Positions 1 to 55,760 of a DNA stretch of 55,760 bases are shown here, one piece after another (positions within the stretch are counted from its first letter, which is position 1; each line of letters starts with the position of its first letter). The translations under genes were made by a program, and so were the position numbers. The notes beneath the pieces were generated by a model that was not told the DNA's origin, did no database searches, and saw nothing but the letters and a program-made list of their open reading frames with translations. The DNA lies in contig JAETNQ010000024.1 in NCBI GenBank assembly GCA_021772075.1, positions 1 to 55,760 on the forward strand, read 5' to 3'. The stretch is from Lachnospiraceae bacterium (lineage in GTDB: Bacteria > Bacillota > Clostridia > Lachnospirales > Lachnospiraceae).

Positions 1-46
1 ATTTTCAAAGTAAACATCATTACATGACGAATTTCATATTGACCAT

Positions 47-87
47 AAAGTCGAAAAATGTTGATTTTATCAATGTTTTTCGACTTT
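47..87. repeat. 19-bp near-perfect inverted repeat upstream of the IS promoter
   Basis: Bases 47-65 and 69-87 pair almost completely around a 3-base loop, with two adjacent mismatches. The hairpin lies just upstream of the element's promoter. It could be a barrier against transcription entering from outside or part of the element's left end. Its role is inference. Confidence 0.6.
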
Positions 88-91
88 TCTA

Positions 92-136
92 TTGATTTCC
101 ATATCGTCATGTGATATAATATACATGACGATATGG
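92..136 (+). promoter_or_regulatory. IS promoter with the -10 box inside a perfect inverted repeat
   Basis: A -35 box TTGATT (92-97) and a consensus -10 box TATAAT (115-120) are separated by 17 bases. Perfect 14-base arms, CCATATCGTCATGT at 99-112 and its complement at 123-136, enclose the -10 box in a 10-base loop. A partial third copy of the arm (ACATGACGA) lies at 22-30. This could be an operator for self-repression or a hairpin at the transcript start. Confidence 0.75.
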
Positions 137-149
137 GGAGGAAATACCT

Positions 150-455
150 ATGGCAATCACGTATAACAGAGACAAAAGATCCGGAAAAACTTATGCTTAT
201 GAAACCACTTATATATGGGACAAAGAAAAGAGGCAGTCCAGATCCAAACGAACACTTATCGGACGGCTGGATGAAGCAACGGGCGAGATCGTGCCGACCG
301 ACGGCCGCGGCAGAAAGCGGAGCCCTAATTATCTCCCGGAAGAGGATGCCATGCCGGCTGCGGTTCCTGAATTACAGGCAGAAGTCCTCCGACTCCGCAG
401 GGAAAACCACACGCTCAGGGAACAGATCAAAAAATTAAAATCCAAACAGGGATAA
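150..455 (+). CDS. Small IS66-associated protein with C-terminal coiled coil
   Basis: This 101-residue ORF begins at an ATG with a GGGGAGG ribosome site about 10 bases upstream and ends 17 bases before the transposase ATG, so the two are probably co-translated. The N-terminal half has the YIWDKEKRQSRSKRTLIG pattern, which I associate with N-terminal regions of IS4/IS1634-type transposases. The last 30 residues are a leucine-spaced coiled coil (LQAEVLRLRRENHTLREQI). It is likely a DNA-binding or assembly partner of the transposase, but the function is inferred only from position and shape. It is not a recognisable IS66 TnpA or TnpB. Confidence 0.7.
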   Translation: MAITYNRDKRSGKTYAYETTYIWDKEKRQSRSKRTLIGRLDEATGEIVPTDGRGRKRSPNYLPEEDAMPAAVPELQAEVLRLRRENHTLREQIKKLKSKQG

Positions 456-472
456 GGAAGGACTTGCCAGTC

Positions 473-2035
473 ATGTTTAAACCATCCGGGGACTTACGGC
501 GGGACTACGACCGTCTTTCCAGCGAATATATGAAGCAGAAAGACAGGATCCTGTCATATCAGGAACAAATCGCATCGCTCAGGAATTCTAATAAGACCCT
601 GGAAAAGGCTCTTGTGAAGGAAAAGGAATGCCGTAAAGAAGAAGCCGCCCAAAAAGATGCCATCATCCAGGCGTTAATGAACAAAGTCGAACATTTGGAG
701 GCACTGGCAGACCGGGACGGGACAAACACCGGGATCCCTACGTCACAGACACCGGTTAACCAGAAAAAGAGGATACCGAACTCAAGACGGGGAAGCAATA
801 AGAAAAAGGGTGGGCAGCCCGGCCATGAAAAACATGCCCTGGAACCTTTTGATGAATCTGAGGTGGAGGAAGATGTCCTGCATGAATTAGATGTGGAATC
901 CGAAACCTGCGGGCTTTGCGGCGGGAGCCTTGCGTTTACCGGGGATTATGTGGAAAAAGATGAATTCGATGTCATGATTAAAACAGCCAGACGGCGCCAC
1001 AAATATGCGGTTTATGAATGTCTGGACTGTGGGGCACAGATCCGCCTGCAGATAGAAAAACATTTAAAACAGCAGAACCGGTACGGCAGCACCGTACAGG
1101 CACTTGCCTTATCCCTGATGGCAACAGGAAATATGGCAGTGAATAAGGTCCGTACATTTTTTCTCGGCATCACGCAGGGGGAACTGCACCCGAGCGAAGG
1201 GTATATCTGTAAGCTTTATAAACGGGCGGCAGAAAATCTGGAGAGGTTCCGGATTGAATTGAAAAGAGCCATGATTCAGAAGCGGGTGTTGTTTTGGGAT
1301 GATACCGTGGTCATGATCAATACACAGAGAGCCTGTATGCGGTTCTATGGGGATGAACAGATTTCCTACTACACGGCACATGAAAAAAAGGATCTCGACA
1401 GCCTCATGGAAGATAATGTCCTGGACCTTCTTACTGACGGTACGGTTGTTATGCATGACCATAATACTGTAAACTATAATGAAAGGTTTTGTTTCCAAAA
1501 CATAGAATGCATACAGCATCTTGAAAGGGATCTCCAAAAATCCGCTGATGACAACCCTTCCCACACATGGGCAAAAAACATGAAAAAAACGATCTCCACA
1601 TGGGCAAGAAAACGCAAGGATTACCAGGGGCGTGGGAAGGAACGGTTTGAAGAAAAGGAGGAAGAAAAATTTCATGTAAAAATAAAACGTCTGATTAAAA
1701 AGGGATATAGAGAAAGCGGTAAATCAACAAATCCCACAACAGTTCCGTCTGAAAAGACGTTATTGAAGCGTCTGGAAAACTACTATGATAATTATTTCAG
1801 ATGGATTAGCGATTTCACGCTTCCGACAACAGATAATCTGAGTGAGAGGGGGCTGCGGGGCATTAAATCGCATATGAAAATATCAGGGCAGTTTGAAAAC
1901 GAGACGGCGGCAAAGAACTATGCAACGGTCAAAACATATGTAGAGACCTGCAGAAAAAATGGGCTCAATGAAATGACTGCATTATCCCGTTTGTGTTCTG
2001 GAAATCCTTATACTGTCAATGAGATTTTTGCTTAA
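473..2035 (+). CDS. IS66-family transposase (TnpC type)
   Basis: This is a DDE transposase, 520 residues from ATG 473; an in-frame TTG at 464 is only 3 bases from the AAGGAAGG ribosome site, so the ATG is preferred. Residues are counted from the TTG. A coiled-coil N-terminus (15-85) is followed by the IS66 hallmark basic stretch KKKGGQPGH (113-121), a zinc ribbon with CGLC (149-152) and CLDC (186-189), and an RNase H-fold core. The catalytic acids look intact: D279/D280 in FWDDTVV, D332 in MHDHNTV and E461 in DNLSERGLRGIKSH. Length is normal for IS66. No frameshift is seen. Confidence 0.93.
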   Translation: MFKPSGDLRRDYDRLSSEYMKQKDRILSYQEQIASLRNSNKTLEKALVKEKECRKEEAAQKDAIIQALMNKVEHLEALADRDGTNTGIPTSQTPVNQKKRIPNSRRGSNKKKGGQPGHEKHALEPFDESEVEEDVLHELDVESETCGLCGGSLAFTGDYVEKDEFDVMIKTARRRHKYAVYECLDCGAQIRLQIEKHLKQQNRYGSTVQALALSLMATGNMAVNKVRTFFLGITQGELHPSEGYICKLYKRAAENLERFRIELKRAMIQKRVLFWDDTVVMINTQRACMRFYGDEQISYYTAHEKKDLDSLMEDNVLDLLTDGTVVMHDHNTVNYNERFCFQNIECIQHLERDLQKSADDNPSHTWAKNMKKTISTWARKRKDYQGRGKERFEEKEEEKFHVKIKRLIKKGYRESGKSTNPTTVPSEKTLLKRLENYYDNYFRWISDFTLPTTDNLSERGLRGIKSHMKISGQFENETAAKNYATVKTYVETCRKNGLNEMTALSRLCSGNPYTVNEIFA

Positions 2036-2047
2036 TCTTCTAAACAC

Positions 2048-2098
2048 AAAAGCACGCAAGTATCCAGAGAAAAATCTCTGGATATTCGGCGTGCTTTT
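2048..2098 (+). terminator. Terminator after the IS66 transposase
   Basis: A long hairpin pairs AAAAGCACGC...TATCCAGAGA with TCTCTGGATA...GCGTGCTTTT around a 4-A loop, about 12 bases after the transposase stop, and ends in a short T run. Its symmetry means it may act in both directions. Confidence 0.8.
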
Positions 2099-2690
2099 AA
2101 ATCAACTGTGAATGGTAACACAACCATACATTTGTACCAGTGAATAATAACGTGAACCACTTCAGAAGGTTATCCGCAAGACACATAATTTTAAGCCTGT
2201 AAGACAATATTGTCTGTTACACACATATCTCCTGTTTCATTTTCAATGTACACTCGCCGTTTTCACCGCTTCCAACCATCTTTATAAGTCCTAATTCCCC
2301 CTGCCCTTGAATCCAAAGGGGATTATAACGCTTCACCCTTATTTCTTCAGTAGTGGAAATAACGGGATTTCCTTTCATTTTTTAGGGACAATTACCCACC
2401 CCAAAAACCATTTCCCATTATACCCTTTTACAATTTTCCTATCCCATATATCCCCAAATCCGATACCCCTGTGGCTTTGAAAAATCCATTTTCCTGCCCC
2501 TTTAAATCCCATCCCCCTACCCACTCCCCTATACACCGGATTTTCCAATAATCCTTTTCCGGTAATTCCGTACCGTTAGCCACAGCTACCCACTTACCTT
2601 TTATCTGACTTCATCAGGCGTTATCCCACTTCCCCCAAAGTTGAGTCAAAACTTGAGTCAGCCCTTGACTTTTCCCCATTTTCCGCTATA
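2099..2690. other. Gene-poor, pyrimidine-rich intergenic stretch
   Basis: No convincing gene is seen on either strand. Bases 2381-2560 of the plus strand are unusually rich in C and T with repeated CCC runs. A perfect 14-bp palindrome AGACAATATTGTCT lies at 2202-2215, directly beyond the stop of a short minus-strand ORF (2217-2378). At the right end TTGAGTCA occurs at 2641 and 2653 and TTGACT at 2665, a 12-bp period leading into the queT -35 box. Confidence 0.5.
2217..2378 (-). CDS. Possible 53-residue hypothetical ORF or gene remnant
   Basis: An ATG-initiated frame of 53 codons runs on the minus strand. It is lysine- and glutamate-rich and ends GECTLKMKQEICV. A stop codon lies two codons upstream of the ATG and no ribosome binding site is visible. 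It looks more like the tail of a decayed gene than a working one. I do not recognise the family. Confidence 0.25.
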   Translation of the reverse strand: MKGNPVISTTEEIRVKRYNPLWIQGQGELGLIKMVGSGENGECTLKMKQEICV

Positions 2691-2692
2691 AT
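2665..2692 (+). promoter_or_regulatory. Promoter of queT and the NSS transporter
   Basis: A -35 box TTGACT (2665-2670) and -10 box TATAAT (2687-2692) are 16 bases apart. The predicted start near 2699 places the hairpin at 2697-2733 at the very 5' end of the transcript, ahead of the riboswitch. Confidence 0.75.
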
Positions 2693-2696
2693 AAGT

Positions 2697-2733
2697 TTTC
2701 GGGAAAGCCCGTAAAATCAAGGCTTTCCCGAAA
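2697..2733 (+). other. 13-bp perfect hairpin at the 5' end of the queT leader
   Basis: TTTCGGGAAAGCC (2697-2709) pairs perfectly with 2721-2733 around an 11-base loop. No T run follows directly, so it is not a simple terminator. It may stabilise the leader RNA or separate the promoter from the aptamer. Confidence 0.6.
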
Positions 2734-2739
2734 TAAAAA

Positions 2740-2782
2740 CGTCAGTTCGAGACCTTCCTGACGTAAAACAAAACTAAAGGAG
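2740..2782 (+). promoter_or_regulatory. preQ1-I riboswitch (type 2-like)
   Basis: A P1 stem CGTCAG/CTGACG encloses the loop TTCGAGACCTTC and is followed by an A-rich tail (TAAAACAAAACTAAAGG) that can pair back CCTT with AAGG to form the H-type pseudoknot of class I preQ1 aptamers. The tail's AAAGGAG is also the queT ribosome binding site, so ligand binding should hide it and lower translation when preQ1 is plentiful. The layout matches known preQ1-I aptamers, and queT is a classic target. The call is by eye; a covariance-model search was not possible. Confidence 0.85.
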
Positions 2783-2790
2783 AAGAAAAA

Positions 2791-3315
2791 ATGAAAAATC
2801 AATCTTACGACAAGGCAGTTTCTGCCAAATTCGCGCGTCCTCATTCTGTGGCTGCAATCACCCAGGCGGCAATGATCGCCGCTCTTTATATTGCGCTTAC
2901 TTTTATCGCTAATGCTTTCGGGCTTGCCAACTATGCGGTACAGATCCGGTTTTCCGAGGCTCTTACTATTTTGCCTTATTTTACCCCTGCGGCGGTGCCC
3001 GGACTTTTTATCGGCTGTCTGATCAGCAATATCCTGACGGGCTGCGCCCTTCCCGATATTATTTTCGGCAGCCTTGCCACTCTGATCGGCGCTGTATTTA
3101 CTTACAAGCTTCGTTCTTATAAATGGATGGCTCCCATCCCGCCGGTCATCGCCAATATGATCATCGTGCCTTTCGTCCTTTTATATGCCTACGGCATCCG
3201 TCCCCTGTGGTTTTCTTTTCTTACCGTCACCGCCGGGGAAATCATATCCTGCGGCGTCCTGGGTATGGGGCTTCTTTTTACATTAGAAAAATATAGAAAC
3301 CGGCTTTTTACTTAA
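2791..3315 (+). CDS. queT: Queuosine precursor transporter QueT
   Basis: This 174-residue integral membrane protein is of the QueT family, regarded as the substrate-binding S component of an ECF-type importer for queuosine precursors such as preQ1. About five or six hydrophobic segments are visible, and the family signature AVQIRFSEALTILPYF occurs near residues 51-66. The gene starts 9 bases after an AAAGGAG site that forms part of the preQ1 aptamer, which both supports the substrate and gives the regulation. No queuosine biosynthesis gene lies nearby, consistent with salvage. The next gene follows after 31 bases without a terminator. Confidence 0.93.
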   Translation: MKNQSYDKAVSAKFARPHSVAAITQAAMIAALYIALTFIANAFGLANYAVQIRFSEALTILPYFTPAAVPGLFIGCLISNILTGCALPDIIFGSLATLIGAVFTYKLRSYKWMAPIPPVIANMIIVPFVLLYAYGIRPLWFSFLTVTAGEIISCGVLGMGLLFTLEKYRNRLFT

Positions 3316-3346
3316 CTAAGCCGCAATTTACAGGAGGAATCACAAA

Positions 3347-4744
3347 ATGACAAAACCATCAGCCACAGGCCAACCCACGCATTCCGGCAAACAAAGAAGC
3401 AGTTTTTCAGGAAAAATGGGATATGTCCTCGCCGTTGCCGGTTCTGCCGTGGGGCTCGGAAATATCTGGCGCTTCCCTTATCTGGCAGCCAAATACGGAG
3501 GAGGCATTTTTCTTCTCATTTATCTGCTCTTAATGCTTACTTTCGGATATGCGCTGATCATTTCCGAAACCGCATTAGGGCGTATGACGAAAAAAAGCCC
3601 TGTCGGCGCTTTTCATTCTTTTGGCAAAAGCCTGCCTTTCCATTTCGGCGGATGGGTCAATGCTGTGATTCCTATGCTTATCGTTCCTTATTATTGCGTA
3701 ATCGGCGGATGGGTGGCAAAATACCTGTTTGAGTATGTGAAAGGAAGCGCTGCGGTTCTAGCCGAAGATTCCTATTTTTCCAATTTTATTTCTTCCGGAG
3801 CCAGCGCCGAATTCTGGCTGATCGTATTCAGCCTGGCTGTCTTCCTTGTTATCATCGCCGGCGTAAAACAGGGTGTGGAACGGGTTTCCAAGATCATGAT
3901 GCCCGTGCTGGTAATCCTCGCCATTTTCGTTTCCTTATATTCTGTCACACGTCCCGGCGCAATGGAAGGGGTAAAATATCTTCTGGTGCCAAATTTGGAT
4001 AACTTCTCATGGATGACAGTTGTTACGGCCATGGGGCAGATGTTTTATTCCCTGTCGATTGCAATGGGTATTTTATATACTTATGGCTCTTATTTAAAAA
4101 AAGAAGTGGATATCGAAAAATCCACTTCGCAAGTTGAATTATTCGACACTGCCATCGCCATTCTTGCCGGATTGATGATTATTCCTGCGGTATTTGCTTT
4201 TTCCGGCGGTTCCCCCGACACATTACAGGCCGGGCCTTCTCTCATGTTTATTACTATTCCGAAGGTATTTGCCCATATGGAAATGGGGGACGGCTTTGGT
4301 ATCCTGTTTTTCCTCCTGGTACTGTTTGCGGCACTGACCAGCGCTATTTCCTTGATGGAAACAGGCGTTTCTACTTTTGAAGACCAGTTCGGATGGAGCC
4401 GGAAGAAATGCAGTCTGCTGATGGCGGCCATTATTCTTGTCTTAGGTTCCGCTTCCGCCCTCGGGTTCAGTTCCTTGGATTTCATAAGCCTCCTTGGAAT
4501 GTCCATCTTAGACTTTTTTGACTTTTTAACCAATTCCATTATGATGCCTCTTGCCGCCCTGGCAACCTGCTTCCTGATCACCCGGGTTGCAGGGCTGGAT
4601 GCCATTGCCAAAGAAGTAGAGCAGTCTTCGGCTTTCCGGCGCAAAAAATTATACTATTTCTTTATGAAATATCTGGCTCCTGTCTTCCTCGGAATTATAC
4701 TGATCAGTTCCATTGCCAATGCTTTCGGCTGGATCAGCATGTAA
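3347..4744 (+). CDS. Sodium-dependent NSS-family (LeuT/MhsT-like) transporter
   Basis: This 465-residue membrane protein is of the neurotransmitter:sodium symporter family, which in bacteria takes up amino acids or related amines with sodium. The TM1 signature GSAVGLGNIWRFPY (residues 32-45), with the unwound substrate- and sodium-binding segment, is well conserved and is followed by KYGGG. About 11 to 12 membrane segments are seen, as in MhsT/LeuT. A GGAGG site precedes the ATG. It follows queT by 31 bases and is probably on the same preQ1-controlled transcript. The substrate cannot be read from sequence. Confidence 0.92.
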   Translation: MTKPSATGQPTHSGKQRSSFSGKMGYVLAVAGSAVGLGNIWRFPYLAAKYGGGIFLLIYLLLMLTFGYALIISETALGRMTKKSPVGAFHSFGKSLPFHFGGWVNAVIPMLIVPYYCVIGGWVAKYLFEYVKGSAAVLAEDSYFSNFISSGASAEFWLIVFSLAVFLVIIAGVKQGVERVSKIMMPVLVILAIFVSLYSVTRPGAMEGVKYLLVPNLDNFSWMTVVTAMGQMFYSLSIAMGILYTYGSYLKKEVDIEKSTSQVELFDTAIAILAGLMIIPAVFAFSGGSPDTLQAGPSLMFITIPKVFAHMEMGDGFGILFFLLVLFAALTSAISLMETGVSTFEDQFGWSRKKCSLLMAAIILVLGSASALGFSSLDFISLLGMSILDFFDFLTNSIMMPLAALATCFLITRVAGLDAIAKEVEQSSAFRRKKLYYFFMKYLAPVFLGIILISSIANAFGWISM

Positions 4745-4762
4745 TTATTAACTAACACAGAC

Positions 4763-4797
4763 AGCACATAAGCAGCGGTAAACGCTGCTCATGTGCT
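4763..4797. terminator. Hairpin between convergent genes
   Basis: AGCACATAAGCAGCG (4763-4777) pairs with 4783-4797, with one mismatch. It lies between the NSS gene and the convergent XRE gene and overlaps the last codons of the latter. It lacks a clear T run, so termination is only likely. Confidence 0.45.
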
Positions 4798-5628
4798 GCT
4801 TAAACGCGAAGCGAGGAAATAATACACCGGAACCGTTAAATAGAGCATCCAGGCAGGATGCCATATGCCAAGCCAAAAGCCAGCGCACAGGTATACGAAC
4901 GTTACCAGCACCGGATAGGCAAACAATGAGGCATTTCCTTTCCTCACAGAACTAACGAAACTATACCATACGGGAATCAGTAAAAATAGCAGCCAGCCCG
5001 GATGCCACGCTTTGAACATAAACCCGATCAATAGATAAACAATGCATATGACAGCAGTAAACGGAAAACTCCAAAGCCAGGAAATTTTCCATCCTTCATA
5101 TTTCTTTCCATTGATAAATACGCCGCCTTTATCAATCTGTACATCCTCCCCCTTTTTCTTATCATTTACGTGGATGCCGTCCCATCCTATGTGGACTTCA
5201 CTGCCATCCTTATCTTTTACATGGATGCCTTCTAATCCAATATTCACGTATTCTTTATTTTTCCCCGAATCCTTACTTTTTTCTTCTGTTTCTTCTTTTC
5301 GGTTTTCTTCTCTGCCTTCTTCGGCCATTTTAGCCTCCCGGCTCTCCGCAAAGGTTCCCTCCGGCCTTCCTCCCTCTTCCGGCACCGGCATTTCCGGATC
5401 CTGCTTCTCATCCCCATCCGGATCTTCTTCCGTTTTCAGCAGTTCATCCAAGGATACATGGTACAGTTTTGACAGAAGGATCAGATTATCCGTATCCGGC
5501 GACGCTTCCGCCCGTTCCCACTTACTGACTGCCTGGCGGCTGATACCCAGCTTTTCGGCAAGCGCTTCCTGGGATAAGTGATTGCGTTTGCGCAAATTTA
5601 CTAGTCTGTTGGCTATTTCAATATTCAT
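4789..5628 (-). CDS. Membrane-anchored XRE-family transcriptional regulator
   Basis: This 279-residue protein starts at MNIEIANRL, where a GGAAGGAAG site fits; an upstream in-frame ATG lacks one. Residues 7-60 form an XRE/Cro helix-turn-helix (LSQEALAEKLGISRQAVSKWE). A long charged linker rich in Glu and Lys follows, then two short near-repeats (GLEGIHVKD, GWDGIHVND) that look like beta strands. Four hydrophobic segments lie in the last 100 residues, in two similar pairs (FKAWHPGWLLF and LGIWHPAWMLY). This suggests a DNA-binding sensor held at the membrane. Target and signal are unknown. It is convergent with the NSS gene. Confidence 0.85.
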   Translation of the reverse strand: MNIEIANRLVNLRKRNHLSQEALAEKLGISRQAVSKWERAEASPDTDNLILLSKLYHVSLDELLKTEEDPDGDEKQDPEMPVPEEGGRPEGTFAESREAKMAEEGREENRKEETEEKSKDSGKNKEYVNIGLEGIHVKDKDGSEVHIGWDGIHVNDKKKGEDVQIDKGGVFINGKKYEGWKISWLWSFPFTAVICIVYLLIGFMFKAWHPGWLLFLLIPVWYSFVSSVRKGNASLFAYPVLVTFVYLCAGFWLGIWHPAWMLYLTVPVYYFLASRLSST

Positions 5629-5754
5629 CTTTCTTCCTTCCCTTTCCCACCGCTCTGCAAAGCAGTTTCCTATACTATAGAAAATCTTCCTCTTCCACGC
5701 CACCTACTCTGGTTTGAATTGACGCAACTATTGGTTGCAGAAAGCGTAAATCCT

Positions 5755-8289
5755 TTATTCTTTCATGTATGTGATAAACCGGTTCCCGTTTTCCGCAAAC
5801 ATCTGAGTGGAATCGTTCATTCCTTTTTTAAAAGGTTCCCCCCCTGTCAGAGGATCCATAAGAACCGTGTTCAACTCATTAAACCCGATAATCAGCACCG
5901 CATTCCCATCGTTCATCAAAGCCAAAACCGGGATATCCTTATTGACATAATATAAAACAGCATCCAGACTGCACCCTGTCAAATCAAGCACCCTGGCATC
6001 CTCCAGGTTTTCCTGCAGAATTTCCACGATGGTTTCGCCCCGGTTCAGCATGTACTCCGTGTTGCGCATGATTCCTTCATACTGGAGCATCGTATCGAGG
6101 CAGACCGCGAGACTGTTCTTTTCTTCTGTAATCGGCGCTCCCTTAATCGCCATAATCTGATTCTTCAGGCTCCTGTTTCCCCGGCTCCATACATAGGCTC
6201 CTTTTTCATTCACTACGATCCCTGACAAGCGGTAAGCCAGATCAATCGCATTGCCTTCATCGGTAAAAATTCCTTCCACGCCGTCTTTTCCATAAACATA
6301 ATATCTTTGGAACTCAGTCCGGCTCTCCTGCAGCACGATCTCTCTCCCTCCTTCAAACAATACTTCTTTCGGAGTCAGCCTTTTTACTGTTTTAGCATCG
6401 ATCGCGCTTTTCACCGCTATCTGCACGATTTTCCCATAAGTATCGATCGCCACCGTTTCCAGAATATTATTTCCTTCCGACATCACTTTTGTATTTACAA
6501 TCTGATCGTTTTCAATCTCCGTATAACTCCCGCTTTCTTCCCTCCTTAAACGGAATAAATTGATCTGGTTGTCCTGGATCTCGCTTCCAATTACATAAAC
6601 TCCCGGCTCCGCATATTTTTTCAGCACTTCCCCATTCTCATTCTGTATCCTGACCTGGTACATCGGAAAAACCATGTTCCCTGTGTTATCCCTCACCCTG
6701 TCTTCCGTCCGGGCTACTCCATATATCAGATCTTCTCCCATAAAACCAAGCGGCGCGATGTATTCCCCGTTTCCGGCTTTTATCTCCTGCCTTTCCTTCG
6801 TATTCAGGTTCATCAGTATCAGGCTTTCGCTGCTATATACGTCCTCCCCTGTCTGCCATGCGATCATCCGGTTGCTGCCCGACACTTTATAACTCTCTTC
6901 CCTCAGGCCGGAAACCACCATTTCACAAGCCCTGCTTGACAGATTCGCCGCATATAATGCACCGTCATGCATGAAAAAGAATTCTTCTGACCGGTTAATG
7001 TATGCCAGTTCCTCCAGTTCCGCATGCAGCACTTCATAAGAACTATTTTCCGGCACATACAGCATCTCTTCTACGGTATTCGTCATCCCATTATAATAAT
7101 AAACCGCAATCCCCACTTCCCCCTCATGTTTTCCCCTGTTCATATAGCCATAGACAATGAACTGTACATTGCCAGCCTCGTCCACATTCAGTATTTTTAC
7201 CCCATGCTTCTGCCGGCATACTCTTTCGTCCTCATAATCCCCGTTATAAAAGCTGAAGAGGGTAGACAGCTTATTATCCGCCGCATTATAAGAAAAAAGC
7301 CGTTTCCCATCCGTAAAGGCAAGTACATTGCCGCCGTCGCTTTCTGCCAGTTTGATGTCTTCCGGCGCAACGATCCCCAGTTCAATTTTATTATTAGCAA
7401 ACACTTCGCCTTGCTCCTGGAAAACCTGCTTCATTGTCCGTTCAAAATCCAGCAGATAAATCCGGTCCGGGGTATATCTTACCCTGTAGAACTCCTTTAC
7501 GGTATATAAATCATCATCCTTTCCGTCCTTCAGGGAAACCACATAATCCAATTCCAGGGAACCCGTCTGGGATGCCATCTCCTTGATCGTCACTTCCGGC
7601 TCCGTCCGTTTATCCACATGGAAATCCCCCCACGTAACCTGATGGAAACTGCTGTGGATCGTCACCCTGCTAAATGTAGTGTTATCTCCTTCCGCATTGG
7701 ACTCCAGATATTTTGTCAGCTCCCTCGCCGCTTCCTTATCAAAAGTCCGTTCATGGAAATCCATGACATAATCCAGTTTTTCTTTCTCAAAATAATCTTC
7801 CGTCTGAATGATCCTTGTGTAATAACGGATGGTCTGATCCCATCCATTTTTCAGCGACAGCACCAGCATATATTCCGTATCCGCATCGATCAGATCCTTT
7901 ATCTGTATTTCAGCATGAATGCTGTCCGGTGTTTCCTCATAGATGGAAATCTCTGTACTCTCCACCAGCCTCTCCCCGTCAATGCTCCTCACTTCAAACA
8001 TCAGGCCTTCTATTTCCTGGTCATACTTATCCACACGAAAACGAACTTTTCTCCCCTCTCCGAGAGGAGTAATGCACTCCCTCTGATAGCTGCATTCCAT
8101 AGGAACTTTATATCCATGCAGACAATTTACTTCCATCCCGCCTACATACATATGGACTACCGGAAGAGTAGCCGGCCCCATTTCCATCGTCATATCCGTA
8201 TTCCCTTGGTTCATCACTGCGCTGATCACAAACAGCGCCAGAATAAAAACTACCAGAAGATAGCAAACTTTTATCATCGTTTTTTTCAT
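5755..8289 (-). CDS. Large membrane-anchored protein with propeller-like body and degenerate C39-like end
   Basis: This 844-residue protein starts with a signal anchor (MIKVCYLLVVFILALFVISAV) and is likely exported but tethered. The middle (about 300-700) has repeated strand-rich blocks such as NVLAFTDGKRLFSY and NQINLFRLR that suggest a beta-propeller. The last 120 residues resemble a C39-type papain-like domain: VCLDTMLQYEG near 729-739, then GNAVLIIGF near 795-803 and MDP near 811-813. The usual catalytic Cys position and the His of HxVLIxGY (Asn796 here) are missing, so the domain is probably non-catalytic. The gene starts 12 bases after the methyltransferase gene, in one operon. Function unknown. 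Confidence 0.75.
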   Translation of the reverse strand: MKKTMIKVCYLLVVFILALFVISAVMNQGNTDMTMEMGPATLPVVHMYVGGMEVNCLHGYKVPMECSYQRECITPLGEGRKVRFRVDKYDQEIEGLMFEVRSIDGERLVESTEISIYEETPDSIHAEIQIKDLIDADTEYMLVLSLKNGWDQTIRYYTRIIQTEDYFEKEKLDYVMDFHERTFDKEAARELTKYLESNAEGDNTTFSRVTIHSSFHQVTWGDFHVDKRTEPEVTIKEMASQTGSLELDYVVSLKDGKDDDLYTVKEFYRVRYTPDRIYLLDFERTMKQVFQEQGEVFANNKIELGIVAPEDIKLAESDGGNVLAFTDGKRLFSYNAADNKLSTLFSFYNGDYEDERVCRQKHGVKILNVDEAGNVQFIVYGYMNRGKHEGEVGIAVYYYNGMTNTVEEMLYVPENSSYEVLHAELEELAYINRSEEFFFMHDGALYAANLSSRACEMVVSGLREESYKVSGSNRMIAWQTGEDVYSSESLILMNLNTKERQEIKAGNGEYIAPLGFMGEDLIYGVARTEDRVRDNTGNMVFPMYQVRIQNENGEVLKKYAEPGVYVIGSEIQDNQINLFRLRREESGSYTEIENDQIVNTKVMSEGNNILETVAIDTYGKIVQIAVKSAIDAKTVKRLTPKEVLFEGGREIVLQESRTEFQRYYVYGKDGVEGIFTDEGNAIDLAYRLSGIVVNEKGAYVWSRGNRSLKNQIMAIKGAPITEEKNSLAVCLDTMLQYEGIMRNTEYMLNRGETIVEILQENLEDARVLDLTGCSLDAVLYYVNKDIPVLALMNDGNAVLIIGFNELNTVLMDPLTGGEPFKKGMNDSTQMFAENGNRFITYMKE

Positions 8290-8301
8290 TTATTCTTTCC
8301 T

Positions 8302-9483
8302 TTACTGCAACAGCTTCTGCAGGGTTGTCTCGATATGGAGAAAATCTGTCATCCCCTTTACCGGCATTTTTTCCTCTGCTCGCTTTTCTCCTCTTTTTAT
8401 TGCACGAATCAATATATTTTTAGGGGTATGCTCCATGTCAATAAATTCCAATATCTGTACTTCATACCCATTTTCTTCCAATACATTCGCCCGCACGGCA
8501 TCGGTCACCAATGCGGATACCCTTTCTTTCAATAAGCCGTATTTCAATACCGGCATTAATTCTTCGCAGTTGATCTGTTTATTTACTTCATGCTGGCAGC
8601 ATGGCACCGATAAAATCACTTCCGCTCCCCATTCCACCGCTTTTGCCAAAGCATAATCCGTCGCCGTATCACATGCGTGGAGGGTTATCACCATATCCGC
8701 TTTTTTGCTTCCAGGTTCCCCATTTCCTTCTTCGTCTCCATATGAGCTGATATCCCCATGAAGAAAATGCAGTTCCTCATATCCATATTTCTCTGCAAGC
8801 CCGTTGCAGCGCCGGATCACATCCCTTTTTAAATCCAATCCCGTTATCCGGATATCCAGCCCCCGCAATTCCTTTAAAAAATAATAGACTGCAAAGGTAA
8901 GATAGGACTTGCCGCATCCGAAGTCAATAATATGCAGCGTCCTTCCTTTAGGAAGTGTGGGCAGAATATCCTCAATAAATTCCAAAAAACGGTTAATTTG
9001 CTTAAATTTATCATATTTTGCCCTGATAATCCTGCCGTCTTCCATCTGAACCCCCAAATCAATTAGAAAAGGCACCGGACGGCCCTCTTCCAAAATATAG
9101 GATTTGGTCCGATTATGGGACAAATCAATTTCTTTCTCCCGGCATACTTGTTTTCTCTTAATACTTACTCTTCCTCTTTTGCTCACAAGAACAGTCGCCC
9201 GTTCCAGTGCCGTCTCTATCTCGCACTGTTTAAAATCCTCCGACATATATCCGGCAGCCCGCTCCACGGCATCCTCCTTTTCAAAGTTCCTGTGGAACAC
9301 TTGATCGCCCACATATGCCGTTTCCTGGAACAGAAGGCTTCCCTTCAGCATCACCGGCCGTATTTTCACTTTTCCAATTTTTTCCCTGTTCCTTGGATTG
9401 CTCATTACGATCTGGTATAACTCCCCGCCCAAGGTATCCTCCAGCAGTTCTTCCATCTGCCGCCTGTTCTCATCCATATTCAT
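8302..9483 (-). CDS. Class I SAM-dependent methyltransferase (Methyltransf_32-like)
   Basis: This protein of about 393 residues starts at the second ATG, because the GAGG site is too close to the first. An N-terminal domain of about 180 residues precedes a Rossmann methyltransferase fold. Counting from the first ATG, motif I is IIDFGCGKSYLTFA (187-200), the acidic loop is TGLDL (216-220), and the family-specific motifs are LHACDTATD (270-278) and VPCCQHE (295-301). These match the PF13679 type found in bacterial and METTL25-like proteins. The substrate is unknown; RNA is a reasonable guess. It is the first gene of a two-gene operon with the 844-residue protein. Confidence 0.85.
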   Translation of the reverse strand: MNMDENRRQMEELLEDTLGGELYQIVMSNPRNREKIGKVKIRPVMLKGSLLFQETAYVGDQVFHRNFEKEDAVERAAGYMSEDFKQCEIETALERATVLVSKRGRVSIKRKQVCREKEIDLSHNRTKSYILEEGRPVPFLIDLGVQMEDGRIIRAKYDKFKQINRFLEFIEDILPTLPKGRTLHIIDFGCGKSYLTFAVYYFLKELRGLDIRITGLDLKRDVIRRCNGLAEKYGYEELHFLHGDISSYGDEEGNGEPGSKKADMVITLHACDTATDYALAKAVEWGAEVILSVPCCQHEVNKQINCEELMPVLKYGLLKERVSALVTDAVRANVLEENGYEVQILEFIDMEHTPKNILIRAIKRGEKRAEEKMPVKGMTDFLHIETTLQKLLQ

Positions 9484-9500
9484 AAACATACCTCAAATCT

Positions 9501-9536
9501 AAATGAAGAATGCCGTATCTCCAGCATTCTTCATTT
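9501..9536. terminator. 13-bp inverted repeat between operons
   Basis: AAATGAAGAATGC (9501-9513) pairs perfectly with 9524-9536 around a 10-base loop. It lies after the hypothetical gene at 9583 and just before the methyltransferase ribosome site on the minus strand. It probably terminates the upstream transcript, with modest T content on both sides. Confidence 0.6.
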
Positions 9537-9582
9537 TACTGACTTTATGACCATGACGATTACCGCCATGATAAAATTACTA

Positions 9583-9972
9583 CTAAAACTTTAAAATCCC
9601 ATTATGGTTATTATGTCGTCTCTTATATACCTCATAAAACAGGATGATCTGTACCAGATCAGATGCCCACTCCCACTTTTCTTTCGAAATCTCCTTATCC
9701 GGATTTTCTTTCTCTTCCTGGCGCCTGATACGATCCAGAATATCCTGCGACAGCTTATACATCTGCCACCGGTCCGGATATTCATCGTATATCATACTTC
9801 CTTCATAATCCAGCTTATCCAATATTCCGGCAACCACTTTCTGGTATTTTTTCGCTTCGGCCGGATACATCTGCTGCAGATACTCCAGATCCCTCGTAGC
9901 GGCATCCTCCTCTTGATAATAGAGCGGCAGGGGGTAGGTCATATAAAAAGGTAAGATTTTTTGATTATACAT
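9583..9972 (-). CDS. Conserved-looking hypothetical protein
   Basis: This 129-residue soluble protein is rich in Tyr, Glu and Lys, with no signal peptide or membrane segment. The ATG at 9972 is chosen because the AAGGA site lies about 8 bases upstream; the longer ATG at 9981 abuts that site. The central helical part (DLEYLQQMYPAEAKKYQKVV) and an acidic region are visible, but I recognise no family with a known function. It lies downstream of atpC on the same strand with a gap of about 80 bases, so read-through from the atp operon is possible. Confidence 0.7.
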   Translation of the reverse strand: MYNQKILPFYMTYPLPLYYQEEDAATRDLEYLQQMYPAEAKKYQKVVAGILDKLDYEGSMIYDEYPDRWQMYKLSQDILDRIRRQEEKENPDKEISKEKWEWASDLVQIILFYEVYKRRHNNHNGILKF

Positions 9973-10053
9973 AGACAACATCCTTAAAAAAGTTCATTCG
10001 TTATGTTATCATATGCAGAAACAATGATTCAGTGTTATAGGGATTTCACCGCA

Positions 10054-10458
10054 TTACGACAACACATTGATGCGGGCAATCGCCCTTTGCAGCGCCGTTT
10101 CCGCCCGCAGCAGATCCGTTTCCGGAGTTTTTGTCCTCAGCCTCTCCTCCGCTCTCGCTTTTGCCGCTTCTGCGCGCTGCTTGTCGATCTCTCCCGGCCA
10201 TTCTATGATCTCCGCAAGGATCGTTACCTTATCCTGCAGAATCTCCGCAAACCCTGCATGAAGAGCCGCATTCATCGCTTTCTCTTCTTCCGAAATCGTC
10301 AAAATGCCCGGATTCACGATTACCGTCATGGGGACATGCCCCTTGTAAATGCCGATTTCGCCTTCCGTTGTATTGAATTCCACCATATGAACGTTTCCTT
10401 CATAGAAAATTCGTTCAGGGGTAATTATTTTTAACCGGAAATTTCTTTCATCTGCCAT
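10054..10458 (-). CDS. atpC: ATP synthase F1 epsilon subunit
   Basis: This 134-residue epsilon subunit couples rotation of the central stalk and can inhibit ATP hydrolysis. The N-terminal beta-sandwich starts FRLKIITPERIFYEGNV and contains TTEGEIGIYKGH, a standard epsilon signature. The C-terminal helical hairpin (KQRAEAAKARAEERL) is complete. It is the last gene of the atp operon, 25 bases after atpD. Length is normal. Confidence 0.95.
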   Translation of the reverse strand: MADERNFRLKIITPERIFYEGNVHMVEFNTTEGEIGIYKGHVPMTVIVNPGILTISEEEKAMNAALHAGFAEILQDKVTILAEIIEWPGEIDKQRAEAAKARAEERLRTKTPETDLLRAETALQRAIARINVLS

Positions 10459-10483
10459 ATGTCAATCCTGCCCCTTTCTCCGA

Positions 10484-12794
<2,311 letters not shown>

Positions 12795-12856
12795 AATCGT
12801 TACCTATCCTCTCCAAAACAAACATATTTGTTATGAATCATTATGAATCATAATAA

Positions 12857-14422
<1,566 letters not shown>

Positions 14423-14971
14423 CTATGGCAACTGTATCTTCATCAGCTGCCTTGTCAGTTCGCTTAACTTTGTTTTTATGCTGCTGTCCACCACACGGTC
14501 CCCGATACGGATCACCATTCCGCCGATCAGGCTTTCGTCCGTAGCATAATGCATTTCCATCTGCTGGTAAGACGTGGTTTCCAGAAGCTTCCGCTCCACT
14601 TCTTTCTGCTGCCCGTCGCTTAGCGCAGAAGCCGTCGTTACATATGCGATGCCGATCCCCTTATAGCTTTTAATCTCTGCAAGGAAATAGTCCAATATCG
14701 CATCGATTTCATGGTAACGGTCTTTCGTTACTATTAAGGTAAGAAACCCTGTCAGCTCGTCGGCAATGCGTCCCCGGAATACATTTTCCAGGACTTCCAG
14801 TTTTTCTTCCTTCAAAATCTTCGGATGGTTCATAAATCTGGCAAAATCCGTATTCTGCGCAAGCACCTTCCTTATCTCCGTGATTTCCTCCATGAAAACA
14901 TCGACTTTTTCTTCTTCAACGGCCAGCTCGAATAAAGCCTCCCCATATGTTTTTGAAACTAGCTTAGCCAT
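14423..14971 (-). CDS. atpH: ATP synthase F1 delta subunit
   Basis: This 182-residue peripheral stalk protein joins the b subunit to the top of F1. It has the family start YGEALFELA and the helical N-domain motif FMNHPKILKEEK, with the C-terminal signature ESLIGGMVIRIGDRVVDSSI near 145-165. Its first 13 bases overlap the end of atpF, so the two are probably translationally coupled. Confidence 0.95.
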   Translation of the reverse strand: MAKLVSKTYGEALFELAVEEEKVDVFMEEITEIRKVLAQNTDFARFMNHPKILKEEKLEVLENVFRGRIADELTGFLTLIVTKDRYHEIDAILDYFLAEIKSYKGIGIAYVTTASALSDGQQKEVERKLLETTSYQQMEMHYATDESLIGGMVIRIGDRVVDSSIKTKLSELTRQLMKIQLP

Positions 14972-15522
14972 GTGCTTTCACCTATTTCTTTCAATGTCTC
15001 ATCGATCAAACTGTCGCGGACAGCGGCGTCAATGGAAGCATTCACTACTTTGCCTGCCATCATGGATGCAATCACGATCATTTCGCGTTTTACGTCGTCG
15101 GCAACCTTCTTCTTCTCCAGTTCCGCTTCCGTTCCCGCCCGCTCGATAATACGCGCCGCTTCCTCCTTTGCCTCCGCAACGATTTTGCTTTCATTGGCAA
15201 GAGCCTTCTTACGCGCTTCGCTTAAAATAGCTTCCGCTTCTTTTTCAATATTCTTAATCCGGGATTCGTAATCAGCCTTCAGCTTTGCCGCTTCTTCCAT
15301 ATCATGCGCAGCAGTATCGAGTTCTCCTTTGATCTTCTCCTGTCTCTTCTGCATCATATCCCTTACCGGGTTGAACAACAGCTTGGAGGCGATCAAAAAC
15401 AACGCAAATACGGCAATGATCATCAAAGATGCGTCTGCGATCAGCTGCAGGTCCAAATCGAACAGCCTTGGAGCCATCTGTTCCGTCGCCAGAACAAACC
15501 CCGCGCCTACTAATGTATTCAA
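14959..15522 (-). CDS. atpF: ATP synthase Fo b subunit
   Basis: This 187-residue b subunit has one N-terminal membrane helix (LMIIAVFALFLIASKLLF, about residues 33-50) and a long charged helical arm rich in Ala, Glu and Lys that forms the stator dimer. The segment FNPVRDMMQKRQEKI after the membrane helix is typical. It lies between atpE and atpH and overlaps the latter by 13 bases. Confidence 0.95.
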   Translation of the reverse strand: MNTLVGAGFVLATEQMAPRLFDLDLQLIADASLMIIAVFALFLIASKLLFNPVRDMMQKRQEKIKGELDTAAHDMEEAAKLKADYESRIKNIEKEAEAILSEARKKALANESKIVAEAKEEAARIIERAGTEAELEKKKVADDVKREMIVIASMMAGKVVNASIDAAVRDSLIDETLKEIGESTWLS

Positions 15523-15594
15523 GGCGTGAGCCTCCTTTCCTAGATTCCTGTACGCAGGTTTCTATAAGCATTTTTATCTTTTCCCTGAGACTCC

Positions 15595-15879
<285 letters not shown>

Positions 15880-15962
15880 TTATATTTTATTGATATGGTT
15901 TTACATATCTGATATAGCTTATATCCCTTATTCAGTTTTTACCTATTCCCTGCCAAAGCACG

Positions 15963-16679
15963 TTATTCCGTCGTGCAGGCATCCGCGATATAGGTCATTG
16001 TCAGCATACAGAATACATATGTCTGGATCGCTCCCGAGAACAGATCAAAATAAACATGGAGCGCTCCCGGCCATACAATCGCTATCTTGGAAAGCAGCCC
16101 GTATACCAGCGCCATCATAACCACCCCTGACAGGATATTGGCAAATAAACGCAGTGACAAGGAAATCGGCACTGCAATATCGCCAATTATGTTGATCGGC
16201 GCCCAAATCGGCCACGGATCGCACAAGCCCTTGATAACGCCCTTCACCTTCTGATGCTTGAACTTATTAAAGTGGATCGTCACGAACGTCATAATGCCAA
16301 GCGCAAAAGTCACGCCATAATCCGCCGTCGGCGGCCGCAGTCCAAACAGTCCGGAAATATTGCTGACCAAAATAAAGATGAATATCGTTCCAATATAATT
16401 GCGGAAACGCACAGCGTGTTTTCCCATAACACCGCCGGCCATGCCATCCAGTTTTTCTACCGCCAGCTCCACAATATTCTGGAATGTCCCCGGAACCTCC
16501 GCCGCATGCTTGACAGCCCGGTTCGCTGCAAAGCAAAAACCGATAATAACAAGCATCACGATCAATACGCATACATGCGTAGTTGTTATCCAGACGGTCT
16601 GTCCAAACAGTTCATAAGAAAACACTCCATGAACCATAAAGTCAATATCCGCAGCGGATAACAAAATCCCTTCTCCCAT
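15963..16679 (-). CDS. atpB: ATP synthase Fo a subunit
   Basis: This 238-residue a subunit forms the ion half-channels against the c ring. The conserved helix near residues 165-190 contains the essential arginine in SLSLRLFANILSG, with the C-terminal PGALHVYFDLFSGAIQTYVF segment also conserved. Five or six membrane helices are seen. It lies between atpI and atpE as usual. Confidence 0.95.
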   Translation of the reverse strand: MGEGILLSAADIDFMVHGVFSYELFGQTVWITTTHVCVLIVMLVIIGFCFAANRAVKHAAEVPGTFQNIVELAVEKLDGMAGGVMGKHAVRFRNYIGTIFIFILVSNISGLFGLRPPTADYGVTFALGIMTFVTIHFNKFKHQKVKGVIKGLCDPWPIWAPINIIGDIAVPISLSLRLFANILSGVVMMALVYGLLSKIAIVWPGALHVYFDLFSGAIQTYVFCMLTMTYIADACTTE

Positions 16680-16708
16680 ATCCTCACCTCCTTATCCTTG
16701 CTCAATGA

Positions 16709-17158
16709 TCAATTTGTGCCAAATTGGTCATGATAGAATTTAGCACATATTTTATGAGTAAACGGCTGCAAATATGCCGCTACTTTCAAGCCTATCAGCC
16801 CGAGAAACGCCGAAAGCGGATTGGCAAACCCGCTGATCATTACTAAGACCATTACCATTACAATTACCGCATACCGGATGATATTATGCTTCGTTATCAG
16901 CTTTACCGCAGCTTCCCCCCCATATTCGAGGAACCTGTCCAAAGCCCACCACATATGCGTTCCTGCCAACGATGCCAGCAAAACGCCGATCCACAAGCCT
17001 ATGCTGTATCCCGGCTTATCCTTAACTATCCACACGCCGGCCGCCTGGCAGACAGCGCCCCAAAAAAGAATTCCAACAAGCAGTTCCAGCAAAGTCTTAT
17101 CTATGCTTCCTATTTTCTTCCTGCTCTCTTTTCCCGGCAATTCCTGCTTTTCTTCCAT
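16709..17158 (-). CDS. atpI: ATP synthase subunit I (AtpI-like assembly factor)
   Basis: This protein of about 149 residues has four hydrophobic segments (LLVGILFWGAVCQAA, SIGLWIGVLLASLAG, IIRYAVIVMVMVLVMI, FLGLIGLKVAAYLQ), the layout of the AtpI/UncI membrane protein thought to help assemble the c ring. Its start overlaps the end of the AtpZ-like gene, suggesting coupled translation. Two ATG codons three codons apart are possible; the second is used here. The assignment rests on position and topology more than motifs. Confidence 0.8.
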   Translation of the reverse strand: MEEKQELPGKESRKKIGSIDKTLLELLVGILFWGAVCQAAGVWIVKDKPGYSIGLWIGVLLASLAGTHMWWALDRFLEYGGEAAVKLITKHNIIRYAVIVMVMVLVMISGFANPLSAFLGLIGLKVAAYLQPFTHKICAKFYHDQFGTN

Positions 17159-17396
17159 GCGCAGCATCCCTTTCGCTCTTCATGCTGTAAATCCTTCTTG
17201 CAAACACATATACATTGCGGAAACCGGCCAAGGCTCCCACAAAAAATAAAAACACCATCCAGAACGAAGTACCCAGCTTCCTGTCCATATAAATTCCCAG
17301 AAAAGAACAAAGAAAAATAGGAACCAGCATATTGATCCCGAACTGAGTGATCATCGTCAGGGCGTGATAAACATTCTTTTTATATCCCAATCGCAT
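17097..17396 (-). CDS. atpZ: AtpZ/AtpI-family protein, first gene of the atp operon
   Basis: This 99-residue protein starts at MRLGYKKNVYHALTMI, where a GGGGG ribosome site is present; the longer reading has none. It has two membrane helices, and the second block GIYMDRKLGTSFWMVF followed by GALAGFRNVY is the AtpZ family signature. Such proteins often head clostridial ATP synthase operons and are linked to ion supply or assembly. A promoter lies about 45 bases upstream, making this the first gene of the operon. Confidence 0.85.
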   Translation of the reverse strand: MRLGYKKNVYHALTMITQFGINMLVPIFLCSFLGIYMDRKLGTSFWMVFLFFVGALAGFRNVYVFARRIYSMKSERDAAHGRKAGIAGKREQEENRKHR

Positions 17397-17439
17397 ACCC
17401 CCATGCCGCTGCAGACGGCATAAATAATCCATGTTTACC

Positions 17440-17468
17440 ATTATAACCACTTTTTAGGCTAATGTCTA
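17440..17468 (-). promoter_or_regulatory. Promoter of the atp operon
   Basis: On the minus strand a -35 box TAGACA (17463-17468) and a consensus -10 box TATAAT (17440-17445) are 17 bases apart, about 45 bases upstream of atpZ. Confidence 0.75.
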
Positions 17469-17499
17469 GCATAATGCGCTGTAAAAATTCCAGTAATCA

Positions 17500-17528
17500 T
17501 TGACTTTTTTTCTTCCCGAGAGTATATT
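17500..17528 (+). promoter_or_regulatory. Promoter of the DUF402 gene
   Basis: A -35 box TTGACT (17500-17505) and -10 box TATATT (17523-17528) are 17 bases apart. It is divergent from the atp promoter, with the two -35 boxes about 30 bases apart. An alternative -10 (TATAAT, 17535-17540) lies further downstream. Confidence 0.6.
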
Positions 17529-17576
17529 TAGGCATATAATACCACGATCTTTCATCAGGAATCATGAGGAAAAAAT

Positions 17577-18074
17577 ATGACATATCCTACCCTTTACAGA
17601 AAACGGATCATTCCCGACGAATGTATCCAATTAAAAGACGATATAATTCTTCATTGCAGCGAAGATATCATCCTCACAAAATGGAATGCCATCCGCCCGA
17701 AAAAGGATCTTCATCACGGTTATTCCTGTTATTTTCTGAAAGAGGGGTTCAAAGTAAGCAAGTTTTATTGCGAAGACTGCTCCCTTCTTTACTGGTACTG
17801 CGATATTGTAGAATATGAGTACCGCCGGGAAGATAATTCCCTTGTCTCCCTCGACCTGCTCGCCGATGTCATCGTATATCCTGATGGTTTTGTAAAAGTC
17901 ATGGATCTGGATGAACTCGCCCTATCCATGGATAATTCTGCGGACAATTCCGGCGGCGGCGTTCTATCAACAGATCTTCTTAAAAAGTGCCTGATCCGCC
18001 TCAATAAGCTGCTTCAGGTTATCTATAGCGGCAATTTCCATACGCTCCAAAAATATATTAACGAAATAGAATAA
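17577..18074 (+). CDS. DUF402 domain protein
   Basis: This 165-residue soluble protein is of the DUF402 type, a fold shared with FAU-1 and some nucleotide phosphatases. The signature WNAIRPKKDLHHGYSCYFL is followed by YCDIVEYEY and a strand-rich DLLADVIVYPDGFVKVMDLDEL, with acidic residues at positions used for metal binding in characterised relatives. The C-terminal third is helical. GAGGA lies 8 bases before the ATG. It stands alone, divergent from atp. Its role is not known. Confidence 0.8.
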   Translation: MTYPTLYRKRIIPDECIQLKDDIILHCSEDIILTKWNAIRPKKDLHHGYSCYFLKEGFKVSKFYCEDCSLLYWYCDIVEYEYRREDNSLVSLDLLADVIVYPDGFVKVMDLDELALSMDNSADNSGGGVLSTDLLKKCLIRLNKLLQVIYSGNFHTLQKYINEIE

Positions 18075-18081
18075 ATATGTA

Positions 18082-18119
18082 AAACAGACCGTATCCGCCA
18101 TAGATACCGCCTGTTTTTT
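18082..18119. terminator. Terminator between convergent genes
   Basis: AACAGACCGTATC pairs imperfectly with GATACCGCCTGTT and is followed by T6 on the plus strand; an A run on the other side lets it also serve the convergent hydrolase gene. Confidence 0.75.
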
Positions 18120-18133
18120 ACATTTGTTTGTAT

Positions 18134-19324
18134 TTAATAAAAAATATGCCCGCCGATGCGAATCCCGTTCAACCCTTCGATAGGCGTACGAAAATAAACA
18201 CAGTTGCCCACATTGGTACTTCCCCTCATCGCCTCGTCCGCCGCCTGATAGCAGCTTTGCGTCGCAGAACCGCCGGCCAGAGCCGCCGCAAGCCGCCCGC
18301 TTCCCACCGGAGAAAACTGTCCTCCTTGGTAAATTACGCCTACCACGGAATCCGGATATACCGAACTAAGCACCCGGTTGATCACTACCGCTCCCACCGC
18401 CAGCTGTCCGGCATAACTTTCCCCTCCGGCCTCGCAGTAAATCAGATTCGCCAGAAGATATCTGTCCCCCTCCGCAAAACTCACTTCCGAGATATCACGC
18501 CACGCCGATTGGGCCGCCAGTTGCGATAACCTGATTTCTTCTGCCAGCTTTTCCTGGAGCTGCTTAATATTTTCTTCCTGTTCCTTTAATTGCTGCTCAT
18601 AAGCAAGAGCCTCCGATTCCGCCTGGGATATTTCGCTCTTTTTTCCGGCCACGCTGGTAGAAGTCTTGCTGACCAGCCCTGATACGCTGTTCTTTTCCGC
18701 CTCAACCTGTGCCTTGTAGTCCTCCAGTTCTTCCCGCTCATCCTCCAGCTTTGCTTCCGCCAATGCAATCAGTTCCTTCGTCTGCTGGTATTCCTCCAGT
18801 TTTTCGCGGTCATATTCGGATAACTGTTCGATATAATCGCTGCGGTTTATCAGATCCGCAAAGCTCGCCGATGAAAAAATCATTTCCAGCATAATATAAT
18901 CCTGCGTTTCATAAATAAACTGGATCCGTTTTTTCATGCATTCGTACTGCCACTCCTCCGTCTCTTTTGCATCCTCCAGCTCCGCCTTCGTAGCCGCGAT
19001 CTCGGCTTCCTTATCCCGTATCATGCGTTCCAGTTCTTCCAGCTTGTTGCTGACTTCCTGCAGCTGCCCGTTTAAAGCGTTCAGTTGTCCCTGCAACGCA
19101 TTTTTTTCTTCGTTCAAATTTGCCAGTTCTTCCTTTGTCTGCCCCAGTTCGCTTTCCGTTTTTTTCTTCTCGTCCTCCGCCTCCTGCAGCTTCTTCCGAG
19201 TCGCTTCCGTAGCATGTACTTTTGCCGCATTCATTTCAGGGAAGACCCCTACCAGCAGTGCCGCCAGCAGCAGCACCGCTATATTCCGTTTTCCCATCCG
19301 CCCCATTCGTCCTACCTGCCTCAT
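18134..19324 (-). CDS. Secreted SleB/CwlJ-type cell wall hydrolase with long coiled coil
   Basis: This protein has up to 396 residues; the start may be a few codons further in, where AGGTAGG gives a better ribosome site. A signal peptide (NIAVLLLAALLVGVFP) is followed by a coiled coil (about 40-275) resembling PcsB-type regulators that answer to FtsEX. A C-terminal Hydrolase_2 domain (about 285-396) carries NLIYCEAGGESYAGQ with the presumed catalytic Glu, then AVGAVVINRV and GGQFSPV. It likely cleaves peptidoglycan under control of the coil. It is probably the last gene of the rpiB-upp-dCMP deaminase run, 39 bases downstream. No FtsEX gene is in the window. Confidence 0.85.
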   Translation of the reverse strand: MRQVGRMGRMGKRNIAVLLLAALLVGVFPEMNAAKVHATEATRKKLQEAEDEKKKTESELGQTKEELANLNEEKNALQGQLNALNGQLQEVSNKLEELERMIRDKEAEIAATKAELEDAKETEEWQYECMKKRIQFIYETQDYIMLEMIFSSASFADLINRSDYIEQLSEYDREKLEEYQQTKELIALAEAKLEDEREELEDYKAQVEAEKNSVSGLVSKTSTSVAGKKSEISQAESEALAYEQQLKEQEENIKQLQEKLAEEIRLSQLAAQSAWRDISEVSFAEGDRYLLANLIYCEAGGESYAGQLAVGAVVINRVLSSVYPDSVVGVIYQGGQFSPVGSGRLAAALAGGSATQSCYQAADEAMRGSTNVGNCVYFRTPIEGLNGIRIGGHIFY

Positions 19325-19363
19325 CCTTTGATCTGCCGCCAGCCGAAAAAGCTCCTTTACCGG

Positions 19364-19843
19364 CTATAATTCCAACTCTATCCTGCGCCCCGTCCTCGTA
19401 TACTGGTAATACCTTACCCCTGCCGCGTCCAGCATCCGTTTGGACGCTTTCGTTGCGGGAGAGTCCGCATATTTATCGCTGTCATATACTATCGTTTTTA
19501 TGCCGGCCTGAATCATTGCTTTTGCGCATTCATTACACGGAAACAGCGACACATAGATCTTTGCCCCCTCCAGGCTGCCGCCCCGGTAATTCAAGATGGC
19601 ATTCAATTCGCTGTGCGTCACATAAGAATATTTCGTATCATATGGCTCGCCCTCCCTCTGCCACGGGAATTCATCATCCGAACACCCTGTGGGAAAACCA
19701 TTATATCCCATAGATAAAATCTTATTATCCTGGCTGACGATGCAGGCCCCCACCTGCGTATGCGGATCCTTCGAACGCATGCCCGACAGCATGGCCACTC
19801 CCATAAAATATTCATCCCAGGAAATATAATCCGTTCTTTTCAT
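19364..19843 (-). CDS. dCMP deaminase (ComEB type)
   Basis: This 159-residue zinc enzyme deaminates dCMP to dUMP for thymidylate synthesis. The catalytic HSE lies in YVTHSELNAIL and the zinc cysteines in SLFPCNECAKAMI. The N-terminus (DPHTQVGACIVSQDNKI) is typical. It starts 20 bases after upp with an AAGGAG site, so upp and this gene form a pyrimidine pair. Length matches bacterial ComEB/deoxycytidylate deaminases. It may use cytidine-level analogues; sequence alone cannot exclude that. Confidence 0.92.
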   Translation of the reverse strand: MKRTDYISWDEYFMGVAMLSGMRSKDPHTQVGACIVSQDNKILSMGYNGFPTGCSDDEFPWQREGEPYDTKYSYVTHSELNAILNYRGGSLEGAKIYVSLFPCNECAKAMIQAGIKTIVYDSDKYADSPATKASKRMLDAAGVRYYQYTRTGRRIELEL

Positions 19844-19863
19844 GCCCCTTCTCCTTCATGCCG

Positions 19864-20493
19864 TTATTTCGTTCCAAAAATCCTGTCTCCGGCATCTCCA
19901 AGTCCCGGTACAATATATCCGTGGTCATTAAGCTTCTCATCCAAGGCACCGATATACATGTCCACATCCGGATGCTCTTTCTTCATCCGCGCCACTCCTT
20001 CCGGCGCCGCTATGATACACATAAAATGAATATTCTTGCAGCCCTTATCCTTCAACATCTGGATAGCCGCCACAGAAGACCCCCCTGTCGCCAGCATGGG
20101 ATCTACCACGAACACTTCCCTTTCCGCGCAATCCGCCGGCAGTTTGCAGTAATATTCCACCGGGTTCAGCGTTTCCGGATCTCTGTACAAGCCGATATGC
20201 CCTATCTTTGCTGCCGGAATCAGCTGCAATACGCCGTCCACCATCCCAAGCCCGGCCCGGAGGATAGGAACAATCGCCATTTTTTTCCCTTTCAGCGCCT
20301 TTACCGTAGTCTCACAGATCGGCGTCTCAATCTGGACATCGGAAAGCTGCAGCTCTCTCGTCGCTTCATAGCAGATCAACATCGCTATCTCGCCGATCGT
20401 CTGCCGGAAATCCTTCGTCCCGGTCTGTTTCCTTCTGATATAGCCGATCTTATGCTGGATCAGCGGATGATCCATGATCACTACTTTTGACAT
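19864..20493 (-). CDS. upp: Uracil phosphoribosyltransferase
   Basis: This 209-residue enzyme salvages uracil to UMP with PRPP. The PRPP loop is [15 protein letters not shown], and the N-terminal [20 protein letters not shown] and the C-terminal uracil-binding segment [16 protein letters not shown] are highly conserved. A GGGAGG site precedes the ATG. The order rpiB-upp upstream of the atp operon is the same as in Bacillus, supporting orthology. Confidence 0.97.
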
Positions 20494-20536
20494 TATCGTA
20501 CCTCCCTTTTTCTCTTATGCTCTTACTTATTTCCGT

Positions 20537-20989
20537 TTATTGCATATTTTCCTTTTCCAGCTGTTCGATCTTTGCAATCCTTCTGCAATGTTTCTCCTCG
20601 CCCGGGAAACGGGTATCCAAAAATGTCTCCACGATGCCCAGCGCCAGGTTAGTTCCCACAATGCCCGCTCCAAGGGCGAGCATATTCGCGTCGTTATGCT
20701 CTCTCGTCAGCTTTGCGGAAACCGTATCGGAACAAAGCGCGCAACGGATCCCTTTCACTTTATTCGCTGCAATGGATATGCCGATTCCCGTCGTGCATAC
20801 CACGATCCCCTTTTCATATTCCCCCGATGCTACTGCTTTCGCCGCCGCAATTCCAAATTCGGGATAGTCGCAGGGACTGGCATCCCCGCATCCAAAATCT
20901 TTATATGGGATCCCGCGTTCTTCCAAATACCGGATGATCTCCTGTTTCAAACAATAACCGCCATGATCGCTGCCCAATGCAACACCCAC
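20537..20989 (-). CDS. rpiB: Ribose 5-phosphate isomerase B
   Basis: This 150-residue enzyme interconverts ribose 5-phosphate and ribulose 5-phosphate. It has the family start VALGSDHGGYCLKQEI, the catalytic-cysteine region VVCTTGIGISIAANK and the C-terminal NMLALGAGIVGTNLA. The start is GTG at 20989, with AAGGAGGG 8 or so bases upstream. It supplies ribose phosphate upstream of the PRPP-using upp, 43 bases downstream. Confidence 0.95.
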   Translation of the reverse strand: MGVALGSDHGGYCLKQEIIRYLEERGIPYKDFGCGDASPCDYPEFGIAAAKAVASGEYEKGIVVCTTGIGISIAANKVKGIRCALCSDTVSAKLTREHNDANMLALGAGIVGTNLALGIVETFLDTRFPGEEKHCRRIAKIEQLEKENMQ

Positions 20990-21156
20990 ACTACCGCCCT
21001 CCTTTTTCTTATGCCTGTCTTATATTCTTTCGATCCGTCCACTTGTTATAGTATATCACAGGCCAGCCCTTTTGTCTCTATTTATTCATTTTGTGCCGAA
21101 CCCCCATATATAATTGCATCCCAAAGAAAGAAACATCGTAATCCATCCGGCCAGAA

Positions 21157-21891
21157 TCACTGCAGCAGGTTAAGGTACTGCATGATTCCCATATGTACCG
21201 CCCAGGCCGCTCTTTCCTGATAAATCTCCGAATTCAGTTTCTCCTCCTCTTCCCGGTTGGAAAGAAACCCGCATTCCACAATAACAATAGGGCAGGAAGT
21301 TTTTTTCAGCAGATAGTAGCTGTCGTTCGCCTTTGCCTCCCGTTTGTTTTCCAGATCCACGCCGGCTGCAAAACGCTTTTGGATCAATTCCGCCAGCTTT
21401 TTCCCTGCAGGGCTTCCGGTATAATAAAACACCTGGGCTCCATGGACATATTCTTCATGATAGCTGTTCTGATGAATGCTTACTACAATCTCAGGCGCCG
21501 CTTCCTCAATAACAGCGATCCGCCTCTTCATATCCTGCACCTTTTTATTGGAAGCTCCTTCGTCATACAGACCGCCGCCGTCCGTCCTGGTCATCACTAC
21601 TTCCACATCCTCCGCTTCCAGAAACTTTTTCACCATTTCCGCTATCTTTAAATTAATATCTTTCTCAAGGGAGCCGTTCACTCCTACCTTGCCAGGGTCT
21701 GCTCCGCCGTGTCCGGCATCGATCACCACGCAGATTTTTTTTCTTTCCGCTTTCGCTTCTTCCCTGTCCTCGCCCGCCACATTGTCCGAATTAACATAGG
21801 CGGCGCCCTCCCCGGCCACAAAATACATGGATACAAGAAGTATCGCCGCCATTATGATCCTTAAAACCTTGCCTTGTTTTTCCTCCATCAT
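21157..21891 (-). CDS. N-acetylmuramoyl-L-alanine amidase (Amidase_3, CwlD-like)
   Basis: This 244-residue zinc amidase has an N-terminal membrane anchor (IIMAAILLVSMYFVAG). Predicted zinc ligands are His61 in VIDAGHGGADPG, Glu76 in GSLEKDINLK and His140 in VVSIHQNSYHE; the catalytic Glu206 lies in IVIVECGFLSN. Single-domain anchored enzymes of this size include CwlD, which makes muramic lactam in the spore cortex. No LysM or SH3 domain is present. It lies next to the GH18 enzyme, another spore-wall type, hinting at sporulation; that is inference. Confidence 0.88.
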   Translation of the reverse strand: MMEEKQGKVLRIIMAAILLVSMYFVAGEGAAYVNSDNVAGEDREEAKAERKKICVVIDAGHGGADPGKVGVNGSLEKDINLKIAEMVKKFLEAEDVEVVMTRTDGGGLYDEGASNKKVQDMKRRIAVIEEAAPEIVVSIHQNSYHEEYVHGAQVFYYTGSPAGKKLAELIQKRFAAGVDLENKREAKANDSYYLLKKTSCPIVIVECGFLSNREEEEKLNSEIYQERAAWAVHMGIMQYLNLLQ

Positions 21892-21959
21892 CTATCTACC
21901 GCTCTGTTTTCTCTATTAGTAAAACTTATGAAACAGCCCGGCGAAAAATGAACTTTACC

Positions 21960-23702
21960 TTATTGATTCAAGTATTTTTCAATCACGTCCCAGATCGATG
22001 CCTTTTCGAATCCAAGCTTCCACGATGCAACTCCGGCAATATTATATTTCTGCATAATATTCAGCTTCGCTTCTATGGAATGCTCGTCTTCCAGCCACAC
22101 CTGGTAAAAAGTTCCGCCTTCCTGGATCTCCCCGTAATTCTGGCAGGCCTCCTCATCCCAGCGCAGCTCCATATTATGGTTGGACACAAACTGCTCGGCC
22201 ATTTCCATTCCTACCGCCTCGCTCGTCAGTCCGGCTCCTTCCGTTTTCCATATACGGGTATAGAACGGCAGGCCATTGATTACCTTTTCCGCCGGAACCT
22301 GCTCCACGGTCTTGCGTATCCCGTCCTCCACAAAACCTATGGAAGCCACGCTTCCGGCCTCCGGGCTGCCGTTGTAATGCTCGTCATATCCCATAATAAT
22401 AACATAATCCGCAAACACGCCCTGCTCGCTTCTATTATAATGATCCGTATATCCCATCGGCACATAATTATCCACGGATAGCACGATTCCGTTTTTCCGG
22501 CATGGAATGGACAGTTCGCGGATAAACTGAATAAAATGTTCCCCCGTATCCTGGCTTAAACCTTCGAAATCCACATTGATACCGTCCAAGCCATACTGCA
22601 GCGCCGTATTCACCAGCGTTTCTACCAGATAAGCCCGCTTGCTCGTATAGGACAGCACTTCATAAGTATCCACATCAGGATTGGAAAAATTATCGATCAA
22701 TCCCCATACCTCCAACCCCATATCGTGCGCCCTGTCCACATAATCCTTCGATGCAAAGCTGGAAAAATCCCCCTCATTATTGCTCAGGGAAAACCACGTA
22801 GGCGAGATCACATTCACTCCCTTGGTATTTGCCAATGCCGCTGCCAGCGTATCATTTCCCGCGGTACCAGCCACCGCATGCCATGCCAGGTTTATCTTAT
22901 ACGGTCTGGAAATGCACGAAAATTCAGGATGCCCGAAAACGGCTCCTCCTTCTTCCACAGGCTGCGCTTCGATTCCCGCCGCGCCGCCTCCGTCCTTTTC
23001 CAGCCTCTTATTCTCCACGTAACCTATGACAGCGTCTTCTGTCTTTACCTTGCTCCAAGTTTCCATCTCTTCCAGGACAGTGACTCTGTCTCCCTCTGCC
23101 AGATCCGCCAGAATAGGGCTTTTTACGCCGCCCTGGTAACGGACCGCCGTATCCTTCACGATCCGGGCCGTTTCTCCCGTTTCGCCATATTCCGCCGTAT
23201 AAACTTGTATGCGGTTCGGCCCTTCAAAAGGCCGGTAGCTGTAATCCGCGAATAATTTTACATAATCCGCCGCCACGTACAACGTTTCCCCGCTGCCATC
23301 CGCCGCCTCTTCATACCTTGCAGCCGGAAAACCGGTCTCCGTCGCCCCGCTCTCCAAATAATATGCAGAAGAACCGATCTCCGTCCTCACCGTATCCTCC
23401 GGCAGGCTGTACAGCAGCAGCTTTTCATTTTTATCTTCATAAAACCTGTCGTTAAAATACTTTCGAACCGTTGCCAGGTCGAAGTAATATACTCCGTCCA
23501 CCAGCCGCGCCTTTTCTTCGACAAGCTCGTTCCCCAGCACGATAGCGGCCTCGTCCCCGCCGCTTACGGAAAAATATTCCTCCAGATCCGCTCTCTCCTT
23601 GGAATAAGAATATTTATCCGCCAATTTTAAGCCGACGCTGAACCCGCCGACTATTATAATAAGGACGATTGCAATTAATACCGGAATTATTTTTTTCTTC
23701 AT
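21960..23702 (-). CDS. Anchored GH18-family glycosidase with SH3-like domain
   Basis: This 580-residue protein starts at MKKKIIPVLIAIVLIIIVGG, an N-terminal anchor. Parts in order are a copper-amine-oxidase-like N-domain (about 55-155), an SH3b-like domain (about 180-235: ARIVKDTAVRYQ to GYVENKRL), and a GH18 barrel (about 260-580). The catalytic motif DGINVDFE is at 373-380 with the acid Glu380. It resembles YdhD/YaaH-type enzymes acting on spore cortex or peptidoglycan rather than chitin. The MGYDEHYNGS and SWKLGFE segments complete the barrel. A GGGAG-type site supports the start. Confidence 0.87.
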   Translation of the reverse strand: MKKKIIPVLIAIVLIIIVGGFSVGLKLADKYSYSKERADLEEYFSVSGGDEAAIVLGNELVEEKARLVDGVYYFDLATVRKYFNDRFYEDKNEKLLLYSLPEDTVRTEIGSSAYYLESGATETGFPAARYEEAADGSGETLYVAADYVKLFADYSYRPFEGPNRIQVYTAEYGETGETARIVKDTAVRYQGGVKSPILADLAEGDRVTVLEEMETWSKVKTEDAVIGYVENKRLEKDGGGAAGIEAQPVEEGGAVFGHPEFSCISRPYKINLAWHAVAGTAGNDTLAAALANTKGVNVISPTWFSLSNNEGDFSSFASKDYVDRAHDMGLEVWGLIDNFSNPDVDTYEVLSYTSKRAYLVETLVNTALQYGLDGINVDFEGLSQDTGEHFIQFIRELSIPCRKNGIVLSVDNYVPMGYTDHYNRSEQGVFADYVIIMGYDEHYNGSPEAGSVASIGFVEDGIRKTVEQVPAEKVINGLPFYTRIWKTEGAGLTSEAVGMEMAEQFVSNHNMELRWDEEACQNYGEIQEGGTFYQVWLEDEHSIEAKLNIMQKYNIAGVASWKLGFEKASIWDVIEKYLNQ

Positions 23703-24538
23703 AGATCCGCTCCCTTCCAATCGCCCTTTATTATAGCAAACTATTTAAGTACCGTCATTACAAAATTTGACTTTTTCCAGCTTTTTTTGACAGCATGCCC
23801 TGTCGCCCAGGGGGGTCTTCCTGTTTTCCTGTCACGGCATGCCGATGCCTGTTTTTTCCTGCCGGAACCGCCAGACCGGATTGTTCGCCAAAATGGAAAC
23901 ACTTCCTCAGAGTTTTCCCAAAAGAAGAACATAAATACGTGATATACTTTTTCTTAAAATGATACTCTTCGGACGATCTGGCAATACTAAAAGCTGACGG
24001 CGTTAAACAATATGCAAAAAACGGAATGCCCGGACATGTATTCACCTTCCAAACGACGGCATATTCCACAGGCCGCCTTCCTTCGGATAAAAAATAAAAT
24101 GACCTTTTTTCATAAAAAATATTCGTGAAGTTCAATGATTGAATTATAATAATAACATAACGTGAAATTATTTGGAAAATTTTATTTCCCGAACAAGCAC
24201 ATAAGCTTGTAAGACTTCTCCCATACTAAACTGGGGAGAAAAGATTAAAATACAATAAAACTGCCTATTAGACTACCATGCCTCCTTCCGATACAGACTA
24301 TCCGGAAGCATTCCGTGAAACCAATTATATCAAAAGCTTCCATTTATTTCAAGGATTTTTAAAAAAAATGTCGAATTTTTATTAAAAATTTTTAAACAGT
24401 GATGGAATTCTATTGACTTAAATTTATGAACAGTATAATATACTTTTAACTGTAAAGCATTATCTTCAGGGATAATTTGGTTCAGGTTAGTCACAATATA
24501 ACAAGGTGGCAGTATCTTAATAGTAAGGATGTGATAAC
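23703..24538. other. Long intergenic stretch before mecA
   Basis: No gene can be supported. A 125-codon minus-strand frame (23758-24135) lacks family features. On the plus strand a frame without a start codon (about 23970-24097) ends in a stop and might be a gene remnant. Several small hairpins occur at 24194-24211, 24216-24240 and 24290-24315. The AT-rich 24330-24540 part holds the likely mecA promoter and leader. Confidence 0.45.
24413..24439 (+). promoter_or_regulatory. Candidate mecA promoter
   Basis: TTGACT (24413-24418) and TATAAT (24434-24439) are only 15 bases apart, shorter than ideal, but are the best pair in the AT-rich region. A leader of about 90 bases would precede the gene. 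Confidence 0.45.
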
Positions 24539-25321
24539 ATGAAAATTGAAAAAGTAAATGACCATCAGATTCGCTGTACGCTTACCAGAGAAGATTTGGC
24601 CGACCGTGAATTAAAAATCAGTGAACTCGCATACGGGACGGAAAAAGCAAAAAACCTTTTTCGGGATATGATGCAGCAGGCATCCTTCGAATTTGGTTTT
24701 GAAGCCGAAGATATTCCGTTAATGATAGAAGCCATTCCTCTTAATTCAGAATGCATCGTGCTCATCATTACCAAGGTGGAAGACCCGGAAGAGCTGGACA
24801 CGCGCTTCTCTAAGTTCGCGCCCTCCGTTCACGATTCGGAAGGCGATCTGGATGAAGTCATTGACAGTCTTTCCGAAGGCGCCGACGATGTGCTGGATCT
24901 GTTTAAGAAAATTCACGAAGGCAAATTTGCCGACGCGTTGGAAAAAAAGGCTTCCGATTCCTCATTAAAGGAAAAACAGGCCAAAAAAAATACGGAAAAA
25001 CAGGAAAAAAGCCTTGCTTCGGACCAGGAACTGATCAGGATCTTTTCCTTCGATTCCATCCGTACCGTAACAAGGACATCCCATGTCCTTGCCGGTTGTT
25101 ATGGCGAAAGCAACTCATTGTATAAAAATGAAAATACGCATCGGTATATTCTGGTCGTCGCAAAAGGCAGCCATTCGCCTGCAGAATTCAATAAGGTATG
25201 CAATATCTTGTCCGAGTACGGCCAGGCAGAAAAGTATGTTTCCGCCGGGGAAGCATATCTGGAAGAGCATTTTTCTCCGGTTATCAGGGAAAACGCCTTA
25301 CAGTCTTTGCGCAGAATATAA
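24539..25321 (+). CDS. mecA: MecA-family adaptor protein
   Basis: This 260-residue adaptor delivers substrates to the ClpCP protease. The N-terminal substrate-binding domain (1-85) starts MKIEKVNDHQIRCTL and includes LFRDMMQQASFEFGF, both family hallmarks. An acidic, lysine-rich linker (about 95-165) leads to the C-terminal ClpC-binding domain (165-255: IFSFDSIRTVTRTSHVL, YILVVAK, YGQAEKYVSAGEAYLEEH). AAGGATG precedes the ATG. Targets in this organism are unknown; in Bacillus they include ComK. It stands alone with its own terminator. Confidence 0.93.
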   Translation: MKIEKVNDHQIRCTLTREDLADRELKISELAYGTEKAKNLFRDMMQQASFEFGFEAEDIPLMIEAIPLNSECIVLIITKVEDPEELDTRFSKFAPSVHDSEGDLDEVIDSLSEGADDVLDLFKKIHEGKFADALEKKASDSSLKEKQAKKNTEKQEKSLASDQELIRIFSFDSIRTVTRTSHVLAGCYGESNSLYKNENTHRYILVVAKGSHSPAEFNKVCNILSEYGQAEKYVSAGEAYLEEHFSPVIRENALQSLRRI

Positions 25322-25327
25322 TACTAC

Positions 25328-25363
25328 AGAGGGAGCCTCAAAAATTTGAAGCTCCCTCTTTTT
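25328..25363 (+). terminator. Terminator of mecA
   Basis: AGAGGGAGC (25328-25336) pairs perfectly with GCTCCCTCT (25351-25359), followed by a T run, just after the mecA stop. Confidence 0.9.
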
Positions 25364-25386
25364 CTGTATTCCTATTTTCCTCCTTT

Positions 25387-28167
25387 TTATTCGGCTTTTA
25401 TCCCATCCGTTTTATAAATAAATTTCACGCTTCCTTCCGTTCCTTCCTGCAAACCGCTGAATGTATTATAACGGTCGCCCGCATCCTTCAGCGCATCTAT
25501 CCTGTCGATCACCTTTTCCACGTCATCGCCGAACAGCTCCGTCAGTTTACGGATTCCTTCCTCGTCAAAGCGGATCATTCCGTCTTTTAATTCCAATGCG
25601 CCGTCATCCAGCTCAGTTGCTCCATCCTGCAATTTTGCCGCGCCGTCATCCAGCTCAGTCGCTCCATCCTGCAACTGCGCCGCGCCGTCATCCAGTTCCG
25701 CCGCGCCATCCTGCAGCTGCGACGCTCCATCGCCCAGCTGTGACGCTCCGTCCTGCAATTTTCCGGCTCCGTCGTCCAGTTCTTTTGCCCCGTCGTCCAG
25801 CTTGCCCGCTCCCTCTTGCAAAGAGGCCGCGCCGTCATCCAGTTTGCCCGTTCCCTCCGTTAATTTCACCGTCCCGGCTTGCAACGCTTCCGTACCCGTC
25901 TTTAATGTGCCGATTCCTTCATCCAAAACCGCCGTTCCTTCCTGCAATTCCTTTGTTCCCGTTACCGCAGCGGCCGTTCCGCCTTTCAGCTGCGCCGCTC
26001 CTGCTGCCAGCGCGGGAACCCCGGACTGTCCGTCATTCAAGAGCAGAAGCGCCTGATACAAAGAGTTCATTCCTGCCTGAACCGTCTGCGCGCCCGCCGC
26101 CAGATTTCCGGATACTTCTTTCATATATTTAATATAAGCTGCCTGGGAAGCCGTCTGGACATCGTTCCCGAACTGTCCCGACTGCATCAGTTCCTGTGTA
26201 TATTGAGCAATGATTTGTTGAATCGCTTCTTCCTGCGCCTGTGCCGCAGCAGCTTCCGCCTGGTATGCGGCGACCTCTTCCCCCGCGCTGCGGTAATCCA
26301 GCGCCGCTTTCTGCACTTCATCCGCCGATATGCTCTGCACCGGCACCTCCGCCGTAGCCGTTACCGGCTCTATGCTGTACCCCGTCACCGAACCGCTGAT
26401 CGTCATCTGGGGCATCGTTCCTTCGGCCTCCACTTCTACTTCGATCGTCTTTGTTTCCGGTACACATGCGGCATTCAGGGCTTCCTCCGCCTCCTCTTGG
26501 CGTGCCAGCGCCTGCTCCAGCCCTGCCTTGGCCTGCGCCTTCCTGGCCCCTGCCTCTTCCGCCATCTGCCGCAGCGACTCTATTTTTCCATTAATATCCG
26601 CTTCATACATTTCGAAATATCGGTTCAGCAAAGCATCCAGACCGACAACACCTTCTGTCAGAGACCGGCTTCCTTCCACAAGCCCCATGCTTTCATCGGT
26701 TCCCCGGCATGCCTTCACCATAGCCCCGATCGCCATATCCACTGAAGCCAGCCCCTGCTGTATCTGGGCAGCCCCGGCATCCAATACCACGCTTCCTTCC
26801 GCCAGCGCTTTTGTCCCTTCTGCCAGCGCCCTGCTTCCCGCTGTCAGCTGTGCCGCCCCTTCATCCACCTTTCCTGCCCCAGCTTCCAGTTCCCCCGATT
26901 TCTCCTTCAGCTCCTGCGTGCCGCCTTTCAACGTATCCGCCCCTGCCTTCAAATCTTTCGTTCCGCCGGCCAGCTTTTCCGTCCCGTCCTTCAGGTCGGA
27001 AGCTCCGTTTTGCAGTTCATCCGTTCCATCCTTCAATTCCGATGCGCCATCCCTCAGTTTTCCGGTTCCATCCTTCAAATCTGCGGCTCCGTTTTTCAAT
27101 TCTTCCGTACCGTCCTTTAACTCCACGGTTCCGTCCTTTAATTCTTCTGTCCCGTCTTTTAACTTTGACGTTCCGTCGATCAGTTCCCGGGATGCGGACT
27201 CCAGATCGTCCATCGATTCGTTGATATCATTTAAATCGATGGAATCGGTCAGGCTGATATCCGAAAGCACATCGCTCATAGCCATCGTCATCGTCATATT
27301 CAGGTCAAAATCCACCGCGTCTGCCGAAATCTCGATATATTCCGGTATATTCAGCTCATCCAGTTCTTTTTTCTTTTCCTCGTCTTCGATTCCCTCTTTC
27401 CATTCTTCCAGATTCAGACTGTCCCGAAGCCCCGGAAAAGCCACTCCTACCGCCAACAGATTGTCTCCCTCTGAAATCAGCCTTGCATTCGTCGCCTCAA
27501 CATTTGAAAAAATATCGGAAGGAAGCACCAGACCGGAAATCATAGCAAAAGGCACGTAAATTTCTTCCTCGTTCCCATTAATGTCTACCTTCTGTTTTTC
27601 TCTGTTCTCATAATCAAAGCGGATCGTCACCCTTCCACTCTTCCCTGCCAGATCTTCCGGCGTGATTTCCTCTCCGTCCAACGTATAGGAAAGTTTTACA
27701 TCCACCGGAAGTTCTTTATCCGTCGTCCCCTGATAATAAATATCAGACCCTTGCGCGTCCCATGTCAGGCTCCCGTTTTCCCCCGCCGTATATTCTTCAT
27801 ATCCCTTGACATTTTCTATGTTATACAAGTCGCTTACATCCGGCAGTATATTGCTCCCTTCTCCGTTTTTCACCCAGCTGCTGACAATCACTTGGTTGAT
27901 TCCTCCTTGGGCGTCGGCCAAAACATATACTGTCTCCTCCTTGCCTGTCTGGCTGCTATGGGACTTCACCTGTCCATTTAATGCCTGCTCCAATATTATT
28001 TCCTCGCCTGCGCTTGTTTCGGCGCTGACCGCATCCGCTCCCTCTGTTCCGCAAGCAGCCGCCGTCATTGCCAGCGCCCCGCACAATGCCAGGCTGACCG
28101 CTCTTTTCCGCTTCGGATTCCGTTTTACATATCCGCCCCGTCTTCCTTTTTCTTCTTTTTTTATCAT
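25387..28167 (-). CDS. Giant lipoprotein-like protein with YhgE-type heptad repeats
   Basis: This 926-residue exported protein has a signal sequence ending TAAAC with Cys39, a slightly atypical lipobox. A folded region (about 60-320) precedes two blocks of 7-residue repeats of the pattern xLKDGTx/xLQDGAx (about 325-460 and 725-890), each with roughly 20 units, as in YhgE/Pip-family proteins. A Gln/Ala-rich helical part lies between them. The start overlaps the RND gene stop by ATGA with a GGAGGAG site, so the two are coupled. It probably works outside the membrane with the transporter. Underlying DNA is a 42-bp near-identical tandem repeat around 25605-25730. Confidence 0.8.
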   Translation of the reverse strand: MIKKEEKGRRGGYVKRNPKRKRAVSLALCGALAMTAAACGTEGADAVSAETSAGEEIILEQALNGQVKSHSSQTGKEETVYVLADAQGGINQVIVSSWVKNGEGSNILPDVSDLYNIENVKGYEEYTAGENGSLTWDAQGSDIYYQGTTDKELPVDVKLSYTLDGEEITPEDLAGKSGRVTIRFDYENREKQKVDINGNEEEIYVPFAMISGLVLPSDIFSNVEATNARLISEGDNLLAVGVAFPGLRDSLNLEEWKEGIEDEEKKKELDELNIPEYIEISADAVDFDLNMTMTMAMSDVLSDISLTDSIDLNDINESMDDLESASRELIDGTSKLKDGTEELKDGTVELKDGTEELKNGAADLKDGTGKLRDGASELKDGTDELQNGASDLKDGTEKLAGGTKDLKAGADTLKGGTQELKEKSGELEAGAGKVDEGAAQLTAGSRALAEGTKALAEGSVVLDAGAAQIQQGLASVDMAIGAMVKACRGTDESMGLVEGSRSLTEGVVGLDALLNRYFEMYEADINGKIESLRQMAEEAGARKAQAKAGLEQALARQEEAEEALNAACVPETKTIEVEVEAEGTMPQMTISGSVTGYSIEPVTATAEVPVQSISADEVQKAALDYRSAGEEVAAYQAEAAAAQAQEEAIQQIIAQYTQELMQSGQFGNDVQTASQAAYIKYMKEVSGNLAAGAQTVQAGMNSLYQALLLLNDGQSGVPALAAGAAQLKGGTAAAVTGTKELQEGTAVLDEGIGTLKTGTEALQAGTVKLTEGTGKLDDGAASLQEGAGKLDDGAKELDDGAGKLQDGASQLGDGASQLQDGAAELDDGAAQLQDGATELDDGAAKLQDGATELDDGALELKDGMIRFDEEGIRKLTELFGDDVEKVIDRIDALKDAGDRYNTFSGLQEGTEGSVKFIYKTDGIKAE

Positions 28168-30263
28168 AATACGACTCCTCCTTCTGTTTTTTTCTTATTC
28201 CCTTTCATTCTCTCTTTCCATGTGCTTGCCATAATCAACCGGTCAAATATCATAAACATAGACGGAAGAATGAAAATGACGCTGACCATGCTGATAACGG
28301 CTCCTCTCGCCATCAGCGTACAAAGCGAACTTATCATATCGATGTTGGAATACATCCCTACTCCGAACGTTGCCGCAAAAAATGTAAGAGCGCTGACAAC
28401 AATGGATTTTGCGCTTGTCTGACACGCAACAGCCACTGCTTCCCTTTTTTCTGCGCCCGCAGTTCTTTCCCTCCGGTACCGCGTCGTCATCAATATCGCA
28501 TAATCCACCGTTGCCCCGAGCTGTATCGTTCCGATTACAACAGAAGCGATAAACGGGATCGGAGTTCCCGTATAAAAAGGGATTCCCATATTGACGAAAA
28601 TAGCGCCTTCGATCACTGCCACTAAAATGACCGGCAGGGAAATGGATTTAAAAACAAATGCAATGATAAGAAAAATAACGCCGATGGATACAACGCTTAC
28701 CGTCTTAAAATCTTTATCCGTAATGCGTATCAAATCTTTCGTACACGGCGCTTCCCCTACAAGCATTCCGCCGGGATCATAGGATTTGCATATCCCGCTT
28801 AAAACATCGCACTGGTTATTGACTTCTTCTGACGCCACCTTGTATTTGGAGCCGATCAGCAGCAGCTGCCAATTTTCGTTGCTCAAGGCTTCCTTTAGCT
28901 CATCCGGCACCATTTCATCCGGCAGTGCGGCTCCTTTTATGGCATTCAGCCCCAGTATCCAGCTCACGCCGGGAACCTGTTTCATCTCATCGCTCATATG
29001 TTTTACGTCTTTGGACGGCAGATCCGCATCCACCAGCAGCATATGAGTGGCATTCATATCAAATTCCCGTTCCAGTTTTTCATTCGCTATAATACTCTGC
29101 AGATCCTTGGGCAGAGTTTCATCCAGATTGTAATATACCCGGGCATTCCGGTATCCGTACAGCGCCGGAACAAGAAGGATTATAAAAAGGAGTGCAAAAA
29201 CCATAAAATGACCAGTTACAAACTTTCCGATATGATCCATATCTGGAATCAGCGCCCTGTGCTTTGTTTTTTCCAGCGCCTTATCCAACACAAGAATCAG
29301 GGACGGAAGAACGGTCACACATGCCGTCACACCGAATACAACCCCTTTCGCCATAACCAGGCCAAGATCCATGCCAAGAGTAAAACTCATAAAGCATAAA
29401 GCGATAAACCCCGCCACCGTAGTAATGGAACTGCCAACCACGGAAGAGAGGGTCTCCCCGATCGCCTCCGCCATTGCTTCTTTTTTATCTTCACAATGAT
29501 TTTGCTTCTCCTGATAGCTATGCCAGAGGAAAATGGAATAATCCATCGTCACTCCGAGCTGCAGCACCGCGCTCAAAGCCTTTGTAATATAGGAAATCTC
29601 CCCAAAAATAATGTTGCTCCCAAGATTATAAACAATCGCCATCCCTATGCTGACCAAGAAAATAAAAGATACCAGGTACGAATCCATTGCCAGCGACAGC
29701 ACGATGCAGGTCAGCAGCACCGCGATAAATACATAAATCGGCGCTTCCTTCTCGGATAAATTCTTTGTATCCGTGACCACTGCGGACATTCCGCTCAAAA
29801 AACAGTCCCTATCCGCAACCCTTCTAATCTCTTCTATCGCTTCCATCGTGGAATCCGCCGATGTGGTTTCATTAAAAATAATAATCATCAACGTGCAGTC
29901 GCCGTTGTTAAAAGCCTCATACAATTCATCCGGCATCAGTTCCATCGGTACGGATATATCCATGACCGAATCATACCAGACCACCTTTTCCACATGGCTT
30001 ATCTCTTCAATTTCCTTTTTCAACGCCGCCGTTTCCTTGGGCTTCATTCCCTCCGCTATAAACATGGAAAAAGCTCCGGTTCCGAATTCATCCACCAGAA
30101 TATCCTGCCCCACCATTGTCTCGATGTCCTTCGGAAGATAGGAAAGAATATCATAATTGACCCTCGTCCCTACATACCCGAAAAAAGACGGAATGAGTAG
30201 AAGAAAACTGACGATCAAAATCGGTATTCTTAGTTTTACTACTCCTTTTCCAAATTTTTTCAT
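28164..30263 (-). CDS. MMPL/RND-family transporter
   Basis: This 699-residue transporter starts at MKKFGKGVVKLRIPI with an AGGAGGG site; a longer reading has none. It has the two-fold RND layout of a single membrane helix, a large extracellular domain and five further helices, twice over. MMPL-type segments include LGVTMDYSIFLWHSY and LGATVDYAILMTTRYR, each with the Asp-Tyr pair of the proton relay in MmpL proteins. It likely exports lipids or drugs. It sits under twin TetR operators with the lipoprotein gene overlapping downstream. Confidence 0.9.
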   Translation of the reverse strand: MKKFGKGVVKLRIPILIVSFLLLIPSFFGYVGTRVNYDILSYLPKDIETMVGQDILVDEFGTGAFSMFIAEGMKPKETAALKKEIEEISHVEKVVWYDSVMDISVPMELMPDELYEAFNNGDCTLMIIIFNETTSADSTMEAIEEIRRVADRDCFLSGMSAVVTDTKNLSEKEAPIYVFIAVLLTCIVLSLAMDSYLVSFIFLVSIGMAIVYNLGSNIIFGEISYITKALSAVLQLGVTMDYSIFLWHSYQEKQNHCEDKKEAMAEAIGETLSSVVGSSITTVAGFIALCFMSFTLGMDLGLVMAKGVVFGVTACVTVLPSLILVLDKALEKTKHRALIPDMDHIGKFVTGHFMVFALLFIILLVPALYGYRNARVYYNLDETLPKDLQSIIANEKLEREFDMNATHMLLVDADLPSKDVKHMSDEMKQVPGVSWILGLNAIKGAALPDEMVPDELKEALSNENWQLLLIGSKYKVASEEVNNQCDVLSGICKSYDPGGMLVGEAPCTKDLIRITDKDFKTVSVVSIGVIFLIIAFVFKSISLPVILVAVIEGAIFVNMGIPFYTGTPIPFIASVVIGTIQLGATVDYAILMTTRYRRERTAGAEKREAVAVACQTSAKSIVVSALTFFAATFGVGMYSNIDMISSLCTLMARGAVISMVSVIFILPSMFMIFDRLIMASTWKERMKGNKKKTEGGVVL

Positions 30264-30301
30264 TTTTGCCCTCCTAACTTTATCCTCTCCGATTATAAAT
30301 A

Positions 30302-30356
30302 TGACCATTGGTCATTTACTGTAAGTATGGTATATCACAAAAGTGACCATCGGTCA
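30302..30356. promoter_or_regulatory. Two TetR-type operators 42 bp apart
   Basis: TGACCATTGGTCA (30302-30314, perfect palindrome with one central base) and TGACCATCGGTCA (30344-30356) lie 42 bp apart, close to four helical turns. The second overlaps the -35 box of the minus-strand promoter. They are probably bound by the divergent TetR protein to repress the RND-lipoprotein operon. Confidence 0.85.
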
Positions 30357-30357
30357 A
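30329..30357 (-). promoter_or_regulatory. Promoter of the RND-lipoprotein operon
   Basis: On the minus strand TTGACC (30352-30357) and TATACC (30329-30334) are separated by 17 bases, with one operator over the -35 box and the other just past the expected start. Confidence 0.65.
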
Positions 30358-30406
30358 TATTTGTACAGGTAAAAAATTATAAAAAAAATGTAAACTGCAA
30401 AACTCA

Positions 30407-30436
30407 TTGCTTTTCGTCAGCATCTTACTTTATAAT
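30407..30436 (+). promoter_or_regulatory. Candidate tetR promoter
   Basis: TTGCTT (30407-30412) and a consensus TATAAT (30431-30436) are 18 bases apart, about 45 bases upstream of the TetR gene and well downstream of the operators. Confidence 0.5.
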
Positions 30437-30482
30437 AGTGCGGGAAGAGTTTCTAAATCTGAGGGATTAAAAGGAAAGAAAT

Positions 30483-31082
30483 ATGGGAAAAGTAGACAAC
30501 AACAAGAAACAGAAGGAAGACGCGCTTTTGAATACGGCTTTCGACCTGTTTACCAGGCAGGGAATCCAGAAAACATCGATTTCAGATATCGTCAGCCAGG
30601 CCGGCGTGGCCAAAGGCACTTTTTATTTATATTTTAAGGACAAGTATGATATACGGAATAAACTGATCGCCAAAAAAGCCAGCCAGGTATTCCGTCTCGC
30701 TGACGATGCCCTGCAGCAGACGGGCATCGATTCCCTGGATGAAAAGATTATTTTTTTGATCGACAATATCATCGACCAATTGTCCGAAAATAAATCCCTG
30801 TTGAATTTTATTTCGAAAAACTTAAGCTGGGGAGTCTTCAAAAACGAACTCCTTTATTCCAGCGCCGCCGATATCGATTTCTATAACATATATTCCTCCA
30901 TATTTGAACGATCCGAAAAAAAATACAAGAACCCGGAGGTTCTTGTATTTATGATTATAGAACTGGTCAACTCCACTTGTTTCAGCTGTATTCTTTACAG
31001 CGACCCGGTACCGGTCAACGAACTGAAACCCTATCTTTTTGACGCCGTAAGGCAGTTGATGAAAAGCATGGAATCGACATGA
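30483..31082 (+). CDS. TetR-family repressor of the RND operon
   Basis: This 199-residue regulator has an N-terminal TetR helix-turn-helix (about 12-60: AFDLFTRQGIQKTSISDIVSQAGVAKGTFYLYFKDK read in two parts) and an all-helical ligand domain. It is divergent from the RND-lipoprotein operon, with two palindromes between them. The AAAGGAAAG site supports the ATG. It is likely a local repressor that senses the exported compound. The ligand is unknown. Confidence 0.9.
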   Translation: MGKVDNNKKQKEDALLNTAFDLFTRQGIQKTSISDIVSQAGVAKGTFYLYFKDKYDIRNKLIAKKASQVFRLADDALQQTGIDSLDEKIIFLIDNIIDQLSENKSLLNFISKNLSWGVFKNELLYSSAADIDFYNIYSSIFERSEKKYKNPEVLVFMIIELVNSTCFSCILYSDPVPVNELKPYLFDAVRQLMKSMEST

Positions 31083-31169
31083 AGTTTACCGGCGCCGGCA
31101 TGCGAAAACCGATTTTTATAGCCGGGGACGGGCCGGAGGAACTTGGGAAGGGGCTGCCAGGGTTGGATA

Positions 31170-31361
31170 TTATACGTTTGCAATCCTCTCCATCAGCACG
31201 TCTGCGTCGAGCCCATGCACCATAGCCGCTTCTTCCAGCGTTTCCCCTTGTGCCGAGGGACAGCCGAGGCAATGCATCCCTATCTCCATAAGCACCGGGG
31301 CAATATCCGGATTAATCCTCAGCGCCTCGCCGATTGTTGTATTTTTAGTGATCTCTGCCAT
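31170..31361 (-). CDS. DUF1858 domain protein
   Basis: This 63-residue protein starts at [16 protein letters not shown], where AAAGGAGG lies upstream; a 29-residue extension lacks such a site. It is a full-length DUF1858 domain with the conserved [21 protein letters not shown] segment, given here as two overlapping motifs GMHCLGCP and [10 protein letters not shown]. The two cysteines suggest metal or redox-centre binding. Relatives occur in anaerobes as stand-alone proteins or fused to hybrid-cluster and related proteins. Its exact function is unknown. Confidence 0.88.
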
Positions 31362-31527
31362 ATCTAAACCTCCTTTTGTATGAAGTATTCCCATATTTTC
31401 CAACGGAAAAACTGATACCAGTATAATACTTTCTCCATTTTGTTTCAAGTCATTCCTTTCTTTCTATCCGGGATTTGTATATGTATCTGTTCCATTTTTT
31501 AATTAACAGACAAAGGCAGAATCCGGC

Positions 31528-31764
31528 TTAATTTAGGTAAATCCATTCATGGTCGGTATTGGTTATGTCATCCGCATTATCCGCAGAAGGGCAATAGATA
31601 TGTTCTGTTTCGTCCGAAAGGTTTTCCTGCGGAATAGGAACAGGGACTTCCTCCTCAGATTTCTTTAAGTCTGGCAGTGCTTTATTTTCTATAAGCGGAA
31701 CGAATCGAATGATACATTGGAGTATAAATAATACTAAGAGCATTATTAAAAATTTTTTTCGCAT
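31528..31764 (-). CDS. Small exported hypothetical protein
   Basis: This 78-residue protein has a basic start and a hydrophobic stretch (FLIMLLVLFILQCIIRFV) that is either a signal or an anchor, followed by an acidic, proline-containing tail. An AAGGAG site and a promoter (TTGCGG, 17 bases, TATAAT at 31802-31830) support it as real. I recognise no family. Confidence 0.6.
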   Translation of the reverse strand: MRKKFLIMLLVLFILQCIIRFVPLIENKALPDLKKSEEEVPVPIPQENLSDETEHIYCPSADNADDITNTDHEWIYLN

Positions 31765-31801
31765 TTAAAATTTCTCCTTAACTTTAATTCCTTCTGCTCT
31801 A

Positions 31802-31830
31802 ATTATACCACTCAAACAAACTTTCCGCAA
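31802..31830 (-). promoter_or_regulatory. Promoter of the small exported protein gene
   Basis: On the minus strand TTGCGG (31825-31830) and a consensus TATAAT (31802-31807) are 17 bases apart, about 40 bases upstream of the ATG. Confidence 0.6.
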
Positions 31831-31912
31831 TTTCTTCATAAAATTCACAAAAATTTTATATAAAATTTGCCGAAAACATACCGAATGTACAGAAAAAAGT
31901 ACACGCCGTCGC

Positions 31913-31942
31913 TTGACGTTATCGGCGACTTAATACTATAAT
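31913..31942 (+). promoter_or_regulatory. Promoter of the split pyruvate formate-lyase operon
   Basis: TTGACG (31913-31918) and a consensus TATAAT (31937-31942) are 18 bases apart. The flanking sequence (GTCGC before and GCGAC after) forms a short dyad over the -35 region that could be an operator. The leader is about 55 bases, with GGAGGG before the ATG. Confidence 0.65.
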
Positions 31943-32002
31943 GAGGATACAGGATTAGTGTCATATTAACCAAATAATTAATAATAGGAGGGCTTATTCA
32001 AA

Positions 32003-34042
32003 ATGAGACCAGAATGGAAAGATTTTGTAGGCGGCAAATGGGAAAATGAAGTCAACGTACGTGATTTCATCCAGAGAAACTATCATCCTTATGACGGGGA
32101 TGAATCCTTTTTAGCAGCGCCTACACAGAACACAAAAGACTTATGGAACATGGTACTCGACTTGCAGAAGAAAGAGCGTGAGGCAGGCGGCGTTCTCGAT
32201 ATGGACACCAAAGTAGTTTCCACGATTACTTCCCATGGCCCTGGCTATCTGGACAAGAGCAAAGAAACGATCGTAGGCTTCCAGACAGACGCTCCTTTCA
32301 AACGTTCCTTGCAGCCCTACGGCGGTATCCGTATGGCAGAGAAAGCTTGCTCCGATAACGGCTACGAAGTAGACCCTGAGATCAGCGAGTTTTTCTCCAC
32401 ACACAGAAAAACGCACAATGCAGGCTGCTTTGACGCTTACAACCAGGAAATGAGAGCTTGCCGTTCCTCCCATATCATCACAGGTCTTCCGGATGCTTAT
32501 GGCCGCGGACGTATCATCGGCGACTACAGACGTGTAGCTCTGTACGGTATCGATTACCTGATCCAGGACAAACAGGCTCAGAAAGATTCCACCGGACGCG
32601 TTATGACAGATGAAGTAATCCGTCTCCGTGAAGAACTTTCCGAGCAGATGATAGCTCTTAAAATGATGAAGGAAATGGCTGCTTCCTATGGCTGCGATAT
32701 CTCCAAACCGGCTACCAACGTAAAAGAAGCAATCCAGGCTACTTACTTCGGATACCTCTGCGCAGTAAAGGAGCAGAACGGCGCGGCTATGTCCCTGGGA
32801 CGTACATCTACTTTCATCGACTGCTACGCAGAAAGAGACTTGGCAAACGGAACTTTCACAGAAGAACAGATCCAGGAATTCGTAGACCACTTCATTATGA
32901 AACTGCGCTGCATCAAATTTGCACGTACGCCGGAATACAACCAGATTTTTGCCGGCGATCCGGTATGGGTAACAGAATCCCTCGGCGGCGTCGGCGTGGA
33001 CGGACGTCATATGGTAACAAAGACTTCCTTCCGCTATCTGCACACACTGACAAACTTAGGACCTTCTCCGGAACCGAACTTAACTGTTCTCTGGTCCACA
33101 AGGCTTCCTGAAAACTGGAAGAGATACTGCGCGAAGATGTCCATCCAGACTTCTTCCATCCAGTACGAAAACGACGACCTTATGAGAGTAACCCATGGCG
33201 ACGACTATGGTATCGCATGCTGCGTATCCTCCATGGTAATCGGCAAGGAAATGCAGTTCTTCGGCGCACGCGCTAACGTTGCAAAATGTCTGCTTTACGC
33301 TCTGAACGGCGGCGTGGACGAAGTAACAAAGAAACAGGTAGGACCGAAGTACCGTCCTGTTACAGGCGATGTGCTTGACTATGACGATGTATGGAGCAAA
33401 TTCATGGATATGCTTGAATGGCAGGCGGACGTATATGTAAATACTCTGAATATCATTCATTACATGCATGACAAATACTGCTATGAAAGAGCTGAGATGG
33501 CGCTTCATGACAGAGATGTAAAACGTTACTTTGCAACGGGCGTTGCAGGACTTTCCATCGTAGCTGACTCCCTGTCCGCTATCAAATATGCGAAAGTTGA
33601 AGTTGTCAGAGACGAAGACGGCGTTATCGTAGACTTCAAGACAACCGGCGAATTCCCGAAATACGGCAACGACGACGACCGGGTTGACTCCATTGCACAG
33701 GAAGTCGTACACAGATTCATGACCGCTATCAGAAGACACCATACCTACAGGGAAGGCATTCCTACCACCTCTATCCTTACCATTACTTCCAACGTAACCT
33801 ACGGTAAGGCTACAGGAAACACGCCCGACGGACGTAAGAAAGGACAGCCTTTCGCACCCGGCGCTAACCCGATGCACGGACGCGATACCCACGGCGCAGT
33901 AGCATCCTTATCTTCCGTATCCAAGCTTCCGTTCAAAGATGCTCAGGATGGTATCTCCAATACCTTCACGATCATCCCCGGCGCTCTTGGAAAAGAAGAC
34001 CAGGTATTTGCAGGCGACCTTGAACTCGACTTGAACAAATAA
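32003..34042 (+). CDS. pflB: Pyruvate formate-lyase catalytic chain lacking the glycyl-radical domain
   Basis: This 679-residue protein is clearly pyruvate formate-lyase, which converts pyruvate and CoA to acetyl-CoA and formate. The paired active-site cysteines Cys406-Cys407 are in GIACCVSSM, and the C-terminal [15 protein letters not shown] matches other PFLs. It then stops at DLELDLNK. Full-length PFL (760 residues in E. coli) continues about 80 residues into the radical-bearing RVSGYA segment, which is encoded by a separate gene at 34347. The two lengths add to 759. The stop is followed by a new ribosome site, so this is an organised split rather than a frameshift. It probably works as a two- or three-part enzyme. 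Confidence 0.95.
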
Positions 34043-34071
34043 TTTTCCACAAGGAATAACGAGGGTTTTCT

Positions 34072-34275
34072 ATGGACGATAATAAAATGATCGACGATCT
34101 CGTTAAAATGTTGGACTCCGGCATGACGCAGGGTGTAGGTCATATCAACGTGGATACGGATAATTCTATGGAAGAATCCAAAAACGTTCAGACTATGGGA
34201 TGCACAGACTGCTCCAGAACCCCGTTAGCATGCAGCGTTCCTACATTGGAACAGGGCTTGGACGATTACCACTAA
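34072..34275 (+). CDS. Small cysteine-containing relative of the glycyl-domain N-terminus
   Basis: This 67-residue protein lies between the PFL catalytic chain and the radical domain, 29 bases after the former, with its own GAGGG site. Its first 27 residues ([22 protein letters not shown]) align with the start of the downstream glycyl-radical protein ([22 protein letters not shown]), so it looks like a partial duplicate. In place of RVSGYA it has a tail with Cys44, Cys47 and Cys54 in [12 protein letters not shown]. It cannot carry the radical. It may occupy the same dock on PFL as a placeholder, chaperone or redox/metal regulator; this is inference. Confidence 0.85.
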
Positions 34276-34282
34276 TTCAAAC

Positions 34283-34314
34283 GGCTGCGGCTCCTATCCT
34301 GCTTTGCCACAGCC
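34283..34314 (+). other. Intercistronic stem-loop before the radical-domain gene
   Basis: GGCTGCGG (34283-34290) pairs with CCACAGCC (34307-34314), with one mismatch, between the second and third genes of the operon. It has no T run and may affect RNA processing or stability and so the ratio of radical domain to catalytic chain. Confidence 0.5.
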
Positions 34315-34346
34315 TGCCAATAAAGATTTTAAGGAGGAAACTTACC

Positions 34347-34589
34347 ATGGCAACAAGTTCAGCACAGGTTGATAACCTTGTAAACTTATTAGATGGATAC
34401 GCAACAAAAGGCGGCCATCACCTTAACGTTAATGTTTTAAACAGGGATATGCTTCTGGATGCCCAGAAACATCCTGAGAACTATCCGCAGCTCACAATCC
34501 GCGTATCCGGATATGCCGTAAACTTCATCAAACTGACACCGGAACAGCAGGCGGATGTTATTTCCCGTACTTTCCATGAATCGATCTAA
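34347..34589 (+). CDS. Stand-alone glycyl-radical domain of pyruvate formate-lyase (GrcA-like)
   Basis: This 80-residue protein starts at ATG 34347 with AAGGAGG 9 bases upstream. It is the missing C-terminus of [27 protein letters not shown], then [11 protein letters not shown] with the radical glycine Gly55, and the usual end [15 protein letters not shown]. coli makes a comparable free protein, GrcA/YfiD, as a spare part for oxygen-cleaved PFL. Here the catalytic chain itself lacks this domain, so the protein would be essential for activity. Pfl activase encoded nearby should install the radical. A terminator follows. Confidence 0.95.
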
Positions 34590-34615
34590 GCAAAATCATA
34601 AAGAGTGCGAAACGG

Positions 34616-34652
34616 CAAAGAGTTGGCATAAAAGCCAGCTCTTTGTTTTTAC
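34616..34652 (+). terminator. Terminator after the PFL operon
   Basis: CAAAGAGTTGGC (34616-34627) pairs with GCCAGCTCTTTG (34634-34645), with one mismatch, and is followed by T5. Confidence 0.85.
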
Positions 34653-34699
34653 TTTTCTCCCTTTTGAGATAAGTGTGCCTGCGGAATTTTTCTTTCAAT

Positions 34700-34727
34700 T
34701 TGCTTTTTCTTCAATTTCTGCTATACT
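34700..34727 (+). promoter_or_regulatory. Promoter of pflA
   Basis: TTGCTT (34700-34705) and TATACT (34722-34727) are 16 bases apart, downstream of the PFL terminator, so the activase is transcribed separately. Confidence 0.6.
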
Positions 34728-34765
34728 AAATAAAAAGAATATCCATCCAAAAGGAGATGAGCTAT

Positions 34766-35515
34766 ATGCAAGGAAGAATACATTCATTAGAAAGCTTCGG
34801 AACCGTAGACGGCCCCGGCACCCGGTTTGTCGTCTTCGTACAGGGATGTCCCATGCGCTGTGCTTATTGCCATAATCCCGATACATGGCCTATGGACGGC
34901 GGCACACTGATGGAGCCGGAGGAAATTTTTGAACAATACAGGCGCAATCAGCCTTTTTATAAAACCGGAGGAATTACCGTGACCGGCGGCGAACCCCTTA
35001 TGCAGGTCGATTTCCTTATTGATTTATTCACGATCGCCAAAAAGGAAAATGTCCATACTTGCATCGACACGTCCGGCATCGCTTATAAACCGCAGAATAC
35101 GGAGTGGATCAAAAAGCTGGATCGCTTGATGTCCTTAACCGACCTCGTGATGCTCGATATCAAACATATCGACCCGCAAAAGCATCAGGAATTGACATCC
35201 CAGCCTAACGACGGCATATTGGCCTTTGCCTCTTACCTCAATGAAAAGCAAGTGGATATGTGGATTCGCCACGTCGTTGTCCCGGGCATAACCGATGACG
35301 ATAAATATCTTTTTGAACTGGGATATTTTATCGGGCAGTTTAACAATCTCAAAGCCATCGACGTGCTTCCCTACCATACCATGGGAGAGACCAAATATGA
35401 AAAACTGGGAATAACTTACAAACTTGCCGGAGTTCCCGCTATGGACAAGGAAAAGGTGGTGGCCAAAAAGCAGGTAATCCTGGACGGCATCAAAAAACGC
35501 CGCAGCGAAGCCTGA
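34766..35515 (+). CDS. pflA: Pyruvate formate-lyase activating enzyme
   Basis: This 249-residue radical-SAM enzyme installs the glycyl radical on PFL. The start is the second ATG, 9 bases after AAAGGAG; the first ATG abuts it. The cluster motif CPMRCAYC gives Cys28, Cys32 and Cys35, with the SAM-binding VTGGEPLMQ downstream and DIKHIDPQKH near the middle. Here its substrate should be the separate 80-residue glycyl-radical protein, alone or docked to the catalytic chain. Length is normal for PflA. A ferredoxin gene follows after about 150 bases. Confidence 0.95.
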   Translation: MQGRIHSLESFGTVDGPGTRFVVFVQGCPMRCAYCHNPDTWPMDGGTLMEPEEIFEQYRRNQPFYKTGGITVTGGEPLMQVDFLIDLFTIAKKENVHTCIDTSGIAYKPQNTEWIKKLDRLMSLTDLVMLDIKHIDPQKHQELTSQPNDGILAFASYLNEKQVDMWIRHVVVPGITDDDKYLFELGYFIGQFNNLKAIDVLPYHTMGETKYEKLGITYKLAGVPAMDKEKVVAKKQVILDGIKKRRSEA

Positions 35516-35667
35516 CTCCCCTGCTGGAAAATGAACGGGAAGCACCTGATATTTCCTTTGATTTTCTAAAAGGTTCCTCTTGTATTTACACATGTTTTAT
35601 ATTAAAATAAATACAGAGTTTGATAACAATTTATCAATAAAGATACACATATAAGGAGGATTTAGTT

Positions 35668-35838
35668 ATGGCATACGTAATTGGTGACGCTTGTGTAAGT
35701 TGTGGAGCTTGTCAGGGACAGTGCCCGGTGGGCGCGATCAGCGAAGGCGACGGCAAATTTGAGATTGATCCCAATACATGCATCGACTGCGGTTCCTGCG
35801 CAGGCGGCTGCCCGGTAGGCGCTATTTCACAGGAATAA
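35668..35838 (+). CDS. 2[4Fe-4S] ferredoxin
   Basis: This is a 56-residue clostridial-type ferredoxin with two CxxCxxCxxxCP motifs: CVSCGACQGQCP and CIDCGSCAGGCP. It starts MAYVIGDACVSCG, with AAGGAGG 9 bases before the ATG. It is a low-potential electron carrier for pyruvate, hydrogenase and radical-SAM reactions. Position after pflA makes it a plausible electron donor to the activase, though such ferredoxins serve many enzymes. A strong terminator follows. Confidence 0.96.
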   Translation: MAYVIGDACVSCGACQGQCPVGAISEGDGKFEIDPNTCIDCGSCAGGCPVGAISQE

Positions 35839-35848
35839 AGTACATGAT

Positions 35849-35880
35849 AAGCCTTCCATCAAACGATGGAAGGCTTTTTT
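35849..35880 (+). terminator. Terminator of the ferredoxin gene, inside the convergent merR gene end
   Basis: AAGCCTTCCATC pairs perfectly with GATGGAAGGCTT around AAAC, followed by T run. The minus-strand MerR-type gene ends at 35859, so its last codons lie within this hairpin. Confidence 0.92.
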
Positions 35881-36539
35881 CCAGCCCCAAAACGGCGGGG
35901 TTTTTCCTTTTCCTTCCTTTTTCCCTTTTTACTGTAGCTTCGAAGAAGCTCGTCCACCTTCTTATAATGTTCTTCTTCCCGCTGTCTGCGTTCTTTTTCC
36001 CGTTCTTCCTCCTTCTCCTCCTGCTGGCGGAACTGATAATCCATTTCTTTCAAAACACTCTGCCTGATATCCTCGCAAAGTTCCTTGTTGCTTTCCTTCA
36101 CTGCCTCGCTGATCATATGCTGCAGCAGCATTTGGAGCCTTATGCTTTTTTCTTCCTTGCTTTCCTGATCCCTCTCTGCAAGTTCTTTTTTCCCGATAAT
36201 TTCTATCATATGCTTCTCCTGTTCGCTGACCACTCTTTCCCCGTTCCCATTATCCAAATGTTCTCTGTAAATTACCATATTCCCTGGAATCTCCTTCATC
36301 TTTAATCTTTCAAGTTTACCGTCTTTTAACACCATGCGAATCGCCTTCAACTGCAGCCCTTGCTCCTTTAACCTTTTAATTTCCCTGAAACGCTCCACAT
36401 CCTCCGATGTATAGTATCTGTGTCCAAGCTCATTCCTTTTAATTGGAATATTCAGTTCCTCTTCCCAATAGCGAAGAACGTGGGATTCTACCTCCACCTG
36501 CTTCGCCGCGTCTGAAATCAAATACCGTGTTTGTTCCAT
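35859..36539 (-). CDS. MerR-type DNA-binding protein with long charged coiled coil
   Basis: This 226-residue protein has an N-terminal MerR winged helix (3-70: YLISDAAKQVEVESHVLRYWEEE, split here as ISDAAKQVEVESHVLRYW and HRYYTSEDVERF). A basic and acidic coiled coil runs from about 110 to 210, then a Lys/Arg-rich tail. No C-terminal sensing domain is evident, so it may be structural or RacA-like as well as regulatory. GAGGAGAAGG precedes the ATG. It lies downstream of dnaB on the same strand with a gap of about 120 bases. Target unknown. Confidence 0.85.
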   Translation of the reverse strand: MEQTRYLISDAAKQVEVESHVLRYWEEELNIPIKRNELGHRYYTSEDVERFREIKRLKEQGLQLKAIRMVLKDGKLERLKMKEIPGNMVIYREHLDNGNGERVVSEQEKHMIEIIGKKELAERDQESKEEKSIRLQMLLQHMISEAVKESNKELCEDIRQSVLKEMDYQFRQQEEKEEEREKERRQREEEHYKKVDELLRSYSKKGKRKEKEKPRRFGAGKKPSIV

Positions 36540-36660
36540 GCTTTCCTTCTCCTCTCTTTATTCTCCTCTGTTTTGAAAAAGCAGCTATTCATTGTCCTAT
36601 CCGTATAAATACACAAAAAGAGGACAGCTTGTCCAAGCCCATCCTCTTTTGTAATCTTCT

Positions 36661-37998
36661 CTATTTCTGCATATTCGCAAACTTTGTATATTCCGGCAGC
36701 CACACCAGCTCCACCGTGCCGATCGGGCCGTTTCTCTGCTTGGCTATTATAATTTCCGCAATCCCCTTTCTTTCGGTATCTTTGTTATAATAGTCATCCC
36801 GATAAATAAACATCACCACATCGGCATCCTGCTCAATCGCTCCCGATTCCCTCAGATCCGAAAGCATCGGGCGATGATCCGGCCTCTGCTCCACCGCGCG
36901 GCTTAACTGGGAAAGCGCAAGCACCGGAACTTCCAATTCTCTCGCCAAGGCCTTCAGCGAACGGGATATATCGGAGATTTCCTGTTGCCTTGAATCATTC
37001 CTGCCGCTTCCCGACATCAGCTGGAGGTAATCGATAATAATCATCTTCAGGCCGTATTCCAGCTTATATTTCCTGCATTTGGAACGCATCTCCCCGATCG
37101 TAATACCCGGCGTATCATCTATGATTAAATTAGATTTCCCGATCACGCCGGCGCTTTCGATCAGCCTTTCCCATTCGTTATCCGACAAGTTCCCTGACCT
37201 CAGCTTCTGCGCATCCACTTTGGATTCCAAGGAAAAAAGCCTGTTGACCAGCTGCTCCTTTGACATTTCCAAGCTGAATATGGCCACCGGCTGCTCCAGC
37301 TTAAATGCCACATACTGGGCGATATTCAGCACAAACGCCGTTTTTCCCATGGACGGCCTGGCCGCTATCAGCACCAGATCCGACGGCTGCATACCCGCCG
37401 TACGGTAATCCAGATCGGCAAAACCCGTCGCAATTCCCGTAACATTCCCCTTATTCCGGGAAGCTTTCTCTATCTGCTCCATGGCATTCATGACCACCTG
37501 GCGGATCGGTACGAAATCTTCGCTATTTCTCCTCTGGATCAAATGAAAGACCCTTTTTTCCGTATCTTCCAATATTGTTTCCAGGCTCTCCTTGCCCACA
37601 TAACAAGTATTGGCAATTTCTTCATTCATCCTGATCAGACGTCTGAGCATAGCCTTTTCGGATACGATATTGGCATAATGCTTGATATTTGCCGAGGTAG
37701 GCACCGCAGTAATCAAATCCCTGATATATTCCAGGCTGCTTACCTCCGGCGGAACATCCTTTTCCTTCAGCCGGTCCTGCAAGGTGATCAGATCCACCGG
37801 CTTCCCTTCATCATTCAACTCTACCATTGCTTCAAAAAGAGTCCCGCACTGCTTGCTGTAAAAATCCTCTTCCGCCAATATTTCCGACGCTGTCACAATC
37901 GCATCCTTGTCCATGATCATAGCTCCGATCACCGATTGCTCTGCCTCTATGCTGTGCGGCAATACTCTTTTCAGCAACGCTTCTTCCATTGCTGCCAC
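36661..37998 (-). CDS. dnaB: Replicative DNA helicase DnaB
   Basis: This 445-residue hexameric helicase unwinds DNA at the replication fork. The N-terminal DnaB domain (SIEAEQSVIGAMI, 16-28) and the RecA-type motor are complete: Walker A ARPSMGKT (213-220), Walker B MIIIDYLQLMSG, and the LSQLSRAVEQR loop. The start is GTG at 37998 with GAGAGG 7 bases upstream, or an ATG three codons on. The order gdpP-rplI-dnaB is shared with Bacillus. Confidence 0.96.
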   Translation of the reverse strand: MAAMEEALLKRVLPHSIEAEQSVIGAMIMDKDAIVTASEILAEEDFYSKQCGTLFEAMVELNDEGKPVDLITLQDRLKEKDVPPEVSSLEYIRDLITAVPTSANIKHYANIVSEKAMLRRLIRMNEEIANTCYVGKESLETILEDTEKRVFHLIQRRNSEDFVPIRQVVMNAMEQIEKASRNKGNVTGIATGFADLDYRTAGMQPSDLVLIAARPSMGKTAFVLNIAQYVAFKLEQPVAIFSLEMSKEQLVNRLFSLESKVDAQKLRSGNLSDNEWERLIESAGVIGKSNLIIDDTPGITIGEMRSKCRKYKLEYGLKMIIIDYLQLMSGSGRNDSRQQEISDISRSLKALARELEVPVLALSQLSRAVEQRPDHRPMLSDLRESGAIEQDADVVMFIYRDDYYNKDTERKGIAEIIIAKQRNGPIGTVELVWLPEYTKFANMQK

Positions 37999-38026
37999 TT
38001 GATTTCCTCTCGTCCCTTTGACGTTT

Positions 38027-38479
38027 CTATGATTCCGTTTCCTGTACCTTCACCTTTAATTTTCCAGTCACCTGGGGATGAAGCTTGACTGCTACCTCAT
38101 ATGCCCCAAGGCTCTTAATCGCTTCCGGCATCTGGATCTTTTTCTTATCAATCTCCATGCCGCACTGTGACTTCGCCGCCTCCGCAATTTCCTTCGACGA
38201 CACGGAACCGAAAGTCCTTCCCCCTTCGCCCGTCTTTATATATACAACAATTTCTTTTGTTTCCAGCTCTTCGGCAAACGCTTTGGCGGCATCCAGCTGC
38301 TCCTTCGCCTTTCTTGCTTCGGAAGCCTTTTGCTGCTTCAAATCGTTCATATTTTTGTTATTGGCCTCTACGCCGAGCTTTTTAGGAAGCACATAGTTCC
38401 TCGCATAACCGTCGCTCACTTCCACGACTTCTCCCTTTTTTCCCAGTTTCTTTACATCCTCTGTTAAAATTACTTTCAT
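38027..38479 (-). CDS. rplI: 50S ribosomal protein L9
   Basis: This 150-residue L9 binds 23S rRNA and extends from the large subunit. The N-domain MKVILTEDVKKLGKKGEVVEVSDGYARN (read as VILTEDVKKLGKKGE and VSDGYARNYVLP) is highly conserved, followed by the long linking helix and C-domain. It lies between gdpP and dnaB, 28 bases upstream of the latter. Length is normal. Confidence 0.97.
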   Translation of the reverse strand: MKVILTEDVKKLGKKGEVVEVSDGYARNYVLPKKLGVEANNKNMNDLKQQKASEARKAKEQLDAAKAFAEELETKEIVVYIKTGEGGRTFGSVSSKEIAEAAKSQCGMEIDKKKIQMPEAIKSLGAYEVAVKLHPQVTGKLKVKVQETES

Positions 38480-38524
38480 TTCAAAACCTTGCCTTTCTTC
38501 CTGTCCGTAAATAACCGCCTTCTT

Positions 38525-40570
38525 TTAGATCGCCCCTTCTTCGATCATCCGATCCAGCGTCTGCTTCATTATCCCGATTCCTTCTGCCAAAGATGTATTC
38601 TCCATCTGGCATCCGGCTGCATTAATGTGTCCCCCGCCTCCCAGCCGTTCCATAATAATCTGTACATTCACTTCGTCGATGGAACGGGCGCTGACATAGA
38701 TCTGATTCTGGTATTCCGTCAACACAAAGCTTGCCTTAATCCCTTTAATATTCAACAGTTCGTTTGCCGCCTGTGCGCCTATAATCGTAGGATTCGGCAA
38801 ATCGTCGCTTGTACATATGGAAATCGCATATGCATTCCTGTATATCTCCGCCTGACTGACAGCATCCGCTTTCGCTTTATATTCCGCCGCCTCTTCCCGG
38901 AACAGCTTGCGCACGCGCATGACATCCGCTCCGTTCCTTCTCAGGAACGCCGCCGCCTCAAACGTCCTGACTCCGGTCTTTGTCATAAAATTATTCGTAT
39001 CGATCATAATTCCGGAATACATGCTGTCGGCTTCTATATTTTTTATCTTAATATTGTCCCCGATGTATTGCAGCATTTCCGAAACCATTTCACAGGTAGA
39101 AGAGGCATATGCTTCCACATATGACAGCGTGGCATTTTCAATAACCTCCGTCCCCTGCCTGTGGTGGTCGAACACCACTATGGACTTGCAAAGCCTGAGC
39201 AGTTCCGGGCAGTCCGTAATGCTCGGCTTATTTACATCCACGACTACCAGGACCGCATTATTTCCTACCATCTCCACCGCATGCTGGCCGCTGATAATAA
39301 AATCATCGCCATATTCCGGATTATCGCGGAACATATCGATAAAGGGACGGAGGGAAGATGCCGAATCGCTTAAAACGATATGCGCCTTCCGCTCCAGCGT
39401 GGAAGCGATACGGGCGATTCCCACCGCCGCTCCGAAACTGTCGATATCCGCATTCCTGTGTCCCATGACAATCACTTTGTCCTTGCTGGTAATGATCTCC
39501 TTCAAAGCGTGGGCTTTTACCCTCGCCTTCACCCTCGTGCTTTTCTCTACCTGCTGGCTCTTGCCGCCGTAATATACCGTATTATGCGGCGTCTTGACTA
39601 CTGCTTGGTCGCCGCCCCGTCCCAAGGCAAGGTCGATGGCGTTTCTGGCAAATTCATAGCTTTGCGCATAAGTAAGGCCGTCCAGGCCGATCCCGATACT
39701 GATCGTCACCGCCATCTCATTTCCGATATTCACCGTTTTTACATCTTCCAGCAAATCAAATCGGTCTTCCTGCAAATAGGAAACTGCCTTCTTCCTCATA
39801 ATGACAAGAAACTTGTCCTTTTCCATCTTCTTGCAGATACCGTCCATTCCGGCAATATATTTGTTGACTTTCCGGTCAATCAGCGCAATAAGCAGGGAAC
39901 GTCTGACTTCTTCCACGCTTTCCAGCGCTTCTTCGTAATTATCCAGATAGATCAGCCCGATTGCCAGACTTTGGTCATCCACCTCTTGAAGGGCAATCTT
40001 CAATGCCGTTTCGTCAAACAAGTACAGGGCGATCAAATACCCCTCATAATCTTCCTCTTCGATAATATCGCTGTTGCGGGCCATTTCCTTTAAGGAAATC
40101 TTCTTCATCTTCGCCACATAATCATTATCTTCAAAGCTGACGGCCAGCTCCACTTCATCCACTGCGCCGGGCAGCTTCTCCCTGGTTACCATCGGAAAAA
40201 GAGACGTTATGGATTTCCGATATCCTTTCTCTTTATGTACCGCCTTCTCAAATGCAATGTTTGTCCAGATAATCTTCCCATCCTCATCCAGCAGGGCATG
40301 GGGCAGATCCAGATCCCTGAGAAGCCGCCGCTGTATCTGCCCGTATTGGGTAGCAAAGCTGATCAGTTCATTCATAATCACCGGCTTATTATATAAAAAC
40401 AGGGATAGCACCACCGCATAATAGAAAATATCAAAACATGTAAGGATCAATCCCGCCCTATAGTCGATCACGTAAATTCCCAATGTCACAAGGATCAACA
40501 GAATACCTAAGTATATCGATGTCTGCAAATATTTCTTTAATCTGCCTTTTAATTTGATACTGTTCTTCAT
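38525..40570 (-). CDS. gdpP: GdpP-type cyclic-di-AMP phosphodiesterase
   Basis: This 681-residue membrane enzyme degrades c-di-AMP, which controls potassium and osmotic balance. Two membrane helices (about 15-60) are followed by a PAS-like region, a degenerate GGDEF domain (about 175-310), and DHH/DHHA1 domains. The catalytic motifs VMGHRNADIDSFGAAVG (near 370) and VVFDHHRQG are intact, and the GGGHINAAG motif is near the C-terminus. It sits 45 bases upstream of rplI, the same order as in Bacillus. Confidence 0.94.
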   Translation of the reverse strand: MKNSIKLKGRLKKYLQTSIYLGILLILVTLGIYVIDYRAGLILTCFDIFYYAVVLSLFLYNKPVIMNELISFATQYGQIQRRLLRDLDLPHALLDEDGKIIWTNIAFEKAVHKEKGYRKSITSLFPMVTREKLPGAVDEVELAVSFEDNDYVAKMKKISLKEMARNSDIIEEEDYEGYLIALYLFDETALKIALQEVDDQSLAIGLIYLDNYEEALESVEEVRRSLLIALIDRKVNKYIAGMDGICKKMEKDKFLVIMRKKAVSYLQEDRFDLLEDVKTVNIGNEMAVTISIGIGLDGLTYAQSYEFARNAIDLALGRGGDQAVVKTPHNTVYYGGKSQQVEKSTRVKARVKAHALKEIITSKDKVIVMGHRNADIDSFGAAVGIARIASTLERKAHIVLSDSASSLRPFIDMFRDNPEYGDDFIISGQHAVEMVGNNAVLVVVDVNKPSITDCPELLRLCKSIVVFDHHRQGTEVIENATLSYVEAYASSTCEMVSEMLQYIGDNIKIKNIEADSMYSGIMIDTNNFMTKTGVRTFEAAAFLRRNGADVMRVRKLFREEAAEYKAKADAVSQAEIYRNAYAISICTSDDLPNPTIIGAQAANELLNIKGIKASFVLTEYQNQIYVSARSIDEVNVQIIMERLGGGGHINAAGCQMENTSLAEGIGIMKQTLDRMIEEGAI

Positions 40571-40781
40571 ATGACTTCCTTTTCCGCCTTACCCGGGCGT
40601 CAGTATTTTTGTGCAGTCTGTTCTTTGCCAAACAATACATCGCTTATAGTATAGCATTTTTTTCCTTAAAGTTCCACAATATTATTTGTTGCTTTCGGCC
40701 GCTTTCTGTCGAATTGCGCTATGGATGATATCAATATGCACAATTTGCCGATTCCTTAAGCCCGCGCTGCCCACAGCTTAT

Positions 40782-41960
40782 CTATGGCTGCATCATCACG
40801 CTCTGGTACAATTTGGCATGGTCTTTGATGCAGAGCCATTGATTCTCCGCATTTGCAGTGACACAGACATATTCTTTGCCATCCTCATCCACCCCATAAC
40901 TCACCGCGCAGCTTCCTGACTGTTTGACATATCCCGTCTTGCCGCTTGCCACCTTCCCGCCCACATCCTTGTCCTCAATGCGGCGCAGGAACCAATTGCT
41001 CAGAATCATCCCTTCCGGATGTTCTTCCGTTTCGGATGTAGTGTAAGTACGGGACGATAATACTTCCCGGCAAATCTCATTATCAAGCGCCGCTTCCATA
41101 ATCATCGCCATATCATAAGCAGTACAATAATGATTCTCGTCATATACGCCCACGCAATTCGTGAAATGGGCGCTCCCGGCAAGCCCCAGTTCTTCCAGCT
41201 TTCCATTCATCTTCTCCACAAACGCTTCCTGCGACCCCGCCGTATAAATTGCCAGCCCTACTGCCGCTTCCGCGCCGGACGGCAATATGGTTCCATACAT
41301 CAAATCCCTTACCGTCACTATCTCGCCTTTTTCAAACCCTGCGTTACTGCAGCCATTCACAAAACTGTAATCTGTCATTTCCAGAGTGATTTCCACTTCA
41401 TCATCCAAATTCCCGATATTCTCCGCCGCCACCAAAAGCGTCAAAACCTTTGTCATGGATGCCGGGTTCATCCGCACCTTGGCGTTTTTCATGGACACGA
41501 TCGTTTGATTGTCCATATCGACCAAAACCGCATAATTGCTTACGACATCCCCTCCCATCTGCAGCGTATTTTCCGTTTCCTCTGCATAATACGGCGGTTT
41601 TTTCTCTTCTTTTTCCTCTTCCGCATCCCCTGTCCCGGCAAGGCCGTCCTGCAAATCCCCGCTTTCTTTTCCCGCTTCTTCCTGCCTTTCCCCTTCCTCC
41701 GCTGTCCCCAGGGAAACCGACCCCACGCTGTTTTCTTCTTTCTGCTGCAGCTCCGCTTCCGCTCCTTTGCCGGAATCCTTCCGTCCGATTCCCGCCGCCG
41801 CAATCACTGCCGCCAAAACCACTGCCGCTGCCGGAACCGCGATCCGCATTCCCCTGCGGGCCATATCCTGCCGCTCCTTCTTCCGCCGCATCTCCTTGAT
41901 CCGCAGGTTCCGCCGTTCTTTTCTTTCTATCTCCACGTTTTCATCCAACTGTTCTTTCAT
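40782..41960 (-). CDS. D-alanyl-D-alanine carboxypeptidase (S11 family)
   Basis: This 392-residue penicillin-binding carboxypeptidase trims peptidoglycan stem peptides. An unusual 37-residue, very basic and acidic N-terminus precedes one membrane helix (about 40-58), so it is a type II membrane protein rather than a cleaved secreted enzyme. An acidic linker follows (60-135). Catalytic motifs are Ser168-x-x-Lys171 in NPASMTKV, SGA (228-230) in place of SGN, and KTG in VASGKTGYVKQ. It lacks the usual C-terminal amphipathic anchor, which fits the N-terminal one. AGGAG precedes the ATG. Confidence 0.9.
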   Translation of the reverse strand: MKEQLDENVEIERKERRNLRIKEMRRKKERQDMARRGMRIAVPAAAVVLAAVIAAAGIGRKDSGKGAEAELQQKEENSVGSVSLGTAEEGERQEEAGKESGDLQDGLAGTGDAEEEKEEKKPPYYAEETENTLQMGGDVVSNYAVLVDMDNQTIVSMKNAKVRMNPASMTKVLTLLVAAENIGNLDDEVEITLEMTDYSFVNGCSNAGFEKGEIVTVRDLMYGTILPSGAEAAVGLAIYTAGSQEAFVEKMNGKLEELGLAGSAHFTNCVGVYDENHYCTAYDMAMIMEAALDNEICREVLSSRTYTTSETEEHPEGMILSNWFLRRIEDKDVGGKVASGKTGYVKQSGSCAVSYGVDEDGKEYVCVTANAENQWLCIKDHAKLYQSVMMQP

Positions 41961-42116
41961 TTCCTTCTCCTAATCTATCTTATCCGGCAATGCTGTTTTA
42001 TAAACTGCCCCATGATTCCCGCAAGCCCTGACGGCTTTTTCCATTATATATGTTTCCGGCTTCAAAGTCAAAGCCCTGCCGAAAGAAAGCGGTATTCCCG
42101 GAAGCCCTATGCAAGT

Positions 42117-42165
42117 CAAAAAAAGAAGCGGTATGCCATGTATCAAACATGTACCGCTTCTTCTT
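42117..42165 (-). terminator. Terminator of the rpsF-ssb-rpsR operon
   Basis: AGAAGCGGTA and its complement pair across a partly paired loop (42122-42165), and seven T follow on the minus strand. It lies about 50 bases after rpsR. Confidence 0.85.
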
Positions 42166-42212
42166 AATCCCATATAGTAAAACCTGTTAGAAATATTTTT
42201 GCTTTCCCGGCC

Positions 42213-42482
42213 TTATTCCTGTACATAAGGCATTAAAGCCAGATGGCGCGCCCTCTTGATCGCAACGGTCAGCGCGCGCTGATGCTTCGCGCAGTTTCCT
42301 GTGATTCTTCTGGGAAGAATCTTCCCTCTTTCGGATACGTATCTTTTTAACTTATTGACATCCTTATAATCGATCACATTATCTTTTCCGCAAAATACAC
42401 AAACTTTTTTTCTTCTGCGTATTCCGCCCTTTCTTCTTACCGGGGAATCGGACTTTTCCGCTTTATTGTAAGCCATAATCAT
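42213..42482 (-). CDS. rpsR: 30S ribosomal protein S18
   Basis: This 89-residue S18 pairs with S6 on the platform of the small subunit. Signatures include [19 protein letters not shown] with two cysteines in CxxC (as in cysteine-containing S18 paralogues), [17 protein letters not shown] and the end LALMPYV. It is the last gene of the rpsF-ssb-rpsR operon and is followed by a strong terminator. Confidence 0.97.
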
Positions 42483-42511
42483 GCCTCCTATCTAAAAATT
42501 GAAAATAATGG

Positions 42512-42985
42512 TCAGTTAAACGGCAATTCCTCGTCGATTCCGTCAGGAATATTCATGAAGCCGTCGCCAGCCGCCATGGGAGCCGGCCTTCCGCTGCCTG
42601 AATAATTATTGCCTCCCGAATAATTACTGCCGCCGGCATAACCGTCGCCGCCGCCGGAGCTGTTCTTACTCTCCGCAAATTCCTGGTCCTCGACTACGAC
42701 TTCCGTCGTATATACCTTCACACCGTCTTTATTTGTATAGCTGCCCGTCTGGATGCGCCCGGTTACTGCAATTTTGATCCCCTTTCGGAAATACCTTTCC
42801 GCAAACTCCCCGCTTCTTCCAAACGCTACGCAATTAATAAAATCCGCTGTGGCATCATCGCCGTTCCTGTTAAAACGGCGATCCACTGCAAGTGTATATC
42901 TGGCAATCGCCAATGGGCTTTCTCCCTGTGAGTACCTCACCTCGGGGTCTCTTGTCAAACGTCCCATAAGTATTACTTTATTCAT
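42512..42985 (-). CDS. ssb: Single-stranded DNA-binding protein
   Basis: This 157-residue SSB has the OB fold (1-105: MNKVILMGRLTRDPEVR, FINCVAFGRSGEFAERY) followed by a Gly/Asn/Ser-rich flexible linker and the acidic tip DGIDEELPFN, which recruits partner proteins. It lies between rpsF and rpsR as is usual in Firmicutes. All features are intact. Confidence 0.97.
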   Translation of the reverse strand: MNKVILMGRLTRDPEVRYSQGESPLAIARYTLAVDRRFNRNGDDATADFINCVAFGRSGEFAERYFRKGIKIAVTGRIQTGSYTNKDGVKVYTTEVVVEDQEFAESKNSSGGGDGYAGGSNYSGGNNYSGSGRPAPMAAGDGFMNIPDGIDEELPFN

Positions 42986-43000
42986 ACATTCTCCTGTTCT

Positions 43001-43291
43001 TTATGCCTCGTCCTGTCTTACGCATAAATACCTGATCACATTGTCCATGATACGAACTCTGTGTTCGATCTCTACCGGAACAGTGCTTTCAGCATCGAAA
43101 CGGATGAAGTAGTAGAAAGCTTCTTTCATTTTCTGAACTTCGTAAGCAAGTCTCTTCTTACCCCATTCATCAACTTCCGTAACTTGTCCACCGAATCTTT
43201 CGATAAGAGCCTTGCATTTTTCAATTACTGCAGCCCTTTCTTCATCTTCGATTTTTGCACTGACAACAACGGCTAATTCATATTTGTTCAT
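43001..43291 (-). CDS. rpsF: 30S ribosomal protein S6
   Basis: This S6 has 96 residues from MNKYELAVVVSAKIED, where AAAGGAGG lies 8 bases upstream; a 16-residue extension upstream has no site. The conserved stretch GQVTEVDEWGKKRLAYEVQK is split here as VTEVDEWGKKRLAY and is followed by YYFIRFDAE. It forms a heterodimer with S18. It is the first gene of the operon, with a promoter about 75 bases upstream. Confidence 0.97.
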   Translation of the reverse strand: MNKYELAVVVSAKIEDEERAAVIEKCKALIERFGGQVTEVDEWGKKRLAYEVQKMKEAFYYFIRFDAESTVPVEIEHRVRIMDNVIRYLCVRQDEA

Positions 43292-43366
43292 GTGCGTTAC
43301 CTCCTTTTGGTCTCTGGCCCCTGAAATCATCAGGAACAAGGAATTAAAAATATATCACGAATTAGT

Positions 43367-43395
43367 ATAATACCATATAAACCAAGTATTTTCAA
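43367..43395 (-). promoter_or_regulatory. Promoter of rpsF-ssb-rpsR
   Basis: On the minus strand TTGAAA (43390-43395) and TATTAT (43367-43372) are 17 bases apart. The leader has a small hairpin (CCTGA/TCAGG, 43320-43334) near the start of rpsF, a place where S6:S18 autoregulatory RNA is often found; I could not confirm that motif. Confidence 0.6.
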
Positions 43396-43574
43396 GGTTT
43401 TTGTTTGATTTCCCTCACACTTTTTTCCAAAGTCCTGCGGGCTATCATAATCTGATGTCCGCACCCCGCGCATTTTAAGCGGAAATCCGCTCCTGCCCGC
43501 AAAACTTCCCATTCCTTGCTCCCACAAGGATGCTGCTTCTTCAGCCGCAAAATATCGCCCACTTGAATATCCAT
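43392..43574 (-). CDS. DUF951 domain protein
   Basis: This 60-residue protein starts at MDIQVGDILRLKKQHPCG, with GGGAAAAGG upstream; the 47-residue in-frame extension is unlikely. DUF951 proteins are small, strand-rich and common next to rpsF or ychF in Firmicutes. Visible are KKQHPCGS, WEVLRAGADFRLKC and CAGCGHQI; the three cysteines suggest a small zinc site. Function is unknown. Its end lies at the rpsF promoter region, and the gene is likely co-regulated with nearby translation genes. Confidence 0.88.
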   Translation of the reverse strand: MDIQVGDILRLKKQHPCGSKEWEVLRAGADFRLKCAGCGHQIMIARRTLEKSVREIKQKP

Positions 43575-43670
43575 GCCTTTTCCCTTTCCCCGCGCCCCTG
43601 CTTCACAGCGGCACAAACCATCACTAAGAAGAACGCCTCTTTCCCCACTACCCCCATCAACAGGAAGAAC

Positions 43671-43694
43671 GCCGTATTTCAGGCGTTCTTCGGT
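43671..43694. repeat. Inverted repeat beside the cloverleaf element
   Basis: AAGAACGCC and GGCGTTCTT pair perfectly around a short loop (CGCC repeated with the neighbouring structured element). It could be a terminator arm of the sirtuin transcript, but it lacks a T run. Confidence 0.55.
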
Positions 43695-43773
43695 GTGAGA
43701 AGACTTGCAAAGCAAGTCTAGAAGTTCTTGGCGAAACGCCCTCTGGCGTGAGCCTTAGAACTTCTTCTCACAC
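43693..43773. repeat. Cloverleaf-like palindromic element
   Basis: An outer perfect 10-bp stem (43693-43702 with 43764-43773, GTGTGAGAAG and complement) encloses two inner hairpins. One is GACTTGC (43702-43708) with 43712-43718. The other is AGAAGTTCT (43720-43728) with 43757-43765, itself holding GGCG/CGCC pairs. The structure directly follows the sirtuin stop codon. It looks like a REP- or MITE-type repeat or a structured 3' UTR. It is not a tRNA, since no conserved loop bases are present. Confidence 0.7.
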
Positions 43774-44495
43774 TACAGCCGTCCAAAAATCTCCCCGATC
43801 GCACCCTGCACCACCAAATCTGCCACGCTGTCCCTCGCTGTAGGCGTCTTATTCACCAGCACCAGCTTATTGCCCTGGTAATAATCAATCAGCCCCGCCG
43901 CCGGATATACGACCAAAGACGTGCCTCCGATAATCAAAACATCGGCATTCCTTATAAACTGCACCGCTTCCGACAATACCTGCTGATCCAGTCCCTCCTC
44001 GTACAAAACTACATCCGGCTTGACCGGTCCCCCGCAGGCATCACATACCGGCACGCCTTCCGCCTTCCTGATATCTTCCACGCTAAAAAATTTGCCGCAA
44101 TGCTCGCAGTAGTTGCGCAGCGTAGAACCATGCAGCTCCAATACTTTTCTGCTTCCTGCCGCCTGATGCAGTCCGTCGATATTCTGCGTGATCACGGCTT
44201 TCAGTTTTCCTTCCTGTTCCCACTGTGCCAGTTTCTTATGGGCCTGATTGGGTTCCGCCTCAAAACCGATCAGCTTATCCCTGTAAAACCGGTAAAACTC
44301 CTCTGGCTTATTTCTATAAAAGGTATGGCTCAATATCGTTTCCGGGGGATAATCATATTTTTGATGGTACAAACCGTCCACGCTCCGGAAATCCGGTATC
44401 CCGCTTTCCGTAGATACCCCTGCCCCGCCAAAAAAAACAATATTATTGCTCTCTTCAATCCACTGCTTCAGCCGCTCCATCTCTTCCCTTGCCAT
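43773..44495 (-). CDS. cobB: NAD-dependent protein deacylase (sirtuin)
   Basis: This 240-residue SIR2 enzyme removes acyl groups from lysine using NAD. The start is the second ATG, 6 bases after GGAGG; the first abuts the site. Motifs include FFGGAGVSTESGIPDFRS, TQNIDGLHQAAGS and the catalytic His in LELHGS, a zinc site CEHC/CDAC, and GTSLVVYPAAGL. All are intact. It is last in a run of four same-strand genes and ends directly against a structured repeat. Confidence 0.95.
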   Translation of the reverse strand: MAREEMERLKQWIEESNNIVFFGGAGVSTESGIPDFRSVDGLYHQKYDYPPETILSHTFYRNKPEEFYRFYRDKLIGFEAEPNQAHKKLAQWEQEGKLKAVITQNIDGLHQAAGSRKVLELHGSTLRNYCEHCGKFFSVEDIRKAEGVPVCDACGGPVKPDVVLYEEGLDQQVLSEAVQFIRNADVLIIGGTSLVVYPAAGLIDYYQGNKLVLVNKTPTARDSVADLVVQGAIGEIFGRL

Positions 44496-44550
44496 ACGCA
44501 TCCTCCTGTCCTTTTCTCATTTTTTGTTTCTATTCCTTTTAAACAGCCGC

Positions 44551-45303
44551 TCAAATATTTCCCATCAGAAAATCTTTCATCACGCCCGCAAATTCCCTCA
44601 ACATATTATTTCCCTGGAGCAGCAGTTCCGCTGGCGCCGCGATTCCGCACACATGCCGGCAGCCGCTCTTCTTCGCAATATGCGTCGCCCGGAAAATATG
44701 GAAATTATTTGTCACGATCCCCACCGAATCCTTCTCTTTATCCAAAAAAGCGCCGCTGTAATTGATATTCTGGCTGGTATTGCGCGACTGGTCTTCTTTT
44801 AGGATCCGATCCGGCGCAATCCCCCTTTCCACCAGATAATCGTACATCCCCTGCGCCTCGCTGACATGTTCGTCATTTCCCCGGGCTCCGGAAACGATGG
44901 CAATCGTATCGGGATTCTCCACCAGATAATCATAGGCCGTATCCAGCCGCATCTGCAGCACACGGCTCGGCCCATCCGCTTTCATCTGCGCCCCCAGCAC
45001 GATAATATAATCCAGGTCCGCTTCTCCCTTTGCAGCAAACCCGCTCAGAATCAGCCCTTCTACAAATACGAATAAAATACATCCCAAGCATACCAATAGG
45101 AAACACATCCTTCTGATCCATATCGGAATATGAGGAATCAGAATTCCCCTCTTCATACATACCGCCCATCCAACCAAGGCCAGTCCCATAACCAGCCAGA
45201 TCACGTAAAAATTCGTTCCATAGCCCCCCGATATCTTCACCCCTAGAAAATAAAAAAGAAAAAGAATTCCTAATACCAACGCCAGATTCTGCATAAACTT
45301 CAT
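44551..45303 (-). CDS. YdcF/SanA-family (DUF218) membrane protein
   Basis: This 250-residue protein has four membrane helices (1-95) followed by a DUF218 domain: DYIIVLGAQMKADGPS, IAIVSGARGNDEHVSEAQ, DRILKEDQSRNTSQNI and VGIVTNNFHIFRA. Relatives (SanA, ElyC, YdcF) act in envelope integrity or lipid carrier metabolism, but the reaction is not settled. Its ATG overlaps the stop of the PPOX gene, so they are coupled. Four N-terminal helices are a common variant in Firmicutes. Confidence 0.87.
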   Translation of the reverse strand: MKFMQNLALVLGILFLFYFLGVKISGGYGTNFYVIWLVMGLALVGWAVCMKRGILIPHIPIWIRRMCFLLVCLGCILFVFVEGLILSGFAAKGEADLDYIIVLGAQMKADGPSRVLQMRLDTAYDYLVENPDTIAIVSGARGNDEHVSEAQGMYDYLVERGIAPDRILKEDQSRNTSQNINYSGAFLDKEKDSVGIVTNNFHIFRATHIAKKSGCRHVCGIAAPAELLLQGNNMLREFAGVMKDFLMGNI

Positions 45304-45764
45304 TTCCGTTTCCCCGTATAATCCTTGGATACAATCTTAAACACGCATACAGAGCGGATCTGCGCTTCTGTAAACTCCACCGTTCTTCCCGTCTGGCGCT
45401 CAAACATTTTCTGCAAAGCGAGACCTTTTTCCCCGGCATCTTCTATAAATTCAACCGCTCCATTCCCTATAATGCTGGAATAATAATACCCGGAATTACA
45501 AGGGTTTTCCGTATACAGCGGTTCTCCTTCGCTGAAAATCGTAAAGCATGCCTGGCGGCTGGATTTCAAGATTTCTAATTTCTTCCCTTCTTTCGCGCAA
45601 TGAAAGTATAATTCCAGGCAATCGCCTTTCCATCCATATCCATAGCTTAAAGGCACTACATAAGGCTCCTCCCCATCCGCCATAGCGACGCATGCGGTTT
45701 TGCACGTATCCAGTATATGCGTTATTTCACTGTGTTTTGTAACCTCTCTGTCTTTTCTTCTCAT
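45300..45764 (-). CDS. Pyridoxamine 5'-phosphate oxidase-fold flavoprotein
   Basis: This 154-residue protein starts at MRRKDREVTKHSEITH, with AAGGAG upstream; the 31-residue extension is unlikely. It has the split-barrel FMN-binding fold of NimA/PPOX-like proteins: ACVAMADGEEPYVVPLSYGY, LYFHCAKEGKKLE and SGYYYSSIIGNG. Such proteins reduce flavin-linked or nitro substrates, or simply bind FMN; the substrate is unknown. Coupled with the YdcF gene by an ATGA overlap. Confidence 0.88.
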   Translation of the reverse strand: MRRKDREVTKHSEITHILDTCKTACVAMADGEEPYVVPLSYGYGWKGDCLELYFHCAKEGKKLEILKSSRQACFTIFSEGEPLYTENPCNSGYYYSSIIGNGAVEFIEDAGEKGLALQKMFERQTGRTVEFTEAQIRSVCVFKIVSKDYTGKRK

Positions 45765-45802
45765 CGCTGCATTCTCCTTGGAACCTTTGTCATCTTTCCC
45801 GG

Positions 45803-46351
45803 TTATACAGAACCATCTCTCCCCGCATACTCCAGAAACTCCTGCGTCTTCGACCAATATTTTATACCCCAGTTCTCAAAATTCCACTCATCCGTATAAT
45901 CATTGCATTCGTAATCAATATAATATAAAATACCGCCCTGCAATATAAAATTAGTCGGAAAATAATCAATGTTTGTATTGGCCGGATAAAGCAGGCCGCA
46001 CATCCTTTTTACCTGTTCCAGGCAACATTCCGGCAGTTCATCGCCCAACACCATTTCATATACGCTCTTTCCCTCTATGTACTCCTTTACGATCCGCTCC
46101 CTCCTGATATCCACATCCAACATTTCCGGCATAGCAATCCCTATTTTATGCAATCTGCCATAATCGCATATTTCAGCCTCGATCTTATTCCCAAACTGGT
46201 AATAGTCGCACGGCTCATGATGGATCTGCTTCACCACCACGTTCCTGCCTCCGTCTTCTGCCAGATACGAATATCCGCCTTTGCCTTTACCTAATAACTT
46301 TACAACATGGTATTCCTTTCCATTTACTTCTATATCTTCCACCTTAGACAC
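45803..46351 (-). CDS. Protein-kinase-like fold protein
   Basis: This 182-residue protein starts at GTG 46351 after a GAAAGGG site, reading VSKVEDIEVNGKEYHVV; a longer frame upstream overlaps the AraC remnant and lacks a site. It has a glycine loop GKGKGGYSY, a lysine in NVVVKQIH, then NTNIDYFPTNFIL and YYIDYE at positions of the kinase catalytic and metal loops. The N- and C-lobes are short, as in small bacterial kinases or aminoglycoside-phosphotransferase relatives. Substrate unknown. It starts a four-gene run with PPOX, YdcF and sirtuin genes. Confidence 0.65.
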   Translation of the reverse strand: MSKVEDIEVNGKEYHVVKLLGKGKGGYSYLAEDGGRNVVVKQIHHEPCDYYQFGNKIEAEICDYGRLHKIGIAMPEMLDVDIRRERIVKEYIEGKSVYEMVLGDELPECCLEQVKRMCGLLYPANTNIDYFPTNFILQGGILYYIDYECNDYTDEWNFENWGIKYWSKTQEFLEYAGRDGSV

Positions 46352-46580
46352 TATCCCTTTCCCTCTTCCTGAATTCCGTCGGACTCTGTCCAAACCCCTT
46401 CCGAAAAACTTCCGCAAAATAGCTCCCGCCGCTGAATCCGACTTCCAGGGCGATTTCCGAAACCGTTCTGTCCGTGCTGCAAAGAAGTTCGCAGTCATTC
46501 CCCGATAATTTAAGAAACGCCGCGCGCTGGTTCTTCATCAGGGGCGGCATAATCCAGATAAACTGATAGACATTCCGCAT
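46344..46580 (-). pseudogene. AraC-family regulator, C-terminal fragment only
   Basis: A 78-codon frame encodes the second helix-turn-helix of an AraC/XylS regulator: LLCSTDRTVSEIALEVGFS, then SYFAEVFRKGFGQSPTEFRK. The first HTH half is only partly matched and the whole effector domain is missing; upstream sequence (46581-46680) holds no rest of the gene. It is a remnant, probably dead, though it retains an ATG. Its end overlaps the GTG start of the kinase-like gene by 8 bases. Confidence 0.8.
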
Positions 46581-46682
46581 ACTCCATAGTATTATTATAA
46601 AATGAAAATAAAGAAAGTCAATGAAACACGGGTATATAAGTGAAGCAAAATCTTACGAACCAGAAAACAGAAGGAGAAAACA

Positions 46683-47312
46683 ATGAACCAAAAAGAAAGA
46701 ATGTTAAACAGTCTGCCCTATAAGGCATGGCTTGACGGATTGGAAGAGGAAAGGGAAACCTGCAAGCAGAAAATCTACGAATTCAATCTCCTGCCGCCGG
46801 CAGAAAGGCGCCGGATTCCCGAACTGCTCAAACAATTGTTCGGGAAAACCGGGAAAAATGTCTGGCTGGAACCTCCGTTCCATTGCGATTACGGATGGAA
46901 CATCGAAGTGGGCGATAACTTTTTTGCAAATTATAACCTCACTATTCTCGATGTCGGCAAGGTTACTATCGGGGCAAATGCGCAGATCGCGCCAAATGTG
47001 GCCATTTATACGGCCGGACACCCCATACATCCGGAAAGCCGTAATTCCGGATACGAATACGGAATCCCTGTCGCGATCGGCGATAATGTATGGATCGGCG
47101 GCAATGCCGTAATACTTCCAGGAGTTACGATCGGAAACAATGTCGTCATCGGAGCAGGAAGCGTCGTATCCAAAGATATTCCTGACAACATGATTGCCGC
47201 CGGCAATCCTTGCCGGGTCATCCGCGAAATCACGGAAGACGACAAAATTTATTATTTCAAAAACAAAAAATTTGATTCGGAAGCTTGGGATGACATGGAA
47301 AAAAATCCATAA
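46683..47312 (+). CDS. Sugar O-acetyltransferase (maltose/galactoside type)
   Basis: This 209-residue left-handed beta-helix enzyme acetylates sugars with acetyl-CoA. The N-terminal helical Mac domain (MLNSLPYKAWLDGL) is followed by hexapeptide repeats, including IEVGDNFFANYNLTILD, the catalytic His in YTAGHPIHPE and GDNVWIGGNAVILPGVTIG. Length and order match LacA/Maa. AGAAGGAG precedes the ATG. It stands alone between convergent and divergent minus-strand blocks. The exact sugar is not readable. Confidence 0.93.
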   Translation: MNQKERMLNSLPYKAWLDGLEEERETCKQKIYEFNLLPPAERRRIPELLKQLFGKTGKNVWLEPPFHCDYGWNIEVGDNFFANYNLTILDVGKVTIGANAQIAPNVAIYTAGHPIHPESRNSGYEYGIPVAIGDNVWIGGNAVILPGVTIGNNVVIGAGSVVSKDIPDNMIAAGNPCRVIREITEDDKIYYFKNKKFDSEAWDDMEKNP

Positions 47313-47360
47313 CGGCTGCCCCTTCGTAATCGATACTTGGTAATCGATGAAATAGCCTGG

Positions 47361-48149
47361 TTACCATCCCATTTCCATCAACCACTTATTGACCCTTTCC
47401 TCACGCCTCTTCTCCATACCCTCCTGCTGCTTGCCCAATACCAGCCCGCCGCAGATACGTCCATCCAGAAGATACAGGATCCGGTCGCACTTACTTGCCA
47501 CCCTGCTGTCATGCGTTACCATGAGGATTGCCGTTCCTTCCTGGTTCAGTCTGACCAGCACTTCCATTACCTCTGCCGCTGCTTTTTTATTCAAAGCGCC
47601 GGTCGGCTCGTCTGCAAACAACAGATGCCATTTTTCACCAGCCGTCCTTTTCCCCGCCAAAATTTCCGGCGAGTTCATCATGCTTCTGCAAATACAGGCA
47701 CGCTGAAGCTGTCCGCCGGATACCTGTGTAATCCTGCGGTCCTCCAAACCGGAAATCGAAAGCTTCTGCATCATTTTTCTGGCCGCCGCCTCCAGTTCCG
47801 CTCTTGTTTTTTTCCCTCCCCCTTTGTTTGCCTGTATCGCAGGGAGCAAAATATTATCCAAAATATTCAAATTCGCCATCATATTCATCTGCTGAAATAC
47901 AAAACCCATATGATGCAGCCGTATCTTTGCCTTTTTATCTTCTGACAGTCCGGCAATCTCTGTATCTTTTACCCACACTTTACCGGCGGATGGCTGGTCC
48001 ATGCCCGCCACATGGTAAAGAAGCGTGGATTTTCCGGAACCGGACGGCCCCATGATCGCCAGCATTTCGCCCTCCTCCATTTCAAATGAAACATGATCCA
48101 ATATCTGTGCTTTGCTTAAATTTTCCACTTTCAATAATTTATCCATCAT
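47361..48149 (-). CDS. ABC transporter ATPase (MacB/LolD-like)
   Basis: This 262-residue ATPase pairs with the FtsX-type permease just upstream. Walker A is GPSGSGKST, the Q-loop is FVFQQMN, the signature VSGGQLQRACI, Walker B LLFADEPTGAL and the H-loop VTHDS. There is an extra insert of about 13 residues (AGKRTAGEKWH) between signature and Walker B, and the D-loop reads ALN instead of ALD. The C-terminus is extended by a charged tail. Such pairs export peptides or antibiotics or move lipoproteins; substrate unknown. It is last in the TetR-MFS-permease-ATPase block. Confidence 0.9.
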   Translation of the reverse strand: MMDKLLKVENLSKAQILDHVSFEMEEGEMLAIMGPSGSGKSTLLYHVAGMDQPSAGKVWVKDTEIAGLSEDKKAKIRLHHMGFVFQQMNMMANLNILDNILLPAIQANKGGGKKTRAELEAAARKMMQKLSISGLEDRRITQVSGGQLQRACICRSMMNSPEILAGKRTAGEKWHLLFADEPTGALNKKAAAEVMEVLVRLNQEGTAILMVTHDSRVASKCDRILYLLDGRICGGLVLGKQQEGMEKRREERVNKWLMEMGW

Positions 48150-48191
48150 TCAGCCCCGCCTCCGTTCATCTATTATCATTCTCTCTTCCTC

Positions 48192-50489
48192 TTACTCACG
48201 GCTATTGCAGCACTCATACGCTTTTATCTCCTTGATTTCGGCAATGCCGGCCAGAAGAGCCGGTACCGCCGCGCCCAAAATGGCTGCCGGTATCCTTGCC
48301 AGTATATATTCCCAAGAGATGGCAAAACGGAATCCGTCCGCTCCAAAAGACCTCAGTATCATTCCGCAAAGCCTTTCACCAAGCAGGTTCCCGACCAACA
48401 GCCCTGCCGCTGTTCCTGCTATGACCGGCAATAAGCCTTTGGCAAAATAAATTTGTTTGATGTCCTTGCTGGTAAATCCCAACGCTTTATGCAAAGAGAT
48501 TGTATAACGGTTTTTCTCCACAATCAAACGCATAAACAGCATAACCACCACAGCTGCCACAAGCATCGCCAGAATCATTGCCGCCCGGGATGCCAGGCGG
48601 AGCTGCCCTAATGTCTGCCCATAAGTATCTTCCACATAATCTGCAATATCAATCACATCTGCTCCCATCTGCCCGTACCATTCCATCCATTCCTCTTTTC
48701 CCTCCGGGTTTTTCAGGGAAACATACAAAACACTCCAGATAACAGATGCGCGGTCATCCGCAAAACAGGCTTTCGCCGTTTTTCCCCCGTTTGTAATATC
48801 GGAATAAATGCCGCAGACACGATATTCCATGGCCTGCCCTCCTGCCGCCAGCCGCAGGGAATCCCCGACGGATAATCCCAATTCCTCCGCATACATGGCG
48901 GAAAGCGCAATCTCCCTTTTATTCCCCGGCAGTTTCCCTTCCGAACAACTCACTGGAAATACGCTGTGATCGCCTGTTTCCACGGTAAAATTTATTATTT
49001 TTCCATCCGGCAGGATCGCCGTACAGGATCTCGTACATAATATTGCATATTTTTCAACCTTTTCATCCTGCGCCAAGGCAGAAGCAATTCTCTCTGTCGT
49101 TGCAGCAATATCTTCTGTCTGCCGTATATCCATGCGTATCTCCCCATCCCCGATCCCCATATAGGCGGCAAATCCCGGAGCGGCCATCGTGCTATACAAA
49201 TTCTGAGGCACGAGGATCAAAAAAGCACAAGACGCGGACACCAAGCCGATGATTCCATAGCGCCCTCTGCCGTTTTTCTTTTTCTGTGCGGAAAACAGCA
49301 CTTCCAAAACCGTCAGTCCATCCATCTTTTTCAGGGAACGCAGGATGGAAAGCAGAATAATCCCTTCTGTAAAAATTACTGTCGCCAGGGACAGCCCCGC
49401 CGTCTGCCATCCTTTCTCCGATACGCCGTATAGTTCTTTCATCTGCCCGGCTAAAGGCGTTTTCAAAGCAAATGCTGCCAAAAGGCCGGCAATCCCTCCG
49501 CAAACAGAAAAAAGAAGGTATTTCATAAAGTAAATCCTGCGGATTTCTGCCTTTTCCACGCCAAGAGCCTTTAACATGCCCACTTCTTTCCGGTCACGCT
49601 CCATTTGCAGGGACAGTATAAACCGGATACAGAGCAGGGAAACCAGCAAGGTTACGACACTCACAAGAAAGAGGACAAAAATCATTGTCCCGTCCGATAA
49701 AGCATTTATCATCCGAACCAACGGCCTTGTCACCGCAGGTCCATTGGCAGGAAGCCCCTCTGCCGCATATGCCGTGCTAAAAGCGTTGATATCCGTACCT
49801 TTACGAACCAGGAATTCGATCAAATATTCCTCCTGCGCGCTGTCAGAGTTCTTTATTTTTCCATAATCTTCTTCATTTACAAGAAATCGTTTGGAAGAAG
49901 CCATCATAGAATTCATCTGCGCATCCCGGATAAAACCCGCGATGGTAAGTTTCCGGCTTCCTATCTCCATAATATCGCCGACTGCCAGATCATACAGCGC
50001 GCGGTAGCAGACCGGAACATAAACCTCCCCCGGCAGAATCTCCGGTATTTTACTTTCCAAATCCAATAAGTAATCGAAGCGCTCTCCCTGCACGGAACAT
50101 CCATTATCCTGTGTGCTGTCCGCAAGGCTCCTGCCTCCCAGGACCACTCGGCTGTTATCCAGATTCAGGAAACCGCAAATCTGCCATTCTTCCACCTCCT
50201 CATGATTGTCGCTGAAAAAACGGACCTCCGATATGATACGCTCCTTCGCGACATTATCATGTTCCTTTGCAACACTGCCATGTCCCATCGCAACACTGTC
50301 TTGCGTATGCATCTGCATATAATCGGGGACTTTCGCTTTATCCATCAGACCTTCTATGGCTCCTGTCAGATGAAAAAAAAGCAGCGATGTAAGGGCAAAT
50401 AGCATGGCGGAGATTCCCATAAAAAATACCGTCGCGCCGGCCAACAGCTTATTTTGCTTGATATCGTTCCCTATCATTTTTCTTATCAT
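48192..50489 (-). CDS. FtsX-like ABC transporter permease
   Basis: This 765-residue permease has the MacB/FtsX layout: one N-terminal membrane helix (about 17-40), a large extracellular domain, three helices (about 270-390), a second extracellular domain, and a further three helices near the end. FtsX signatures include ERDRKEVGMLKALGVEKAEI and KNRYTISLHKALGFTSKDI. AAAGGAA precedes the ATG. Its start lies inside the end of the MFS gene (41-bp overlap), and the ATPase gene follows after 42 bases. It probably forms one exporter with that ATPase. Confidence 0.92.
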   Translation of the reverse strand: MIRKMIGNDIKQNKLLAGATVFFMGISAMLFALTSLLFFHLTGAIEGLMDKAKVPDYMQMHTQDSVAMGHGSVAKEHDNVAKERIISEVRFFSDNHEEVEEWQICGFLNLDNSRVVLGGRSLADSTQDNGCSVQGERFDYLLDLESKIPEILPGEVYVPVCYRALYDLAVGDIMEIGSRKLTIAGFIRDAQMNSMMASSKRFLVNEEDYGKIKNSDSAQEEYLIEFLVRKGTDINAFSTAYAAEGLPANGPAVTRPLVRMINALSDGTMIFVLFLVSVVTLLVSLLCIRFILSLQMERDRKEVGMLKALGVEKAEIRRIYFMKYLLFSVCGGIAGLLAAFALKTPLAGQMKELYGVSEKGWQTAGLSLATVIFTEGIILLSILRSLKKMDGLTVLEVLFSAQKKKNGRGRYGIIGLVSASCAFLILVPQNLYSTMAAPGFAAYMGIGDGEIRMDIRQTEDIAATTERIASALAQDEKVEKYAILCTRSCTAILPDGKIINFTVETGDHSVFPVSCSEGKLPGNKREIALSAMYAEELGLSVGDSLRLAAGGQAMEYRVCGIYSDITNGGKTAKACFADDRASVIWSVLYVSLKNPEGKEEWMEWYGQMGADVIDIADYVEDTYGQTLGQLRLASRAAMILAMLVAAVVVMLFMRLIVEKNRYTISLHKALGFTSKDIKQIYFAKGLLPVIAGTAAGLLVGNLLGERLCGMILRSFGADGFRFAISWEYILARIPAAILGAAVPALLAGIAEIKEIKAYECCNSRE

Positions 50490-51765
50490 TCTGATTCCTT
50501 TCCAGCCCTCTTACGCTTTTTAATGAATATAAAAGCAACGCGGCTGCACCCAGCAAACCGCCTGTTATTATAATAACCCCCGCCGCTCCCCGGCCGACGC
50601 TCAGCCGGAACTGCGCGGCAATCCCGTCTGCCGCCGTGCCTGCAGCGCCATAGGCAACTACATATCCAATCTGGGAAATAAAACCGATTACTCCCCAGGC
50701 GCGTCCCTGCAGTTCTTCCGGTATGTTCGTCCTGACCAGATAATCCAGACAATTATTAGCAAAAGGCAGCATTGCAAAAAAGAGAAAACCAAACAGGCAG
50801 ACACAAAAAATATTTTCCCAGATTCCAAATCCCACCATACCGATTCCTGCGCCAAATAGGGAGGCGCTCAATCCTTTTACATACCCTTTCCTGATTCCCT
50901 TCGCCCCCAAAAACAAACCGGAAACCAACATTCCGCATGCGCAGATCGTCTCTCCAATCCCTAAAGCGGCGCTATCTGCAAAATCCAGGATCAGAGGCTG
51001 GGCCAGCGTCTGAAATGTCCCCATAAAGCAAGTGATTAAGGCGGATACCATAACTAACGCCAAAATACCATGACGGTCCATAATCGCCCTCCATCCCTGC
51101 TTCAGGCTTTCCCCGAAGGATTCCCTCCCCTCTCCTGCCGAAGGCTCTTTCTCTTTGCATGAAGCGGTAAGAGCCGCCTTTCCTTCCGCAATTTCCCGCT
51201 TTACTACTGCCGCTCCTATCACCGTTGGAAAAAATGTGCCAATATCGATTGCCAGCAAAAGCCTGATATCGCTGACCGCAAGCAATGCCCCTGCCAGGAT
51301 AGGCGATACTAGAAATCTTGCGCTTCCGGCAATACTCACCATTCCGCTCGCTTTCGAATATTCCTCTTTTGTCAGCAGATCCGTTATCGTCGCCCGATAG
51401 GCTGGTTCCAATAACGCCGAAAAAGCAGAACTGATAAAAACGCCGATGCCTATTTGATACAAGGAGGCTCCTCCCCGGCTCATGCAAACCAATAAGTAAA
51501 GTATTCCAAACGCCGAACATCCATCTCCGATCATCATAAGCAGACGCCTGTCATGCCGATCCGCCAACACCCCAGCCGGTATACTGAATAAAAGCGTAGG
51601 CAAGAATGCCAGCAGCATGACCACCGCCATGCTTGCGGCGCTTCCGGTCTGTTGGAACACATATACGCCAAGCCCGAAGCTGGTAAGGCCGCTGCCGATC
51701 GAGGATATGAATTCTCCTGCCCATAATATGATAAATTTTGAAAAGTTATTATTATGTAATTTCAT
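50449..51765 (-). CDS. MFS efflux transporter (DHA3/macrolide-efflux type)
   Basis: This 438-residue major facilitator has 12 predicted helices and a start (LWAGEFISSIGSGLTSFGLG) and loop (GVLADRHDRRLLMMIGD, the A-type MFS motif) like macrolide-efflux and related DHA3 pumps. AAAGGAG precedes the ATG. A TetR operator lies 14 bases upstream of the start, and the TetR gene is 120 bases upstream on the same strand. Likely a drug or metabolite exporter controlled by that repressor. Its end overlaps the permease start. Confidence 0.92.
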   Translation of the reverse strand: MKLHNNNFSKFIILWAGEFISSIGSGLTSFGLGVYVFQQTGSAASMAVVMLLAFLPTLLFSIPAGVLADRHDRRLLMMIGDGCSAFGILYLLVCMSRGGASLYQIGIGVFISSAFSALLEPAYRATITDLLTKEEYSKASGMVSIAGSARFLVSPILAGALLAVSDIRLLLAIDIGTFFPTVIGAAVVKREIAEGKAALTASCKEKEPSAGEGRESFGESLKQGWRAIMDRHGILALVMVSALITCFMGTFQTLAQPLILDFADSAALGIGETICACGMLVSGLFLGAKGIRKGYVKGLSASLFGAGIGMVGFGIWENIFCVCLFGFLFFAMLPFANNCLDYLVRTNIPEELQGRAWGVIGFISQIGYVVAYGAAGTAADGIAAQFRLSVGRGAAGVIIITGGLLGAAALLLYSLKSVRGLERNQNDKKNDRERYQAK

Positions 51766-51778
51766 TCTTTCTCCTTTT

Positions 51779-51793
51779 GACCGTACGTCGGTC
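51779..51793. promoter_or_regulatory. Candidate TetR operator upstream of the MFS gene
   Basis: GACCGTACGTCGGTC is an imperfect palindrome with perfect GACCG/CGGTC arms. It sits between the TetR and MFS genes, within the likely MFS leader. A related 13-mer (ACCGACTGTCTGT) lies at 52595-52607 just past the TetR promoter. Confidence 0.6.
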
Positions 51794-51812
51794 GGTTATA
51801 TTGGATAAAAGA

Positions 51813-51832
51813 AAGGAACTAATTCGTTCCTT
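51813..51832. terminator. Small hairpin after the TetR gene
   Basis: AAGGAAC pairs with GTTCCTT around six bases. On the minus strand T-rich sequence follows (TTTCTTTT), so it may end the TetR transcript before the MFS promoter. Confidence 0.45.
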
Positions 51833-51885
51833 CGCTTTTTATTATCTTGCCACCCTCCATGCCGCCTCCCGGCGGCACAAACCCT

Positions 51886-52533
51886 TTACTGCCCGGATCC
51901 ATCTGCTCTGCCCCTGAAGATCGGAAGAATGACTGCTTCCATGCTCCCCCTCTCCATTCCAAGCAGACGTTCCAGATTGTAGATAAAAGCCTCGATTTTT
52001 CTCTCCCTTTCCTCTTTGTTATGTTCTGCCAGATCATCAAAAATGGTATTGGAATACAATAATGTCATTTCCGCCACTTCCGCCGGATATTCTGTCCGGC
52101 ATATCCCCTGGATGATGCCCTCTTCTATCAGACCGCTGATCAGAGGATTCACGGCAGCCAGCAGACGGCTTTGCATTTTCTGGTGCATCAGCGCATTCTG
52201 CGGCTTATGCACCTGTTCCATAATCTCCTGCCCCAAAGGCTCATTTACATTGAGCGCCAGCATCATCATAGTCAGGCGCCGCAATACCGGTATTTCCTTT
52301 TTCTTTGCAATATCCGCCGCTTTTTCCACCAGCCTGCCTGTCATCCGGTCAATCATCGCATCCAGAATATCTTCTTTTGACTTAAAATGATAATAAAGGG
52401 TACCCCTGGCAATCCCGATTTCATTCAAAATATCGCCAGTACTCGTATTATCAAAACCCTTTGCCCCAAACAGCCGCTCTGCCACATCCAATATTTCATT
52501 CTTACGCTCTTCTGCTTCCTTGACTACTCTCAT
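51886..52533 (-). CDS. TetR-family repressor of the efflux block
   Basis: This 215-residue regulator has an N-terminal TetR helix-turn-helix (about 10-58: AERLFGAKGFDNTST, then IGIARGTLYYHFKSKEDIL) and a helical effector domain. The last 15 residues (PIFRGRADGSGQ) look low-complexity. It is upstream of the MFS, permease and ATPase genes on the same strand. Candidate operators lie at its own promoter and before the MFS gene, suggesting autoregulation and control of the efflux genes. Confidence 0.9.
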   Translation of the reverse strand: MRVVKEAEERKNEILDVAERLFGAKGFDNTSTGDILNEIGIARGTLYYHFKSKEDILDAMIDRMTGRLVEKAADIAKKKEIPVLRRLTMMMLALNVNEPLGQEIMEQVHKPQNALMHQKMQSRLLAAVNPLISGLIEEGIIQGICRTEYPAEVAEMTLLYSNTIFDDLAEHNKEERERKIEAFIYNLERLLGMERGSMEAVILPIFRGRADGSGQ

Positions 52534-52594
52534 CGCTTATATCACCATCTGCTGTATTCTTTGTAATAATATGTATTATTGAATATGCTTATAA

Positions 52595-52644
52595 ACCGAC
52601 TGTCTGTCTACAATTATATTAACAAGCAATACACACTTTGTCAA
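52595..52644 (-). promoter_or_regulatory. TetR gene promoter with candidate operator
   Basis: On the minus strand TTGACA (52639-52644) and TAATAT (52616-52621) are 17 bases apart. An imperfect palindrome (52595-52607) lies just downstream and resembles the operator before the MFS gene. Confidence 0.6.
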
Positions 52645-52676
52645 GATTTTTATGTTATTCTTATTTGGGAGGTGGA

Positions 52677-53576
52677 ATGATGTCAGACAGCCGTTTATTC
52701 AAAATTTTATATTATCTTTTAGACAGGAAACGCGCTACAGCTCCTGAATTAGCAGCCGAATTTGAAGTTTCTCCAAGAACAATTTACCGCGACGTGGAAG
52801 CATTAAGCAGTGCAGGTATTCCAATCTATACCGAACCAGGAAGAAATGGCGGTATATACTTATTGCCAGATTTTATTCTGGACAAGGCAATATTATCCGA
52901 AAGCGAAAAGCAGGAAATATTGACGGCACTCCAAAGCATGCTTGCCACAGGTTATACTGGCGGAAAAGAAATGCTGACAAAGCTATCAGCACTTTTCCAT
53001 ATAAATACAAGAAATTGGCTGGAGGTAGATTTTTCACGCTGGGGAAAATATGCCTACGACAACACAAAATTTGAAATATTAAAAACCGCAGTCATTCAGT
53101 GCAAGGAAATAAAGATCGTTTATGAAAACACGAACAGTGAAAGAAGTAAGCGGATCATTCAACCATTAAAAATATCTTATAAATCAAAAGAATGGTATTT
53201 GAAAGCGTTTTGCACGGAAAAGCAGGACTTTCGCATATTCAAGCTAAACCGCATATTAGAGTTGGAATTGTTAGAGAATACATTTGTACCAAGACCATAT
53301 CCGGAAGAAAAAAATAATTTTCCACAGACCTGCCATCAAATAGTCCTTTTGTTTTCAAAAGAAATTGCATACCGTGTCTATGATGAATTTGCCGGAACCG
53401 AAATAGAATATCAAAAAAACGGTGATCTGGTTGTCCATGCCAAAATGCCTGTTGATCCATGGCTTATTGGTTATCTGCTGTCTTTTGGGGCACAAGTTGA
53501 AATAATGGAACCAAAATATTTAAAAGGTCTTTTAGCTGCACAGGCACAGGAAATTTACAGGAAAAATAAACCTTGA
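52677..53576 (+). CDS. WYL-domain transcriptional regulator (YafY type)
   Basis: This regulator has 299 residues from MMSDSRLFKILYYLLD, with GGGAGG just upstream; a 13-residue extension is less likely. It has an N-terminal DeoR-like winged helix (6-65: ATAPELAAEFEVSPRTIYRDVEAL in two parts) and a WYL ligand domain (about 140-210, with SKEWYLKAFC) plus the WCX C-terminal extension. WYL domains bind nucleotides or other ligands. A dyad TGACA...TGTCA lies at its end. Local targets could be itself and the zinc-ribbon gene downstream. Confidence 0.9.
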   Translation: MMSDSRLFKILYYLLDRKRATAPELAAEFEVSPRTIYRDVEALSSAGIPIYTEPGRNGGIYLLPDFILDKAILSESEKQEILTALQSMLATGYTGGKEMLTKLSALFHINTRNWLEVDFSRWGKYAYDNTKFEILKTAVIQCKEIKIVYENTNSERSKRIIQPLKISYKSKEWYLKAFCTEKQDFRIFKLNRILELELLENTFVPRPYPEEKNNFPQTCHQIVLLFSKEIAYRVYDEFAGTEIEYQKNGDLVVHAKMPVDPWLIGYLLSFGAQVEIMEPKYLKGLLAAQAQEIYRKNKP

Positions 53577-53590
53577 CAAAAGGTGTCAGG
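53571..53590. promoter_or_regulatory. Dyad at the end of the WYL gene
   Basis: TGACA (53574-53578) and TGTCA (53584-53588) form an inverted repeat within CCTTGACA...TGTCAGG. It overlaps the WYL stop codon and a TTGACA that could serve as a -35 box for the zinc-ribbon gene. It could be the WYL protein's operator. Confidence 0.4.
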
Positions 53591-53669
53591 ATATATGTGA
53601 TATATTAAATACATAGCGATAGAGCTATACATAAACTTTGGACACAGCAGAAAGAAAGAGGTAAAGAAA

Positions 53670-53942
53670 ATGAATGAAATGAATCAGAAATTTTGTCAGT
53701 GTTGCGGCATGCCTATGGGAAATACTGATGAACTGTACGGAACAAATGCCGATGGCAGCAAAAATGAGGAATATTGCAAGTATTGTTTTGAAAACGGTAA
53801 ATTTACTTTTAACGGTACGATGGAGGAAATGATTGAAATATGTGTACCGAATATGGCAGCGGCTAACCCCGATATGGGTGAAGAAGAAGCAAGAAAAGCC
53901 ATGCTTGAATGGTTTCCGACATTGAAACGCTGGAAAAACTAA
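53670..53942 (+). CDS. Zinc-ribbon protein (zf-ribbon_2 type)
   Basis: This 90-residue protein has a zinc ribbon CQCCGMPM (9-16) with CKYC (36-39), then a helical C-terminal part (EEARKAMLEWFPTLKRWKN). It matches the putative zinc-ribbon family common next to WYL or MerR regulators and GNAT/AraC genes in clostridia. AGAGG precedes the ATG. Function is unknown; it may partner the WYL regulator. Confidence 0.85.
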   Translation: MNEMNQKFCQCCGMPMGNTDELYGTNADGSKNEEYCKYCFENGKFTFNGTMEEMIEICVPNMAAANPDMGEEEARKAMLEWFPTLKRWKN

Positions 53943-54313
53943 TCGCTGTCGCCTAAAATGCAGTCATTTCTGCTCTGGATATATATGGACTGAAACTCCG
54001 CATTCCTGGCTTTTGCCATATTTTCCAGAATTGGCACATACTTGGCCGTGAAAGGGCATTGATTTGTGTAATACAGCACAAATCCTTCCGGCATGGCTTC
54101 CTGCCCGCCCACGGTATCCCGGAAGCGGGGAATATCCGCGCCTTCCCCAAAAGGCAGATACAGCAGCTCAAAATAGAGCTTCGCTGTATCTGCCGTCTGA
54201 AATCCCTTATAGCCCATATATTTAGGATCAGAGAGGAAACCCTTTTTCTTTTCGAAGGACAGTATCACAAGCCCCTCGTCCAGCCGCTCGCGCAGCCAAT
54301 TCTTTTTGGACAT
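53939..54313 (-). pseudogene. GNAT/YoaP-type acetyltransferase gene with internal deletion
   Basis: A 124-codon frame is a collapsed version of the GNAT-YoaP family. Residues 4-14 (KNWLRERLDEG) match the family N-terminal part and then jump straight to VILSFEKKKGFLSDPKYM, so the acetyl-CoA-binding core of the GNAT domain is missing. The YoaP part (GFQTADTAKLYFELLYLPF, FVLYYTNQCPFTAKYVP) is normal but the frame then diverges and ends early (SRNDCILGDSD). The reading frame stays open across the deletion. It is most likely a non-functional remnant. Confidence 0.75.
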
Positions 54314-55017
54314 GACCTGAATGATCGTTTATCATAATGACAATCACAAAGTTCTGCCCCGCCTGCAAGTGTTCCTTTACGGGTAAAAATAGCATCGCTA
54401 TATTTCGTCATGCCATAATCATATCGGCACATTGCAGGTGTTATTTCGGGAATACCGAGCTTTTGCATTAAATACCAAATCCCGCAATGGCTGAAAAGCG
54501 CGTCAAAATGCTGACCGCTTTTACCGGGATAAAAAGAGTATTTCCATGAATATGGATTGATTGATTTCTGGCTCTTTTCTGCCTGCTCTTTTCGCTCTTG
54601 CCAATATCTTTTCGAAAAGAGGCTGCGCTTCAAATACTGTTTCATCACAAAATTCCCATTCATGGAATATTCGTAAAAGTCACTTAGTTCCTTCATGGTA
54701 TACTTTCCGCTTACAAGTAACTCACTCTCTTCTGTTTCCGGGAAAACAACTGCATTTTTCACAGGAGTAAGGCGATACTCTGCCGGCAGACTCAAATAAA
54801 TTGCAGCAAATACAGATGCGCTTAAAATATTTACCAGCAAGACATCATCTTCGCCAAACGGCTCAATCATGAGAATAATTTTCCGATATTTTTGATACGC
54901 TGTTTTCATAATATCTTTTTTGACTTTCTCATCAGCAATGTGCAATACAGATAGTTGTTTCCGAAAGCTACTTTGAAAAATCATCCACATTCCGTGCTGA
55001 ATAATTCCATATTTCAC
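54265..55017 (-). CDS. ATC hydrolase-like protein with altered C-terminus
   Basis: This 250-residue protein resembles the L-2-amino-thiazoline-4-carboxylic acid hydrolase family (PF14196). The start is GTG 55017 after a GGGGGTGA site. Features include the ITPAMCRYDYGMTKY segment and GTLAGGAELCDCHYDKR near the end, close to the family's TLxxGxxxCDFxF motif. The last 20 or so residues (FRSCPKRIGCASGW) run into the acetyltransferase remnant in another frame, so the native C-terminus appears replaced. Family members are often annotated only by similarity and the real substrate may differ. Confidence 0.65.
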   Translation of the reverse strand: MKYGIIQHGMWMIFQSSFRKQLSVLHIADEKVKKDIMKTAYQKYRKIILMIEPFGEDDVLLVNILSASVFAAIYLSLPAEYRLTPVKNAVVFPETEESELLVSGKYTMKELSDFYEYSMNGNFVMKQYLKRSLFSKRYWQERKEQAEKSQKSINPYSWKYSFYPGKSGQHFDALFSHCGIWYLMQKLGIPEITPAMCRYDYGMTKYSDAIFTRKGTLAGGAELCDCHYDKRSFRSCPKRIGCASGWTRGL

Positions 55018-55136
55018 GATTATTCACCCCCTATAAATTTATTTAATCCTTTTCCTCTCTTGGCATTTGCATAATCGGTTATTTCCTCCTAAATGTATCT
55101 TATACCAATAAGACACGCATAACCTTTACATAGGTT

Positions 55137-55262
55137 TTAAATTCTATTGAGCCTGTCCACCATCCAGGCAATTCGCTTTTCCCGTCCGGCATCTGTCTTT
55201 GCATCAAGGTATGCCCGTGTATAAGTTTTCTTTACGGATAGAGACATGGCTTGATTGTTCAT
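55137..55262 (-). pseudogene. C-terminal fragment, possibly of a YdeI/OmpD-associated family protein
   Basis: About 40 codons starting near MNNQAMSLSVKKTYT continue with RAYLDAKTDAGREKRIAWM to a stop. This resembles the C-terminal end of YdeI/OmpD-associated (bacteriocin-protection-like) proteins, which end in a similar DAKT...GR..R...MV.RLN pattern. Everything upstream is missing; the frame runs back into the tRNA gene. The family call is from memory of the pattern and is not firm. Confidence 0.45.
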
Positions 55263-55301
55263 AACTCTGGTAAGAAAATAAATTTTGCAAAAATAAATAA
55301 C

Positions 55302-55328
55302 AAAAAACCCCAATCTTTTGGGGTTTTT
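55302..55328 (-). terminator. Terminator after the tRNA cluster
   Basis: AAAAACCCCAA pairs with TTGGGGTTTTT around a 5-base loop; on the minus strand the stem is followed by T-rich sequence. It closes the rRNA-tRNA transcript just after tRNA-Cys. Confidence 0.88.
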
Positions 55329-55331
55329 AAG

Positions 55332-55403
55332 AGGCGCAGACCGGATTTGAACCGGTGAATCAGGGTGTTGCAGACCCACGCCTTACCACTTGGCTACTGC
55401 GCC
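55332..55403 (-). tRNA. tRNA-Cys (GCA)
   Basis: This 72-nt cloverleaf has acceptor stem GGCGCAG/CTGCGCC, anticodon GCA, a normal T-loop (GGTTCAAATCC) and the discriminator U expected for cysteine tRNA. CCA is not encoded. Confidence 0.95.
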
Positions 55404-55439
55404 ATACAATATATATCTATGCACTGACAAACCTTTTAA

Positions 55440-55511
55440 TGACTCCGACGGGAATCGAACCCGTGTTACCGCCGTGAAAGGGCGATGTCTTAACCGCTTG
55501 ACCACGGAGCC
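55440..55511 (-). tRNA. tRNA-Glu (TTC)
   Basis: This 72-nt cloverleaf has acceptor stem GGCTCCG/CGGAGTC, anticodon TTC in CCCTTTCACGG and T-loop GGGTTCGATTCCC. It is 36 nt upstream of tRNA-Cys in the same transcript. Confidence 0.95.
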
Positions 55512-55562
55512 TTATATCACTTTATACGGCACTCCGTACTCTATCTTTCCTGTGCCGTTTAA

Positions 55563-55634
55563 CTCCCCGAGTAGGGCTCGAACCTACAACCCCGCGGTTA
55601 ACAGCCGCGTGCTCTACCATTGAGCTATCGAGGA
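55563..55634 (-). tRNA. tRNA-Asn (GTT)
   Basis: This 72-nt cloverleaf has acceptor stem TCCTCGA/TCGGGGA, anticodon GTT in GCTGTTAACC, and discriminator G. It is the first tRNA after the 23S gene. Confidence 0.95.
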
Positions 55635-55720
55635 CTGTGCCGGACCCCATGGGACGCGCCCTCAAAACCGAATACCGTGCCTACAGGCTCCTCCAGGACA
55701 CCAGCCAGACCTCCCGCGAT

Positions 55721-55760
55721 GGGTAAGCCCTCGGCCGATTAGTACGCGTCCGCTCCGCGC
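55721..55760 (-). rRNA. 23S rRNA, 3' end (partial)
   Basis: The minus strand reads GACGCGTACTAATCGGCCGA followed by GGGCTTACCC, the conserved 3' end of bacterial 23S rRNA. The rest of the gene lies beyond the window. The next 86 bases before tRNA-Asn are too short for a 5S gene. Confidence 0.88.

Follow-up and report, generated by a model that had tools for sequence, protein, structure and literature searches.

The pyruvate formate-lyase (PFL) of the Lachnospiraceae bacterium studied here is encoded in separate parts, and the split PFLs examined are accompanied by a third, cysteine-bearing element, which is either a small separate protein (Mid) or a cysteine-bearing tail on the core chain. 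The locus lies within a 55,760-nucleotide stretch of DNA that was analysed as a whole (hereafter the window). The third element is what is new, being undescribed in the literature that we found. Our preferred reading, to which we assign a probability of roughly 60%, is that of an obligately split PFL composed of a core, a stand-alone glycyl radical subunit (GrcA), the cysteine element (Mid in the window, a core tail elsewhere) and an activase, with Mid or the tail acting as a placeholder or loading element. Gut fermenters rely on PFL, an enzyme that oxygen destroys, as a main route for converting pyruvate into acetyl-CoA and formate. More than a third of the genera sampled from this family run PFL as separable parts with the undescribed cysteine element, and this bears on the protection or restart of central metabolism in strict gut anaerobes following oxygen. 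The split enzyme also offers a natural system for the recognition and activation of a stand-alone radical domain, as opposed to the artificially cut E. coli enzyme.

The catalytic core chain of the window scores 1097.4 bits against the TIGR01255 profile (cut-off 994.2), its best stretch covering profile positions 2-666 (to 670) of 744. Core residues 4-670 align with residues 10-682 of E. coli PFL (PDB 1h16). The radical glycine domain is absent from the core chain and is encoded by a separate gene, and residues 8-79 of the resulting GrcA align with residues 682-758 of the E. coli enzyme. Therefore, the break falls just ahead of the first helix and strand of the radical domain. GrcA contains no cysteines, and its score of 160.5 bits with the NF038360 profile (GrcA3; cut-off 158) identifies it as a stand-alone radical domain. 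An earlier note on this DNA had described the 679-residue chain with its active-site cysteine pair, the radical glycine on an 80-residue protein, a combined length of 759 residues (the same as the E. coli chain 1h16) and good ribosome sites, and each of these descriptions was borne out. Shine-Dalgarno-like sequences stand upstream of every gene (AGGAGG for the core, GAGGG for Mid and AAGGAGG for grcA). The same note had taken grcA to be the next gene after the core and thereby overlooked Mid, which intervenes. Core, Mid and GrcA are read in three different frames and 58 of 150 genera share the layout, on which grounds a frameshift or an assembly error was rejected.

Table 1. Positions of the split PFL locus and its surroundings in the window
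Feature	Position	Strand	Basis or remark
Small CxxC protein upstream of the core gene	31170-31448	-	Opposite strand to the core gene; presumably of DUF1858 type
pflB core chain, 679 aa	32003-34042	+	TIGR01255 match; active-site Cys pair
Adjacent active-site pair Cys406-Cys407 of the core (codons)	33218-33223	+
Mid, 67-codon gene	34072-34275	+	GrcA-like docking segment (about residues 2-32), then cysteine tail
Mid cysteine motif (Cys44, Cys47, Ala53-Cys54, Pro57)	34201-34242	+	Alignment of 30 relatives
grcA3, 80-aa radical subunit	34347-34589	+	NF038360
Radical glycine Gly55 of GrcA, in RVSGYA (codon)	34509-34511	+
pflA, PFL-activating radical SAM enzyme	34757 or 34766 to 35515	+	TIGR02493, 299 bits (cut-off 232)

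The source genome is a draft of 3.48 Mb in 103 contigs with an estimated completeness of 99.95%. The earlier note had asked whether a full-length pflB lies elsewhere in this genome, and a profile search that included PF02901 found none in the draft. PF02901 recognised two proteins, namely the core of the window and an 855-residue protein on contig C62. The latter is a PFL2-3/dehydratase-type glycyl radical enzyme with an adjoining radical SAM gene. In total, the genome encodes a single PFL core, two radical domains that stand alone and, beyond these, the glycyl radical enzyme on C62. A decayed copy beside a full-length PFL was rejected for this near-complete draft because no intact PFL was found.

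The second radical domain of the source genome belongs to an orphan grcA on contig C102 (L003:1498-1737), which is flanked by opposite-strand genes; its product has 79 residues, the last 76 of which are identical to the operon copy at 74 positions. Second strong stand-alone grcA copies were also present in eight other split genomes among the matches listed. Repair of oxygen damage through subunit exchange, as suggested in the earlier note, is conceivable, and the orphan copy would be compatible with it.

The distribution of the split was surveyed in 150 genomes of the source's family, one per genus code, by a TIGR01255 search. Matches were sorted by hand into split cores, which end at profile positions 663-677, and full-length chains, which reach the model end; two split cores run to positions 700 and 704 only by way of stop codons. 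Split cores were found in 58 of the 150 genera and full-length PFLs in 59 genomes (63 genes), with both forms in three genomes, while the other genomes contained fragments, other glycyl radical enzymes or no match. Two of the genomes counted as split (G060 and G129) have cores cut by a contig end, and without them there are 112 genomes (56 split and 56 full-length only), which is the number above the TIGR01255 cut-off. Among the matches listed, a stand-alone GrcA3, defined as an open frame of at most 141 residues, was present in 58 of 58 split genomes versus 0 of 56 full-length-only genomes. Two genomes with broken PFL contigs (G022 and G128) likewise contain a stand-alone GrcA together with Mid. 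From this partition, the GrcA of split cores looks like an obligate subunit and not a spare part. The comparison with GrcA/YfiD offered in the earlier note consequently fits poorly; a YfiD-like spare part would be expected beside a one-chain PFL to repair, and none was found in the source genome.

Beyond the family, a search of 291 genomes of the class identified split cores in a few other families, from which G300, G344 and G436 were retrieved, and stand-alone GrcA-like frames in further genomes (for example G202, G229, G254, G256, G257 and G353). A phylum search of 249 genomes yielded two that pass the GrcA3 cut-off, the source genome and a second genome from its family. Split PFL looks to be mainly a trait of the source genome's family. 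Median dN/dS values of 0.041 for the core and 0.037 for GrcA (sampled pairs, up to 150) correspond to strong purifying selection. Judged by sequence comparison, the split PFL is real and conserved and its cores are paired with stand-alone GrcA, and we consider it very probable that the parts make up a working enzyme. The earlier note was thus right to call the split natural and free of frameshift or decay, and its question of whether homologous loci conserve the arrangement is answered by the 58 genera, as the split is not peculiar to the source genome.

Analysis of the Mid gene pointed to a relationship with GrcA. An hhalign comparison matched Mid residues 2-32 to the start of GrcA over 31 columns (E 1.2e-7, probability 94 percent), and 26 of 30 Mid members match GrcA3 in NCBIfam at E values up to 1 (best 8.6e-7). 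The Mid of the window itself reaches 15 bits against GrcA3 (cut-off 158) as a weak match at its N-terminus. The radical glycine loop that marks the GrcA family (RVxGY) is absent from Mid, in which the GrcA-like part is confined to about residues 2-32. No Pfam family matched the Mid members better than E 0.09, and a search of the PDB found no Mid-like chain, the best match being at chance level (E 0.61). Neither Pfam nor NCBIfam has a family dedicated to Mid. In the alignment, which consists of the 30 relatives given loci, Asp15, Gly23, His24, Cys47, Ala53, Cys54 and Pro57 are invariant and Cys44 is kept in 24, the tail motif around the two invariant cysteines being DC..AC.[VI]P. Mid looks like a GrcA relative that retains the docking helix and strand, with the radical loop absent and a cysteine tail in addition.

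Mid relatives were detected in 39 of the 150 genera by a single-sequence search, and the closest relatives in named records are from Lachnospiraceae (97 percent in the case of Lachnospiraceae bacterium 28-4). Purifying selection acts on Mid, with a median dN/dS of about 0.075 (89 usable pairs, in which synonymous changes are close to saturation). A GTDB genome scan with the Mid alignment returned 467 encoding stretches. The best 80 of these 467 were picked by Mid, which makes them uninformative on the frequency of Mid among split cores; the order core-Mid-GrcA was present in 78 of them, and the contig ends ahead of the core in the other two. Within the same best 80, 70 loci have a pflA-like ORF downstream on the same strand, at a distance from grcA of at most 300 bases in 49 loci and of 479 to 4325 bases in 21.

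To relate Mid to split cores, we used 60 split loci chosen by the core alone, comprising 57 from the family (all split genomes except the source's) and three from other families. Mid was called when a profile match ran from position 6 or earlier to position 45 or later with more than 40 bits. Mid accompanied a cysteine-free core tail in 35 loci, 23 loci had a tail cysteine and no Mid, two had neither and none had both (Fisher p 1.3e-14, relatedness ignored). In the two genomes with neither, Mid is encoded on another contig, as a full match in G002 (93.9 bits) and a divergent one in G130 (25.8 bits). Each of the 60 split loci is accordingly accompanied by a third, cysteine-bearing element, which lies beside the core or on it in 58 cases and elsewhere in the genome in two, so that the two-gene unit of the earlier note has to be extended. 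Mid follows grcA in one locus (L224). This order, together with the Mid genes on another contig, implies that tight co-expression is not required.

Core tails that bear cysteines in the absence of Mid often display the same motif, as in RIEECGNQACNIPNIMESIDNE (L166) and GCGDMACKVPTLHKGIDDD (L175). Cores that adjoin Mid have tails free of cysteine, GDIELDLNK being one example, and the C-terminal tail of the window's core likewise has zero cysteines. When compared with a profile of the Mid tail, 14 of the 23 core tails scored higher than 99 or more of their own 100 shuffled versions. The other nine (seven DCAC.EP forms, L196 and L223) were not clearly Mid-like by this test; therefore, the tails need not all be one element. 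By sequence, some core tails carry clearly the same motif as Mid and others are cysteine-bearing only. One-chain PFLs of the same family sample have a cysteine-free junction in 61 of 63 cases, the exceptions being a cysteine-rich junction insert in L022 and a single junction cysteine in L264. That the split cores examined come with a cysteine element, and that Mid is akin to the start of GrcA, is established at this level of comparison, and we hold it to be quite probable that the element is a real third part of the enzyme. The one-chain PFL L022 (G096:C26) groups among split cores on the tree, and its insert, VNDTPDVTCGCEEVTCAVDAND, falls precisely on the split junction.

A tree of 122 cores, from which two partial cores were omitted and whose root was placed on the one-chain L016, gathers all split cores in one clade (SH-aLRT 99) that also includes five one-chain PFLs. 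An AU test did not reject (p 0.192) a topology in which every one-chain PFL lies on one side, and we therefore make no claim of re-fusion. On an earlier tree of 72 rows, in which G002 and G130, whose Mid is unlinked, were scored as having Mid, the Mid and tail layouts require nine changes among split cores. Three independent pairs are available on well-supported branches of that tree; all three run in the expected direction, and they are too few for significance (sign test p 0.25). The exclusivity of Mid and tail rests on few independent switches.

Comparison with known systems places the split enzyme close to E. coli PflB in its parts, with a PFLA-family activase adjoining the locus of the window. 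It differs in its division, as E. coli PflB is a single chain of 759 residues. To our knowledge, no junction cysteine element is known in E. coli PflB. Small cysteine-bearing Fe-S subunits accompany benzylsuccinate synthase and 4-hydroxyphenylacetate decarboxylase, and in these enzymes the radical glycine stays in the large chain. A subunit of this Fe-S type would be expected to have at least four conserved cysteines in its chain. Mid differs from these subunits as a relative of GrcA with two invariant cysteines across 30 members and a third in 24. GrcA/YfiD shares with the radical subunit of the window the stand-alone RVSGYA domain, and the latter aligns with the stand-alone radical cofactor structure 6owr. 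However, E. coli YfiD has 127 residues as against 80 and, according to PMC8683613, repairs an oxygen-cut one-chain PFL, the kind of enzyme of which the search found none in the source genome. Pseudomonas aeruginosa has another radical enzyme that is naturally encoded in pieces, a split class II ribonucleotide reductase (PMC4520616), but this is a different enzyme and not a case of a glycyl radical domain on a chain of its own.

Two PDB chains deposited as 'Formate acetyltransferase', 38la_A (687 residues) and 38lb_A (739 residues), are PFL cores that were unmatched by a GrcA query. Both apparently lack the radical domain and are possibly split-type cores by their sequences; a GrcA query of the PDB found no GrcA chain in either entry. 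In 38lb, cysteines (GECDMC) occur soon after ALGK, near the point where split cores end. Our search of the openly licensed PMC literature found no description of a natural split PFL or of Mid, which may be described elsewhere, and no paper using the term GrcA3; neither GrcA nor YfiD is mentioned in the available parts of PMC11528403 and PMC13252398. Split-type proteins are known to annotators, as the NCBIfam entry GrcA3 illustrates, and probably to the depositors of 38la and 38lb.

In an obligately split PFL, the core would supply the substrate site and Cys406-Cys407, and the small exchangeable GrcA would supply the radical glycine. PFL-AE would load the radical onto GrcA seated in the core, and the core-GrcA pair would then cleave pyruvate as a one-chain PFL does. 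The helix and strand with which GrcA would complete the barrel of the core appear to be present in Mid as well, the glycine loop being absent. Mid may occupy the vacant radical-domain site of the core, where its conserved cysteines could shield or redox-lock the active-site thiols (a thiol guard or redox latch) until GrcA displaces it once conditions permit activation. Alternatively or additionally, Mid or the tail might help to load GrcA. This placeholder mechanism is put forward tentatively, as a plausible scheme to which we give somewhat less than even odds.

Work on the cut E. coli enzyme bears on the empty site. According to PMC8683613, YfiD binding to PFL cut to residue 695 is undetectable by calorimetry and the glycyl radical on YfiD is 32-fold lower with PFL cut at 695 than at 734. 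The recognition element proposed there spans residues 696-733 and takes in strand 10, and YfiD is said to bring its own copy of strand 10. The core of the window stops ahead of strand 10. Natural split cores are without the 696-733 stretch, so it could have been replaced by something else. As a relative of the helix and strand without the glycine loop, Mid resembles the stump of an oxygen-cut PFL. Since the tail form places a cysteine element at the same junction, this resemblance suggests that the element may be a stand-in for the empty site. Tethered core-Mid-GrcA and core-Mid predictions (L082 read through stops) gave pLDDT values of 40.3 and 43.2, too low to be informative; the sequences allowed were probably too alike. 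Short Mid and GrcA rows were misplaced when mixed into the alignment and were left out.

The placeholder idea could be widened to swappable plugs that complete the active site and are exchanged for on, off and protected states, with the thiol tail as a redox gate. GrcA would then act as the live plug, bearing the radical glycine, and Mid would be a dummy with the same docking strand and a thiol tail, the tail being borne by the core or by a separate dummy plug depending on lineage. We regard this wider scheme as possible but doubtful.

Several other roles for the cysteine element were weighed against that of a placeholder or loading element. A mobile thiol could quench the enzyme by giving a hydrogen atom to the glycyl radical, which would bring about a safe resting state before oxygen cuts GrcA. 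Thiols are able to quench the PFL radical, and the Fe-S small subunit of 4-hydroxyphenylacetate decarboxylase has been linked to radical loss. Such a function would agree with the two cysteines that are invariant in 30 of 30 Mids, with at least one cysteine in each of the 23 core tails and none in the GrcA of the window, and with the position of the tail cysteines at the junction, the point from which the radical domain would extend. However, a single thiol would be enough and Mid conserves two, and the GrcA-like docking segment suggests that Mid occupies the same site instead of approaching a filled one; we consider a quencher unlikely. The cysteines might otherwise bind zinc or an Fe-S cluster in a structural or sensing site. 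Class III ribonucleotide reductase, which has a zinc site close to its radical loop, offers a parallel, and so do other glycyl radical enzymes with their small Fe-S subunits. While CxxC plus a further cysteine in 24 of 30 Mids and the CACC or CC clusters of some core tails favour a metal, the invariance is limited to Cys47 and Cys54 and Cys44 is missing in six of 30. Each chain would offer too few ligands for a typical four-cysteine site, to which a partner chain could contribute, and metal binding seems to us as improbable as quenching.

Recruitment of the PFL-activating enzyme to the core-GrcA pair, with no role for Mid or the tail at the active site, is decidedly unlikely. Of the 63 one-chain PFLs, which use the same activase class, 61 have no such cysteine junction, and recruitment leaves the conserved cysteines unexplained. 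It would nevertheless account for the pflA-like ORF downstream in 70 of the best 80 of 467 Mid loci and for an 80-residue GrcA without the long N-terminus that, according to PMC8683613, aids YfiD binding and activation in E. coli. The N-terminus akin to GrcA and the absent radical glycine loop are also what a functionless, dying grcA duplicate would display. This explanation is disfavoured as highly improbable, given a dN/dS of about 0.075, the invariant Cys47, Ala53, Cys54 and Pro57, the occurrence of Mid in 39 of 150 genera and the core-tail cysteines in the 23 loci without Mid. An obligately split PFL with Mid or the tail as a placeholder or loading element therefore remains our preferred reading.

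Two variants of small proteins were observed alongside these results. Mid stops directly after the CxxC, without the second conserved cysteine, in L178 (G012) and L186 (G026). Another small-protein family of about 65-90 residues (L294, L295, L297, L298 and, on contig C68 of the source genome, L303:1438-1695) combines a weakly Mid-like N-terminus with a C-terminal YHHGRCD[VI]GSP motif; two members searched had no Pfam match and no meaningful NCBIfam match. In the source genome, the L303 gene lies directly upstream of an ORF that we take to be MetF-like.
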